This document shows, one piece after another, positions 1 through 64,000 of a DNA stretch of 64,000 nt. Position 1 is the first letter of the stretch. Every line of letters starts with the position of its first letter. The stretch spans positions 2,046,001 through 2,110,000 of the forward strand of contig OX637398.1 in NCBI GenBank assembly GCA_951799425.1, written 5' to 3'. Position numbers and translations under genes: made by a program. This DNA is from Ilex aquifolium. Taxonomy: Eukaryota > Streptophyta > Magnoliopsida > Aquifoliales > Aquifoliaceae. Below the pieces are notes generated by a model. That model saw only the letters and a program-made list of their open reading frames with translations, was not told the DNA's origin and searched no databases.

Positions 1-1409
1 AACTTCATCCTCCACGAAATCACCTATCTCAAAAAGTAAATCCTGCAAGAGATTACTAATTTCATTCAGCTGAGAAGTCCCCAGAAAACAGATGCAGAGG
101 GGTGTTTGGTCCAGGCCATCGATCTGCAGCATTTTCATGGTGCAATTCATCACCTTCCTAAGATGGCTCGCAGCAATACATTCATGTCGCAGAAGCAACT
201 GGAACATGCTATGGATTCTTTCGAGGGTTTTTGCACGCTCGCAATCATCAGACAATGGCCAATTCTGATCCGGGTCTTTTGACTGATTTTGAATGATTTC
301 CATTGCCATGGCAGTATCCACAGGCTTCCATATACCGTTCACAAGCACCTCCATCGATTGATCATCAATTTTTTGTGGCGTAAATGCTTTGGATTTTGCT
401 GATAATAGGTGCCCCAAATGCTGCTTCTCTAAATGATCGATAAGCGAGTCCATGTCCAGAGATTTATGATCACAGATGCAACAACCCCAGTATTTCCAAG
501 TAGAAGCATTTTCAGCATGATGAATAGCGCCGCCCAATAGATCCTCTGCAGCCAAAACACCCGTAAATTTGGCACAATAGTCCTTAACATCGCTAATTTT
601 TGGTCTCAGACACGCTCGCTTCTCCTCGACATCCATAGAGTTCCAAAAGCTCCGAACCTCTGGAATCTTGCCGGCATCCAACATCGGTTCTTTAAGTTCG
701 CCAATCGGCGGGGTCAACTCACAAGCCTTATCCGATGTAACCATCTCAGGCCCTTGTTGCAAAAGTCTGGCAGCAATTACACGAGCCTCGATCTCCTTCC
801 TCTTGTCTTCAACCGCCTTTACTGACATTGGAGCCTCTGTGCACCCAATCTTTGATTTATCTAAAATCGACTTCAATGCTTTTTGTATACGTTCGAGCTC
901 ATCTTGTGAAGGTTTTATAACAGGCAGAAAATTATACAATGATAGACCTCTCTCACATTCTTTCACGACTTCTTTGCGATCTTGATCGTTGCTCACCAAT
1001 GTAGAGAGTAAAGTCGCGCATGTAAGCGCGAACTCAATCGAGTTGGGGGAAAGCGATACAGCTTTCTTCCAGTGTTCTAGGCTCGCGTTTTGGTCTTCGG
1101 TTTGTTCTGCGATTCTGGCGTGTATAACGGCTTCAGTGTGGTGTGCGAGACTGGAGTTTTCGTAGCGAATACGTACATTGGCGATGCGTTTCAGGGCTTT
1201 GGTTTGGTTTCTTCGGTTAAGAGCATCAAAAGCCCGATGACATTCAACATGGATGGCTTCGTATTCGAGTTGTTCTGCGTTACTTTGTTCTTGATGGAGA
1301 TTGTCTGAAGAAATCGTATTCGGCGGTGCTCCGTCGCTGGTGGTTGCGTTCTTGGCCGTCGACGGTGGTTTGGAGGGTGAAGGAGGTTTCGCTTCTTCTT
1401 AGATCCCAT
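1..1409 (-). CDS. DUF627/DUF629 ubiquitin-hydrolase-related protein, N-terminal part, frameshifted near start
   Basis: On the minus strand one frame is open from 1398 to the left edge (about 466 codons), so the C-terminal part lies outside the window. It begins with a low-complexity S/P/K/T stretch. A TPR-like DUF627 block follows (ECHRAFDALNRRNQTKALK, then EHWKKAVSLSPNSIEFA). Next comes a DUF629-like part with RSFWNSMDVEEKRACL and a CCICDHKSLDMDSLIDHLEKQH zinc-finger-like segment (paired Cys, then His). Plant proteins of this kind often carry a C-terminal ubiquitin-hydrolase-like domain, frequently without the catalytic Cys; that part is not visible here. The natural start, MGSKKKRN at 1409, is one frame away from the body. 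The body frame has a TAA at 1399-1401 and no upstream ATG. One extra base in the short A-run near 1387-1392 would join them. I see no intron that solves this. It is either an assembly error or an early inactivating mutation. Confidence 0.8.
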
Positions 1410-1609
1410 TGGATGTTGTCTCGAAGAAGTTTTTATTTGAATGAACGCGGAAAAAGTTTATACGAAAAATGGCGCGCGGAATAAAGCTGACCGGAGTCGG
1501 TGGTGGCTCTTGATTTCTCGGTGACTGTATGTGGAGTGGGGTACTATGTACTAACCGTCATTGCAGAATAATAGGTGATGGAAAGCGATTTCAATCAATT
1601 TCACACATC
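1410..1609 (-). promoter_or_regulatory. Leader and truncated proximal promoter of the DUF627 gene
   Basis: These 200 bases lie between the DUF627 start codon and the target duplication of the retrotransposon. I see no convincing TATA box on the minus strand. The older promoter DNA is now displaced beyond 11948 by the insertion. Assignment as promoter is by position only. Confidence 0.4.
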
Positions 1610-1974
1610 CTATATGAAGGGATTAGACCCCAGCGTTACACGTGTCCTGGCATTAAATGTGCTCACGTGAGGCTGAAAAGACTAAACACGTGCTTACGAA
1701 TTAAGAATCCGTTATTGTCCCTTATCCAATCCGAGCTAATCAAAAGCTCGGTATACAAGGCAATAGTTCTGCCTCCGAAGTCATCAAGCCTATCGAAGTG
1801 TTCCATCCGAACAATGGAATAGCTCGGCTTGAACTCATCCGAGCTCATGAATGAGATCAGCACGGCAAGAGAGAGGGCGGTTGTGCCAAACCGAGCTCGT
1901 TAACGGATCGGCAAACAGTGGATATGCTCGGCATTAGGAAAGCCCGACCTTATCGAAAGCAGAAGATACAGAAA

Positions 1975-1999
1975 GATTTGCCTAAAACTTAGGCAAATC
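1975..1999 (+). repeat. Perfect hairpin in LTR U3
   Basis: GATTTGCCTAA is followed by a 3-base loop (AAC) and its exact reverse complement TTAGGCAAATC. The 3' LTR copy (about 11522-11546) differs only at the outermost base. It could be a U3 protein-binding palindrome; function is unknown. Confidence 0.7.
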
Positions 2000-2158
2000 A
2001 GATAAACGAGATCTACTAGAATAAAGGCATTCAGAGAAATTATTGGAGAAGAATTAGAAACTTCACAAACTCAAACACTGAAAGAAAGGAATGGGTGCCA
2101 CCTTGCCTCTAAATGAACGGAAACCCTAAATGAACGGAAACCCTAAGGGGAATGCAAG

Positions 2159-2167
2159 CTATAAAAG
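2159..2167 (+). promoter_or_regulatory. LTR TATA box
   Basis: CTATAAAAG lies about 240 bp before the LTR end, as expected for a U3 promoter. It is repeated at 11706-11714 in the 3' LTR. Transcription would start about 30 nt downstream. Confidence 0.7.
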
Positions 2168-2399
2168 AAACGCGAAACCAAGGTGAAAAGGGACGCTGAA
2201 CTCTCCTTGTCTTCGTGCAACTCATATCATCCAGTTACTGACTTAAGCATCGGAGTGCCTTCGATCGAAGCACTTCAATCTTGGGCAGTTTGCTCGTTTT
2301 GCAGGCGGAAGGCTTGGAGATCAAGTTCAGAGATTATCAAAAATCACAGTTCCTAATTTCATATTATCATAGGTAAACCTTATTTTTGCCTCTACATTT

Positions 2400-2415
2400 T
2401 GGCGCCGTCTGTGGG
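2400..2415 (+). other. Primer-binding site for minus-strand DNA synthesis
   Basis: TGGCGCCGTCTGTGGG starts four bases after the 5' LTR. The leading TGG pairs with the tRNA CCA end. The sequence resembles the site described for Ogre-type elements, for which tRNA-Arg is the reported primer; this is from memory of the family and was not tested against a tRNA set. Confidence 0.8.
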
Positions 2416-2447
2416 AAAGATCTTAATCTTTCGAACAAAAAGCTATA

Positions 2448-4664
2448 ATGTCAAGACTCAGGAGCGCAATTGGATCACCAAGGGGCAGTCCTCCCCTAGG
2501 CGATTCTAATCCTGCGTACGTTCCGACTGACAACAACGGGAGGTTGCATGCAGCCAGAAACCCATCTGGGACCCCCGAAAGAGACGAAGCTTCTTCTGCA
2601 AGTTTTAAACCTTCGAAAAGCCGGAACCAGGGGGTTGAAAACCAAGGTGCTGAGGGGGAGAACCGCTCGTTAGCAAGGCTGATCCAATCATTCCAGGACC
2701 GTTTGGATGCTCATGACAATCTCTTCAAAAAGTCGTATGCCAAGGAAAAGGATCTGATCAAGGAGAACGAGGAATTGAAAGCCAGACTAGATGAGATGAC
2801 CAAAAAGGAGAAACGCTCGAGAGAAGGCCGGCGTGAGAGCCCTGAGAGAAAGCCTAGCCGTATCGCAATAGCTGATGACGACAGATACCAGCCGAAGAAG
2901 CCGAGGGTACACGAAGTGGACGCGTGGAAACAGTATATTAACGATGAGCTCAACAGCCGTTTGAGAAGACCAGAGCAAAGGTCGGCTAGGGATCTAGCCA
3001 GGAGAGCAACAGGCGAATATGGAGACGGATGGGAGTCATCCCCATTCACCGCATGGATTGAAAAGGGGCGAATTCCGAGTAAATTCACCGTCCCGAGCTT
3101 CAGACTGTACGATGGAAGGACAGATCCGTCCTCCCATATCAGGCACTTCAGACAGCTCATGACCGTCCATAGAAGAAATGAGCCGCTGTTGTGCACTATC
3201 TTCCCTAGCAGCCTTGGGGAGTCGGCCATGAAGTGGTTTGACAGCCTGCCAAGGGGAACAATTGATGGCTGGGCTCAGCTAGCCGAGCAATTCACGGCTC
3301 GGTTCATCACCAGTAGCAAACAGCCGAAGGATGTTGGAGCTTTGCTCACGTTGAAGAAAAGCAACACCGAGACACTGCGTGAATACGCTCATCGATACTG
3401 GGAGACAATGAACGAAGTCGAGGGATGCAATCCTGAAATTGCAGTTGCATCATTCAAAATGGGATTGCCAAAGGAGAACCCTCTCTATCAGTCGCTTACC
3501 AGGAGGCCGGCAACAGATTTGGAAGAACTCATGGCGAGAATTGAGAAATACGCCAAGGTCGATGACGACCTGACCAGGGAAGTGGTGAAGGACCAACCGA
3601 GAGGGAGGCAGTTCGGCAGAGAGAGGCAATCCGAGCCGAACAGAGAAAGTGGAAGGAAGACCGAAAAGGACGGCTTTCCCCAAAGGTCGTCTTTCCTAGG
3701 AGTGAACACAGTGTTCAAGGAGCCTATTTACAAAATATTGGGTCAGATCAAAGAAAAGCCTTTTTTCAAATGGCCGAGCAAGCTGATGGGAGACCCCTCT
3801 AAAAGGAATCCTAATTTTAGGTGTTCATATCATAAGGATGTGGGACATAAGACAGAGAACTGCCGACACTTGAAGCAGCATTTGGAAGAGTTGGTGCAGG
3901 CCGGGCACCTCGCAGAGTTCATTGAGAGCGGGCGAAAAGCAGACGATGGTAGGGCAGAGCAAGCCGGGGACCACAACACCCCGGCAGGGGTAATTGATGT
4001 GATTCACGCCGCAACTAACCCTCAGATGTCCACTAACAACTCCGCTAGGGCATATATTCAAAAGGCAGCAAAGGAAAGAGAGGTTTACGAGCTGAGAATG
4101 ACACCGGAGGTCACCAACAAAAGAATCAAATTAAGGGAATCAGCCGAGGCGATATGTTTCACCGAGCAGGATTTGGTCGGCGTTCACCAGCCTCATAACG
4201 ATGCCCTAGTCGTCACCCTTCGGATTGCTAACTTTGATGTCAAAAGAGTTCTGATCGATCCAGGGAGTTCTTCAGAGATAATGTATTGGGACTTGTTCCA
4301 GAAGCTCGGCCTCAAGAACCAGGATCTCAAGCCTTCAAACACGCCACTCATCGGCTTTAGCGGTAAAACAGTACTTCCTAAGGGGAAGATCACGCTTCCT
4401 GTAAAAACAGGACCAGTTTGTGTGATGACCGAGTTCCTGGTGGTGGACACCGTCTCGGCATACAATGCGATAATGGGGAGATCCTGGCTGCATGAGATGA
4501 AGGCTGTGCCGTCAACATACCACCAGATGCTAAGATTCCCGTCGGCTGATGGAATAGTGAACGTTCGTGGAGACCAAGTCAGTTCCAGAACCTGCCTTTT
4601 GACCTCGGTTAAGACAAAGGATCCGTGCCGAGAACTTGGCTCGGTCGACGAAAACGAAAAATAG
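2448..4664 (+). CDS. gag-pro: Gag-protease polyprotein of the Tat/Ogre element
   Basis: 738 codons beginning with ATG 50 bases after the LTR. The N-terminal third is charged and partly coiled-coil (about residues 75-130). A retrotransposon gag (capsid) domain spans about residues 210-375 (FRLYDGRTDPSSHIRHF; MKWFDSLPRGTI). A zinc-knuckle variant C-x2-H-x4-H-x4-C is near residue 458. An aspartic protease-like domain starts near residue 600, with catalytic-type IDPGSS and a downstream IMGRSWL. The frame is intact. It ends in UAG followed by CAA UUA, and the downstream pol frame is in the same phase, so Pol is probably made by readthrough. Gag packages element RNA and the protease matures the polyprotein. 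Confidence 0.93.
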   Translation: MSRLRSAIGSPRGSPPLGDSNPAYVPTDNNGRLHAARNPSGTPERDEASSASFKPSKSRNQGVENQGAEGENRSLARLIQSFQDRLDAHDNLFKKSYAKEKDLIKENEELKARLDEMTKKEKRSREGRRESPERKPSRIAIADDDRYQPKKPRVHEVDAWKQYINDELNSRLRRPEQRSARDLARRATGEYGDGWESSPFTAWIEKGRIPSKFTVPSFRLYDGRTDPSSHIRHFRQLMTVHRRNEPLLCTIFPSSLGESAMKWFDSLPRGTIDGWAQLAEQFTARFITSSKQPKDVGALLTLKKSNTETLREYAHRYWETMNEVEGCNPEIAVASFKMGLPKENPLYQSLTRRPATDLEELMARIEKYAKVDDDLTREVVKDQPRGRQFGRERQSEPNRESGRKTEKDGFPQRSSFLGVNTVFKEPIYKILGQIKEKPFFKWPSKLMGDPSKRNPNFRCSYHKDVGHKTENCRHLKQHLEELVQAGHLAEFIESGRKADDGRAEQAGDHNTPAGVIDVIHAATNPQMSTNNSARAYIQKAAKEREVYELRMTPEVTNKRIKLRESAEAICFTEQDLVGVHQPHNDALVVTLRIANFDVKRVLIDPGSSSEIMYWDLFQKLGLKNQDLKPSNTPLIGFSGKTVLPKGKITLPVKTGPVCVMTEFLVVDTVSAYNAIMGRSWLHEMKAVPSTYHQMLRFPSADGIVNVRGDQVSSRTCLLTSVKTKDPCRELGSVDENEK

Positions 4665-4670
4665 CAATTA
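4662..4670 (+). promoter_or_regulatory. Probable stop-codon readthrough signal UAG CAA UUA
   Basis: The gag-pro stop codon is followed exactly by CAAUUA, which fits the CARYYA rule known from tobamovirus replicase readthrough. Downstream codons stay in the same frame and run into RT with no ATG before it; the first start-like codon is a GTG at 4701. This matches a design in which most ribosomes stop to give Gag-Pro and a few continue to give Pol. Confidence 0.75.
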
Positions 4671-7600
4671 ACTATTGACAGCTCGGTCAAACTCGATGAC
4701 GTGGCTGTCAAAGAAAGTCCTGATGTACCTTTGGGAGTAGAAAAGGAAATTACAGAGCGAACCATCAAAGACCTGACGAAAGTACCTCTAGACAAGAATG
4801 GAGATCTGGAAAAATATTTTATGGTGGGGGCAGCACTCAGTCCCGAACAGAAAATAGAGTTGGTAGAACTATTGCAGACATATGCCGATGTATTTGCATG
4901 GAATACTAATGATATGGTCGGAGTACCACCCGAGTTGGCATGTCACCATTTGCATATAAATCCGAGTTATAGGCCGATCAGCCAGAAACTGAGGAAATCG
5001 TCGCCGCAGCACCAGGAGGCAGTAAAAGAAGAGGTGGCACGGTTGCTGGAATCCAAAACGACAAAGGAAGTTAAATACCCGACTTGGTTGTCAAACACAG
5101 TGGTGGTGAAGAAAAAGAATGGTAAATGGAGGGTGTGCGTCGATTTTTCAGATCTGAATAAAGCTTGTCCCAAGGACAGCTTTCCACTGCCTAAGATAGA
5201 TCAGATGGTGGATGCAACAGCGGGGCACGAGCAGATGAGTTTCCTGGACGCTTTCAGAGGATATCATCAGATCCCTCTCGCCGAGGAGGACCAGGAGAAA
5301 ACTGCCTTCATAACCCCAGAAGGGACATATTGCTATAGAGTGATGCCGTTCGGACTAAAGAACGCCGGAGCGACATACCAGAGGTTAGTAACCCGAATGT
5401 TTTCAAATATGCTTGGCCGTACTGTTGAGGTTTATATTGATGATATGGTAATTAAAAGTAAAAAGGCCAGTACACATTGTGCCGACCTCAAGGAGACTTT
5501 TGAGGTCCTCCGAAAGTATAACATGAAGTTGAACGCATCCAAGTGCGCGTTCGGTGTCGGCTCCGGGAAGTTTTTAGGATTTCTTGTTACACACCGCGGA
5601 ATAGAGGTAAATCCCGAGCAGGTAAAGGCAATTACTGAATTACAATCACCTCGGACCGTTAAAGAAGTCCAGCGACTGACTGGAATGGCTGCAGCACTTG
5701 GGAGATTTATTTCCCGAGCCTCTGACAAATGCAGACCCTTCTTTCAGTCCATTAAAGGGAAGAAAGGGGCACTCTGGACCCAGGAATGTGAAGAGGCTTT
5801 TGCAAAACTGAAGGAATATTTGGCGTCCCCGCCGATCTTATCAACCCCCTCACCCGAGGAGAATCTCTTTCTTTATTTGGCCGTATCAGAACAGGCCGTC
5901 AGCGGAGCTTTAATGAGGAATGACGAGGGAAAATTCAAACCTATTTACTATGTGAGTAAGGTGCTCTTAGACGCAGAATCAAGGTACACCTCGTTGGAGA
6001 GGCTGGCATTGGCGCTGGTTAGCTCGGCAAGGAAGCTCAGACACTACTTCCAGGCCCATTAAATTACAGTCCTCACTGACCAGCCGCTTAGGTCACTCTT
6101 CCAGAAAGCCGACCTGTCGGGGCGTATTGCCAAATGGGCAGTTGAGCTCGGGGAGTTTGACATCCGATTCGAGCCAAGGAAAGCCATCAAGGGACAGATA
6201 GTTGCAGACTTTATTGCTGAATTTCAGCCAGAGAGATCCCAGGAAGGGGCCAATGGTAATAAATTAGCGGAACTCGAGGGCAACTGGACTCTATCAGTTG
6301 ACGGTTCCTCAAACCAGAAAGGTGCAGGAATTGGCATCATTCTTGTAAGTCCAGATGGGTGCATACTGGAGAAAGCAATAAGGTTAGGATTTGGAGCTTC
6401 CAATAATGAGGCAGAGTACGAAGCCTTGATAGCAGGTGTGAGGCTGGCAAGTGAGCTCGGTGCGATGAGGCTCCAAATATTTTCTGCCTCACAGTTAGTA
6501 GTGAATCAGATAATAGGGGAGTATATGGCTAAAGATGAAAGGATGATAGCATATCAGGCCGTTGCGGAGAAAGAATTGAGCAAGATAGCAGAGTACTCAA
6601 TCCAGCAAGTGGGTAGGGCTAAGAACTCTCACGCCGACGCTTTAGCTTCGTTGGCTTCGGCAGTTGAGCAGGAATCTGAGAGATCAATCACTGTTGAGTT
6701 TCTCGCAGAGCCGAGCATCCATTTGTCCAGCACGGACGAAGTTTTATGCAACATTATTAAACCGAGCTGGATGGATCAGATAGTTGGTTTTTTGAAGACT
6801 GGTGAATTGCCCGAGGATGAAAAAGAGGCTCGCAAACTACGATTAAAAGCAACCAGATTTTGGTTGTCCCCGAAAGACGAGCTATACAGACGCTCATTTG
6901 GGGGTCCGTACTTAAAATGCGTACACCCCAGCCTAATTCAGGACTTTTTGTCAGAAATACATGAAGGAAGCTGCGGAGCACATACTGGTGGCAGGTCTTT
7001 AGCTCACCGAGCCATCTCACAAGGGTACTGGTGGCCTTACATGCAGAAGGACGCTCAGCAGTTTGTTCGGCGATGTGATAAATGTCAAAAATTCTCCCCG
7101 ATCCCTAGGAAGCCATCAAACGAGCTCCATCCTTTGTCGAGCCCATGGCCATTCGCCCAATGGGGATTGGACATTGTTGGTCCCTTGCCTCGCGCCCCGA
7201 GCAATAAGAAGTACCTGTTGGTGGCTACCGACTATTTCACGAAGTGGATCGAAGCCGAGCCTCTGGCTAACATCAGGGACACTGATACAAGGAAATTCGT
7301 CTGGAAGAACATTATTACCAGGTTCGGCATTCCATACGCACTTAAATCGGACAACGGCACTCAGTTCGATAGTAGGTCTTTCAAAGCGTTCTGTCAGCAG
7401 TATGGTATTCGTAACTACTACTCCACCCCGGCCTATCCTCAAAGTAATGGGCAAGCCGAAATCTCCAACAAAACGATTTTGGATGGAATCAAGAAGAAGT
7501 TGGAGAGTGCCAAAGGAAGGTGGGTAGAGGAACTGCCTAGTGTTCTGTGGTCATACCGAACCACTCCTCGGCGTTCAACTGGAGAGACCCCCTTCGCCTT

Positions 7601-8006
7601 GGCGTATGGTATGGAGGCTGTTATTCCACTAGAAATTGGCTTACCAACTTTAAAAACCGAGCTGGTAGAAGACGGTAGCAACGATGCTGTTATCAGAGGA
7701 GATTTGGATCTAGCCGAGGAGAAGAGAGATTATGCCGCAATAAAAATGGCCTCGTATCGAAGTCAGATGTCCCGAGCCTATAACAAGAATGTGAACCCTC
7801 GTTCTTTTGCAGTGGGGGATCTAGTGCTCAGACGTGTGCTAGGATCGGCGAAAAACCCAACAGACGGAAAGCTTGGAGCAAACTGGGAAGGACCGTACAG
7901 AGTCACCAGAGTTAGAGGCAGCGGATACTACGAGCTTGAAACGCCTGACCAAAAGGCCGTACCGCGCCCTTGGAACACGGCAAACCTCAGAAAATTCTAT
8001 TTCTAA
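4665..8006 (+). pseudogene. pol: Pol polyprotein (RT, RNase H, aRNase H, integrase) broken by one in-frame TAA
   Basis: Same frame as gag-pro. Reverse transcriptase: KNGKWRVCVDFSDLNKACPK, FLDAFRGYHQI, MPFGLKNAGATYQ, and YIDD at 5433-5444. A gypsy-type RNase H follows (LYLAVSEQAVSGAL, with Glu where Asp is usual). It is cut by TAA at 6060-6062; the frame then continues to 8006 without change of phase. A second, archaeal-type RNase H has DGSS (Asp at 6300), NEAEYE and HADAL, but Ala at 6486-6488 where SDSQ is usual. Integrase has an HHCC zinc finger (about 6958-7083) and a D,D-35-E triad at 7170, 7350 and 7458, then a GPY-type C-terminal module. The TAA context is not a readthrough type, so this is decay. 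Domain order is diagnostic of the Tat lineage. Confidence 0.92.
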
Positions 8007-8089
8007 TGTACTAGCACCAATTGTGTCATTCGGAGTATCTAATAAAAAGTAAGGAATTCTTCCAGATCGCATATTTATACTATTGCAAA

Positions 8090-8622
8090 GAATGGAACAA
8101 GTAAACAGTTCCTCACTGGAACCGAACTCTAGTAAGAAAGAGCCGAGCAGGCCATAACTTCTAGAGAATCGAACAAGTAAACGATTCCTACAGCGAACTG
8201 AACTCTAGTAAGAAAGAGCCGAGCAGGCCATAACTTTTAGAGAATCGAATAAGTAAACGGTTCCTACAGGGAACCGAACTCTAGCAAGAAAGAGCCGAGC
8301 AGACCATAACTTTTAGAGAATCAAATAAGTAAACGGTTCCTACAGGGAACCGAACTCTAGCAAGAAAGAGCCGAGCAGGCCATAACTTCTAGAGAATCGA
8401 ATAAGTAAACGGTTCCTACAGGGAACCGAACTCTAGTAAGCAGGAGCCGAGCAGGCCATAACTTATAGAGAATCGAATAAGTAAACGGTTCCTACAGGGA
8501 ACCGAACTCTAGTAAGAAAGAGCCGAGCAGGCCATAACTTCTAGATAATCAGTTAAGTAAACAGTTCCAACAAGGAACCGAACTCCGTGAAGAAAGGCCG
8601 AGCAAATGCCATAACTTCAGAT
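8090..8622 (+). repeat. 76-bp tandem repeat array, about 7 units
   Basis: Units begin at 8090, 8166, 8242, 8318, 8394, 8470 and 8546. The first six are exactly 76 bp. Each carries AAGTAAACGGTTCC, GGAACCGAACTC, AAGAGCCGAGCA and GGCCATAACTT. Units 3-6 are nearly identical; unit 7 and a relic to about 8728 are diverged. GGTTCC/GGAACC forms a small inverted repeat in each unit. Such arrays between pol and the 3' region are common in Ogre-like elements. Confidence 0.93.
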
Positions 8623-8958
8623 GAGGAAAAAGTTTTCGAAGTGTTAAAATTCTGCTTAAATATGAAGTCCTCACTAAAGAACCGAACTCATCGAAGAAAG
8701 GACGAACAAAGGCCACAACTCACTGAGGGTAGAACACTCTGAACATTGGAGGCCCCCCTGAAGGATCAGGCTCTTTGGATAGGCTAAATGGCCAAAGTAG
8801 TTATCTACATACTTTTGACCAAGTTATATAAACCAAAAAGCAAATATACTCAAAATCAAAAAGTTACTTGCATTAAAACTTCAAAAAGTTGTTACAATAA
8901 AAGGGCATTACATCCAGAAACCCAAAAGAAATTGTAACAGAAATTATAACATTCTTTC
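8623..8958 (+). other. Non-coding part of the retrotransposon 3' region
   Basis: Holds decayed repeat units up to about 8728 (AAGAACCGAACTC, GGCCACAACTC). The rest would include the 3' UTR of the antisense gene. I see no other feature. Confidence 0.6.
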
Positions 8959-10907
8959 TCAAGTACTTTCAGGAGGCTGAGATGAGCTAGGAAGGGAGTG
9001 CTGGGAATAGAGCTCGGACGAAGAAGGGACCCCCGCAGCGATCAGTGCAGCATGCCAACCCTTGCTAAAAAACGCATCCTTCAGTTGGGGAATCTGCAAA
9101 GATAGATCGTTCTCTGCTTTCTCAACCCCTTCATCATAGGCGGCATCTTCTTTAACTTTTGCCTCGGCCTTGAATTTATCGAACTCCTCAAGGATACTTG
9201 CATAGTCAAGTTGGGACTGGGAAAGCTCCAAAATGGCTTCATGTTCATAATCCATAAGTTTGCCAATTTCTGCTTTCAGCTGGCGGTTCTCTTCGGTAAG
9301 GCTCTGATTGTCAGCCTGCAGAACCTTAGCCTCTTCACAGACTTTGGCATACTCTTCATCTATTGACTCCTTCTTGGCAAGCGCTGAGGCCCGAGCATGG
9401 ATTGCATCTCTCATGGCCTTATCCTTTCTCGCTATCCTGGCCCCGACCTCGTGCACTTTTTGAAGACCCTGTAAGTTGGGGAGCAGAAAAAGGCTTGGTT
9501 TAACTCACTAATTTTACCAAAGAAAAAGAAGACAAAACTTACCAACACCATGTGCTGAATTGCTTGGCGGGACACTTCGTCGTCAGTCAGTGCCTCATTC
9601 ATAGCAAGGTCCCGAGGCAAAATAACCCCCCTGGCGATCCCTACTGCGACATTGAAATCTTCAATGGCAGAGTCCTTGGTTGTGATCTCTTTCTTTTTTG
9701 ATCTGAGAACAGGACGGAAAGGAGTCTCAGATGGTCTTGGAGAAGCACTCGGTTCGGCTTCATCAGTCCTTCGCCTTTTAAATGCTGGGGCCTCGGCGAG
9801 CTCAAAAAGCGAGTCATCTTCGGGTACAGGGGACTGAACAGGATTTGAAGGCTCCAATCCCTCTGGTATCAAAGGATCCGTTGTTCTAACTAAGTCGGGT
9901 GCTTCGCTGCTCGGACCGACCTCAGCAGCTGATGGAACCGCTTCAACAGGGACCTCGACATCAGCTTCGTCCAGTACAGTTATCGAAGGTATGACGGATG
10001 GAGGAGCAGGTTCAGAAGGTAGGTTCGGTTCAACAGTGGACAGGAAATCCAGGAAGTTCTTCACGGTTCTGCGCCCAGAAGCAGCAAGGGAAGACTTCTT
10101 GCGGGCTCGAGGGGTTTGCTCCCTAGCAGTCTGGATGGCTTCCCGATCTGCTGCCAGTGTGGCATTGGGACGGTTCGGCACGACAATAAATGACGAATAA
10201 GTCGGGACATAACCGAGCAGAGTATGAGCGGCTCGGCAAAATAGAGTTTCATTAAAATCCCAGACCCTCTGAAGTTGATCTAACTTAACAGAGGATTCAG
10301 GGACTCTACCCTTCACAGTCTCTCCTACACAAAAACAACAGCAAGACAAGAATTTGAAAGAATGTGAGAAGTAAAAGAAGCAACTCAAGTAAAGCGAGAC
10401 ATCAAATACCTGACATGCCCTCTTTATAGGGACAACGATAGGATGATACGACTCCGGCAGCGTACTCCCAGTTCCCAGACACGAATACAATGTCGTTTTC
10501 ATGGCCCTTGTTGGAATCTGGAAGATGGGTGACCAGATACCGATCCTTCTTCCTTACAGATAGATAGAAGTTGTCCCCTGCTGCCTTCAGAATATAGCAG
10601 TAGAGGATCTCCCATAGTCCAAGGCTCAAACCTAAGACTTTGTTCAAAGAAACTACCCCCATGACGATCCTGAAGAGATTCAGGCAGCACTGAAGAGGGC
10701 ACAATTTGGCAGCTGACAACACCCAGATGAGAAAGGGGTCAAGAGGGAATCTCACCCCCCTTCAGTGATGGCCCGAGTGGGAATGGGGATTGATTCCCTC
10801 ATGCCTACCAAAGGTTCATCCTTCCCGGCAACCCTGACCTCCACGTCATCAGGGATGTTGTACTTAGTTCTGAATGCTGGGATGTCCGAAGGCTGAAGAG
10901 GAGCCAT
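8959..10907 (-). pseudogene. Spliced antisense gene of the retrotransposon, one frameshift
   Basis: Three minus-strand exons join cleanly: 10907-10410, 10324-9543 and 9468-8959. The introns, 10409-10325 (85 bp) and 9542-9469 (74 bp), both have GT-AG ends. Both junctions keep frame. The product would be about 596 residues: an N-terminal domain with VRFPLDPFLIWVLSAAKLCP and LGLWEILYCYILKAAG resembling the 'putative gypsy type transposon' family (PF04195-like), a disordered acidic middle, then a coiled coil (EENRQLKAEIGKLMDYEHEA). The start is MAPLQPSDIPAF. The first exon is out of frame across a C6 tract (10755-10760 on plus); one more base would restore EGG-VRFPL. Antisense genes at this place are known in Tat elements such as Grande; their function is unknown. 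The frame is otherwise fully open. Confidence 0.8.
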
Positions 10908-11012
10908 TGTAGAAGACAAGACACGCAAGGATGAACACACAGAATGAAGAAGAAGCAAGAGAGGTAGTGAGTGAAGCAAAAAGTGCAGAGTGTACAAAAA
11001 GAAAGAAAAGGC

Positions 11013-11020
11013 GGTTTATA
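11013..11020 (-). promoter_or_regulatory. TATA-like box of the antisense gene
   Basis: On the minus strand CTATAAACC sits about 110 bp upstream of the antisense start codon and lies inside the element, not in the LTR. A transcript start near 10985 would give a leader of about 75 nt. This suggests the antisense gene has its own promoter. Confidence 0.55.
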
Positions 11021-11152
11021 GGAGAAGAATTTCAAAAGACATATTGAGTACAATGAATGTACCGCCAAAACTGAGAGATGCAAAGCCCAAGGCAATAATG
11101 ATTAAGAAGGAAAACGGCTGACAGACGAAAGAACGTCTGTCAGACGTTTTCT

Positions 11153-11161
11153 GGGGGCAAA
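11153..11161 (+). other. Polypurine tract for plus-strand DNA synthesis
   Basis: GGGGGCAAA abuts the TG of the 3' LTR, preceded by a T-rich stretch (GTTTTCT). This is the usual plant Ty3/gypsy layout. Confidence 0.8.
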
Positions 11162-11943
11162 TGAAGGGGTTAGACCCCAGCGTTACACGTGTCCTGGCAT
11201 TAAATGTGCTCACGTGAGGCTGAAAAGACTAAACACATGCTTACGAATTAAGAATCCGTTATTGTCCCTTATCCGATCCGAGCTAATCAAAAGCTCGGTA
11301 TATAAGGCAATAGTTCTGCCTCCGAAGTCATCAAGCCTATCGAAGTGTTCCATCCGAACAATGGAATAGCTCGGCTTGAACTCATCCGAGCTCATGAATG
11401 AGATCAGCACGGCAAGAGAGAGGGCGGTTGTGCCAAACCGAGCTCGTTAACGGATCGGCAAACAGTGGATATGCTCGGCATTAGGAAAGCCCGACCTTAT
11501 CGAAAGCAGAAGATACAGAAATATTTGCCTAAAACTTAGGCAAATCAGATAAACGAGATCTGCTATAATAAAGGCATTCAGAGAAATTATTGGAGAAGAA
11601 TTAGAAACTTCCCAAACTCAAACACTGAAAGAAAGGAATGGGTGCCACCTTGCCTCTAAATGAACGGAAACCCTAAATGAACGGAAACCCTAAGGGGAAT
11701 GCAAGCTATAAAAGAAACGCGAAACCAAGGTGAAAAGGGACGCTGAACTCTCCTTGTCTTCGTGCAACTCATATCATCCAGTTACTGACTTAAGCATCGG
11801 AGTGCCTTCGATCGAAGCACTTCGATCTTGGGCAGTTTGCTCGTTTTGCAGGCGGAAGGCTTGGAGATCAAGTTCAGAGATTATCAAAAATCACAGTTCC
11901 TAATTTCATATTATCAGAGGTAAACCTTATTTTTGCCTCTACA
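11162..11943 (+). repeat. 3' LTR
   Basis: 782 bp, co-linear with 1615-2396 with no indels. It is followed by CTATA, the second copy of the target duplication. Confidence 0.96.
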
Positions 11944-11948
11944 CTATA

Positions 11949-13114
11949 CATAATAATCAATAATATAGTACCTCATTTTTGTTAGTAAAATGTCACTTTA
12001 CAAAACATGTTAAAAATTTTCAATATATACCCTTGAAGATTATAAATATCATATTATACCCCTTAATACCCTTTTCGTGTCAAGAAAAATATCAAAATGG
12101 TAAACCTGAATTGACAATGTTGATTTCGCAATTCGCAATGTTTCATGGGCAGTTTATGTTTATGAATAATCAATTAAAAATGGAATCCGTCTAACACGGC
12201 ACATTAGACCACCATCTTTCTTGTTTCACCGTATATGATTCTATTTTTGTTGAACTATTCCATGTCAAAACAAATAATTCCCTCCCATTATACTATCAAC
12301 AAACCCTTATTTCTCCGCACTTTAACTATTGCATGTCTAAGACATCCGCATGATATTAACTATATAAATAATATCTAGATGAAACACATGAATGTAACTA
12401 AGTAGTTGTGTTTGAATTCATTAAATTACTCAACATATATGTTAAAACCTCATTTCAAAACCCAATAAAATTTTGATTTACAATTTGCTTTTGGTTTTTT
12501 CAAAAGTAAATGAAAATTGAGATATTTTGTATGCAAATTTAGGGGAGGAGGGTTGAAAAAACTTTGATATTCAATAATGTGGGTAATGAGTATAAAATGG
12601 TCCAATGCCATGGCATTTACTTTTGAGACTTGCAATTGGTTTCGATGGAAAATCAACAGGCAATGGTCATCATGGTTGACAGGTGACATTATATATATTG
12701 TCCTCGAGTTTATGTCTCTTCCCATTCAAATTATATTCCCCTACAACGTACGACACATTAATCATTCAAATTATTCTCCACAACCACCACTAAAAAATCT
12801 CTGACACCATCCTACTCGAGCGACATTCTCTATGAATCCATGTTTTTTCATTTTGGATTTATTGATGAAGTTTTGAAAGAGAGGAAAAAAGTGATATATT
12901 AAAAACAAGTAATTTGTTTTCAGATCAAAAGATAAATGAGAAAAGGGGTATGGTGATTCAATAATACTTAAAGATCCGAAAAGTACGATATAATTTTTTA
13001 ACATAATGATGTATCAAAAAAATAATTATATGAATAAGTTTAAAAATTACAGTTACAATAATATTATTGGAACATATTAATCATCACATGATCATATTAA
13101 CAAATTAGGTAAAA
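11949..13114. other. AT-rich intergenic DNA, formerly upstream of the DUF627 gene
   Basis: I see no gene, RNA or clear element. Before the retrotransposon landed this was contiguous with 1410-1609, so it probably contains the distal promoter of the minus-strand DUF627 gene. Confidence 0.4.
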
Positions 13115-13750
13115 TCTATATAATAAAGTAACTTACAATTCAAATTTCAAAAGATAAATAAAATGACTTTTACTTTTCGCGGTTTAGATCGCTTTAAATT
13201 TTACTTTAAAGTTAATATAACGGCTAATATTAACACCCTAAATTTAATAAGATAAATAGGCCCCTAAGGGTGTACTTGAAGTGACTTTTAGAAATTATTT
13301 CTCATAAGTATTTAAAAAAAAAAATAGTATTTGAAACCGCCACACCACTACCTCTACCACCACCACCATCACTGCCACCGTCGCCACCACTGTCGGCACC
13401 ACCACCATCGCCGCCACCACCACCACCACCCCTGCCGCCGTCGCCACCACCACCACCGTCGTCTCCGCCACCACCACCATTGCCACCGTCACCACCACCG
13501 TCGTCGCCACCACCGCTGCCACTACCACCACCGTCGTCGCCCCCACCACCATCGCCACTACGGTTATTGCCACCCACCACAACCATCACCGTCTACTACC
13601 ACCACCATCTCTCACCCCCACTATAACCGATACTTAAATTCATTTATCTCTGCTCTATGTTTATGATTTGATTTTGGATATGAATACAAATATGTTTATT
13701 ACTTATCATTTTTTTATTACTCTGTGCCTTCAGGTACAGACAATAACTAA
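13115..13750 (+). mobile_element. Non-autonomous Helitron, copy A, with (CCN)n core
   Basis: Starts TCTATATAATAAAG after an A and ends CTAA before a T, the Helitron A/T insertion rule. A hairpin GTGCC-TTCA-GGTAC (13724-13737, one G-T pair) lies 9 bases before CTAA. It shares its 5' 200 bp and 3' 130 bp with copies at 44729-45350 and 46719-47317. Shared landmarks include TTCGCGGTT, AACGGCTAATATTAACAC, GGGTGTAC/GGGTGTGT and a TTTAAAAAAAAAAATAGT motif. The core (13336-13600) is a CCA/CCG minisatellite. Long reading frames in the core are low-complexity artefacts. No Rep/helicase gene is present. Confidence 0.8.
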
Positions 13751-14027
13751 TATTTTTATACGGCATCAACATCAATTTTGTGACTCATGAAGTATGTAAG
13801 CTTTTGCTTGACCCCACTTCAATTGCTATAAAGTGAGAATTATTAGATATTTTGTGATATAAAGTATATTTCACTAATTTATTTATTTCCAATTTGTCCC
13901 TCAACGTGCCAAATTGTATAACCTTTTCCGAATCTTTTCGGCTTTCCAAAAAGAAAAAGACAGTGATAGTAACTATTAACAAACACGCTTGGCACATAAA
14001 GCGGGAGTTACGTAAAAGTCAAAGAGT

Positions 14028-14192
14028 AATGTTATGTAATTCAAATTTGTAACTTAAATTTGTATTCAAAATAAAAAGGATTATTGGATCAGTAGGTCCT
14101 GTTTAAAAAAATTGATAGGACCCACGTATCTAATGGTTCTCATTCATATTTAAAATGAAAATTTAAATTATAAATTTGAGATACATAATATT
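14028..14192. mobile_element. Small MITE with AATGTTA-type ends
   Basis: An imperfect terminal inverted repeat of about 40 bp (AATGTTATGTAATTCAAATT against the reverse complement of the right end) surrounds a short GGTCCT/AGGACC palindromic centre. Similar termini occur at 57935-58081 and 58314-58486. It lies about 100 bp upstream of the VIH TATA box. Confidence 0.6.
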
Positions 14193-14292
14193 TTTTTAAT
14201 ATTTTTTAAAGCGAAATCGTATGCACCTTTACACCTCCCCCCCTTATGTGCATATTCAAGAATCCAAACTTTTATCTCCGAACCCATCCCTT

Positions 14293-14298
14293 TATATA
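14293..14298 (+). promoter_or_regulatory. TATA box of the VIH gene
   Basis: TTTATATACACACCCC is followed about 50-75 bp downstream by a pyrimidine-rich patch (14348-14377), a common plant core-promoter layout. The transcript would start near 14325. Confidence 0.55.
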
Positions 14299-14324
14299 CA
14301 CACCCCATCTTGTATACATGTTCT

Positions 14325-14726
14325 ATTCGTAATTTCGTATAACGGGTCTCATCTCTCTCTTTCCCTCTCTCTCTACAGTTCTTTCTCGTGAGTCCACTTC
14401 CTAGCTTTCTACTTCTGAAAAGCGTTCCGGAGCTTGCGAAAACGTCGCGTCTTGAATCGTCTTTTTCGGTTTTGGTTATTTTTCCGTGATTCTTGCATCT
14501 CTGGTAACAATTTGTGGTGGTTTTGTTATGTATTTCACATAACTTTTTTATTTCTCTGATATGTATGTACCGTACGTATGTATAATATAACTCTCTGTAT
14601 AAGTTGATGTGTTTTATCGTTTGAGCAGTGAACGTGAGAGTGAGATTGAGCGGCGAAGTTGAAGAGAGAGAAAGGCATTCGGATTCGGCTCTGCTTAGAG
14701 AGAGAAAAAGTGTGAGGTGGAGAGAG
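14325..14726 (+). other. Probable VIH 5' UTR with a leader intron
   Basis: CT-rich leader. A likely 5' UTR intron runs 14504-14628 (CTG|GTAACA to TTTGAGCAG|TG), 125 bp, AT-rich inside. The downstream leader is purine-rich (GAGAGAGAAA) up to the start codon at 14727. Splicing here is predicted only from signals. Confidence 0.5.
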
Positions 14727-17700
14727 ATGGAGGCTGAGGAGGGGAATGTTGGTAAAAAGATAAAGATTGGTGTATGCGTAATGGAAAAGAAGGTGAAATG
14801 CGGCTCCGAGGTTCTGGTTCTGTTCTTGTTTCTCAAATCACAGAAAACCGAAAAAAGCATGCATGACATGTATATTGTGTAGAAAATCACTATATGTTTT
14901 TTAATTTGGCTTTCTCATTCATTTTGTTTATTTTCAATCGTGTTATTAGGTTTTTTCTGCTCCAATGGGGCAGATTTTGGAAAGACTACAAGCATTCGGA
15001 GAATTTGAGGTATTGAATCACACTATTCACAGTTTACTGAGTTATTATTACTGTTTATGGAAATAATAGAGGTGGATTTCGGACTGTGAAAAAAGAAAAT
15101 AGGTTGTAGGTGATTCGATTAGTTTACGTGACAATGCATTCCTTTATTTGTTTTCCCTTCATTATACAGAATTATCATGTTTCAATCTCGCAAGCTGTTT
15201 TGAACATGTTATATATGATGAATGAGTTTCTTATGGTGGTGCGGTCATGTTGGTTCTATTTCTCACGAAATCCTTGTGTCATATATTATTGCAGATTCTG
15301 CATTTTGGTGACAAGGTTATTCTTGAGCATCCAATAGAGAGGTACAATTTTGTACAGTCAGCAGAAAATTGTCATGTGCACTGCACTGTGTATTGTGTTG
15401 TCAAACGTTGCTTTTATGAATTTGTTATTGTGTTGTACCCACCTTTTTCTGTTAAAATATCAATGAAGAGTCATGAACACTATAATTAGTACTGTTGTAA
15501 AGGATATCCTTGAGAGATTTGGAATTTTTTTTTCGGTTTGTTGAATAATGATGCACATGCTTTTGTCTACTTGAAAGCCAGTTTGACTAATTTCCCTTCC
15601 CAACTCATTGATGTCTACATGTCTGATGCATCTTTGCTGCATTTACGATGTTATATCATAGGCATTACAATATTTTCCATTTCCCCTCATTTTTTTGGGT
15701 GGTAAAGGTTAACACAACACGTACCTGTCAGAATAAATGTGCAAGAAACTAAATGCCTCTAAATTCTAACATATATGTTTTTATCATAAACCAACATAGT
15801 TTTATGGTTTCTAACAGATAAACATAAAAAAAATAATATTTTATGTGTCTTGCATTTAAAGATATTGGTCATGTTCAATTTATCGAGTGTTTTTACCAAG
15901 CAATTATATTCATTTGTAGTTACTATGGAGCCGAAAAACTTATTCACATTATTAGTTTTACTATCTTTTCTGGAGTGAAAGACATCTTTGGTGTTGGAAT
16001 GCAGTTTAGTTACTACGAGTGACCAAATTCTTATCAATGTATTACAGCTGGCCAATATGTGATTGCTTGATTGCCTTCCATTCCTCTGGGTATCCCCTTG
16101 AAAAGGTTGAAGCATATGCTTCATTAAGAAAGTAAGTCTACTATTACATTTTCCTTTTTCGTTTATGTTATTATATTTTTATAAGCATACAAACATTATT
16201 ATTTATTGGCTGCATTCTATCTAGAGGAAGCAACCCTAAAATACTTAGATACTGCAAGTGAAACTAGAGATTGTGAGATAGTTTAAGAAGATATTGATTT
16301 TGTTGTTACAGCTGCGGAGAAATGAGGTGCTAACAGCTAACTACAATGGTAAAGTGTAGAACTAAATATATAGGAAATTGAACGTGTGTACTTATGCACA
16401 TGTCTCTAAAACGAAGCTAATCTATACATACAACATGTGCCTACTGGCCTTGATGCTAGCCACCACAACGCTTATATAACAACATAATGTTGTCTAGATT
16501 ATTCATTTATTAAGGGTAGTCCAGTGCACGAGACTCCTGCCACAACATGGTCAAGGAAGGGTTTTATGAATGTGACATTTCTCTCGCTTGTGGAGGGTCA
16601 ATCGTACACATAGATCAAAATGGAGTAACCTTAGCAATGTGCCAAGGTTCATTGGATTATTCCGTTATTACATGAAAAAAAGAGTTTTCTTCAGCTTGTT
16701 TAGCTATTTTCCCAATTTTTGTTTCGGCTAATACCTATCGGTGCCTTCATGTTATCCAACAAACAACTTGAATATCAAAAGTGCACCCATTTACTAGTGA
16801 GACTTTGCAAGATCATGCCAAGGTTTAATACTGTTAGAAAAATCTGCACCATCAAAATCTGTGGATGCAAATGTTACCTTCATTAGTTCTAGACTATTTA
16901 ATCCCCTGATTGTTAGTAGAAGTTAAAGTTTGCTGAAAGTCTTCGACCCTTCTCCCACCTAGTTGAATTTAATCATGACATCTAGGATCCCATTTTTGCT
17001 GAATGCCAGGGGACTCGAACTTACACTTGAACCCATCATTTTTGGATCAGTGTCTTTTTCTTCTGTGTATTGCCATCATGTCGTTGTTGCCCTTTCTGTA
17101 GTTGCAATCACTTCACCATACTACCAGCAACAGTATTCCATGCGCCATCTCATAGTTGCCACTATTATTTCTATGTTTGTTTCCTTCGCTGCACCAGAAC
17201 AACTCCTGTGTAGAACTAAAGCTTTTGCCATTGCAGTAAGTTTTATCTCCCCCTCCATCACAACCAATATTTATTCAGTGACCTTGACATTCATTTAATT
17301 GTCACAGATAGGACCATTGCCATTGAATAGGCAGAACCAAGTGACTTCCAAAATATACATTTTATACCGCTAACAACAAATCTAGGAAATATTTAGGAAG
17401 GAATAATTTGGAAAAGGGTAGAAAATTGACTGGACAAGTATAGATTTATGGACAAATATGGGAGAAGGAAGCATCTACCTTATGGAAGGATGAAATTCCT
17501 CAGGGAAAAAAGAACATAAAAATGGGGGAACTTATATTTATTGAACATTTTTGAATTTATATTTATACAGAGCATTAAATCCTCTGTACCTACATATTTG
17601 TTTTTTCAGTTCATTTATTATTTTATTAATGACAAACACTTAAGATAATTCAGAGTCATTTGTAGCGGAATTTCAACTTTTATCTATTTGAGATTCATTT

Positions 17701-20700
17701 ATTTCGATTTCGGACTGGAAGAATTCTTGCCAAAGGAGCAAGTACTTTAAATCTATTTTGGTGTCAAAGAATTCTTGCCAAAGAAAGATTATGGAGGAGA
17801 ATAACTACTGTCAATTATGGAAAGGCAGTATGTAATTACTTTTAACGAAGTCGATGATGCTCTACTATTGAGTTCTTTTTATGCGGGTGATTGAATTTGT
17901 GGTTGGTAATATTGAAAGACGTAGCTTCTTATACATTTGGATGTGAGAAGCGACCTCTAAGATGCATTGATTTGTTGTGTCTTTATATCTGTTCTACTGG
18001 ATTGAGTAGTGGTCTTTTGGGAGAATCTGAGGATCAATCTATTTGTTTTATGTTGGACCACTCAAGTTTGGTGGCAGATGGTTATTCTGTACTGTCATAC
18101 TGTTCTGAGGGCACCAGCTGCTTTTGGTGGTAAATTGACATATGCAGGATGTGGACTCTCTCTCTCTCTCTCTCTCTCTCTATGTGTGTGTGTGTGTCTA
18201 ATTTTTCTTTGTCTGTAATATGGTGTGATTATGTCCCGGGCCTTCTGCTCTTCAAGCAGTAAAAGGTGGCCGGCCATTCGTCAAGGCCCAGGAATCCGCT
18301 GGACATCTCAGCGGCGGGATTATGTTTTCCCTATGTATTATCCTAAAAGTTGTAGATGAGGGGTGCCTCATAATATTTCTTGTGCAAGTGTGACAAGAAT
18401 GTGTGGACCATTTAGTTATTCATTACCGGTTTCTTTGCTCATTATTCCTTTATATTTGACATCAGTAATGCTTATGCTCTTGCTTAATCTTTTCTGTCAT
18501 TGGATCATTGAAGGATTAAAGTATGACAGGAAGCCTGAGTGTGACGTAGTGGTTCTTTTCTCTCCTGCCTGAAGAGGGGGAAGGGCTGGGGTATATACAA
18601 GGATTCTTTGTTGGAGTTAATTGTGTGAAAACACTTCTTTACATTTTAAAATTGCGAGTTTCTTCTTATGTAACTTGCAGAAATCTTTTGTGACTCTTTT
18701 TACACAAAAAAATCATTGGTAATTATTTCCTCTAGTACTATTGTGTCTTTATGTGGTGCTCTTTACTGTTGTGTACAGAGGAAGCCTCTGCATATGGTTT
18801 GTGTTTCTCTTTTGTAGGAGTCCTGCTTTGTGAAATGATTTCTATTTACCATATGCTTGATGTACCTGGTCAGCCAAATCTTGGAAGACTGCTTTATGTT
18901 TTGCAGTTATCAGAACAAGAAGTCAGTTGGTCACGACTCTGCAAAATCTGTTGTTTCAGGCCTTTCCTTGTGAATGAGTTGGAGCCACAGCATCTTCTTC
19001 ATGATCGAAGGAAAGTATATGAGGTATATCTTTTGATCTTTTTCTTCTTCTTAGGGTTCAAATTCAGAAAAAAAAAAAGGGGAAAGTAATTGGCAAAGTT
19101 TTGTTTGGGATCTCTAAAAGTTTTTTCTATGTATTGTTTCTTTTTTTTGGAATACACAGTTGGGAAATGATTTTTTTTGGTTGTTTACCAAGTTGCGTAG
19201 GCTGTGGTGGGATGTCATCTTTGCCAATTGATGCCATAGCACCAACATTGGTAGATTATTAGGTCACAGCCTTTATTAGGAGGGTGTTTTAGAGTTATGA
19301 TGAGGTGTGTAATGGCAAGGGGACGATTGGGATTGGGATAGATGGCAATGTGGATGAGTCCTTTGGGGGCGAAATTTCCCTCTCTTAGAGCATCTCCAAC
19401 CACACTCAACAAAATAGCTACTCAAAATATATTTAAATATTCAATTCACTACTTTAGCTAGCAATTTTTTAAAATTCACTCCAACCACGCTCTCTATTTT
19501 AGCTAAGTACTTCAACTAACTTTAACTAACTTTCAATAATATAATTCAAAAATGCCACGTGGCATAACACGTAAGCGCCATAATGATGACGTGTCGTGCC
19601 ACGTCATCAAATTTTAAAATTTAAATTTTACAACGGTCATATTTATAACGACCATATTTACAACGACCATATTGATAAAGAGAAATCATATTGATATGAT
19701 TCAAAACTGTTGTGGTGGTGTCAATGTTTTTTATCCTCCATGTTGATAAAGAGAAATCAGAACAGCTTAAACTAATGAATAAATCAATAACTATGAACAT
19801 AACATAGTTCTTTACCTGAACTGAGTTCCATTTCAGCCATGAATTGATAAAAAAAAATTAAGCAGTACCTACATGACAATGAACATGAAAGCACACATGA
19901 CAATTAAGCAGTACCCACATTCAGAACAATTAAGCAGTACAATTAAGCAGTACCCAATTGACCCAATTGAAGCTAAAGCCATAACATTCAGAACAATTAA
20001 GCAGTACCCACATGACAATGAACATGAAAGCACACAAAAATCAGCTCAAATTGCATGAAATTTGAACACCCACAAAAAATCTACCAACAAACAAGTACGA
20101 ACAAACAGAAAGAACAGTACCCAGATAGAAATAAGTGAGTCTATGCAATTACCTGTGAGTCTATGCAATTACCACAAGAATAGCCAGAAGAAAAGCAGTA
20201 GCAGTAGCACTAGCACTATGGATTTATAGTTACAATGTAATTTTTACGTTTAACTATATCAAGCCCAACAATCAGTAGTTAGAAAAAAAAAAATTACAAT
20301 CAGATGTCCCTTGAGGACAATCTATAAAAGAAAAATTACAATCAGTATTTAGAAAAAAAAAAAAAAACTGAAAGTGCAAACAAAATGGAGGGTTGCAAAA
20401 ATATGTCTTTTGGGGGTTTAAATGCAGTTAGGGGGCACCACTGCCAAACTCTCACACCCAAGTGTTGGTAGCACGGTGATCCTCAGTGACGGTGTTGTGA
20501 ATGTGTTTGTATGTGTGTGTACAGAGAAAGAAGAGATGGTGCAAAACTCTTTGAGAGATTTCGTCGAACACGTGGTGGTCGAGGTGGGTGTATGGCTGGG
20601 GGCCGAGGCTAGTGCGAGAGATAAATGGGGTGTAAAAGAGGAGCAAACCACGAAAGAGAGATACCTGAGGGTCGCTGGCGAGGAAAGCGTTGCCGGTTTT

Positions 20701-23700
20701 GTTTCACAGGACAAAGACAGTGGACAGAGGCGTGGCAATAGACAGACCTGGCTGGTCGTTGTTGCTCGCTGGATTTGTGGTTGTTGTGGTGGCAGGATCG
20801 GGACTCTGTGGTGGCTACTGCCGGCGGCGGGTGGCTGAGAGAGAGGAAGGATGGCAGAGTCGATGGCGAGAGAGAGGAAGGAAGACAGAGTCGATGGCGA
20901 GAGAGAGGATCTGATGAGAGAGATAGTGGCTAGCCACAATTGATGAGTGAGAAGGGAGGGAGGCAGTTTGGCGAGTGAAATAGAGAGCCGGTTGGAGCCA
21001 GATTTTTTGGATTGGTTCAGCAAAATAGCTAAAAAGTGCTATTTGTTGAGCCCGTTGGAGATGCTCTTAATATCATTGGAGAATATACAGGTCTTGGTAC
21101 TTAATTACAAAATTATTGAGTTTGGTCCTCCCTTCTGGTGGCCGACCTTAAGAAGAAAAATGAATGATTGCCTGCTTAAGGTTTTGGCTGCTTTTGCCTG
21201 CTTAAGCTTTTGGCTACTTCCCTTATCTGGGAAGGAGAAGACAATAAAAACTGAATTTTGGAAGTCAAGGGAATTTTACTATTAACTCTTTGTTCTCCAC
21301 TAGACTTTTGCCCTTCCTTTTTTCAATAGTTTCTTTTTATGAGAGAGGATAATGCCTTCAAATTCCTTCGCGTTTACATTCTTTGTTGAATAACCCTTCT
21401 TGGCAGAATGTTATGATTTACCAGCATAAACATAGAGAATGGTGTCGATTCATTGGTTTTGTGTTTTACTTTGACGAGTAAGGGGTTCATTCCCTATTTC
21501 ATGCTAAGTTTTTGCACGATGGTTTTCCTTTCACTCTTTTTCCGTCTCTAGTCTTCCTGCCCTCAATGAGTTTTCTCTTTTGTGGGTAATCCGTGGTCCA
21601 TGATAGCTTCAACGACTGGCTTTTGCTGTGCTCTGCGTACTGGTCAATCCTGTTGTTGCTGGCCCATCAGATGTTATTATAACACGGCCCAATAAATTGT
21701 GACAGTGATGTGAGTGTTAATCTTTCTGAATTTCCATGCTGGTCGGTTCTCAAGATGAACCATGTTGTGGTCTCTACCCTTAAAGTATCTTCAAAACCAT
21801 ACCTGAACACCCCAATGGTGGAGCGGACCACGACCACCCACATTACCTAATCAACCACCATCAATTTGCATATAAACCAAACCCAAAATTTTGCCAACAC
21901 TGCTCATATCACTGGAGCGCACCTCCTATGAAACCATATCTACTACCAATATCATGTACACAGCAGACTCACAAAAACAGAGACGCACGCGTACACTTAC
22001 AGACAGGTACTATGACCTTTTAGATAATTATAAATCTATGTTTTACTTGACTTCCAAACTTACTTACATGCTTCTTACTTGATTATTATGATGAAGTGAA
22101 GGTATGAAAAAATAATCCTTGTAAAATCTATAATAATTTGTTATGCACCCTCTCTTTAGTCTACGTGCCTAAGATCCTCAATATAATTGCTTGTCGCCCT
22201 TCCCTCTTCCTCTTTTGTTTATCTGCTCCACTATCCTTTAGGCCTTCTTAACCCAATGCTCCTGACCCTTGATCAAAGACAAGCATATTCATTACTTCAA
22301 TATGTTTTGCTCTCTGATTTTGTTTTCTTTTACTTTGATCTAAACTGGGCACTAAAATTATTTCTTTATTTTTAAGTTGTTTATTTGGTTTTTTTAATCC
22401 TTTTGACAATAATATTTGCATTTTTTTGGTGGGGAATTCAAGCGCCTTGAAATGTTTGGAATACATGTTCCAAGATATGCCCTCGTAAATAGAGAAGTTC
22501 CATATCAAGAGTTGGATTATTTTGTTGAGGAAGAAGATTTTGTTGAGGTTCATGGTAATCGTTTTTGGAAGCCTTTTGTGGAGAAGCCAGTTGATGGTAT
22601 GCTCTTTGTCTAATTTTACTGTTAGATTGTACAATGCTGCTGCTTTGTTGACCAATTATACATTTGTTAAGCAATGGTGCCCAGTTGCTTATTATTCTTT
22701 CTGCTTATATTTGTAATTGTGTTAGTGGTAGATCTTTATTATTTCAAGGATTATAAATTTTTTTTTTTTGAAGGTGATGACCACAGTATAATGATATATT
22801 ACCCTAGTTCAGCTGGTGGTGGCATGAAAGAATTATTCCGGAAGGTGAGGATTTTGCTATTATCTTTTATTTGGTTTTGAGATGAATTGTGGTTAAAGTC
22901 ATTGTAAAGTATCTTTGGAGCTTGGTTGATACCTTTTGCCTTTTTTCCTTTTTGGGGTTGAGGAGTGGGTTTAAAATCTGTATAACTGCATTGAAATATT
23001 ATACAATTTGGGGTTGTGTGTGTATGTCATCCAATGCATAAGCTAGCCTGTAAGAAAATTGGATTTGTTTTGGTGACATATGGATTTGTGTTTTGGATTC
23101 ACCATGCCAGCTCTGTTCAGGTGCTCATGTTTGTGAAATCTTAATTAGCCATGTCTGCTATTATTCTAGCCAAGTTATTGTAGCATGTTAATACACCTTA
23201 AGGGTCTTCTATGGAAACCAAACATTGGATGATTAGGGTGACTCTGATGATGTGGTAGGTAGAGTGACTCTAGTTTCTGACTTTTGGGTTGATGCTCACA
23301 TTAAGCAAGAAATCCAGCTTCTAGCATTTAGAATAAGCTGTTGGTTTCTTTTTTCCTGTAAAGCTTTGCTGATGTGAATGTGCTTTAATGTACCCTGTTC
23401 TTACCCTCTTGGAAATTTTGTAGAATTATTGTTGGAGTTATTGTCTTTCTAAGGGATTCCAGATTTTCTGCGCTTTAGTGTTCATAAGTGATGTGAAAAT
23501 TCATGCTCCCCAGATTCATATTTTTTTTCTATGATTTCAGGTTGGTAATCGGTCTAGTGAGTTCCATCCAGAGGTTAGAAGAGTTAGACGTGAAGGCTCC
23601 TATATATATGAGGAATTTATGCCAACAGGGGGAACAGATGTGAAGGTTGTATAATCTATGCTTCTATAGTCTTCAGGGAATGGATTTCTTGATTTGTTCA

Positions 23701-26700
23701 GATTTTTTATCAAGGATGAATAGATGTTACATTGCACAATATCTGTGAAATGAAATTGAACAAATTCAACGATCTGATTGCATGGATCTGAAGTATTAAG
23801 GACTTAGATCCAGATTATTTTGTTGGCTTTGAAGTAGTACACAGTAATTTTATGCATTAGAGAAATAGAACTTCATTTACACCCTTTTAGATAACTATAA
23901 AGAAGTGAAAATTATGTGAACTCTCACGTCTCATCTATAATGCCAAAAGGCGGCCATTTCCTCTTTCATTCCTATTGTCCACTATAAATGAGCCCTGATA
24001 TATCTAAACTGATTTCATCTCATGGATTGGCCTCCTGATGGGGCCATATGTCTCTGCTTTCCTTGTATCTCCCTTCTATTTGGTTTAGGGAAAAAAGTGC
24101 ATCCTGTATCTTTATCACCAAGATGCTGTCTGTGCTTAACTGTGCCAAACTCCCTTAGAAGCCTCTTGTTGAAGGTGTTATGAGTGGAGAGGAATCATAG
24201 CTGGTAAGAGAAAATTGAAGTCCAATATGACTCGTTACCTTAACCGCAAGGAGGGGGATGCCGAAGGCAGGGCTAATCACTGGAGTGAAATCGTAATAAG
24301 TTAGCCAGAAGGTGTGGCTAAGACAACTCCTTTTCAGGGAGAGCTAATGCTTGTTGGGTATTTTGGTTTGACACTGCTAAACACAAACTGATGCCTTGGA
24401 ACAGAAGCCATTTAGAAGCTGAGATTTGATTCAGGACCAATGTCACCTGGACAAGAAAAAATTATGGCACTTCTTGGCCGCAGGTTACTGTATCAGCATT
24501 GTTGAAAAATTACTGGCCAAACTCTGTTAGCAGTTACAGTCATGCTATGGTAATTACCAACACTAGGCTCTTCTATGGTTATTCAATTGGAAATCACTTA
24601 TGTAAATTTTTTAGTAAGTTTTATCTCATTCAATGTCTTGAAATCAAGCAATATCTATTCATTGGGCGCTTAAATCATTTAGGTCCAACATATCTCTTCT
24701 TTTGTATCAGGAGTAGATATTTGAAGGAGTGAATGAAAAAGAATAGTTGGGGGTTATTATTTTTCTTACCAGCTGTGGTGTTGTTGGGTGAGGGTTTGCC
24801 CTTTCAAAATCAAGCTTTCGGCTTGGATAGGTCAATATACTCTCTTTTATGTAAATTCCACCTATTCTGATTTAATGTTCTTAGGATTCAATCCTGCTGC
24901 ATCTTTAGATCCTAGCCGCCCTTATTGCATAAGATCCTACGCCTTAAGCCTAAAGCCCTCAATGCGATCCTTGCACCATGAAATTCTAGTATCTTCCCAC
25001 CCAGATTATTCACATGATAGCTGCCCAACTAATCAATCTTGTTTACGAATATACGTGTGCCACTAGGCTCTGAAAAATCAGATGATTAATGACTGCTCCA
25101 CTTAAAGGGAAGATATTTTTTTATGAGTGGACTTTCAGCATTTACATATATAATGACACTAAGGGGATTCCAACAAGACTAGATATTAGAAGGATCACCA
25201 AGAAAAATCTTTCTGTTTGCTCTTTAAATTGATTAATTGCATTTATGGAGTAGATGAAGAAGCATATGTGGTTTCTACTAGGAAATGTATCTCTTCTGCC
25301 CTTTACGGTGGGGAAGGTGTTCTGGGGTAGGAGGGGGCTGTCTATATCATTCAAGTGCATGTTATTCTCTTGTTGCTCATGCATATTAGACCTTTATAAG
25401 CACAACCGAGGAGACAGATGTGTAGCCTGTTCTTCCACATTCATATCAGTTCTTTATGTTTTTACTACTTATATTTGTTGATATGCAGCATCATGTTTTC
25501 TTCACTCTTTAAACGTTTAACCATTTTATGTGATACATAGAAAAAGCTGCTTGAGTGTGTTTTCATATTTTTGTAGGTGTATACAGTTGGCCCAGAGTAT
25601 GCACATGCAGAGGCAAGGAAGTCTCCTGTTGTTGATGGGGTTGTTATGAGAAATCCTGATGGCAAAGAAGTAAATAATTTGTTATACTCCTACCTATACC
25701 TTTTGATTTGGATGCCTTGGTGTCTTGCATGTTCTGCTTGACATCAATTCATTTGAAGTTGTGATCATTGGCTTTGTGTCCATGAAGCAGTAATTGATTG
25801 GATGAACGCTTATACTGTTGGTTTCTGGGTGAAATGATCCAAGAGTTGTTACTTCCTTTGGCAGGTCAGGTATCCAGTTCTGCTTACTCCTACTGAGAAG
25901 CAGATGGCAAGAGAAGTTTGCATTGCGTTTAGGCAAGCAGTAAGTCACCTTGATCCTTTAAAAAGTATATTGGTAGGTGTTCAAACTGTCAAGGCTCTAT
26001 TAATCCGCAAAAATATATCATTTGTTTCACCTACTAAGGCATTATCATCATCATCAACTTGTGATTTGGTTTGGCTGCCTTAGGAAGATCATTTAATTAT
26101 CTGGGTAAACCAATTTTATCAATATTTCAAAGCTGGCAGCTTTTCCAAACCAGAACGTGGACGTTGTTTTTTTTGTTGTTATCCATTAAGGGTTCTTGAC
26201 TTTCGGAAGGAAAACAGGTCAATAGCACAATTTCAGATAATTATTGTCTACGAAAATTGCTCTGGTGCATTCCAATTGGATTTGCCTTTTGTTTTCCTTA
26301 TCTTTTTGCCCAGAAAACTGTGAGTTGTTGAGTTCTTTGGTGTATGTAGATTGGTTACCAAAGAGTTCAAGAATTCCCTTCTTCTGGCCACAAAGGAAAG
26401 GAGAAGAAATTCAATTAGAATAACATTACAAACAGTATTAGTATTTTATAACCTGGTTTGCCTAGTGTAATGTAGCATTATCTTTTGTAAGAGTACCAAC
26501 AAACAACTTTTGTCATCCATTGCAGAAAATTTGGGTTGAGTGGAATTCACCTCATCAATGCTAACACATGCACATGCACGAGAAAGACCATTCTTCTTTG
26601 AAGAAATCATTTTATCTTTAAATAATGTGCATCTCTTCATAAACTTTCAGGTTTGTGGGTTTGATCTCTTGCGTTGTGAGGGGCGTTCATATGTCTGTGA

Positions 26701-29440
26701 CGTGAATGGATGGAGTTTTGTAAAGAACTCCTACAAGTAATTCTTCTTAATTTGATTCTTTGAAAATCTAATTATAGCAATTTTATCATTACACAACATT
26801 CAATTAAATACACGCTTCTTTGTTCCTCCCTGTTGTTTAGGGTACGGATAGCAATTGTATGACAGAAATATGAACAGTATACCTGACAAAGCCTTCCATC
26901 AGTAAATGAGCTACAGCATATTGTTTCATTATGTTTTCATTCTGGCTTCTTATTTGCACCTCCTCGTGTAATGTACTCACGCAACCACAAAATGTGTCTT
27001 GTTTGTATTTTAACAAAGATTGACATTTTGCTGCCCACTTCCAGTAAACCCCCCCCCCCCCAAAAAAAAAAAAAAAAAATAAATAGTTGTACTGCCCTTG
27101 AAGAATGTATCCTTTCTAGGGAAGTAATCCAAATTGTGACCAAAAACTGTCAAGTCTGGACCAAGCACCATACTGGAAGTCCTTTGTCAAGATTTGAAAG
27201 GTTAAAATCTGTCATAAGTTAGACAAAAAAATCATTTCATGCATTGTGGACATATTGCTTGATATATTTCTTATTCATAGAAGTGGATTTATAATTTCCT
27301 GTCAAAATTATATTGGAGCAGTAATGTGCAAAGTCAATTTGTTGGTGCTGTCTGGAAGTTACATAAGACCAACAGTATGCAAAGTCAACATGTTGATATA
27401 TCCTTATATACATACACACACACAAGGGATAATAACCACAAGGCTGAGGGTTCAAATCCGATGGCATTCACTTTCTGCTAGTAGTGCTAAAAATTAGGTC
27501 TGTACCCAATCTAATCTTCTTAGCATCCTCAGTTAATGGAAACGTAATTTAGTTATGATGTTTCTTTAACATTTGGGTCTTGGGATCATGCTTAATACAT
27601 GCACTATTTTTCTGGAATGTGATGGGGCATTGCACTATTGTAGTTGAATGACGAATTCATCAGTTCAGTATTTGGTTCATTTGCCATCTTTTTGGTAAAT
27701 CCATCTCGCAGTAATGTGACTCTGAATTAACACTTGTCTATATTGGCATCAGAATCTTTTTACTACCTGTATGAAGGTTTCATTTCTTTTTCTTTATCTT
27801 TGGTTATTTTTATCATGTTTATATTCACGTCAAAGGCCAAGTGGTTAAATCATTGTTGGACTGGTTTTATGAGAGCTGGTTCTTTTTGGTTCAACCTCTA
27901 GTCTGATTAAAGGCAAGTGGGTATATGCACAATTTGAACCTGTATTCTTGTATGCTTTGCTATGTTTCTGATTACGTGGTGCTTTCATTTTTTTTTTTGG
28001 CTGTCAAATTTAGTTATTGTGTCTCAATTTGCTGACTACAGGTATTATGATGATGCCGCATGTGTTTTGAGGAAGATGTTTCTAGATGCAAAAGCTCCCC
28101 ATCTTTCATCCACAATTCCACCAACTTTGCCATGGAAGGTCAATGAACCAGTTCAACCTTCTGAGGGACTAACACGTCAGGGAAGTGGGATTATAGACAC
28201 ATCTGGGCAGTCCGAGGAGCTACGCTGTGTAATTGCTATTATTCGTCAGTAAGATATATACCCTGCTGTTTTCCTCAATTTTTGTGGCATTTTTGTTTTC
28301 CCTCTATAATGATGGCTTATTTGGTCAGTGGTGATAGAACTCCCAAACAGAAAGTGAAGTTGAAGGTTACTGAGGAAAAGCTGTTAAATTTGATGCTGAA
28401 ATACAATGGGGGGAGACCTAGATCCGAGGTGTTTCTTTTCTCATCATTATCCTTTTAATGTTTGGTCAGATATCTATATTTTTTAACAAGAACTAATCAC
28501 CTTCTCTCTCGGTCTTCACAGACAAAACTCAAAAGTGCAGTACAGTTGCAAGATTTGTTAGATGCCACACGAATTCTAGTACCGCGTGCTAGGTATCAAT
28601 CCTTATGCAAATAATGATTTAACTTTAAATTATATGGTTCATTTTCAGCAAACTCTGTCCCCCTTTTTGAAGTTTATCCCACAAAGATAAGTTTGAATAG
28701 TTTTATGCATGACTTACTCAAATTTCATAGTTGAAAAAGGTGGAAGTGTTTGGCTATTTGTACACCCCTGTAGTGAGCTATGAGTCATGACCTTCTGAAA
28801 CCTTTTTAAATTTTTTCTGATCATATGTATCTATGAAACAATAAATGTGTAGAATCGTTTGGACATGTGAAGATCAAATCTTGGCATAGTTTGTGGAAAA
28901 AATATATTTTAATTCAATTGTTGATGTTTCGTTTTTTTGAAGACTGCCTAGAATTGTAGAAAACAAGCTAGACAAAATTCAATCAAGAAACTTATACAAA
29001 AAGAAACAGAAAAGAATTATTTTATAAATACACATCAAGGTGGCTTCAAAAGTTAAAGGTGGATATAAAAAGAAAATGAAAGCCAAGTACACTGTGTGTA
29101 GGCCTCAGGGGCAGAGCCAAGAACTGGTTTAAGGGTGGTGGGCACAATCTTTTTTTTTTTTATATTTGTTACTAAAATGATAAAGATCATAAATCTAATT
29201 TCGATAAAAATCTAAGCTACCCACAAAAAAATCAAAGCCTAAGGTCAAAGTAATTTCTAAATGAAAAGGAAAAAAGTCATTATCAAACAATACTACTTTT
29301 GACCAAATATTTATGTTAAAATTACCTGGCAATTACACTTGATTCGCAAAAAAAAAATCAAAGTAAATCAAACTCTATTGAAGGTGTCTAGATATAATTT
29401 CACAAAATTGTCTTTCTAGGATTGATTGTGCCCCCCTTTC

Positions 29441-29471
<31 letters not shown>

Positions 29472-32400
29472 TAGCTAAATTATTTTTAAATTTAGAATAT
29501 ATTTGTCTCGAACATCGATTTGTCTCGAGCTGCTTCGACTTTAACTTTTTTTTCTCCCAATTAATAAAGGTAAAGCGACACATTTATATTAATTATGTCA
29601 TATTTCATAATAAAAACTCATTAAATAAAAAAAGTCAAAAAGTTGTTGGGTGGGGCTATTCCCATTCCACAAATATCCATTCCCATCCCATTAAAATTTT
29701 TATAATCAGACTACTAAATTCACCCTTTTTATATCCACTCCATTTTAACTAAATTCATCCCATGCTATTCACACCCCTTTAATATAAGTCCACCTTCTAT
29801 TTTCTTAAAATTAGAGTTTCATTCACTATTTCATCTCATATATCTTACACGAAAGAGCTTTTTCAATATGGATTTTCTTAGTAAGATATAGGTTAGTATT
29901 AGTTCTCGATTTAATTTTTTGTTTGATTTCATGTGCGCTGTGTGATTTCATTTTTGATTCTGTCAAGCTTAATTATTATATATATATATATTCATATATT
30001 CATACATGTTTGCAACAAGAAGGAAAAACAAAGTATTGTAAATTCAATAGAAGGTATACTCAATAGATTTTTTTGATCCAATTGTGTCTATTCAAAGAGA
30101 AGTTAATATTATTGCCCACACTATAGAAACACAAGTTATTGCTCTTCATGTTAATTTAACTGAGGTTGTTTTGATAGAAGCTACAATAAGCTTAGATAAT
30201 GTACAGATACAAAAAGTGTTGTACTTATCTTACCAATCTATATTGAAAAATTTATTTTGTGTAGGGTAATATGAGAGCAGATAGTGAATGAAATCCTAGT
30301 TATGAGAAGATAGAAGATGAACTTGTTATTAAAGGGGTGTGTATTGCATGGAGTGAACTTAGTTGAAATGGGGTGGGTATAAACAGTGGCAGATTCATAG
30401 TGGGGGCAGTTGCCCCCATTGGAATTTTAAAAATTTTTGGGGAGTAAGTATAATTTTAAAAATTTTAAAATTTATTAGAGATTTGCCCCCACTGAATTTT
30501 TTTTTAAAAGATTTATAGGTAGCTATGATATTTTGATAAATATATGGGTCATTTATAAATGTCAAAAAAATTCCTTTAAAAGGCTAAATGCCTCCATTAT
30601 GTGTTAGATTAAATTATTTTGATTTGGTGTTTTGAATAGTTTTATTGTGATTGGTTAAGTAATTCCTATACTAAAGTTTAGTTTAATATAATAGTCATAG
30701 TTTACGTTTGTTTCGATTGGTTGTTAAAATTCAACTATATATGATTGAACTAAATTTTTTGGTTCAAAATTTTTTGTTATGTGATTAGTTCTTATAGATA
30801 AATTTATAGTGAATTTTTTTTGTTGGCTCTTTTTGTATAGCGCTCATGTATATAAGTTGTTACTTTAATTGGCGTACTATTAATGAAATTATACTTTTGT
30901 GAACATTAGTAATTTTAATATTCATATGGTTTAGGTTGTGCCCCCACTGGGCAAAATTTCTGGCTCCGCCTCCTGGATATAAATGAGGTAGACTTAGTAG
31001 TTTGATAATAAAAATTTTAATAGGTGATGGATATTTGTGGGATGAGAATAACCCCACCCAAAGTTGTTACACATAACATGTATGAACAAAAAAATAAAAT
31101 CAATTACAGCTCTTATCGAAACGTGAGGCTTATTACATCTATTGATGAGTTTTCATATTTTATATCAAAATCGCAAAGTTATCAAAAAAATTTAAGAAGT
31201 AAGTGTAATAATACCACTGCAGTCCAATGTAAACAAATTAATCATCAGTTGTAGAAAAATAGAGATCAAGTGTAGGTCAATTGAAAGCAATTTCACCTTA
31301 AAATGTTGAATTTAGAACCAAATAATACACAAATTTGTAAATCAACACAAATTTTAAGGGTGGCGCAACAAACTATATCTAGAAAAATAACTAAAATTTA
31401 TATATATAAAATCAAGAAAAAAAATTTGAGGGTGGGCCAATGTCCCCCTGGCCCCTATATACCTCTGCCCTTGGTAGGCCTCACACTTGGTAGAGAAAAA
31501 ACCTTTGACTGAATTTTGTATCCCAGGTACACACCTAACAAGACCCTTTAATAGCAAAGCCTCTATGAGTTTTGGAATTGCCTTGCTTTGAGGGAAGACT
31601 GAATCTTATAATATAGATTGATATTGAATGCCCCGAGTGTCTTGAAGGAAGATGAGCTCAAGGGAGTGGAGAGTCTGGGTCTCGAAGATTTCTCTTATGT
31701 TTTGGCATATGCAGGGGTCAATCAAGGCAACTTCTGCATTTTCTTTTCTGGATGTATCTTTCTGGAACAGACTTTGGCTTTGCCCTGTATGCATGAAACA
31801 AAAGTTTAGAGGTGATACCCCCACCCCTCCAACAAAAAAAAAAAAGTTCAGAAAATCAAATACATTAAGAACAATCTATTTTGTAACTGTTTGAGTGTAA
31901 TAATCTACCTTCTTGACCTGTCATTTTCTGCTAATTTTCAAGTAATATACGTTTCTTCAATGTAGCTCGTGCATTTTACTCGCTTATTCAGTTTTATGTT
32001 GAAGCAAAAGTAATATCTTTGACCTGATTTTGCAAATTTTAATATAATTAGAACTGGTCGGGAAAGTGATAGTGAAGCAGAAGACATTGAGCATGCTGAA
32101 AAACTTCGTCAAGTTAAAGCAGTTCTTGAGGAGGTCCATGTTTAATTAGTTTCTCCTAAACTGTGCATCTTTGAATTCAAGTTTTATTGTGGTTTACATG
32201 TTCTTTCTTTATGATCATGTTGAGTTGGATTTACATGTAGTGAGTGGAATTTCTCTAGTTTGCATTTCTGCATTTAAATTTTTGCGCATATCTTTCTGTA
32301 GAATCGGATTCGAGGAGATGGTAACTGGTGTAGTTGAGCTTAATTGGAAGTTGTGGTACATTTGGACAAGGATTTTCCGAATTCTAAGAAGATTAGATTT

Positions 32401-35400
32401 TCAAATTTCCCATGTTTTTAGGGAAGCAAATTCCGCAGCAGATTTCTTGGCAAACAAGGGGATCCTTGACCAACAACCAAGGATCTATCTTAATTGGAAA
32501 GATTTTCCTATAGATGGAAGTTTCCATATTTTGCGGGACTCGTGGAGTTTTTAATCATAGGCGAAAATTTAGTTGGCATGAACTATAAAGAAAATTGCCG
32601 AATTGCTTCAGGAATCCTTATGATCTTTTTTATTTTTTAATGCCATATTTAGTTATTTTTCCATTGGATTATTGTTTTAGATTGCATAAAGGGGTAAGGT
32701 ATTATGTCCCCTCTAGCTTGATGTAATTTGAATTTATTAACAAAATTCACCTCGTCTTAACGAGTTTTTTTTTTAAAAAACTTTTTATCTCAGTTTTGCA
32801 CCAAATACAAAAACTTTTACTGTAATTGATTATTGCTTTCTTACTTTTCAAATCACTAAATGGAACCAACTTATTACTTTCTTATAAGTGTCATTCTCTG
32901 TTCTTCCAAAAAAGAAAGAAAAAAAGAGTTGTAAACAAGACTGCTTTAAGACCTTTTAGGTCTATTGATTTATTTAAATGGGTAATGGAAATTTAGGCAA
33001 TTAAAAAATTTTCTTATAAATTTCATACTTTTCGAACTGTAGAGTGAGGTTTTCTTAACAATTTTTATTTGGTAAATTTTATATCTTACTCAGGGTTAGG
33101 ATAAAAATAATATTAAAGGTTAGGTATGTACCTTGTCCAGTGCACAAGGTTGCCACCACTGTGGGGTTTAGGATTTATGCAACCTTACCTTGCTTATGGA
33201 GAGGCTGTTTCCTTAACTCTAATTTGTGATGCTTTGTTTACAATGGAGCAACCTTACGCTGCATCAAGGCCCACTCTCGATTAAATAATCATGAACTATC
33301 TTCCCTTTTTTCATGTCTTGGCATATTGTGCATGAAAATGTATTTAGTGAGAAAGAAGAAACAATATTTAGTTGAAGAAATAAGAAACATGATTTGATCG
33401 GCGGGTTTTAGAACAAGTATTTTCTCCTTAGGATTCCACTCAGTATGCTCAAATGTTTCATTAGGAGTAAGAACAAAGTATTTTCCCCCCAATTTTTTTT
33501 TATAATTCTGCGTGTATGCTAGATGCAATTTTTTTTAGCATCATGTATGAGTTTAAGTTTGGGTACACCTGGTTTGCAACCTATATCTTTTATTTGTTTT
33601 TGTGTTTTTTCTAGTTAATTGTTGAAGGAAGATGCTTCATGGTATTGCATGTGAATGTATATGCTTTCTTACACAGCTCTCACATTTGAATGAGTTTTAG
33701 GTAGTTTACATGCATAGAAGCAAAGATGCTTGTGATTCTATTTGTAACATGACTTGCCTGAAACTATGTAGGTCATACACGATGTGAAAATCGTCCAAGT
33801 TCTAGCTGAAATTTTATGAAACTTTTCCCTATTTCCTTGTATGCACCACTGTTTATTAAGTTGTAAATGTTTTGGCCTCCAGGGGGGACATTTCTCTGGC
33901 ATATATCGGAAGGTTCAACTCAAGCCATTAAAGTGGGTCAAAGTTGGAAAAAGTAACGGTGAAGGTGAAGAAGAACGACCTGTTGAAGCCCTAATGGTTC
34001 TTAAATATGGTGGTGTTCTTACGCATGCTGGAAGAAAGCAGGTGTTTAATTTTACGGAATGCGTATGACTATATTTTCACCTGTTTTGCATTTACTCTCA
34101 GAATTATGTTTATCGTCTCTGGAAATTTGTCAGTGTAGCACATGTTGGGTACTGAATATCATGTAACATTAATCCTTTCATTGTGTCTATCCCACCTTAA
34201 ATCTGCTTTCCCTCCTTCCTTTTTGGCAGGCTGAAGAACTGGGCAGATATTTTCGAAACAATATGTATCCAGGTTAATATTTTTCACTTTTGACTTCTAC
34301 GAATGATCGGTTTCCTCTGGTGTGGTAACATCCATTCTTTCAAGAAGAAGATAGATTTTCTTTTAGATTATTGTTGGAGAACATAAATCTTTATGCTTGA
34401 AAGAGGTCTAAGAAAAGGTTGGAATGATTTGGTGAAGGAGGCTAACTTGAAGTTTGTTTCTCCTCCTTCTGATTTAACATAAGTATCAGGGCCATCGTGG
34501 GTCATTGTATTACCTGGATATTGTCTTTTTTCACTCCCATCTAGTGGGTCTCGGTCTGAGTATGGATTATTGATCCTAAATATGTTCTGTCAAGTGCTGG
34601 GCCCCTTGAATGGGGCATTGGGCTCTGATTTTCCATGTAAAGAAAGATAAGAAAAGCTGCTGATTATTATTTAATTTTTTTCCAGCAGTAACATGATTTT
34701 TTGAATAGACATTTGGTTCATACAATGCATCTGCAATGTGACAAGAAGTTGGAGTAATTTTCACGATTCGCTAGCAGCATGGATTACTCTATGAAAACAG
34801 ATTTTGGTAAAGTAGTTTTGTTGATATGGAGTATGCTTAGATTTGTTTCGGAATAGTTGGGTTTTTTTTTTTTGTCATTGCACATATTAAGACAAAAAGA
34901 GATAGCGAGGAGATTTTTGGGGCTGAGAGCAATTAGTCAGAAATAAATTCATGACAAGAAGCAGCTGACTTTTCTGAAGCCTGGATTCTACAAGTTTGGT
35001 GTAGTGCTAGCATAGATCTGTATGACGTACAGGAACTTTCTTGTTGAAGAAGCACATCTTTTTGTCCTTAAATTTTTTTTGGCGGGGAGGATACCTTTTT
35101 CTAAGTTGCTCCTTTTCGGGGTTGTTTTTATATCTAAATATTTGGTTTCATCGTGAGTCCATAGAACATAGTGATATGGCATACTTCTTTGTATGTAGTA
35201 AGCATAAGTAAGCAGTATAGTACTTCCACTGGTCTTCTTGCTTATCTTTATCGAACATGTTATAGGTTGAACATGTTAATGTCTTCCCTATCCTGAAAAA
35301 TGTTCAAATCCCTACTTTTCTAAGTGGTGGTTTTTCACTTCGAGATAAGGTGAAAAAAGTTCCCCAGCTTCTATAATTCCTCTCTGCAGGACCAAAAATT

Positions 35401-38400
35401 TGTTCTCATGGTGATTTAGTTGCTAATTTTCTCATGGTTGCTTGTTCTCTTTGGTTTTGGTTTTCAATCCCAGGCGAAGGTACCGGCCTGCTTCGCCTCC
35501 ACAGCACATATCGTCATGATCTTAAAATATACAGCTCGGATGAGGGTCGCGTACAGGTATAGCCCTGGTGTATATGTTGGTGTATTTAGTTTATTGTTCG
35601 AGTTCAGTTCTGTATTCTTCAAAATTTTAGAATCTTTAGATCCTGTAATGTTGATTCAGTGCCCAAATTTCCCTGTTTTCCCGTTTTATATGTTCAATTG
35701 CCCATCATGTTAGTAACCTTTGAATTTGGGTTGCTTATGAACTTGGTTGTTCATTTAATATCTGTTAACAGATGTCTGCAGCTGCATTTGCCAAGGGACT
35801 CCTGGATTTGGAAGGACAATTAACACCAATCCTGGTTTGTATCCTTGTTTTCCCGAAGGATTTCCATCTGCTTGTTCTCTTGGACTTTATACGACTGACA
35901 TGACTGAGATGGTCAATTTTTAAAGGTTTCACTGGTTAGCAAGGACTCTTCTATGTTGGATGGACTTGACAATGCCAGTATTGAGATGGAAGAAGCAAAG
36001 GTTTTTTTGGTTCCTCTACCTGCGTTGCACTATTATTTGTTTATATAAAGAGTCAAAAATCAAATCCTAAATTGGTGGAAGCTATGATATGCCCACAAAC
36101 TTGACTACGATCGCGATTTGATTATAATGCACCAAAAGCATAAGGCTGAAAACATGTTTGTGACCAATCTAAGGGTGACTTTAATTGGGTTCGAATCTGA
36201 TTGGTAGTAGATATTAGGAAGGTATGGTATGCTGAAAACCTTGACTAAGATCACAAATTGAGTAGAGCATGCCTTGTGGCAGCCCATTTTTATGGTCCAT
36301 TACTACTATTATCCAAATACTCCCGCAGGAAAACTTAATCATTTTACTATCCTAGCCTTAATGCTTTATTAAACACAATAAAATATTAAATACATTCTCA
36401 ATTCCACTCCCTCGTGTTCTAGTTTTTTTGTCTTGGAGTTGAGCCAAACCCCAGTCTCTTCTGTCGTTGGAATATTTTTTTTTTAATGCAACATTTTATT
36501 ATTGGATCACAATATTACCGTGGGCCTTTATAGTCAGGTGTGCTTACCAATGGGCCTTTGGTTCAATGGTACTCCTTGTCTTGTGAAGCTTTGTCTTGTT
36601 GAGGTCAAGGGTTCAAATCCCCCTCCCCTTTCCCCTTCCCCCCCCAAAAAAAAAATATAGTCAGGTGTGCTGGAAGTTGTCAGACAGTACATGTTTCTGG
36701 TATTAGTGAAGAATTTCAATGCATCTCTAAGTTATTCTAACATTTCTTTCTGGTCAGGCTAGGTTGAGTGAGATAATAGTTTCTGGAGCAAAGTTACATA
36801 GCAACAGACCATCTGGAAAACCTTGGATGGTCGATGGGGCTGGACTTCCGTCAAATGCTTCTGATCTTCTACAAAAATTGGTAAAAGTCTCTATGGATTG
36901 CCTACCAAGTTGTGGAAATCACAATTCTTAATTGTGAGGGTCACTGTGCTTTTTACGCTAATTATTAATTAACATGAGTTGACAACATGCACTATTCTTT
37001 ATATTTATGCTCTACCTAGATACTGTTCCCATTTCTCAATTGGTTTGCTTCAAATACCCAGATTTCAACAGAAATTTTAGGCCTAGCATATATATAAGCA
37101 GTCCTTGTTTTTACTTATCAAAAAAGAAAGAAAAAGAAAAGGAGGTCTTATTTTTGTTAACCTTTTTAGTTATGTTTCTAACTTTGTATATGTTTCAAAT
37201 AGGTCAAATTGACTAAGAAGGTTACTGAACAAGTGAAACTGCTTGCTAAGGATGAGTATGAGCAACTTGCAGAGACAGGTTCATATAATGTAATTCTTCC
37301 ATATGATCAAGCAAAGGCACTTGGGAAGACAAATATAGATGTAGATCGTATTGCTGCCGGATTACCTTGTGGTAGTGAGGGATTCCTTCTGATGTATGCT
37401 CGGTGGAGAAAACTTGAGAGGGACTTGTATAATGAACGCAAAGAGTAAGTATATATCTGACACTGAGCATTTCTGGAGATTAGAAACTAACCAGTGAGCA
37501 TTTTGCTTGCTTCTGACAATTTTTCGCAAAATTCAAATTGATTTTGATCGCAAAAGATTTAATTGTTAAAACCAATGTTATAGTCGCTAAATGTGATGGA
37601 ATTTTCATTATTGACAAGCAGTTTCACTAACATTCTTGATTTATTTGCAGACGTTTTGACATAACACAAATTCCAGATGTTTATGACTCATGCAAGTAAG
37701 TAAGATACCAACCATTGTATTAAATGCATGGTTCGTGGAAAAATATCATGTCTGTAACAAAGTGTCCCATCGTCCTTTCTAGACTACTATAATTGCGTTG
37801 CCAAATCCAAAGATTTTATTGCATAATTACCCTCCTGATGGAGATTCAAAGATGAATATTGACACCAAATAGAATTCTTATGGGGGAATGATGTTGTAAT
37901 GATCCTTGTGGTCTGTTCTTAGTTTGTTCGAGTGGGTGCATTTTTCATTTGATATTTTCTGGGGGTTGCTATTTTTTGTGGGTAAATGTGCTTTTGGTTT
38001 ATTTTTTAAGGTAGCTTGTTTTTGGTTGGTTTGGTTCCTAGATGCATCAAAGTATACAGTTTCTCTGGAGCATAGTTGGGTTAGTATGTCCATGCATATG
38101 GAGGATAAAATATGTACCATTGGATGCAGTAAAGTTTTACTTGCTCGGCTGTTTCATTTTGTTATATCTTGTGCAGTGAACTTGAAAGTGGCTTACTTTG
38201 TTCAATACTTCCATCTGCAGCTGCTGATTAAATAAAAGATATAAGACGTATTTGGTGTCTATTCTGTTGCATTTCCTGGCCATGCTTGTAATATTTTTGG
38301 TTCTTCTGAACAGATATGATCTCTTGCACAATGCACATCTTAATCTAGAAGGGTTGGATGAACTCTTCAAAGTTGCTCAGGTACAACAACAAAAAAGAAA

Positions 38401-41400
38401 TCTACTCCTACTATCTGTACACAGTATGGAAGGAAATCACTCTCCTCCCCCTCCCTCCAATGCATAGTAACTTTGAATAACGCGTCCTTGTAAACTTTCC
38501 TGCAATAGAACTAAGATATAGTGGTCAACAGCAGTGCATGCCTTTAGCTTTTCAAGTTCATTTTTTTTTTTGTATACGAGAATGTGTTCTACTTACCAAA
38601 AGCATGGAAACAAAAGTATAAAATTGATGGTATTACCTTGAAGAAACTGTCTTATTTCATAGGAAAAAAGTAGTAGTCTCTGTTTTCCTAAGTAAAAACA
38701 ATTAACCATAGTTAAAGTTCTGAAAAATAAGAACCTCAGGCTGCAAGGAACAGATTGCAGAGAGAAGAACCTGATGTTTGGTGCAGATGCCAGGACTACA
38801 GTTTGGCTCTGTGTTACTAGAAAATGCCGGGAGATCTAGCTGACAGTATTTTTATATTGGGAAAAATATGTGTACATGCATAAACATATCATTCTTTAGT
38901 GTGTGTTATGGAGTATATACCATGAAATGAAGTTGATTCCTCAACAATTTATTGGTAAATAGAATTATTAACTCAATTAATATTACTTACTAAAGTGTAT
39001 ATAAATTATCGAGTTACGCTATGTCATCGTCATACTGAGTCTGAATGCACTGTTGTCTTTCAGTTACTTGCAGATGGTGTTATACCGAATGAGTATGGGA
39101 TCAATCCAAAGCAGAAGCTAAAGATTGGCTCAAAGGTTAACTTCCTTTTGTAACATCTTAATTCAAGTTCTATTTTGAGTTATTATTTTATTGATATGTA
39201 ATATATCATAAAATCGTGCCAAAAAAGTATGGCTTTCAAGTGCATTCGAAGTTGGTGACCCTTAAGATAAGATCTGAAAGCTAGCGTATGGATGAATTTA
39301 CCCAAAAAAGGCTTTTGTACCTACAGGGTCTTTTAAACACTACGGGTCTTTCAAAATCTTGAACGACTTACTAATATTGTCAATGAATTGGACATGAAGT
39401 TTATTATTGATTCTTATGATACTTTCCTATTGTAATTTGGTGTGTATTGGATGCAATAGTGGTAATGTATTCATTTTGTAGATTAATGTCGCATCTTCTC
39501 TTATAGATGCATACGTGCAGCAATGGCACACAAGTGCATTTATCTCACCTTGTTTTCCGGCATCTCAGATTGCTCGCCGTTTGTTGGGAAAAATTTTGAT
39601 TGATCTGAGAAATACTCGGGAAGAAGCAATTAGTGTTGCCGAATTAAAGGGTAATCAAGACCAACACTCAACGTTCACCAAAACTGGGACAGAGGATACA
39701 GATTATCAGTCAAAGATCATCACTAAGAATGAAGATGCAAGTGAAAAATCAATGGATCAGGATGATGATGATGATAAGGAGACCAAATACCGCTTGGATC
39801 CAAAGTAAATATATCATCCTTTTGCTATATCACATGCATTCTCAAATATTTCTTCATATGAACAAATCATCTTTTTCTATATTTGTTTTGTTGGCTATAC
39901 TAAATCCACTTATCTAGAAAACTTAAGGTAACATTAGGAGGCATCCTTATTCTCAATTAAATTTTGTATTTCCTATTTTTTTGGTAATTATTTTGGCTGG
40001 GTTTTATGTTGATAATTCCTAAGGTTTTGTCAGGTATGCTAATGTGAAGACACCAGAACGACATGTCCGGACACGCCTTTACTTTACATCAGTGAGTATT
40101 TTTTGTCATCACTATGTTGTTATTTTCAGCAAGTTTTATGTTACCGTGTACTACATAAATTTCTGCTTTCAGCTCAATTTTGCCTAATCTCTCTCAAAAG
40201 ATTAGATCAACATTTCAATACACGAGAGAAATCCAGAAATTAGCATTTAGCTGTAACAAGGTTATTTTAGGGACAGAATGCAGAATTTGGTGTAGAAATA
40301 AAGGACAAGTGTGGATGGGCATCTGGGTTGGGAATGTATATTTAAAAAATGCAACCTAGAGCTGCTTTGTTAACACTGATGTACCAACTTTGTGATACTA
40401 AATTTGGCTGCCTTCTGGTTGATCTTTACACGACTTCTGGTTTTCTGAATGTCATCACACAGGTAAGTATTATTTCATGCAGCGTACATAAGTTTGGATC
40501 AACGTATAAAGCTGTTTATTAGTTTTGCTTCATTGCATTACTTTACAATTAATTTAACTCAAAATTGTTGACTTAGTTATTTGTGTACATAATGGCTTGT
40601 AATGTTCCCTCTCTAAAATATGTCCTTTCTGTATGTTTCTATCGTTGCCTTGATGTTCAATTCTGCTAATATTTGTGAAAAAATAATACCAAACCTGTCA
40701 TTCCAAACTTCCCGATTATCGATTCAACTCAATCAAGCCTTGTCCCAACATAAATTCGCCGATCATAATGAATTTTTTTCATTTTGTATGACTTATGTAC
40801 AAACAAGATTGGCTAGCACAGATGCCGCTGAATGTACCATCTAAGCAACATACACACACACTCTTACTAGTGAGTCTACATGTCTGTACTTGTGCGTTTG
40901 TGTGTCGCACCATTTTTTTTGTGCATGTATAGATTCATGCATGCTTGTTTGCATATCAAATTGTGGCTGTACTGCAGCAAATTATATCATATGATAGTCA
41001 TCCACTCATTTTAATTGTATTGTCATCCAACTGTTTTTAGACTCAATCCACTTACACCTTGATGATGACCCTATCTCGCGAAACTGTTATAAATCATGTA
41101 GTTTCTTGACTCAGGTGCGAAATTGACCAGCATCATTTTAAAAGTTCAGTACCTGAATAGAAAGGAAAGGATTTTAGTTTCAACCAGAATCACCAGGAAT
41201 ATCAAACACGCTCTTCTTTATGATTAGTCAATAAAAGCATGTCATTGTGGCATTACAATAGATCAGGAAGTGCCATGGACACTATTTTCTGGGCCCCAAA
41301 GCCTATAAGTCTTGGTATGGTCGCGTAAGTTTTGCTCATTTGGTTGCCATGCTTTTGTGCAAGCATCTCAAGTTTTTGTGATTGATCTGAAGAACCTCGT

Positions 41401-44056
41401 GACACATGATTTCATGCGCACAGTGCAAAGAATCCAGCCACCAGATGGCGAATAGTGACTTTGTCATGATGTACATGGAGAGGCTGGTTATTTGGTGCAA
41501 ATGGGGAAATTATTTGTGGGGGTCCGAACCTGATGCTCCTTATGCAATAGTACTACCATATGTGTACCCACAACCATTGCCTGCAGTTTGCCATCCAAGT
41601 GATGGCAACATTACCCTTTTATGTTAATCTAATTCTTCAACCAGAAAACTCATACCATAGTGATAAGTTGATGTTCTGATTTTTCCGTTTAAGATATACA
41701 AAAATTCAACCTATGCATATGATAGCAGGTTCACATTGGTCAGAAAATTAAGATATCAAAATTTTATGGCAGTAAATTCTCCAAAGAAAGGAAGAAGAAA
41801 TTTTGTTGTATTGTAGAGTTCCTGTCTGCCAGTGGTGAAGAGGCCATCTCCACAATAAAGCAATTTAACTACTGAAAATAAATGAACAGAATAAAATATC
41901 TTATTCTACTCCTGTCTGTAAAAAGATCCCAGGTGAATCTACTTCAAAAATTCCACTGACTAGCTTTGGTGTGAGGTCTCTTTCTCTGAATTCACAATTT
42001 GGCTTCATTCATATCAATTAACTGTAAGAAATAATTTACATATATGGATCGTCATCCTTCTTTGAGGACCATAAAGTTCTTGACAAGTAAATACTACTCA
42101 ACTATTCTTTGTCTTGTTTTTAAAGTTTCTTTTCACTTGTAATTTGGATATTTCTGGTTATCACCAGTTTCATTCGTTTTCCTGTAATTTTTCTTTATGG
42201 TTATCATAATTCATCTTTATGCTTGCACACTGTCAGGAATCACATATACATTCCATGATGAATGTCCTCCGTTACTGCAACTTGGATGAATCTCTTCAAG
42301 GGGAGGCTAGCCTTGTTTGTGATAATTGTCTGGAGCGCTTGTTCAGAACCAAGGAGCTTGACTACATGAGTGGTATTGTGTTGAGGATGTTTGAGAACAT
42401 AGAGGTTGGTATTTGTGCTTTGAGTTTGAAAAAGGAAAATGGATGCTGTATAATGCTCTTTAAATTTTCTATTTGGATCTTTCGTTTATGTTGCTAGCTA
42501 TAATTGGAGAAATTGAACTTTTTCTTTCCTCGCGGAAGTGGTAAATTCACATTTTGCAGATTCACAATATTTAGAACGGTATCACTTTTCATGACAAATA
42601 CATGTAATGGACATACTGTTGGTCAAGTATAAAAGCTATATCAGAGTAAAAAAAGATGCTATTTTTCTATTTTGTTCTTTTTTATGTGTTGCTGTTTTAT
42701 TTTTGTTTGGTGTTTTTTTTGGGGGGGGGGGGGGGGGGGGGGGGGGGATTTGTGGTTTTTGCAGCAATTCTATTTCTCTAACCTTAACCTTATTCAATGT
42801 AGATACTTACAATATGGAAAGAGACAATGTGATCAACTTTCTTTTTACTTTTTCAACCTGAAAATATGAGTTGTTTAGCTGCAAGTGCTGCTTTATCAAA
42901 CACTTTGTTCTATTAAGGGTTGGGGGGAGATAGAGGTTGGCAACTCTTTTACCCATGCCCCTTCATTACTTGTGCCCCCCAGGAAAAACTCTCTAGATGA
43001 ATAAATAAGATATGGCTTAACTACTTGATGTGATATTTGGCATTGAGTTGTACATCCTATCCCGGGGGTTATAGAGATATTGCCAGCTACACAATATGTG
43101 GTTGGCTTTTCTAATTGGGTTAGATTCTTAAGTTAATTTAAGTGGTGGGCATTGATGCAAAAGTGGTCATGTGCTCTTTATGTGGGAATTTCTTGGAGAG
43201 TGCTTTTCATCTGAAGGCTGAGAGGAATGTAAACAGAATATCAAAATGAAGAATGATGCTTTTGAGGCTCCAAATTGAACCTTACTAAAACCCTACTACA
43301 CAGACTGTCTATGTCATTTTGTTTAGAGCTAGGATTATTTGCAAATAGTAACCACTTGGTTATACATGCATATAGGATTAAATGGTCATTCTCAAGAATC
43401 GACAAATTTTCTTGATGATCTAAAATTTATATCCATTGCGTTATTTAGGTCCTTTATCAATGGTTATATATCTACAAAGCTATCTTGCACAGCCTAATGA
43501 GTTTCTGAAATTGAATTCCAGGTGGCTTTAGAAGATCCAAAAAGGTTCCGCGTAGAGATGACTTTTAGTCGCGGTGCAGATTTGTCCCCGTTGGAGGTAA
43601 TTCATCTTGAATTAAAACACCCTTAGCTCCCAGTGTTTGAGACACTGGCATTCATGACAGAAGATGGATCTTGACAAGCATTCTTATATGTGATACTCAA
43701 GAGTTATCATTTATCAAGGATAATTGAATCAGAGCTAATGCAACTGATTATCGATTATTTCTTTAGGTTCTACCTTTCATTTTGCTTTGCAGAAGAACGA
43801 CAGTGAGGCTGCTTCATTGCATCAGGAGCACACATTACCGATAATGGGTCCAGAGAGGCTGCAAGAAGTGGGGTCATATCTAACATTAGAGAAGATGGAG
43901 AAGATGATTCGCCCATTTGCCATGCCAGCAGAAGATTTCCCCCCACCATCAATCCCCCAGGGATTCTCAGGCTACTTCTCCAAAAGTGCAGCAGTGTTGG
44001 AACGCCTGGTAAATCTTTGGCCCTTCAACAAACATGGAGCTGCTAATGGGAAGTAA
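14727..44056 (+). CDS. VIH1/VIH2: Inositol hexakisphosphate / diphosphoinositol-pentakisphosphate kinase (PPIP5K, plant VIH/VIP)
   Basis: Thirty exons give 3,156 coding bases (1,051 residues), close to the roughly 1,050 residues of Arabidopsis VIH1/VIH2. N-terminal ATP-grasp kinase: [43 protein letters not shown] (residues 150-169), GGTDVK (Lys223), GFDLLR (Asp284), CDVNG (Asp296, Asn298). Lys223 and Asp296 sit at a constant +4 from the Arabidopsis VIH2 kinase residues I recall (Lys219, Asp292). C-terminal histidine-acid-phosphatase domain: [10 protein letters not shown] with Arg376-His377, again +4; [15 protein letters not shown] near 885-899. The kinase phosphorylates 5-InsP7 to InsP8 and the phosphatase reverses it; the pair sets inositol pyrophosphate levels for SPX-dependent phosphate signalling and affects jasmonate sensing. 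An acidic linker (DQDDDDDKE) precedes the last part. No stops or bad splice sites were found. Confidence 0.96.
16521..16648 (-). mobile_element. Diverged tRNA-derived SINE relic
   Basis: CCAGTGCACGAGACTCCTGCCAC at the left and AACCTTAGCAATGTGCCAAGG at the right match the widespread plant SINE that reads, on the minus strand, from a GCGCAACGGTAAGGTT-like head to a GTGCACTGG tail. The middle is decayed. A better copy lies at 33135-33270. Confidence 0.55.
18155..18198 (+). repeat. (CT)n(TG)n microsatellite
   Basis: About 13 CT units run directly into about 7 TG units in VIH intron 4. Confidence 0.9.
19388..21066. mobile_element. PIF/Harbinger-type non-autonomous DNA transposon in VIH intron 5
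   Basis: Ends GAGCATCTCCAAC and GTTGGAGATGCTC are exact inverted repeats (13 bp, then imperfect with CTCAACAAAATAGCTA). They are flanked by TTA at 19385-19387 and 21067-21069, the 3-bp duplication of the PIF/Harbinger superfamily. The 1.68-kb body holds a local repeat array (19861-20040) of GAACAATTAAGCAGTACC and AACATGAAAGCACA. Overlapping long frames at 20420-20910 look like GC-rich shadows; no transposase motif is seen. Confidence 0.8.
21067..22442 (+). other. Rest of VIH intron 5
   Basis: AT-rich intron with no recognised element. It ends in a CAAG acceptor before exon 6, which begins [20 protein letters not shown]. Confidence 0.6.
22845..28041 (+). other. VIH introns 7 to 11 (exons 8 to 11 between)
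   Basis: Introns at 22845-23540, 23646-25576, 25670-25864, 25940-26650 and 26737-28041. They contain homopolymer runs (C12 then A18 near 27049-27079) and weak tRNA-like stretches at 27424-27465 and 27838-27900 (GGTTCAAATCC; GGTTCAACCTC) that may be SINE relics. Nothing stronger is seen. Confidence 0.5.
29441..29468 (+). repeat. (CA)n microsatellite
   Basis: Fourteen CA units inside the outer hAT element. Confidence 0.9.
29648..31059. mobile_element. Mutator-like (MULE) element with long inverted repeats, nested in the outer hAT
   Basis: GGGTGGGGCTATTCCCATTCC at the left pairs with GAGAATAACCCCACCC at the right. The inverted arms extend about 180 bp (for example CACCCCTTTAAT against ATTAAAGGGGTG). 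The flanks are a perfect 9-bp duplication AAAGTTGTT (29639-29647, 31060-31068), the Mutator length. The right arm is interrupted by a hAT element at 30384-30975; removing that restores arm pairing. No transposase is seen. Confidence 0.85.
30384..30975. mobile_element. Inner hAT-like element inserted in the MULE right arm
   Basis: Ends CAGTGGCAGATTCATAGTGG and GGCTCCGCCTCCTG, with GGGGGCA/TGCCCCC just inside each end. The target copies are GGTATAAA (30376-30383) and GATATAAA (30976-30983), 7 of 8 identical. The MULE's left arm reads ...GGATATAAA... on the opposite strand with no insert, which gives an internal empty-site control. 592 bp, non-autonomous. Confidence 0.85.
31482..32051 (+). other. 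Remainder of VIH intron 14
   Basis: AT-rich intron DNA after the nest, with no recognised feature apart from the acceptor AATATAATTAG before exon 15. Confidence 0.6.
32290..32780 (+). mobile_element. 5'-truncated LINE with RNase H remnant, VIH intron 15
   Basis: A short frame (about 32300-32554) encodes the end of a plant LINE RNase H (RVT_3-type) domain: [23 protein letters not shown], including the family's H-REAN-AADFLA signature. A stop and a 3' tail follow (TTGATGTAATTTGAATTTATTAAC AAAATTC), then a T/A-rich run. Same strand as VIH. The reverse transcriptase and the first part are absent, as in ordinary LINE truncation. Confidence 0.75.
32781..33882 (+). other. Rest of VIH intron 15
   Basis: Contains one SINE (33135-33270, minus). 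The remainder is AT-rich with no recognised feature. The acceptor is CTCCAG before GGGGGACATTTC. Confidence 0.6.
33135..33270 (-). mobile_element. tRNA-derived SINE, minus orientation
   Basis: GTCCAGTGCACAAGGTTGCCACCACTG at the left, GAGAGGCTGTTTCC in the middle and GCAACCTTACGCTGCATCAAGGC at the right match the common plant SINE read in reverse: head GCCTTGGCGCAACGGTAAGG, box-B region, GAAACAGCCTCT, tail GTGCACTGG. It is diverged at the tRNA box-B. Confidence 0.7.
36545..36655 (+). mobile_element. tRNA-like SINE with 16-bp target duplication
   Basis: The body has a box-A-like TTTGGTTCAATGG and a box-B-like GGGTTCAAATCC, then a C-rich stretch ending in A10. It is flanked by TATAGTCAGGTGTGCT at 36529-36544 and again at 36656-36671, a perfect 16-bp duplication typical of LINE-machinery insertion. 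Only 111 bp, so it is either a very short SINE or a truncated one. Confidence 0.75.
42721..42747 (+). repeat. Long poly-G run in VIH intron 28
   Basis: About 27 consecutive G after a T-run. Similar G-runs occur at 52682-52703 and 56700-56716. Exact length is unreliable in any assembly. Confidence 0.85.
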
Positions 44057-44482
44057 TAAGTCACTTTACCTTTTTCCCTTCCTTTTTTGGTTTTTTTTTT
44101 TTGGCATTCATATCCTCGGCTGCTTGAACAAAGCAAAATGAGTTTTGAGGTTCTCTCAAGGAATTTTGGAGCAATTAACAAACTTAATTAGGATGAACAA
44201 AAAGAAATTGAGTGTTAAGGTCGCTTGGAGGAATTTTGGGACAAATAGCAAATCTTAACAATAGGTAAATCTGGAGGAGAGCCATCCTGATGATGCTTTG
44301 ACTCCAGAAAATCTTAACGCCAACCTCTCTTAGCATTCATTAGAAAGTAACCTTAGGACACACTTTCAATTGTCCAATGTTCCAGATCGCTGTTGCTATT
44401 AATACAACTAGTTTCTATTTGATAATGCACGTACAGATGTGTTGCAATAAAAATAATGCTTTGTGTTGCAATAAAAATAAAG
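44057..44482 (+). terminator. VIH 3' UTR and polyadenylation signals
   Basis: Follows the TAA at 44054-44056. AATAAA occurs at 44446-44451, 44470-44475 and 44476-44481, with T-rich DNA further downstream. A cleavage site near 44490-44510 is likely, giving a 3' UTR of roughly 430-450 nt. Confidence 0.55.
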
Positions 44483-46482
44483 CTTTGTTTGGTAGGTTAT
44501 ATGGAATGATGAAATGTATGAGCGATACATTTTCTCTCCCCAAGATAGAAATTCTATTTTTTTTTTTGTGTTTGATATGAATGATAGAAAATAGGAAGAA
44601 TTTATTTTTTTTGTGTTTGGTATGGATAGAAAAGTGAAAGGAAGGAAGAAGTATATATGTATATTTTAACATCGTGTCTATATATTGAATTAATGTGTAC
44701 ATGATATATAATCGATGAATAAGATATATGTATATAATAAAGTAGCTTACAATTCAAATCTCAAAAGATAAACAAAATGACTTTTGCTATTCGCGGTTGA
44801 GATCACTTTAAATTTTACTTTAAAGTTAATCTAACGGCTAATATTAACACCCTAAATTTAATAGGAAAAATAGGCCTCTAAGGGTGTGTTTGGAGTGATT
44901 TTTTAAAAGTACTTCTAAAAATTATTTATCATAAGTACTTTAAAAAAAAAAATAGTGTTTGAAACCGCTCCACCACTACATCTATCACCACCACCACCAC
45001 CATCACTGCCACCGCCACCGCCACCACCACCACCACTGCCACCGCCACCGCCACCGCCACCACTGCCACCACTGCCACCGCCACCACCATCACCACCGCC
45101 ACCGCCACCACTAACACCACCGTCGCCGCCATCACCATCGCCGCCACCGCCACCGCCACCACGGTCATTGCCACCCACCACAACTATCACCGTTTCCTAT
45201 CACCACCACCTCTCACCCCCACTACAACCGATACTTAAATTCATTTATCTCTCCTCTATGTTTGTGATTTGATTTTGGATATAAATACAAATATGTTTAT
45301 TGTTTATAATTTTTTATTAGTCTGTGTCTTCAGACACATGCAATAACTAGTATGTATATATAAGACATTATATTTGGTAAGAAAGAAAAATGGGAAGGAT
45401 AAAAAAGTAGAAGAATTAACCTTTGTATCCCACCAAAAGTTATTCTTCTTGGTTATGTGGGTTTAAATGTCTATTATTTATCTTTATATCTCTAATATAT
45501 GCATATTAGTCATAACCCGTATCTGAAGGTACGAAGAAACATAAAATTTGGGCATTTAAAAAATTGATTTCACTATACCAAATAACAATTTTTTATTTCT
45601 TTGTTTTTATCATTACATCATTTAAAATTAATTTTTACTTATTATTTTTTAAAAAATAGCATCCAAATTTTCTCAAAATGTATAACTCGACAAAATGCGT
45701 TCAACACGTGGATAATGTTAAATGATAATGTATGGATAATTTTTACTTATTATTTCATGTATGGATAATGTATGAAATAAAAATTATGTTAAATTATAAA
45801 TTAATTAAATGTTAAATGAATGAATATGTGATAAAATTGAATGATGTAATGTTTTTAAAGGGGAAAATGTATTCATAAAAATTATGTTAAATTATAAATT
45901 AATTAAATGTTAAATGATTAAACATGTGATAGAATTGAATGATGTGATGTTTTTAAGGAGAAAAATGTATAGAAGATAAACTTTCAAACTCTTATGTGTT
46001 TTATTATATAGATTTTCAATTTATCTATTACATGTTATGTATACATCAATATGCATTTATATTTTTTCATAATTTCACTTTTCCATCATACTAAAAAAAA
46101 AAATTAATTTTTGTTTACTTTTCATATCTCCTATCAAACATAAAGGAGAATAAGGTAAGGATCTCTCTCATAAATGATAGAAAATATATTCCTCATATTT
46201 TCATCTTTCTATTTTTTATCCACCCTACCAAACACACAATAAGGGATGTAAAGATAAATAATATATATTTCAATACACATAATTAACTTTCTATTCATTT
46301 TTTTCCTAATTTTTGAGAGATAGATTTTGGTGAGATGGAAGGAATTTTAATCATTTCACTTTTTTATTTTTCTCATTTTTTTTTACTAAATATGATGTTT
46401 TATCTATTTTTATAATTTTTCAGTTTTCTATTTTTTCATCTTTTTTGCTTTTTCATCATATCATACCAAGCAAAGTTTAAGA
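44482..46482. mobile_element. MITE-like inverted-repeat element carrying a Helitron and perhaps a second MITE
   Basis: The left AGCTTTGTTTGGTAGGTTATATG and the reverse complement of the right end, AAACTTTGCTTGGTATGATATG, form imperfect inverted repeats. Inside lie Helitron copy B (44729-45350) and a further TTTGGTAAGAAAG...CCTACCAAACAC pair (about 45374-46236). Flank duplication is not clear. Boundaries are approximate. Confidence 0.4.
44729..45350 (+). mobile_element. Non-autonomous Helitron, copy B, with (CCN)n core
   Basis: Aligns with copies A and C from TGTATATAATAAAG (TG in place of TC) to CTAG before T. The 3' hairpin is GTGTC-TTCA-GACAC (45324-45337), fully paired. Relative to copy C (GTGCC/GGCAC) both arms changed together. 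The core 44969-45185 is almost pure CCA/CCG. Reading frames rich in Pro, Gly, Val or Ala in the core are artefacts of the repeat. Confidence 0.8.
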
Positions 46483-46647
46483 TAAATTATATGAAATTAT
46501 TATTTTATTATGTCGCTCTTAGGCTTAACTGACACAGCCCCTAGGCACAGGCATTTAACTTGGAATTGTTAGTGTCCATATATCGTTTTCTGAAATGTAA
46601 CTTTGAGGTGTAGTTTAGTTATTTTATCACTTCTTGCTTATGGATAG

Positions 46648-46700
46648 GGGCGGAGGGAGGCATGGCCAGGGTGGGCAAGTGCCCCCCTCAAATTTTTTTT
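46648..46700 (+). mobile_element. hAT-like end fragment
   Basis: GGGGCGGAGGGAGGCATGG followed by GTGGGCAAGTGCCCCC resembles the ends of the hAT elements in intron 14. Helitron copy C lies just downstream. The matching other end was not found with confidence. Confidence 0.35.
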
Positions 46701-46718
46701 TTATTAGTTATGTATATA

Positions 46719-47317
46719 TCTATATAATAAAATATAATATAATTCAAATCTCAAAAGATAAACAAAATGATTTTTGTTATTCGCGGTTGAGATCACTTTA
46801 AATTTTACTTTAAAGTTAATCTAACGGCTAATATTAACACTCTATGTTTAATAGAAAAAATAGGTCCCTAAGAGTGTGTTTGGAGTGACTTTTTAAAAAT
46901 ATTTCGAAGAATTATTTCTCATAAGTACTTAAAAAAAAAAATAGTGTTTGAAACCGTCCCACCACTACTTCTACCACCACCACCACCACTACCACCACCA
47001 CCACCCCCGCCACCACCACCGTTGTCGCCACCCCTACCGCTGTCGCCACCACTATCGCCACCACCACCGGCACTACCATCATCGTTACTCAAACCCCACC
47101 ACCAACATCACCATTACCATCCACGACTGTTACCATCACCGTCTCCCACCATCACCACTGTCGTCCACCACTACTATCACCGCTCACCCCCACTACAATC
47201 GGTGTGCTTAAATTTCTTTATCTCTCCTCTATATTTGCGATTTAATTTTGGGTGTGAATACAAATATGTTGACTTTTTTTTAATTACTTAGTGCCTTCAG
47301 GCACGAGAAATAACTAG
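46719..47317 (+). mobile_element. Non-autonomous Helitron, copy C, with (CCN)n core
   Basis: TCTATATAATAAAA after A; ends CTAG before T. The hairpin GTGCC-TTCA-GGCAC (47291-47304) is fully paired and sits 9 bases before CTAG. Its shell is shared with copies A and B. The core 46958-47190 is CCA/CCG/ATC-rich, shorter and less pure than in copy B. Confidence 0.85.
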
Positions 47318-47814
47318 TATTATATATTTGTATAATATATTATTTGTGCCCACCTAAAATCAAAGATAAAAATGTTAGGCCCACATTATTTACCCAAAAG
47401 AATTAAAAAATTAAGCTCATTTAAAACAAAAAAATTTGAGTCCATCAATATCTACTTAAACTTATTGAAAAATCAAGTCTTTGACCTATTACAATCTACC
47501 CAAACCTATTAAAAAAATAGTGAAAATTGGAAGTGAGTCTCCCTAGATGTACTTGTTTGGAGATAAGTCCTACAAGGAAACTTATAAGGGGCTAAGTCCA
47601 TATTTAAAATTATATGTAATGACTTAAGTCTATTTTTTTTTTTATCTCAAAAATACCCTTCCTTGAAAGGAAGTTAAATTAATTTCCTATTTTGAAAATT
47701 GTTATCCCTTAATTCAAGGTCAATTAAAATATGTCAATAAAATCTCCATCATAAATTTAAAATTCAAATTCAAAGCTCTCTTTCTCTCTCTCTCTGTCTA
47801 TATATATATTCAAA

Positions 47815-48265
47815 TTTATGTTACTATTTTTTTTATTATGTTACTGTTTTTGTTGAGTATGTTACTGTTCATGTTACTATTATTTTGAGCATGTTACTGT
47901 TTTTGTTGAGCATGTTATTACTATTTTTTTTTTTTTTTCGAAAAGATCATGTTATTACTATTATTTTACTAAATATTAATATTCAATGTTACTATTTGTT
48001 TTGTTTTTGAATATTACTATTTTTTGTGTTTGAATGGTACTATTTTTTGCGTTTGAATTTGAGAGAAATAATTATTGTTAAGTATGTTACAGTTTTTGTT
48101 AAGTATGTTATTATTTTTGTTGAACATGTTACTGTTGTTATTTTTTAAAAATATTAATATTGAATGTTTCAATTTTTTTTATGTTTAAATGATACTATTT
48201 TTTTGTGTTTAAATGTATTATTTTTTATGTCCAAATGATAACTTTTTTTTATATTTGAATGTTAT
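47815..48265 (+). repeat. Imperfect tandem repeat of TGTTACTATTTTTGTTGA-type units
   Basis: Roughly 15 variants of ATGTTACT(G/A)TTTTTGTTGAGCATG with T-runs of varying length and occasional ATGTTTGAATG units. Unit length is not constant. Confidence 0.65.
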
Positions 48266-51200
48266 TATATATATATATATACACCTAACCTATATATGGA
48301 TATAGATAGATAAGAGAGAGGGAAAATTTTAATGTTAGTCAAACTCTTAACATATATATGGATATAGATAGATATGAGAGAGAAAATATTTTAATGTTAG
48401 TCAAACTCCTAAGATTTAGGAGTTTTTAATTTTTAGTTTTATTTCACTTCTAAAGGGAATGGATAGTATGGTAAAATTGACAAAAAATGAACTTCATAAC
48501 AAATAAGTTTTCTTGACGAACTTAAGTCCAAACAAGTCCATATAGAGGGACCGGCCTCCAAATTTCCCAAAAAAATAAAACTTTTGGCCCAACATTAAAA
48601 AATCAAATCCTTTTTTCAAAATTTTATGGTTTGTAGTTTGATAACACGGCAAAATTATGTTCACCTGACAATCTGCTCAGCAACAACATATTAACCATGT
48701 TTGAATCATGATCCAAATTGTTAGAATTTCGTAGATGTCTCGATTTAAGAAGAGAAAAAAAAAAACAATGCTCTTGGTTTAGTTTTTTTTTTTTCTGGAA
48801 CTTGTTAAGTGCTTTTAGGTAGTATAGGCCTCTATGATTTCAGAGCATAGGGCTAGACATTTTTTTTTTCCTTCGGAGAAAACAAAGTAAAAGATTAGGG
48901 CTAATTTGACATTTATCACAACAACATTGCCAACACGGCACGGGGACCTCTATTGGAGAGGTGTTGCTTTTCACTAGCTGTGGACCTCGTTGTGGCCTTT
49001 TATTTTAGCTAATGGGTGGTGGACATGGTCCGGATTTGGTGGTTGGTGGGGATGGGCTTTAATAGTGGTTGTAGAGCTAGAGACCATTTTTGGATTCCGA
49101 CAGTAGCTAGTAGTGATGGACTTCACTGATGGTTGCAAAGATGGGGGGCCGGGTTGGTTCAAAATAGTGGGTTTCAGGAGAGTGAGGGTGGTGGTTTCCT
49201 TGATGGGTTGGGTGGCACATTTTGGATCATTGGAGGGCCTCAGTGGAGGACGGTGTGGGCATTGAGGAGTGGTCTTGAGCTCTCCGGTACTGGGAAAGAT
49301 TATAAATTACGAAATTTGTAAGTAACATAGCACTAGGGTTGATAATTGAATCGAGTTACTCGAGTTCGGTTCGATTTTGACTCATTTGGAACTCGACTTA
49401 TTTTTTAAACAAGTCGAACTTAACCAGTTCGACTCGGTGGTGTAAATATTCGGATTCAGTTTAAATTCTCCTCAGTTTAGATTCGATTTATTTTTTAAAC
49501 GAACTAAAATAAATTTTTAAGTTCGTTTAAAACAATGATCTCCACAAATTTGATTTGAGCTTGTTCGAATTGGTTCAACTATCAACGTTACCCAGCGCCA
49601 TGGTCCGGCATGTGGCCCCACATACTGGCGGCTGCTCATAGTTCAAGTGGTTACGTCATTGTAAACGGTGTTTTATTTGTCCCGTTGTCTAACATTTCTT
49701 TGTGGGTCCTTCTCACAAAGCATTTGCGATTAGCTCGTTGTGGGGCCGGTCGAGATTACGTTTCTCTGAGGCTCCGTGAGAGAACAGTATCCAATCTCCC
49801 CGATTACGTCTTGGGGAAAATTATAGTAACTTCCCCCATATTTTCTAACTATCGTATGGGGAATTCTTGTAATTTGTATAAAAAAAATGCATTTTTTTCT
49901 AGCTTGGATTTCTTTGCCCCTTTCCGCCACTGTTTTTGCAACCCCATTCCAGGCTTGTAATTTGATCTGCCCATTCTAAACCTAGCTCGTAGCCAAGGTT
50001 TGTAATACTCGAATTTGGTATGAATACACAATTCCAATCTGATTTAAATTTGAACACTACTCAAGTTTGGGTCTCAATTCCTAGGGATTCAACTCAGATT
50101 CGAGTTCATGGATTCCATTGAGATGATGTAGAATTTCAATTCAAATTGAACTTGAATTCCATAATTGTTTAACTCTAGAGTCAAAGCCAATTGCAACCCT
50201 AATTAAATTTTTGCTATATGTTTGAACCTTAATGCTTCACAAAAAAAAAAAAAAAAAAAATCATAGTGCTTCCAGTTCAAGAAGAAAACTCTAATGCTTT
50301 TGCCAAGTTTTTCTCCTAAATAAACATTTGTTACGTCGAAAGCACGACACTCTGGAGATGATGCTGTTTGACTCTTGTAATAAAGGCATTCCGTTCAAGG
50401 AGTTGCTTTCGGTCTTTAAATGTTTGAGCGAGTCCAAACTCGTGCGTTGGTTTTTCTCCTATGAAAAAGACTTGTTTCGTATATAGTTTATACGAGTTTG
50501 ATTGTAAGAAGTATAAAGGGGTAAAAGCACTATGAACTTCTTTTTTTTTTTTTTTGTTTAACGGGCAAGAATATTTGAGTCAATTTACGTGTACTTTGAC
50601 TAATCTCTTTTTCAATCTAGTCAAAGACAGGTCATTTACGTTGAGACTAAGATATTCATAAAGAATTCATGACGTCTGAATTTATAACTTGTTCTTGTTA
50701 CCACTTAAACTACCCATAAAAATACTATGAATTTGTAAGTTACCCAGTCTCATTTTCCTATTGTTTCTTGCTTGCCCCTATTCACAACATAACAAAATAA
50801 TGTCATTGGTCAATGTAAAATTGTGGGGGAGATTTTTCCCTTTGGAAATGAAAAGTCATTGCAATCAAACATCTTTGGGATTCATGGATATATCACAAAT
50901 TAGGAAATGTGTGAAATTACCCTCAAATAATGCTTAGACAATTTTTTGTTCACTGTATCCTTGCTTGGTTGCTTAAGGACACTCCCAACAAGACCCTATC
51001 AGGACAAATTCGCTAATCGATCTTCACACATTTGGAGGGTGGGTCTTGACAAAACATTAAAAATTCGTTTAGTTGCAGTATTAAAGGATAGATTACAGAA
51101 TTATAACAGATTAAAACCTTATAATTTAATTTTATACTGTACTTGATTGCATAAAAACACTTCTTATTATATATAGTATTATTTTAAATGTTTATCCAAA

Positions 51201-51644
51201 TAATACGTTATATTCGTACCATTGAGCTAATTATATACCTAGGGAGGTGGTATTCTTAGTCCAGTTTAAGCGTCTTAAGTTATAAATTTACTATTTTACC
51301 CACCAAATAAACAAAAATATTAATAAGTAGACTAGATTGATAGTTTTTTTGGTCAATATGTAATTAGTACTCTATTATTCCACTCTTAATCCAGTGTTTT
51401 ACCAAACACTAGATTCCAATGCATAGTATTTTTGTCTCATATTTAATCTTGTATTTTTTTCGCTTATACGGAATTAACATGTATTACCTAATATAATTAA
51501 TTCTTCTATATTACGGTAATCTAACATAAACATTACATGTCCGAATCATGTAAATAACTCCATATGTGAGGAAAAAGTTATGTACATTTGAGCTTGTTTA
51601 GACATTACAATGACAAGTCTCACACACCGGACTATTTTTTTTAA

Positions 51645-52115
51645 TATTTTATTTGGTACTTTGAAAAAATAGAAGGATAAAAAATTAGAAGGGATAAAAC
51701 ATCATGTTTAGTAACAAAAGAAAATGAAGAGTGAAAAAGTAGATTGATTAATTTTCTTTTTAATTTACCAAACTCAATCTCTCCAAAATTGAAAAGAAAA
51801 GTGAATGAAAAGTTTGTGTGTTGAAATGTATACTATTTACCTATACATCATTTAATACATGCATATATCATATTTATCATTATATATTATGTATACATTA
51901 ATTTTATATATAGATATAATAATGTAATTATATTTTTTTCATCTTTCCACTTTTTCATTTAACCAAACACAAAAAAATCAAATTTTCCAAGTTTTCATTC
52001 CTCCTACCAAACATAAAAGAGGAAAGGAAGGATTCCTTCCTTGAAAGTTAAAAAGCGTATCATTCTCACTTTTCATTCTTTTATTTTTCCATCTATCCTA
52101 CCAAATTCACCGTAA
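51645..52115. mobile_element. MITE-like element with TTTGGTA ends
   Basis: The left TTTGGTACTTTGAAAAAATAG and the reverse complement of the right end, TTTGGTAGGATAGATGGAAAAA, are imperfect inverted repeats. The interior contains further TTTGGTA/TACCAAA pairs. A similar AT-rich element occurs at about 63086-63496. Confidence 0.45.
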
Positions 52116-52681
52116 CTTTTCAAGAGTAAGAAAATAGGAAAACCAAGGGGACGGCACGTTCATTAATTTTCGATGCTAACAAAGTTAATCAACATGTGAA
52201 TTTTTGAAAGAATCCTCATGTGCCATCTACACTTCTTGTTTGTCTAAAGATGTTCAAATTAAGTTTAAATTATCATAACCATTCATGATTTGGTTGTGAA
52301 GCTGTCCACTGTGTGATAGGACTGCAATGTCGTTTTGTTTGGTTGATCATATTTCTTTAGTTTTTAATTGTGTGCTATGTATTCTATTTTGGGTGTTTCC
52401 TTGTGTATTTATTCAACCTCTAATAGATGTTTGCCGCATTGAAAAGAATAAAAAAAAAAAAGAGGTTCTAATAGAGGCCTGGGAGACTAAGAAAGTTCAT
52501 CAATCAAAGTGTTCGGATAAGCCAAGTCCCTTTGATCGATTCGCTCAAGTTGTCTTTCCTTATCTTCTTCGTGGTGTTTTGCGCTCCACTTTGCCGAAAT
52601 CTCTGATTCTCATGAACTCAAAGTTAACAGTATAAGTTCTTAATCGTCGGAAATTATATTCCCCTAAAAAAAAGGAGCATT

Positions 52682-52703
52682 GGGGGGGGGGGGGGGGGGG
52701 GGG
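52682..52703 (+). repeat. Poly-G run
   Basis: Twenty-two G in a row, about 50 bp before a SINE. Confidence 0.8.
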
Positions 52704-52753
52704 ACTTTTAGTCTTTTTAAGGTGCATTCTACTGAGGTCCAACATAATATTAT

Positions 52754-52980
52754 ATTTATCTCGAGGGGTTAGTCTAGTAGTAGCTCAGTCACTTGATAAA
52801 CCTCTTATGAGGGATAGGTCAGGAGTTCGAATATCTCACGAAGCGTTAGTCCCTTGAGGCTACCGTCCATAAATTTACCCCCTTGTGTAAAGAGATGACT
52901 TTACACAATGTTCAATATTAATCTGGTGCATAAGTGAGATAGTATTTCGATAATACTGGGACACCTAGGATATAAAAGAG
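52754..52980 (+). mobile_element. tRNA-derived SINE with 14-bp target duplication
   Basis: Box A TAGTAGCTCAGT and box B GGTCAGGAGTTCGAATATC lie about 55 bp apart, as in a tRNA promoter. A tRNA-unrelated body follows (CCTTGTGTAAAGAGATGACT). The flanks are CAACATAATATTAT at 52740-52753 and 52981-52994, perfect. The best-preserved SINE in the window. Confidence 0.85.
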
Positions 52981-52994
52981 CAACATAATATTAT

Positions 52995-55172
52995 GTTAAG
53001 GAATATAAAGTTGGCAAGCACGACCAAATGGTGGGGGAAAGGAACAAATTCCACAGATGTTATGAGTTCATTCTAATCTGACTTCATCTCCTTTGCAAAT
53101 ACCACCTTCCTATTAGCAGAAATTATACCTTTGTATCATCAAACTATGGTCCCAATCTCACTTTATTTTGCTCATCTTATATTATTTTCTGTGTTTTCTC
53201 CGCAAAGACGTAAATTAATTTCATATTGCCATCAAAATTATGTTTTGGGAAAAAAAATTGTTAAAGCATCATTAAATCAATAAAGTGAAACAAAATCGTA
53301 TAATTTTTCGGGACGAAGTGACATAAGTTTCAATACAATTTGTAACAAACATTTAAAAACTGGATAATATGATACCAATAACTAAAGTTAGAGGTGCAAT
53401 GGAAGAAACAAAACAATAGAAGAAACAATGTAAGACATAAAAAAAAATTGAGGGATTGCTTGTCATAGTCTTTAGACCCAAGGGAAACCATGCCTCTAGA
53501 AAATGGGTAAGGTTAGGGTATGGTACATCCATTAATCCCCGTCATTAATTTTGAATTGAATGATCTATGACCATCAATTGAAGAAATAATAAAATAATAA
53601 AAATCATTAAAAAAATTCTATATGTGGTATGCTCTTATTGGTTGAAAAGTGAAGGTACCGAAAAAAAAATGTGTTTTACCATTCTAAAACTCCTACAAAA
53701 TACATAGATAAATACAAACTAAGAGCTGTGACCACTCCTTAATTGATCCCAGTGAAAAAACAGTTCATGGGCACAAACCAACTCCCAAAATGAAAATCCT
53801 AATGGCATTAATAGCTTGACATTGCCCTACATGTCAGCCTGCAGCTGCTAGCTAGCTCTGAATTATTTTTTTTGTCATCAACAGGATGTTTACAAATGGC
53901 ACTCTAATCATCACCAACCTATTGAGATGAACACATGGAGTGGGTCAAGATAGCTACACTTTATTTTAATGGACTGTATATTGAAGTTTCAAGAGGTTAG
54001 ATAAGGATGGATTTGTCGTAGTTCATGTATCTCTACTCTATCCTTTCACTTATATGGTCAATGTTTGGATACTTTTTCTTTCCTTCCCCTTTTTGGATCT
54101 TTTAAGTCTCAAAATTGCAATTAAGTCTGTTCATACCTCGTCGGATATGACATTGCATATCATACCTCCTCCTCTTTCACTTTCCCTTTATCACCTCTTG
54201 CAACTAACATCAATGTGACTTTTGCTTGCTTTTTCACCTTTTGGAATAATCTATAAGCAAAGAAAGTCCACTGAAAAAAGGACTTCATGGCTGTTAACCT
54301 TCTGCTTAATCAATTGAAAAGTTTTAGCAATGTTTTGGACTTTGTTGCGGTCATATAGATGTTTTCTGACTCTGCAATAGAATCCAACAGAAAAGATAGA
54401 TAACAAAGCTCCAAAACCGATCCATTGAGCCACTTATATATATAGGAACATGCACATTAATTAAATGGATGTGTCATCATAAAAATTTGTTAGTGGCATA
54501 TTCTGCCCCGGCTCTAGGGTTCATGTCATTGTCTTGATAGACTAGTAAATGGCATGCGCATGGTGTCATGCAAAAACAGACAGTAAGGTAAAGACATGCA
54601 TTAGGTTGTGGAGGACATACCTTGGTATAACAATAAGATTGTTTCATTGTACCCTGACGACGTTATTGGTTTTCGAGTTACCAAAATAGCTTTTCCACGC
54701 GGTTGACCCTTCTCAAGTATTATGGGAATCTTGTGTACTGGGCCGTTATCTTTTTGTGAAGACACTAGATTGACTGTGACTAAAGGGCAGCAAGCTAAAC
54801 ACTGTCATCATAATATCAGAACCCCAAGAAGTATTGTTGAATATATACGTCATTGGGACAATTCAGTGAACATCTTGTGTTCAGTCCCTTTTTAGGGGTT
54901 GGGTTCTCTTTGTTACAAGTGATTACAGGGTGGATCATCTGGAGTGGCTTGTTCGGCTAAACCACAAGAGGATCCAAGGAGTGAACAGTAAAGACTTCAG
55001 ACAACTTAGGTGACTATAGCGTAAGCATGAAATAGGGTCATTGATACAGAAATTTAATGGGGGAGAAAGCAATAGGAAGCCATTGTTTAGTCACCTCTGG
55101 TTAGTATAAAAGTACCTTTCATAGTCAGCATGAATTGGGATTTTAGTTTGCTTGCACTAAATTAAAGGGTTT
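52995..55172. other. AT-rich intergenic DNA
   Basis: No gene, RNA or clear element recognised. Confidence 0.5.
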
Positions 55173-55180
55173 GTAGATAT

Positions 55181-55830
55181 CTATGAAGCACGGATACTTC
55201 GTTGAGGTTGACGTACCCGTATCGGATACTTTACGGATACGATACTCGTCGGATACTCGTCGGATACGTATCGGATACACCTTCTACGTATCCGATAATA
55301 ATTAAATATTAGGATACTTCACGGATACTTTTGTAGTCGAGCAACATATATAATTTTTTAGTTGAACTTTTAACATCTCTTTTCGAATTCACATACTATA
55401 CAATACATTAACAAAAAATTCATATTACTTCAAAGGTACATGAGTGTTTTTTAAGTATTATCTACAATTACATGTCAAAAGAGTATAAAATAAAGTTATT
55501 ATATTATAATTTTAGCAAAATTACTTCTAAATACTAGGTAAATATTAGCTTTGATTCCTTTAATTTGTCACTTCACTTTGTGAATATACCACAGCGATAC
55601 GATATATATTTTCTTGAAACTAAAAAGAATTACTAATTTTTCTTATTATATGTTAAAGAACTACCAAAATATATAAATATTAAGTTGGTTGAAAATAATA
55701 AAAATAATAAATATATTTTATTATAGCCGTATCTTGGCCGTACCCATATCCTATTTTTTTAGACTTTGTCGTATCGCCGTATCCGTATCGTATCGTACCC
55801 GTATCCCGTATCCGTATCCGTGCTTCATAG
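55181..55830. mobile_element. hAT-like element with GGATAC-rich subterminal arrays
   Basis: CTATGAAGCACGGATAC at the left is the exact reverse complement of GTATCCGTGCTTCATAG at the right (17 bp). The 8-bp duplication GTAGATAT is at 55173-55180 and 55831-55838. Inside each end is a field of GGATAC/CGTATC motifs (55198-55325 and 55725-55820), typical of transposase-binding subterminal repeats. 650 bp, no coding region. Superfamily is inferred from the duplication length. Confidence 0.85.
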
Positions 55831-55838
55831 GTAGATAT

Positions 55839-57934
55839 TGACAACAATGAAAAGGTAAAAGGTCTCGGACCACAATCAAGACAACAATGAAAAGGAGAGG
55901 GAGAGAGGTTATGAAAATGCATCACAATAATCGGTGAGGGTAGTTCTGATGCAAAGGTTTATGTAATCACTACCTCTAGGTGGGGCCTATCGAGTTTGTT
56001 TTAGTGAACGAGTTTAAAAAATTGTTCAGCTCGTTTAGAAAATTAGTCAAGTTAAAAACGAGTTGAACCAGAGTCAAGTCTGAATAGCTCGACTATTTTA
56101 TATATAAATGAATTTTACAAGTTAGAGCTAAATATTTTAGGTTTTTTTTTTTAAATGAGCTTAAAAAATGAATCGAGCCTGAGCTCTACAAAAAACGAAC
56201 CAAACTTGAACCGAACCTGAGTAATTCAGCTCAATTATCAGTTCTACTTTTAAGTCCAAAGTTTGATTCTTGTAAAAGAATTCTCTCGATTTACCCAATA
56301 AATTGGTTTGCACACATTTGTGCTTCTTATCCTTATACGTCTTCCCCAATTTTTATAAAAAAATTCTATCATGAAAAATCGTTCAATCATATATCTTTTT
56401 TTGTCCTTTTGGTTCTTATCATTCAGATGAATGCACTATTTCCATTACCTAGTTAAAGTAATACCTTAAAATCACTTTACACATCAAAGGTTGGACACAA
56501 GGACAACTTAATGGTACATTGGTGCCTACCATTTTCTACTAACAAATGGAGTAAATCAATCTAACAGATAATGATGTCATAGTCATAAGCAACCTTACCT
56601 TATAATGATAAGAACTACCCACCAAATACCCAAATCAATAATATGATAGAAATTTGATGAAAAAAGCAAAATCAAGTACAATATCTTTATGCTTTTATGG
56701 GGGGGGGGGGGGGGGGTTACTTTGAGTACCATCCTTCCTGCATGAGACAAAATGCTTACAAGAAAGCGTTCACTGTTGAGTTTAGCTCCCCTCATCCTTT
56801 GTTTTGTTGCCAATGTGGGCTTCTTTTGCACGTCCTTGGCTAAGACGCTTTTGGGGAGGTGGTGTTAGTTAAACATCAAGTGATGACTGTATTTTTCTCT
56901 TTTTAGATATATTTGTCTTATCGATACACTTCGATTTTTATTTTTAAATAATTCATTTCAAATCAGTTCAAGATTTTATTGAGAATTTACTTAATTTTGT
57001 CTTTTCTCTTCTAAACGCCAATTACGATCTTTTAGATAATAGATTCACAATCAATTTCAGTGTCTTGCAAAATCATAGCAATAAATACTATGGTTATCAC
57101 TAGATACTTGTAACCTATATAAGATTTGACATATATATATATTTATTTATTTATAAGTCATAGATTTTATTGAGACTTGGCGTAAAACATATTTTAAAAA
57201 CTAATCAATCTTAGTCGTGCATGCATTGTCAAACTAAAATATTATTCGCTTGTTTGTCACAAGGTTTTTTTTTTTTTTATTCACTTTTGATTTTCATTTT
57301 GTTTAAACAATTTACTCAAGATAAATTAAGTTAAGTTATTTATTACACAAAAACTCAGCTTTATATTTTGATAACCCGTGCTTAAAGGGAAAAGTAATGG
57401 ATTTGAGGGGGAGAAGAATTCAATGTGAATAGTTTTGAGAGAAATGTTAGTGGCCGTTAGATGTGTCTATTTGAGACCGTCGGATAGACTTATTGAAACA
57501 TGTTCTGTTTTATATTATAGATGTTATTCATAAAAGTATTAGGGGTGAATATGTTATTTTGAAATACATTAAGGGATGTCAATGAAATTTATCTTTTTTA
57601 ACTACTATTTTTAAATTTTTCTGGGACATAAGGGTGCCCACTATACCACGAATTTCGGAGACCCGAAAAAGATCTTGTCGAAGACGATTGGACCAGTACT
57701 TACGACGAGGAAAGCCGGTAAAAAATCGTGTCGGCCAACGTATTACTAATTATTTTTTTTTATTAATGTCATTCGTATTTGGAAAACCGTGACAATAATT
57801 TACGCATATTTTAATTAATTTTATTTTTATCCGATTAAACATTGATTATCCAAGCGGGGCCAAAGATAATTGATAAATTTCAAACAAATTAAATTACACA
57901 TGTTCAAAACAATCTAATCATGTTAAAAAAGAGT
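55839..57934. other. Intergenic DNA
   Basis: Holds a decayed AACGAGTT/AACTCG-rich stretch (55985-56260) similar in style to 49340-49580, a poly-G run at 56700-56716 and nothing else recognised. A more GC-rich patch at 57615-57745 is unexplained. Confidence 0.4.
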
Positions 57935-58081
57935 AATGTTATTGAGACATAATTTGAAGACTTAATAATTGTGACTATTTGATTATCAGTGGATCTTAAG
58001 ATTAAAGTATCACTGAGTTCTAACACTATCAATCTAATTGTCATAATGCATTAAATCTTCAAATTATGTCCCAACAACATT
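57935..58081. mobile_element. MITE with AATGTT ends
   Basis: Inverted arms of about 40 bp (AATGTTATTGAGACATAATT against AATGTTGTTGGGACATAATT) around a short centre. 147 bp. The termini match the elements at 14028-14192 and 58314-58486. Confidence 0.7.
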
Positions 58082-58313
58082 AGTGGTCAAAAAATAGAGT
58101 AGTTGTTATCGACAAAAGCTGAAATTAAACTCTTTTTCTCTAGTGAAAAACAAAAATAAAAGTTAAAACTTATTATTTCTTGGCAACGCTAACACTTTAT
58201 TTTTTTTTTGTCTCTCTCTTACACAAAAAATTAATAATAAAGATTAAAAATAACTCATTTTATATTTTCGTTTTAAATCTCAAATTGTCTTAAATCACCT
58301 TTAAAATAAGAAC

Positions 58314-58486
58314 AATGTTACAAAACCCAAATAAAACTCAAAAAATTACAACCCAAATACATATCATTCCTTAGATGAGTGGGTTCCATCAATTTTTTCA
58401 ATAAAACTCACTCATCTCACACTCATCCAAAGGATAATATGCATTTAAATTTTAATTTTTAAGTTTTATTTGAGTTATATAATATT
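58314..58486. mobile_element. MITE with AATGTT/AATATT ends
   Basis: The left AATGTTACAAAACCCAAATA and the reverse complement of the right end, AATATTATATAACTCAAATA, diverge slightly. 173 bp with a GAGTGGGTT/AACTCACTC centre. Confidence 0.65.
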
Positions 58487-58638
58487 TTTTTTAAAATAAT
58501 ATATAAAAACGATGACGTGGTATGACCGTCATGGAATATTTCCTAGGTGTTTATATTTAGGACGTTGTGTGCACATAATTTCGCACAATGGTTATGGAAG
58601 GCAGGTCTCTCCCCTGGTGAACTCGTGCCGGCGTCGAA

Positions 58639-59852
58639 TGTTGACGCTCCCCCAGCGAAACAAGGGCTGAGAGAGCCAAAGGGTCTGATGGAATGATAAT
58701 GAATTGTTCATTTAGGTTCCTCGATCCCTCGGGCTGTTAAACCAAGATTTCGGCTTAGGAGGTGGTATCTTCCGCAACAAGGAATAGGTTGAGAGGGCCA
58801 AAGGGGGCCTAAGGAGTGGTGATGAATTGTAGTTATGATCGATCGATGCCTTCAGGCGATTCTACGGGGCTTCCTTACACAGAAAAAGGGTCAGAAAGGG
58901 CGCTGGAGTGTTTTCCGGCGTATCCCCTCCAACGATCAAGTCAGTTTTGTGTGAATGGGGAAGAAGAAAACACTAGTTGCTCTTGAGAGTTGTTCTTGCG
59001 TACCTTTGCAATGTATTTTTTGGAGCTATTTATACCCACCCGGACTCATCATTGCTGATAGTCTAGAAAGTAGGTAGTGTTCAGAGGGTGGGCAGTGTGC
59101 CCCCTATTGCGCATGGGGAAGACCCCATCATTGACTGCTCGGATCTCCGAGCAATCAAAGCTCGTCTTTTCATGGAAGGACATTGAATGTTCGGTTCCCG
59201 GAGTATTTAATGTTCTTCTTTTGAGGACAAGCCATTGATTGCCCGGCGCTGGGGCACTTAATGTCCATCACTTCTCGGCTTCCTGTGTCTTTGCAGACAT
59301 CCCATCAGGTCGGGGTTCATTAAATACTCGCTCGTTATTGTCGCACGTTAACAGGGGCGGTCTCGTCCGCCTGCAACTAATCATGCGCTTTTTGCCACGT
59401 GTCTCACTTTCCTTGGAGGGGCGTCCTGTCGATCCTGATATATCAACCCCCTTGTGCAGAGTGCCCTCATGATCCCTAATCTAGTCGAGGTAGGACAGTT
59501 GTCAGTGAATTTTTCAGGAGTAGGAGCCGCGTCAGGGTCATAATCGTAGTCAGCATCCCTCGGCGCCGATGGAGAACGATGTCCTCATCCTAAAGGTACC
59601 CTCGATGCCGAGGGTATGTAGTCGGGGAAGCTGGATAATCCCTTATTCGCCGAGGTACGTCACACCGTCATAGGCGCCGAAGACACGTGTCCTGATCTGT
59701 TTTGATCTCAGAAATATCCTACCAGACGTGTAGAACTCGAAGAGGCTGTTTTGGTTGTTGGGGTTTACTACGTAAACGTTGCTGTTCCTTGGCAACATCA
59801 AATTCTTATTATATAGGGCAAAATCCCTACGTCAGTGCCTAATTTTTCTGCA
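58639..59852 (-). mobile_element. LTR of a second Tat-like retrotransposon, minus orientation, with adjacent PBS-like remnant
   Basis: GC-richer than its surroundings. Read on the minus strand it begins TGCAGAAAAATTAGGCAC, has TATAAATAGC (about 59025-59034), a GGAGGGGATACGCCGGAAAACACTCC-type U5 (58900-58930, quoted in part) and ends GCGTCAACA at 58639. It is followed by TTCGACGCCGGCACGAG, a decayed form of a GGCGCC-type primer-binding site. The internal region is lost within about 80 bp. No target duplication was found, so it is a truncated remnant and not a clean solo LTR. Confidence 0.6.
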
Positions 59853-61744
59853 CGGAAAAATCAAATTAAATGTCAAAATAAAGACTAGTTGTAGTATTAG
59901 GAAAGAAAGCGACAATCCCGACTGACTCTCGCCGATTTTGACCTCTGACCAGTAGAGTCACGACCGGATAAAAACTAAAAATACCTTTCCTACCCTTTTA
60001 ACCTAACCCTGTGATTAAGGCGCAATGAAGTCACAATGCCACTGCTAAAACACGTTTTTCTTCTTTATTTTTTAAAAAGAATGGCTTGCTTAACTATTGG
60101 TATTATGCTTAAGATATTAGATTCGTTTAGAGCTGATTTTCTTAGGTGCAAAACAAAATTTTGATAAGCAAAATGAAAAAGTTAAAGTTAAGAAAATTCT
60201 TATAATCGTTTAGAATATTTTCGAAAAAGTCAATTTTTTTTTTTTAAATCCCTTAGATAAACTCCATTTTTCAACTTTTTTTTTTTGTGATGATAAAAGT
60301 TATTTTTGATCAAAAAGCTGTTCAATAAGCCTGGGTCCAAATTTTCATTTGAAACAAAAAAAATCCTGAGATTTTAAGTCAATTTCAAACAAGTTTATTA
60401 TCAGCAATTCAACAAAAATTGGATACAAAATTAGTGAGTTAGAATAGTATTAACGAATTTGAGTAGCAAACAGATAAACTTGTTAGAAATTAATTGACAT
60501 GAACCTAATTAAACAATACACAAATTCACTAAACACGAGTTAAGCATAACACAAACCTATTAAATAAGGTTATGTACTACCCGAATTAAAACATATATAA
60601 TTATAAATAAATTGAATATTTTTTCGGAAACGGAAAAATTTCATGGCTTGTACTCAGCGAGTAGAGGCGCACTTATGTCGCTCAGGCTCGTAACTTTGAG
60701 TATAGCCAACGGTAAAGCCCGGGGTATGATCCGATCCCTCAACTCATATACCAGTTAAATCAGAATTTGCGTTTTGCTGAGACTCAAGACCCACACCAAA
60801 AATTTGAATACAATTTATCCAAATAACTGAGGTCTTATCTTAGCAGCAACAAAATTGCGACCCTACCAAGAATTAATCATGCTGGTAAGTCAAAAGTACA
60901 TCAAATGGTGGTTGTTGGTTTGTTCCATGCCGATATTTTGATGTGAATAATTTTGCACGACTTGACTACGTTTTATTCGGTGTTGTAGTTTCAAAATTTA
61001 TTATTTTTGTAAATATTTTTATAATTATTATAGATATTTTTATAACAAAAAAAATACTATTTTTATGGATATTTTTATCATTTTTTGTGAATTTTTACCA
61101 CTTTTTTTGACACCATAATAATGATAAAAATATTCACAATAAAAATAAAAATACCCACAAAAATATTAATATCAATACAGTATCCATTTTATTTTGCGTA
61201 GTAAAATGAAAGTAAAAATTTGTATCTTTTACCTCTTAAAAGATACAAAAGTTAAATTCTAAAAAGTAGTTTAAGTGACAATAGAGACGAATTGTGAATT
61301 TAAATATTATGAGTTTGAATTTTGACAATTTTTTTGGGACTAAACCATAAATAATTTATTCCTCACGAGTCATGAATATCTTAATCCTAATGTGAATAAA
61401 TACGTTTTTGATCGGACTGGAAGGAGGATGAATCGAAACACGTAATAATTGACTCGAATATTTTTGACGATTAAAAAAAAAATACAAAAGTTATAGGAAA
61501 GAGAAAAAGGGCATGATACCACTTTGCCGTACGACGGAGAAATTCAAATTTCTCATTTATAAAAAATATTGATGGGATGTGTTGTCTTATTTCTCAAATT
61601 TCTCTCCAATTGGAAGACTAAATTCAAAATATTTGCCATATTTTCTTCACTTTCTTGCACCCTCATTTGTAAAAGCAAAGGAATCCTCGTCCTTCACCTA
61701 CAATCAAAAAATAAAAAAACTACTATCAATCTACCCATTGTGAA
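59853..61744. other. Intergenic DNA
   Basis: No gene recognised. A moderately GC-rich stretch at 60650-60740 (GTACTCAGCGAGTAGAGGCG) may be an old element fragment. The rest is AT-rich. Confidence 0.4.
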
Positions 61745-62316
61745 TAGGGATGTTCAGTGGACCAAAGCAGGGTAGGGCGTAGTCTCCATTCTCGTACCCG
61801 CTTAAAAAAATTTCATCCATCCTCGGTCCACCCCATAAACGGATATAGTTTTCATCCCCATTCCTGTCGGCGGGTAAATTTTTAATCCCCGTCCCCGTTT
61901 CCTCCGTACCCGTCCAAGCCCAAGTTCAAGCCAACATAATCCAAATAATCGATAGATATTAATTTCAATGTATGCATGGCGTAGAAAAGATGTTAATTTC
62001 AAGAGTACTACAACCCAGCAACATTTAGACAAACAATTCTACTCCAAGTAGCCAAAAAAATAACTATTAATCCATGGAGCTACTCCACAAAATCATCAAA
62101 ATGATCTATTCACTGTTTTCTCTATTTCTAGTAATTAATTAATTAATATGATTTACAAGCTAGTGGATGTAGCAATCAGGTCGACCTCTTATCCTCACCA
62201 GAAATTTCTCACTATCGAAATTAATTATATGATATTCTTTTTTTATTATATTATAATATAATAATGAGGATCATTATCATTCTTGCTTCAGGACCATCAA
62301 ATAATAATGAGGATCT

Positions 62317-62349
<33 letters not shown>

Positions 62350-62497
62350 ACGGGTACATCGGGGGCTGGGGTAAGGGTAAGTCCATCCCCGCCTTCATCC
62401 CCGTATACGTCCACCGTCTAATATGTATGGTCTATTCCTGGTCCAAACAGGACAAATTTAGACGAATACCATTTTTTTCGATCCACTGCCATCCCCA
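61745..62497. mobile_element. Possible hAT-like element with GGGATG..CAGTGGA ends
   Basis: The left TAGGGATGTTCAGTGGACC and the reverse complement of the right end, TGGGGATGGCAGTGGATC, are imperfect inverted repeats. Just inside are C-rich ATCCCCGTCCCCG and CATCCCCGCCTTCATCCCCG stretches and a (TA)n run (62324-62348). The flanks share TGTGAA but with an offset, so the target duplication is unsure. Confidence 0.5.
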
Positions 62498-63780
62498 ATG
62501 TGAACAAAGAATAGAATACCAAAACAAGGCAAATAAATCTTACAAATTGATAAAAGAGAAAAAAACAATAACCAAATATGGAAGAGTGTGTTTAAAGCAG
62601 TTGTCTTAAATTCCTGTGAAAATTGAATTAAAAGTGTGAAAGTTTACTTCTCCTTGAAATTTGGGCCGAGAAATAGCGAGAATTTTTCTAATATATATGT
62701 TTTAAAAATTTTATTTGAGAAAAAAAGTCTTTCATTGATAATAATTTAACATTAAAAAAATATGAAGAAAAAGTATAAAATGGGATTTAAATTTTTCTTA
62801 ACTCATCCATTTCATAAACGAGTTGATTTAATACAACACGATTGATAAAATAATTAAGTATGAGCGAAGTCGATCTAAAAGCACATAACAATTAACATGA
62901 CTATATTATATATGATTTATATACGACACAAACTCAATATAACATAATTTATTAGACATAAATTAATGACTAAATTAAATATATTTTTTTAACACAAATT
63001 AGGAAAAATGAAAAGAAGAAGAAATGAAAAGTAGAAAAAATACACTTTATATTCTGAAAAAAAATAGAAATGATACTCTTTCATTCCTTTATGTTTGGTT
63101 AGATGGATGAAAAATAAAAATGATTAATTTTTTTTCGTGTTTGGTAAGATGAAAAAATAAATTTTTTATTTTTTATTTTTTAATGTTTTAATGTTTTTTT
63201 AAAAAAATATAAATAATATTTTATCATTGTATTTATATATGAAATTAATAAACACATAATATATAAATATAATATAAATATATATATCGAAAGATATATA
63301 GACAAATAAGATTCATTTCAATACAAAAAAATAATTTTTCATCCACTTTTTTTCCAATTTTAGAGGGATTGATTTTAATGAGTTGAAAAGAAAATTCATC
63401 CATCTATTTTTTTATACTTCTTTCTATTTTCTTTACTTACTAAACATAATATTTTTTTAATTTTTTTAATTTTTAATTTTTTATTATACCAAACGGAGCA
63501 CAAGATCAAACACGAAGTCTCGCTCACCCGACACAATTGAGAGAATTATGCACCTCCACCAAGCACCAACCTGTACTGCATTTTTAGTTTATACGGTGAA
63601 TAAATAAAAGCAATAAAAACAATCATATTAAAAAGAAAAATAAATAAATAAATAGGAGAAGGAATTTTTGGTAATAAATAAAAGCAGAGGAGGACTGTAC
63701 CCGCCAAGTACATGATCTTCTTAGAGCTGCTTATCCGCCTTGATTCAGAGACAATCGTGCCTGATTTTAAGAGAGAGAAA
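62498..63780. other. AT-rich intergenic DNA upstream of the last gene
   Basis: Contains a TTTGGTA-type MITE-like stretch near 63086-63496. No gene recognised. The last 250 bases are the likely promoter of the gene starting near 63782. Confidence 0.45.
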
Positions 63781-63781
63781 C

Positions 63782-64000
63782 AGCACACTTTCTAGAGAGA
63801 GAGGAGGAGCACAAACTGAATACATAGAGTCCTCTACTTCTCTCTCTCTCTCGGTGGTCGCTCTCCATGATCGTGTTCGTTTGTCTGAAAACTAAGAGAT
63901 TTAACTAATTTCACTCAAATTCTCGGTGAGTCGTTCGATTCATCTGTTTTCGTCAAAGCTGTGGTTCCATATATACGCTTGTTATACATGGTGTTCTGAT
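63782..64000 (+). other. Probable 5' leader of a gene running off the right edge
   Basis: A GA/CT-rich leader (GAGAGAGAGGAGGAGC, then CTCTCTCTCTCTCGG) is followed by a strong donor, TCTCG|GTGAGTCG at 63925/63926, suggesting a 5' UTR intron. An ATG at 63867 opens a 13-codon frame that stops at 63908, so it would be an upstream ORF. The main coding region is not in the window. Confidence 0.5.

Follow-up and report, generated by a model that had tools for sequence, protein, structure and literature searches.

Organization of the Element

The window, i.e., the whole 64-kb stretch of Ilex aquifolium DNA that was analysed, contains one nearly complete LTR retrotransposon of the Tat type, with LTRs at 1615–2396 and 11162–11943. 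Its features are given by position in the window:

1610–1614 and 11944–11948: target-site duplication CTATA; the 5-mers flanking the LTRs are identical
1615–2396, plus strand: 5′ LTR, 782 bp; 10 differences in 782 from the 3′ LTR (K2P 0.0129)
2400–2417, plus strand: probable primer-binding site, by its position just 3′ of the 5′ LTR and its TGGCGCC start
2448–4664, plus strand: gag-pro ORF, from ATG to the presumably leaky UAG; Pfam Retrotrans_gag (3.1e-12) and a weak Asp_protease_2 match (0.0076) under the cut-off
4659–4670, plus strand: putative recoding signal AAA-UAG-CAA-UUA (UAG-CARYYA), from its sequence and its conservation in copies and families
4675–4711, plus strand: predicted 3′ hairpin, with 10 unpaired nt between the stop and the first pair
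4665–6062, plus strand: pol piece 1 with linker, RT (RVT_1, 3.1e-34) and the start of RNase H (RT_RNaseH_2, 3.9e-23), ended by a private nonsense mutation at 6060–6062
6063–8006, plus strand: pol piece 2 with the additional RNase H (RVT_3, 2.8e-15), followed by the integrase (Integrase_H2C2, 5.8e-13; rve, 2.5e-15)
8013–8620: 76-bp tandem repeat array in the interval from pol to the 3′ LTR; seven unit copies at 8089–8618, 91% matches
8959–10553, minus strand: antisense feature with antisense ORFs in the pol-3′ LTR region
11162–11943, plus strand: 3′ LTR, 782 bp, paired with the 5′ LTR

The gag-pro frame ends in TAG (4662–4664), followed by CAATTA (4665–4670), exactly as a sequence-only reading of this DNA had described. 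The frames 2427–4664, 4665–6062 and 6063–8006 share one common phase, and the pol frame opens at the codon right after the UAG, with no spacer between the gag-pro and pol ORFs. That reading was right in placing the next frame in phase and leading into pol. Its claim that no ATG precedes the RT does not hold, as an in-frame ATG is found at 4821–4823, upstream of the RT domain that Pfam places from residue 148 of the pol piece onwards. A second in-frame stop, which went unmentioned, lies at 6060–6062. This stop is private to the window copy; a sense codon stands there in 39 of the 40 family copies that were scored.

Outside the element, a minus-strand open frame with DUF629 and DUF627 domains occupies positions 1–1398, approximately 200 bp from the 5′ LTR. 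Related repeat blocks with short internal spacings are present at 13110–13684, 44724–45285 and 46714–47093, with a mutual likeness of 60–90%.

Lineage

According to a passage of PMC6317226, the criterion for the Tat clade of Ty3/gypsy (the Ogre/Retand branch of angiosperms) is an additional RNase H between the RNase H and the integrase. The domain order found here (RVT_1, RT_RNaseH, RVT_3, H2C2, rve) has such an additional RNase H ahead of the integrase. Retand elements are described in part of PMC11963269, which also gives ranges, as carrying an antisense ORF and a long pol-3′ LTR region, often with tandem repeats; the element in the window has a pol-3′ LTR region of 3155 bp, a 76-bp array and antisense ORFs. 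The TRP28 domain (PF04195) is given for the Retand antisense ORF in 97% of clusters in a passage of PMC11963269 and in 23% of elements in one of PMC6317226. No PF04195 match was found in seven antisense pieces of 7839–11015, and none of 55 PF04195 places on C1–C4 lay within 12 kb of 70 clade loci (150 of 5837 candidates scored). An antisense match 5.7 kb away was seen in two of 66 protease places (L056 and L059), both without the junction signal discussed below. As only 150 of the 5837 candidates were scored, PF04195 is a weak lineage marker here. The element thus fits Tat by domain order and Retand by anatomy, without PF04195. Together with the many PF04195 matches in the genome, the Tat domain order also points to a flowering plant as host.

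The label "Ogre-type", which had been attached to the element together with "Tat", is unsupported because no spacer lies between the ORFs. Ogre is likewise a Tat relative in which gag-pro and pol are split. However, its ORFs are on average approximately 274 bp apart, an interval that is spliced out in pea and Medicago according to a passage of PMC6317226, whereas nothing lies between them here. The sequence-only reading agrees with that source on the spliced intron of Ogre relatives. Among the recently active Retand clusters of one survey, gag and pol form one ORF in 59% of cases, and in 83% for eudicots, as stated in part of PMC11963269.

Conservation within the Family

The nine-nucleotide string TAGCAATTA occurs twice in the window against 1.06 occurrences expected, and at least as many were found in 27 of 100 shuffles; TAGCARYYA was found five times against 4.51 expected. 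The chance of a degenerate CARYYA at a given stop is about 1 in 512, by arithmetic with equal base frequencies. With a window count near the shuffle expectation, the 9-mer was rejected as evidence by itself. The bare string carries no proof; the weight rests on conservation across copies and families.

For the family, 40 copies out of 384 candidates were scored, the window copy included, in an alignment over window 3600–6200. It was found that UAG is present in 39 of the 40, and the preceding AAA and the following CAAUUA in all of them, while the codons at 4656, 4671 and 4674 occur in three forms each. A constant UAG CAA UUA between varying flanks is the outcome that the sequence-only reading had set as its test. 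When ranked by variant counts within the family, the 9-mer is not extreme, with 6.4% of 9-mers equally invariant; for the 12-mer, the figure is 2.2%. Many copies are decayed and carry other lesions. Since UAG is found in 39 of the 40 copies and the stop at 6060 in one, the UAG is a feature of the family and the stop at 6060 is damage.

Two pairs of copies deserve a separate mention. L028 and L029 (C17, approximately 19 kb apart, on opposite strands) have private lesions in common, and L039 and L040 (C11, approximately 12 kb apart, on opposite strands) do not differ from each other at the junction. The close spacing and inverted orientation of both pairs point to inverted duplication, not to insertion of each copy on its own.

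The Signal in Related Families

Copies of one family could inherit a stop by descent, and the sampling was therefore widened. A degenerate pattern for the protease end, blind to the junction, matched 1283 places in the genome and one in a reversed control; 60 loci from the first 64 places listed on C1 were taken. A stop-CARYYA in any frame, 120–185 nt 3′ of the protease motif, was present in 19 of the 60. In another 29, no stop-CARYYA was found and a FAW motif (ahead of the RT) followed 99–102 codons after the protease motif, with the frame open as far as FAW in 21 of these; the remaining 12 fit neither class. An RT tree, midpoint-rooted, was built from 47 loci (42 of the 60 and five family copies), leaving out the 18 of 65 that lacked an anchor motif, six of which carry the signal. 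Its root split separates 18 loci with the signal from 29 without, with a support of 1.0.

A narrower motif for the clade of the window matched 335 places (control 0), of which 75 were taken from 100 listed. Together with 15 of the 60 loci that match the same motif, they form a set of 90 loci whose selection was independent of the junction. Here, 73 loci have a stop followed by CARYYA, 66 have UAG followed by CARYYA, and 78 have CARYYA. The hexamers are CAAUCA (42), CAAUUA (20), CAACCA (13) and CAACUA (3), with departures or gaps in 12, and every CARYYA locus seen has A as its R. Conservation of the hexamer, the test set originally, is borne out more strongly across families than within one, as the differences mostly stay inside CARYYA (78 of 90 loci).

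Addition of 39 family copies (the one without the stop was dropped) gave 129 aligned loci, with UAG in 109, UAA in 10, a gap in three and a sense codon in seven, among them the poorly aligned L150. UAG with CARYYA is found in 105 of the 129 and any stop with CARYYA in 112. A sense codon in other copies had been named beforehand as an observation that would speak against the signal; it holds for scattered single copies only. The 90 include some near relatives, since 53 of the 129 loci fall into the window's own cluster at 80% identity. Among the 31 clusters obtained at this identity (21 of them single loci), 22 contain at least one locus with a stop and CARYYA and 19 at least one with UAG and CARYYA, and the median pairwise identity among representatives of these 19 is 0.56.

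Relatives were also sought in other collections, with no relatives among viral_contigs, no match among phages, three plasmid records, all under 60% identity, and one distant MAG contig among genome_contigs; no plant reference elements for an RT phylogeny turned up in these collections. The RT-like sequence in these bacterial records (L009, an Anaerolineales MAG contig, and the plasmids H1–H3, of Wolbachia and Bacillus licheniformis; 26–34% identical to the query) is perhaps eukaryotic contamination.

Nucleotides Kept at the Junction

Among the 129 aligned loci, AAA stands directly 5′ of the stop in 123 and CAA directly 3′ of it in 120; AAG and CAG do not occur at these two places in any locus. 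In each of eight other well-kept two-fold columns for Lys, Gln or Glu, both codons are found, with two columns close to pure (118/3 and 110/6). The second codon past the stop is UUA, UCA, CUA or CCA, encoding Leu, Ser or Pro. The absence of AAG and CAG, taken together with this variable residue, indicates that nucleotides are kept rather than amino acids.

Changes were counted on a tree of the 129 loci built without the 12 signal positions. There were between zero and five changes per position at AAA-UA, at the C, A and A that follow the stop and at the last A, against a mean of nine per column. The G of UAG changed 13 times, mostly to UAA, and the two Y positions eight and 11 times. By raw change counts, the 12-mer is within the lowest 2.1% of 12-mers and is not the lowest. 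Taken by themselves, the two Y positions are not exceptionally pure, with 4.7% and 14.6% of comparable columns equalling them.

An alternative means of passing the stop is splicing as in Ogre, where an intron would remove the stop from a subset of transcripts and the unspliced RNA would yield Gag-Pro. In 39 of 39 family copies, a GT is present at 4578 together with an AG at 4877, and in 35 they are 300 nt apart, a spacing that keeps the frame; when scored with rough weights, however, these sites are not above the best background sites in the RT (donor 9.6, acceptor 7.3). The GT is kept in 81 of the 90 other loci, with a median donor score of 7.0 versus 5.6 in the family, but it sits within a stretch coding for Gly-Asp-Gln-Val-Ser. 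Both candidate sites occur in 20 of the 90 loci, with a spacing that is a multiple of three in 18 of these. Taken separately, the AG recurs in only 23 of 85 loci of other families and GTAAGT in 14 of 90, whereas CARYYA is found in 78 of 90. Splicing at this very place is known from Ogre relatives, as described in part of PMC6317226, but there is no spacer between the ORFs here, and the T content of the candidate intron region is only 20–24%. Moreover, splicing leaves both the conserved CARYYA and the missing AAG and CAG unexplained. This explanation is considered unlikely, although it survives better than those discussed below.

As a separate observation, the Gly-Asp-Gln-Val-Ser stretch, at codon 19 past the clade's protease motif, contains GTAAGT, which makes a good splice donor, in 14 of the 90 loci (L128, L150).

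The Linker and Its Reading Frame

The linker behind the stop evolves fast. In the family, pN/pS is 0.96 over 4665–4740, compared with 0.125 upstream and 0.15 in the RT (pooled pairs, not tree-corrected), and over the wider linker (4665–4800), it is 0.62 in frame, with 0.59 and 0.62 for the two shifted frames. As the values are similar in all frames, pN/pS does not reveal the frame, and the counts of stops do. Over 45 codons past the stop in the 112 copies with a stop and CARYYA, frame 0 contains 23 stops, and the two remaining frames contain 403 and 469; 95 of the 112 are stop-free in frame 0, and none is in either other frame. The junction is in phase with the protease motif in 104 of the 112.

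It could be supposed that translation ends at the UAG and that ribosomes start anew downstream, which would produce Pol alone. The in-frame ATG at 4821 is in line with this; among the 112 copies, the first in-frame ATG is at codon 52 in 46 and at codon 2 in another 14. However, the clade has no ATG position in common, an ATG is absent from the first 70 codons in 29 of the 112 copies, and reinitiation explains neither CARYYA nor the stop-free stretch ahead of the ATG. It is therefore regarded as less probable still than splicing. In the 14 copies with an ATG directly behind the hexamer and in frame (e.g., L071, L109 and L116), stop-start coupling could occur.

A Predicted Hairpin 3′ of the Stop

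Folding of window 4662–4726 gave an MFE of −18.1 kcal/mol (z −2.37), with two of 200 shuffles as good. A hairpin was also predicted behind the stop in many of the families. In the window's subclade, the predicted hairpin begins 7–14 nt past the stop. One register, in which position i past the stop pairs with position 56 minus i, can be applied to 77 of 92 distinct sequences in a gap-free alignment. In these 77, 67.9% of cells are paired, compared with 20.6–46.2% in slid registers, and over all 92 sequences, the value is 62.0% versus at most 44.4%. When the best register is allowed at each place, the junction comes out only narrowly best (68% versus a maximum of 63.6% elsewhere). The z-scan of folding is the stronger test. 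For 24 representatives of the alignable group that are less than 85% identical, 55-nt windows at the stop have a mean z of −4.07, and outside the peak the mean is about −0.3, with a lowest value of −1.47; the 29 sister loci without the signal have a mean z of 0.03 at the matching offset.

Covariation is modest. In the 77 sequences, the cells paired and the covariation score beat 1000 of 1000 shuffles, and double changes number five against zero to three in slid registers, but the counts of pairs with two-sided change and of extra pair types were reached by 659 and 795 of the 1000 shuffles. Among the 15 non-alignable sequences, 13 lack a strong fold in 55 nt, the two with one being L176 and L019, which is a copy of the family that carries a 3-nt insertion. 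Folding over 110 nt gave a mean z of −2.25 for 19 representatives, with L110 and L166 near −2.1 despite weak 55-nt values. Because 13 of the 15 sequences left out lack a strong fold, the hairpin is not general and the hexamer is the more widespread of the two; the predicted hairpin seems to belong to a single subclade.

The modest covariation could be taken to mean that hairpin and hexamer are kept for some other RNA role, such as packaging or a pause site for RT, with readthrough incidental. Against such a role stand the match to a known leaky-stop context right where the stop lies and the open pol frame behind it, and this possibility is rated as low as reinitiation.

Programmed Readthrough as the Preferred Explanation

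The least credible explanation is that a dead family has inherited a stop which arose by ordinary nonsense mutation. Although the window copy has a second stop at 6060 and many copies carry other lesions, that stop is private (1 of 40, against 39 of 40 for UAG), and as a general account random nonsense mutation is contradicted by the UAG and CARYYA common to 19 of 31 clusters at a median identity of 0.56 and by a frame maintained past the stop against plain decay.

With high probability, the UAG at 4662 is a programmed, tobamovirus-like readthrough signal that would set the ratio of Gag-Pro to Pol, with a hairpin added in one subclade. The position, the frame, the cross-family conservation of the signal, the open frame of the linker and the prediction of the hairpin are observed here. 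The mechanism itself would run as follows. Most ribosomes would stop at the UAG, releasing Gag-Pro, and a minority would misread it in the tobamovirus-type context AAA-UAG-CAA-YYA, staying in frame across the fast-evolving linker to make Gag-Pro-Pol. The outcome would be an excess of Gag. In the window's subclade, the hairpin would probably act as it does in viral signals of type II, by raising readthrough or by tuning it. We infer ribosomal readthrough, the product ratio and the effect of the hairpin from the sequences. Since the leaky setting is the same as in tobacco mosaic virus and is kept in many related families, the stop very probably sets the amount of enzyme. The earlier proposal that the Gag-Pro to Pol ratio is set by readthrough thus gains support from the conservation in copies and families.

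Comparison with Known Readthrough Systems

UAG-CARYYA had been recognized at the outset as the tobamovirus readthrough context, and a passage of PMC3542737 confirms this, giving it as the type I motif and adding that CARYYA acts on UAA and UGA too. In planta, the TMV signal is reported, in part of PMC2754532, to give 32% readthrough with insertion of tyrosine. As in type I, the window has the UAG and the hexamer (4662–4670) and a long in-phase ORF past the stop, leading into the polymerase part. The differences are that the host is an LTR retrotransposon, that R is A in every CARYYA locus of the sample and that part of the clade has a predicted 3′ hairpin, a feature with which type I is not described in the relevant passages of PMC3542737 and PMC5382211. 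In the same passages, the type II signal has a stem-loop approximately 8 nt 3′ of the stop. The extended hairpin predicted in the alignable subclade is at a similar distance, but the stop is UAG followed by CAA (CAR-YYA) instead of UGA followed by CGG or CUA.

Moloney murine leukaemia virus uses a purine spacer and a pseudoknot, as opposed to CARYYA and a hairpin here, and its protease lies 3′ of the stop. It likewise has a UAG between gag and pol and a 3′ RNA structure (PMC2194720, in part). Among plant elements, SIRE1 of soybean is also an LTR retrotransposon in which an in-frame stop divides two coding parts. It differs in being Ty1/copia, with stop suppression between pol and an env-like gene, according to passages of PMC2829016 and PMC2194720. 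Gypsy-type retrotransposons of rice, including RIRE2, are cited as readthrough candidates in a passage of PMC2754532, and RIRE2 is listed under Tat, Retand, in one of PMC6317226. Going by that citation of the RIRE2 paper, readthrough in a Tat relative, gypsy-type like the present element, was proposed in 1999.

With readthrough already proposed for RIRE2 and reported for SIRE1, what is new here is a variant supported at the sequence level. No printed report of a UAG-CARYYA signal in such elements was found among the literature matches listed, a coverage outside which the most relevant older papers lie.

Implications

Most plant LTR retrotransposon groups keep gag and pol in one ORF, as stated in a passage of PMC6317226, and how they make more Gag than Pol is unsettled. 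In its passage on this subject, a review of December 2025 (PMC12786077) gives frameshifting and a short, spliced GAG transcript as the two main strategies and does not name readthrough. We lean towards the view that a Tat sublineage (19 diverged clusters in one genome) uses a composite cassette, in which an ancient AAA-UAG-CAA-YYA was joined later by a type II-like hairpin in one subclade, the sister lineage having a single ORF without the cassette. As one genome holds the series of single ORF, leaky stop, and leaky stop with hairpin, the gain and the effect of a recoding switch would be directly testable. The findings suggest that the same signal serves viruses and retroelements of plants, whether shared between them or reached by convergence.
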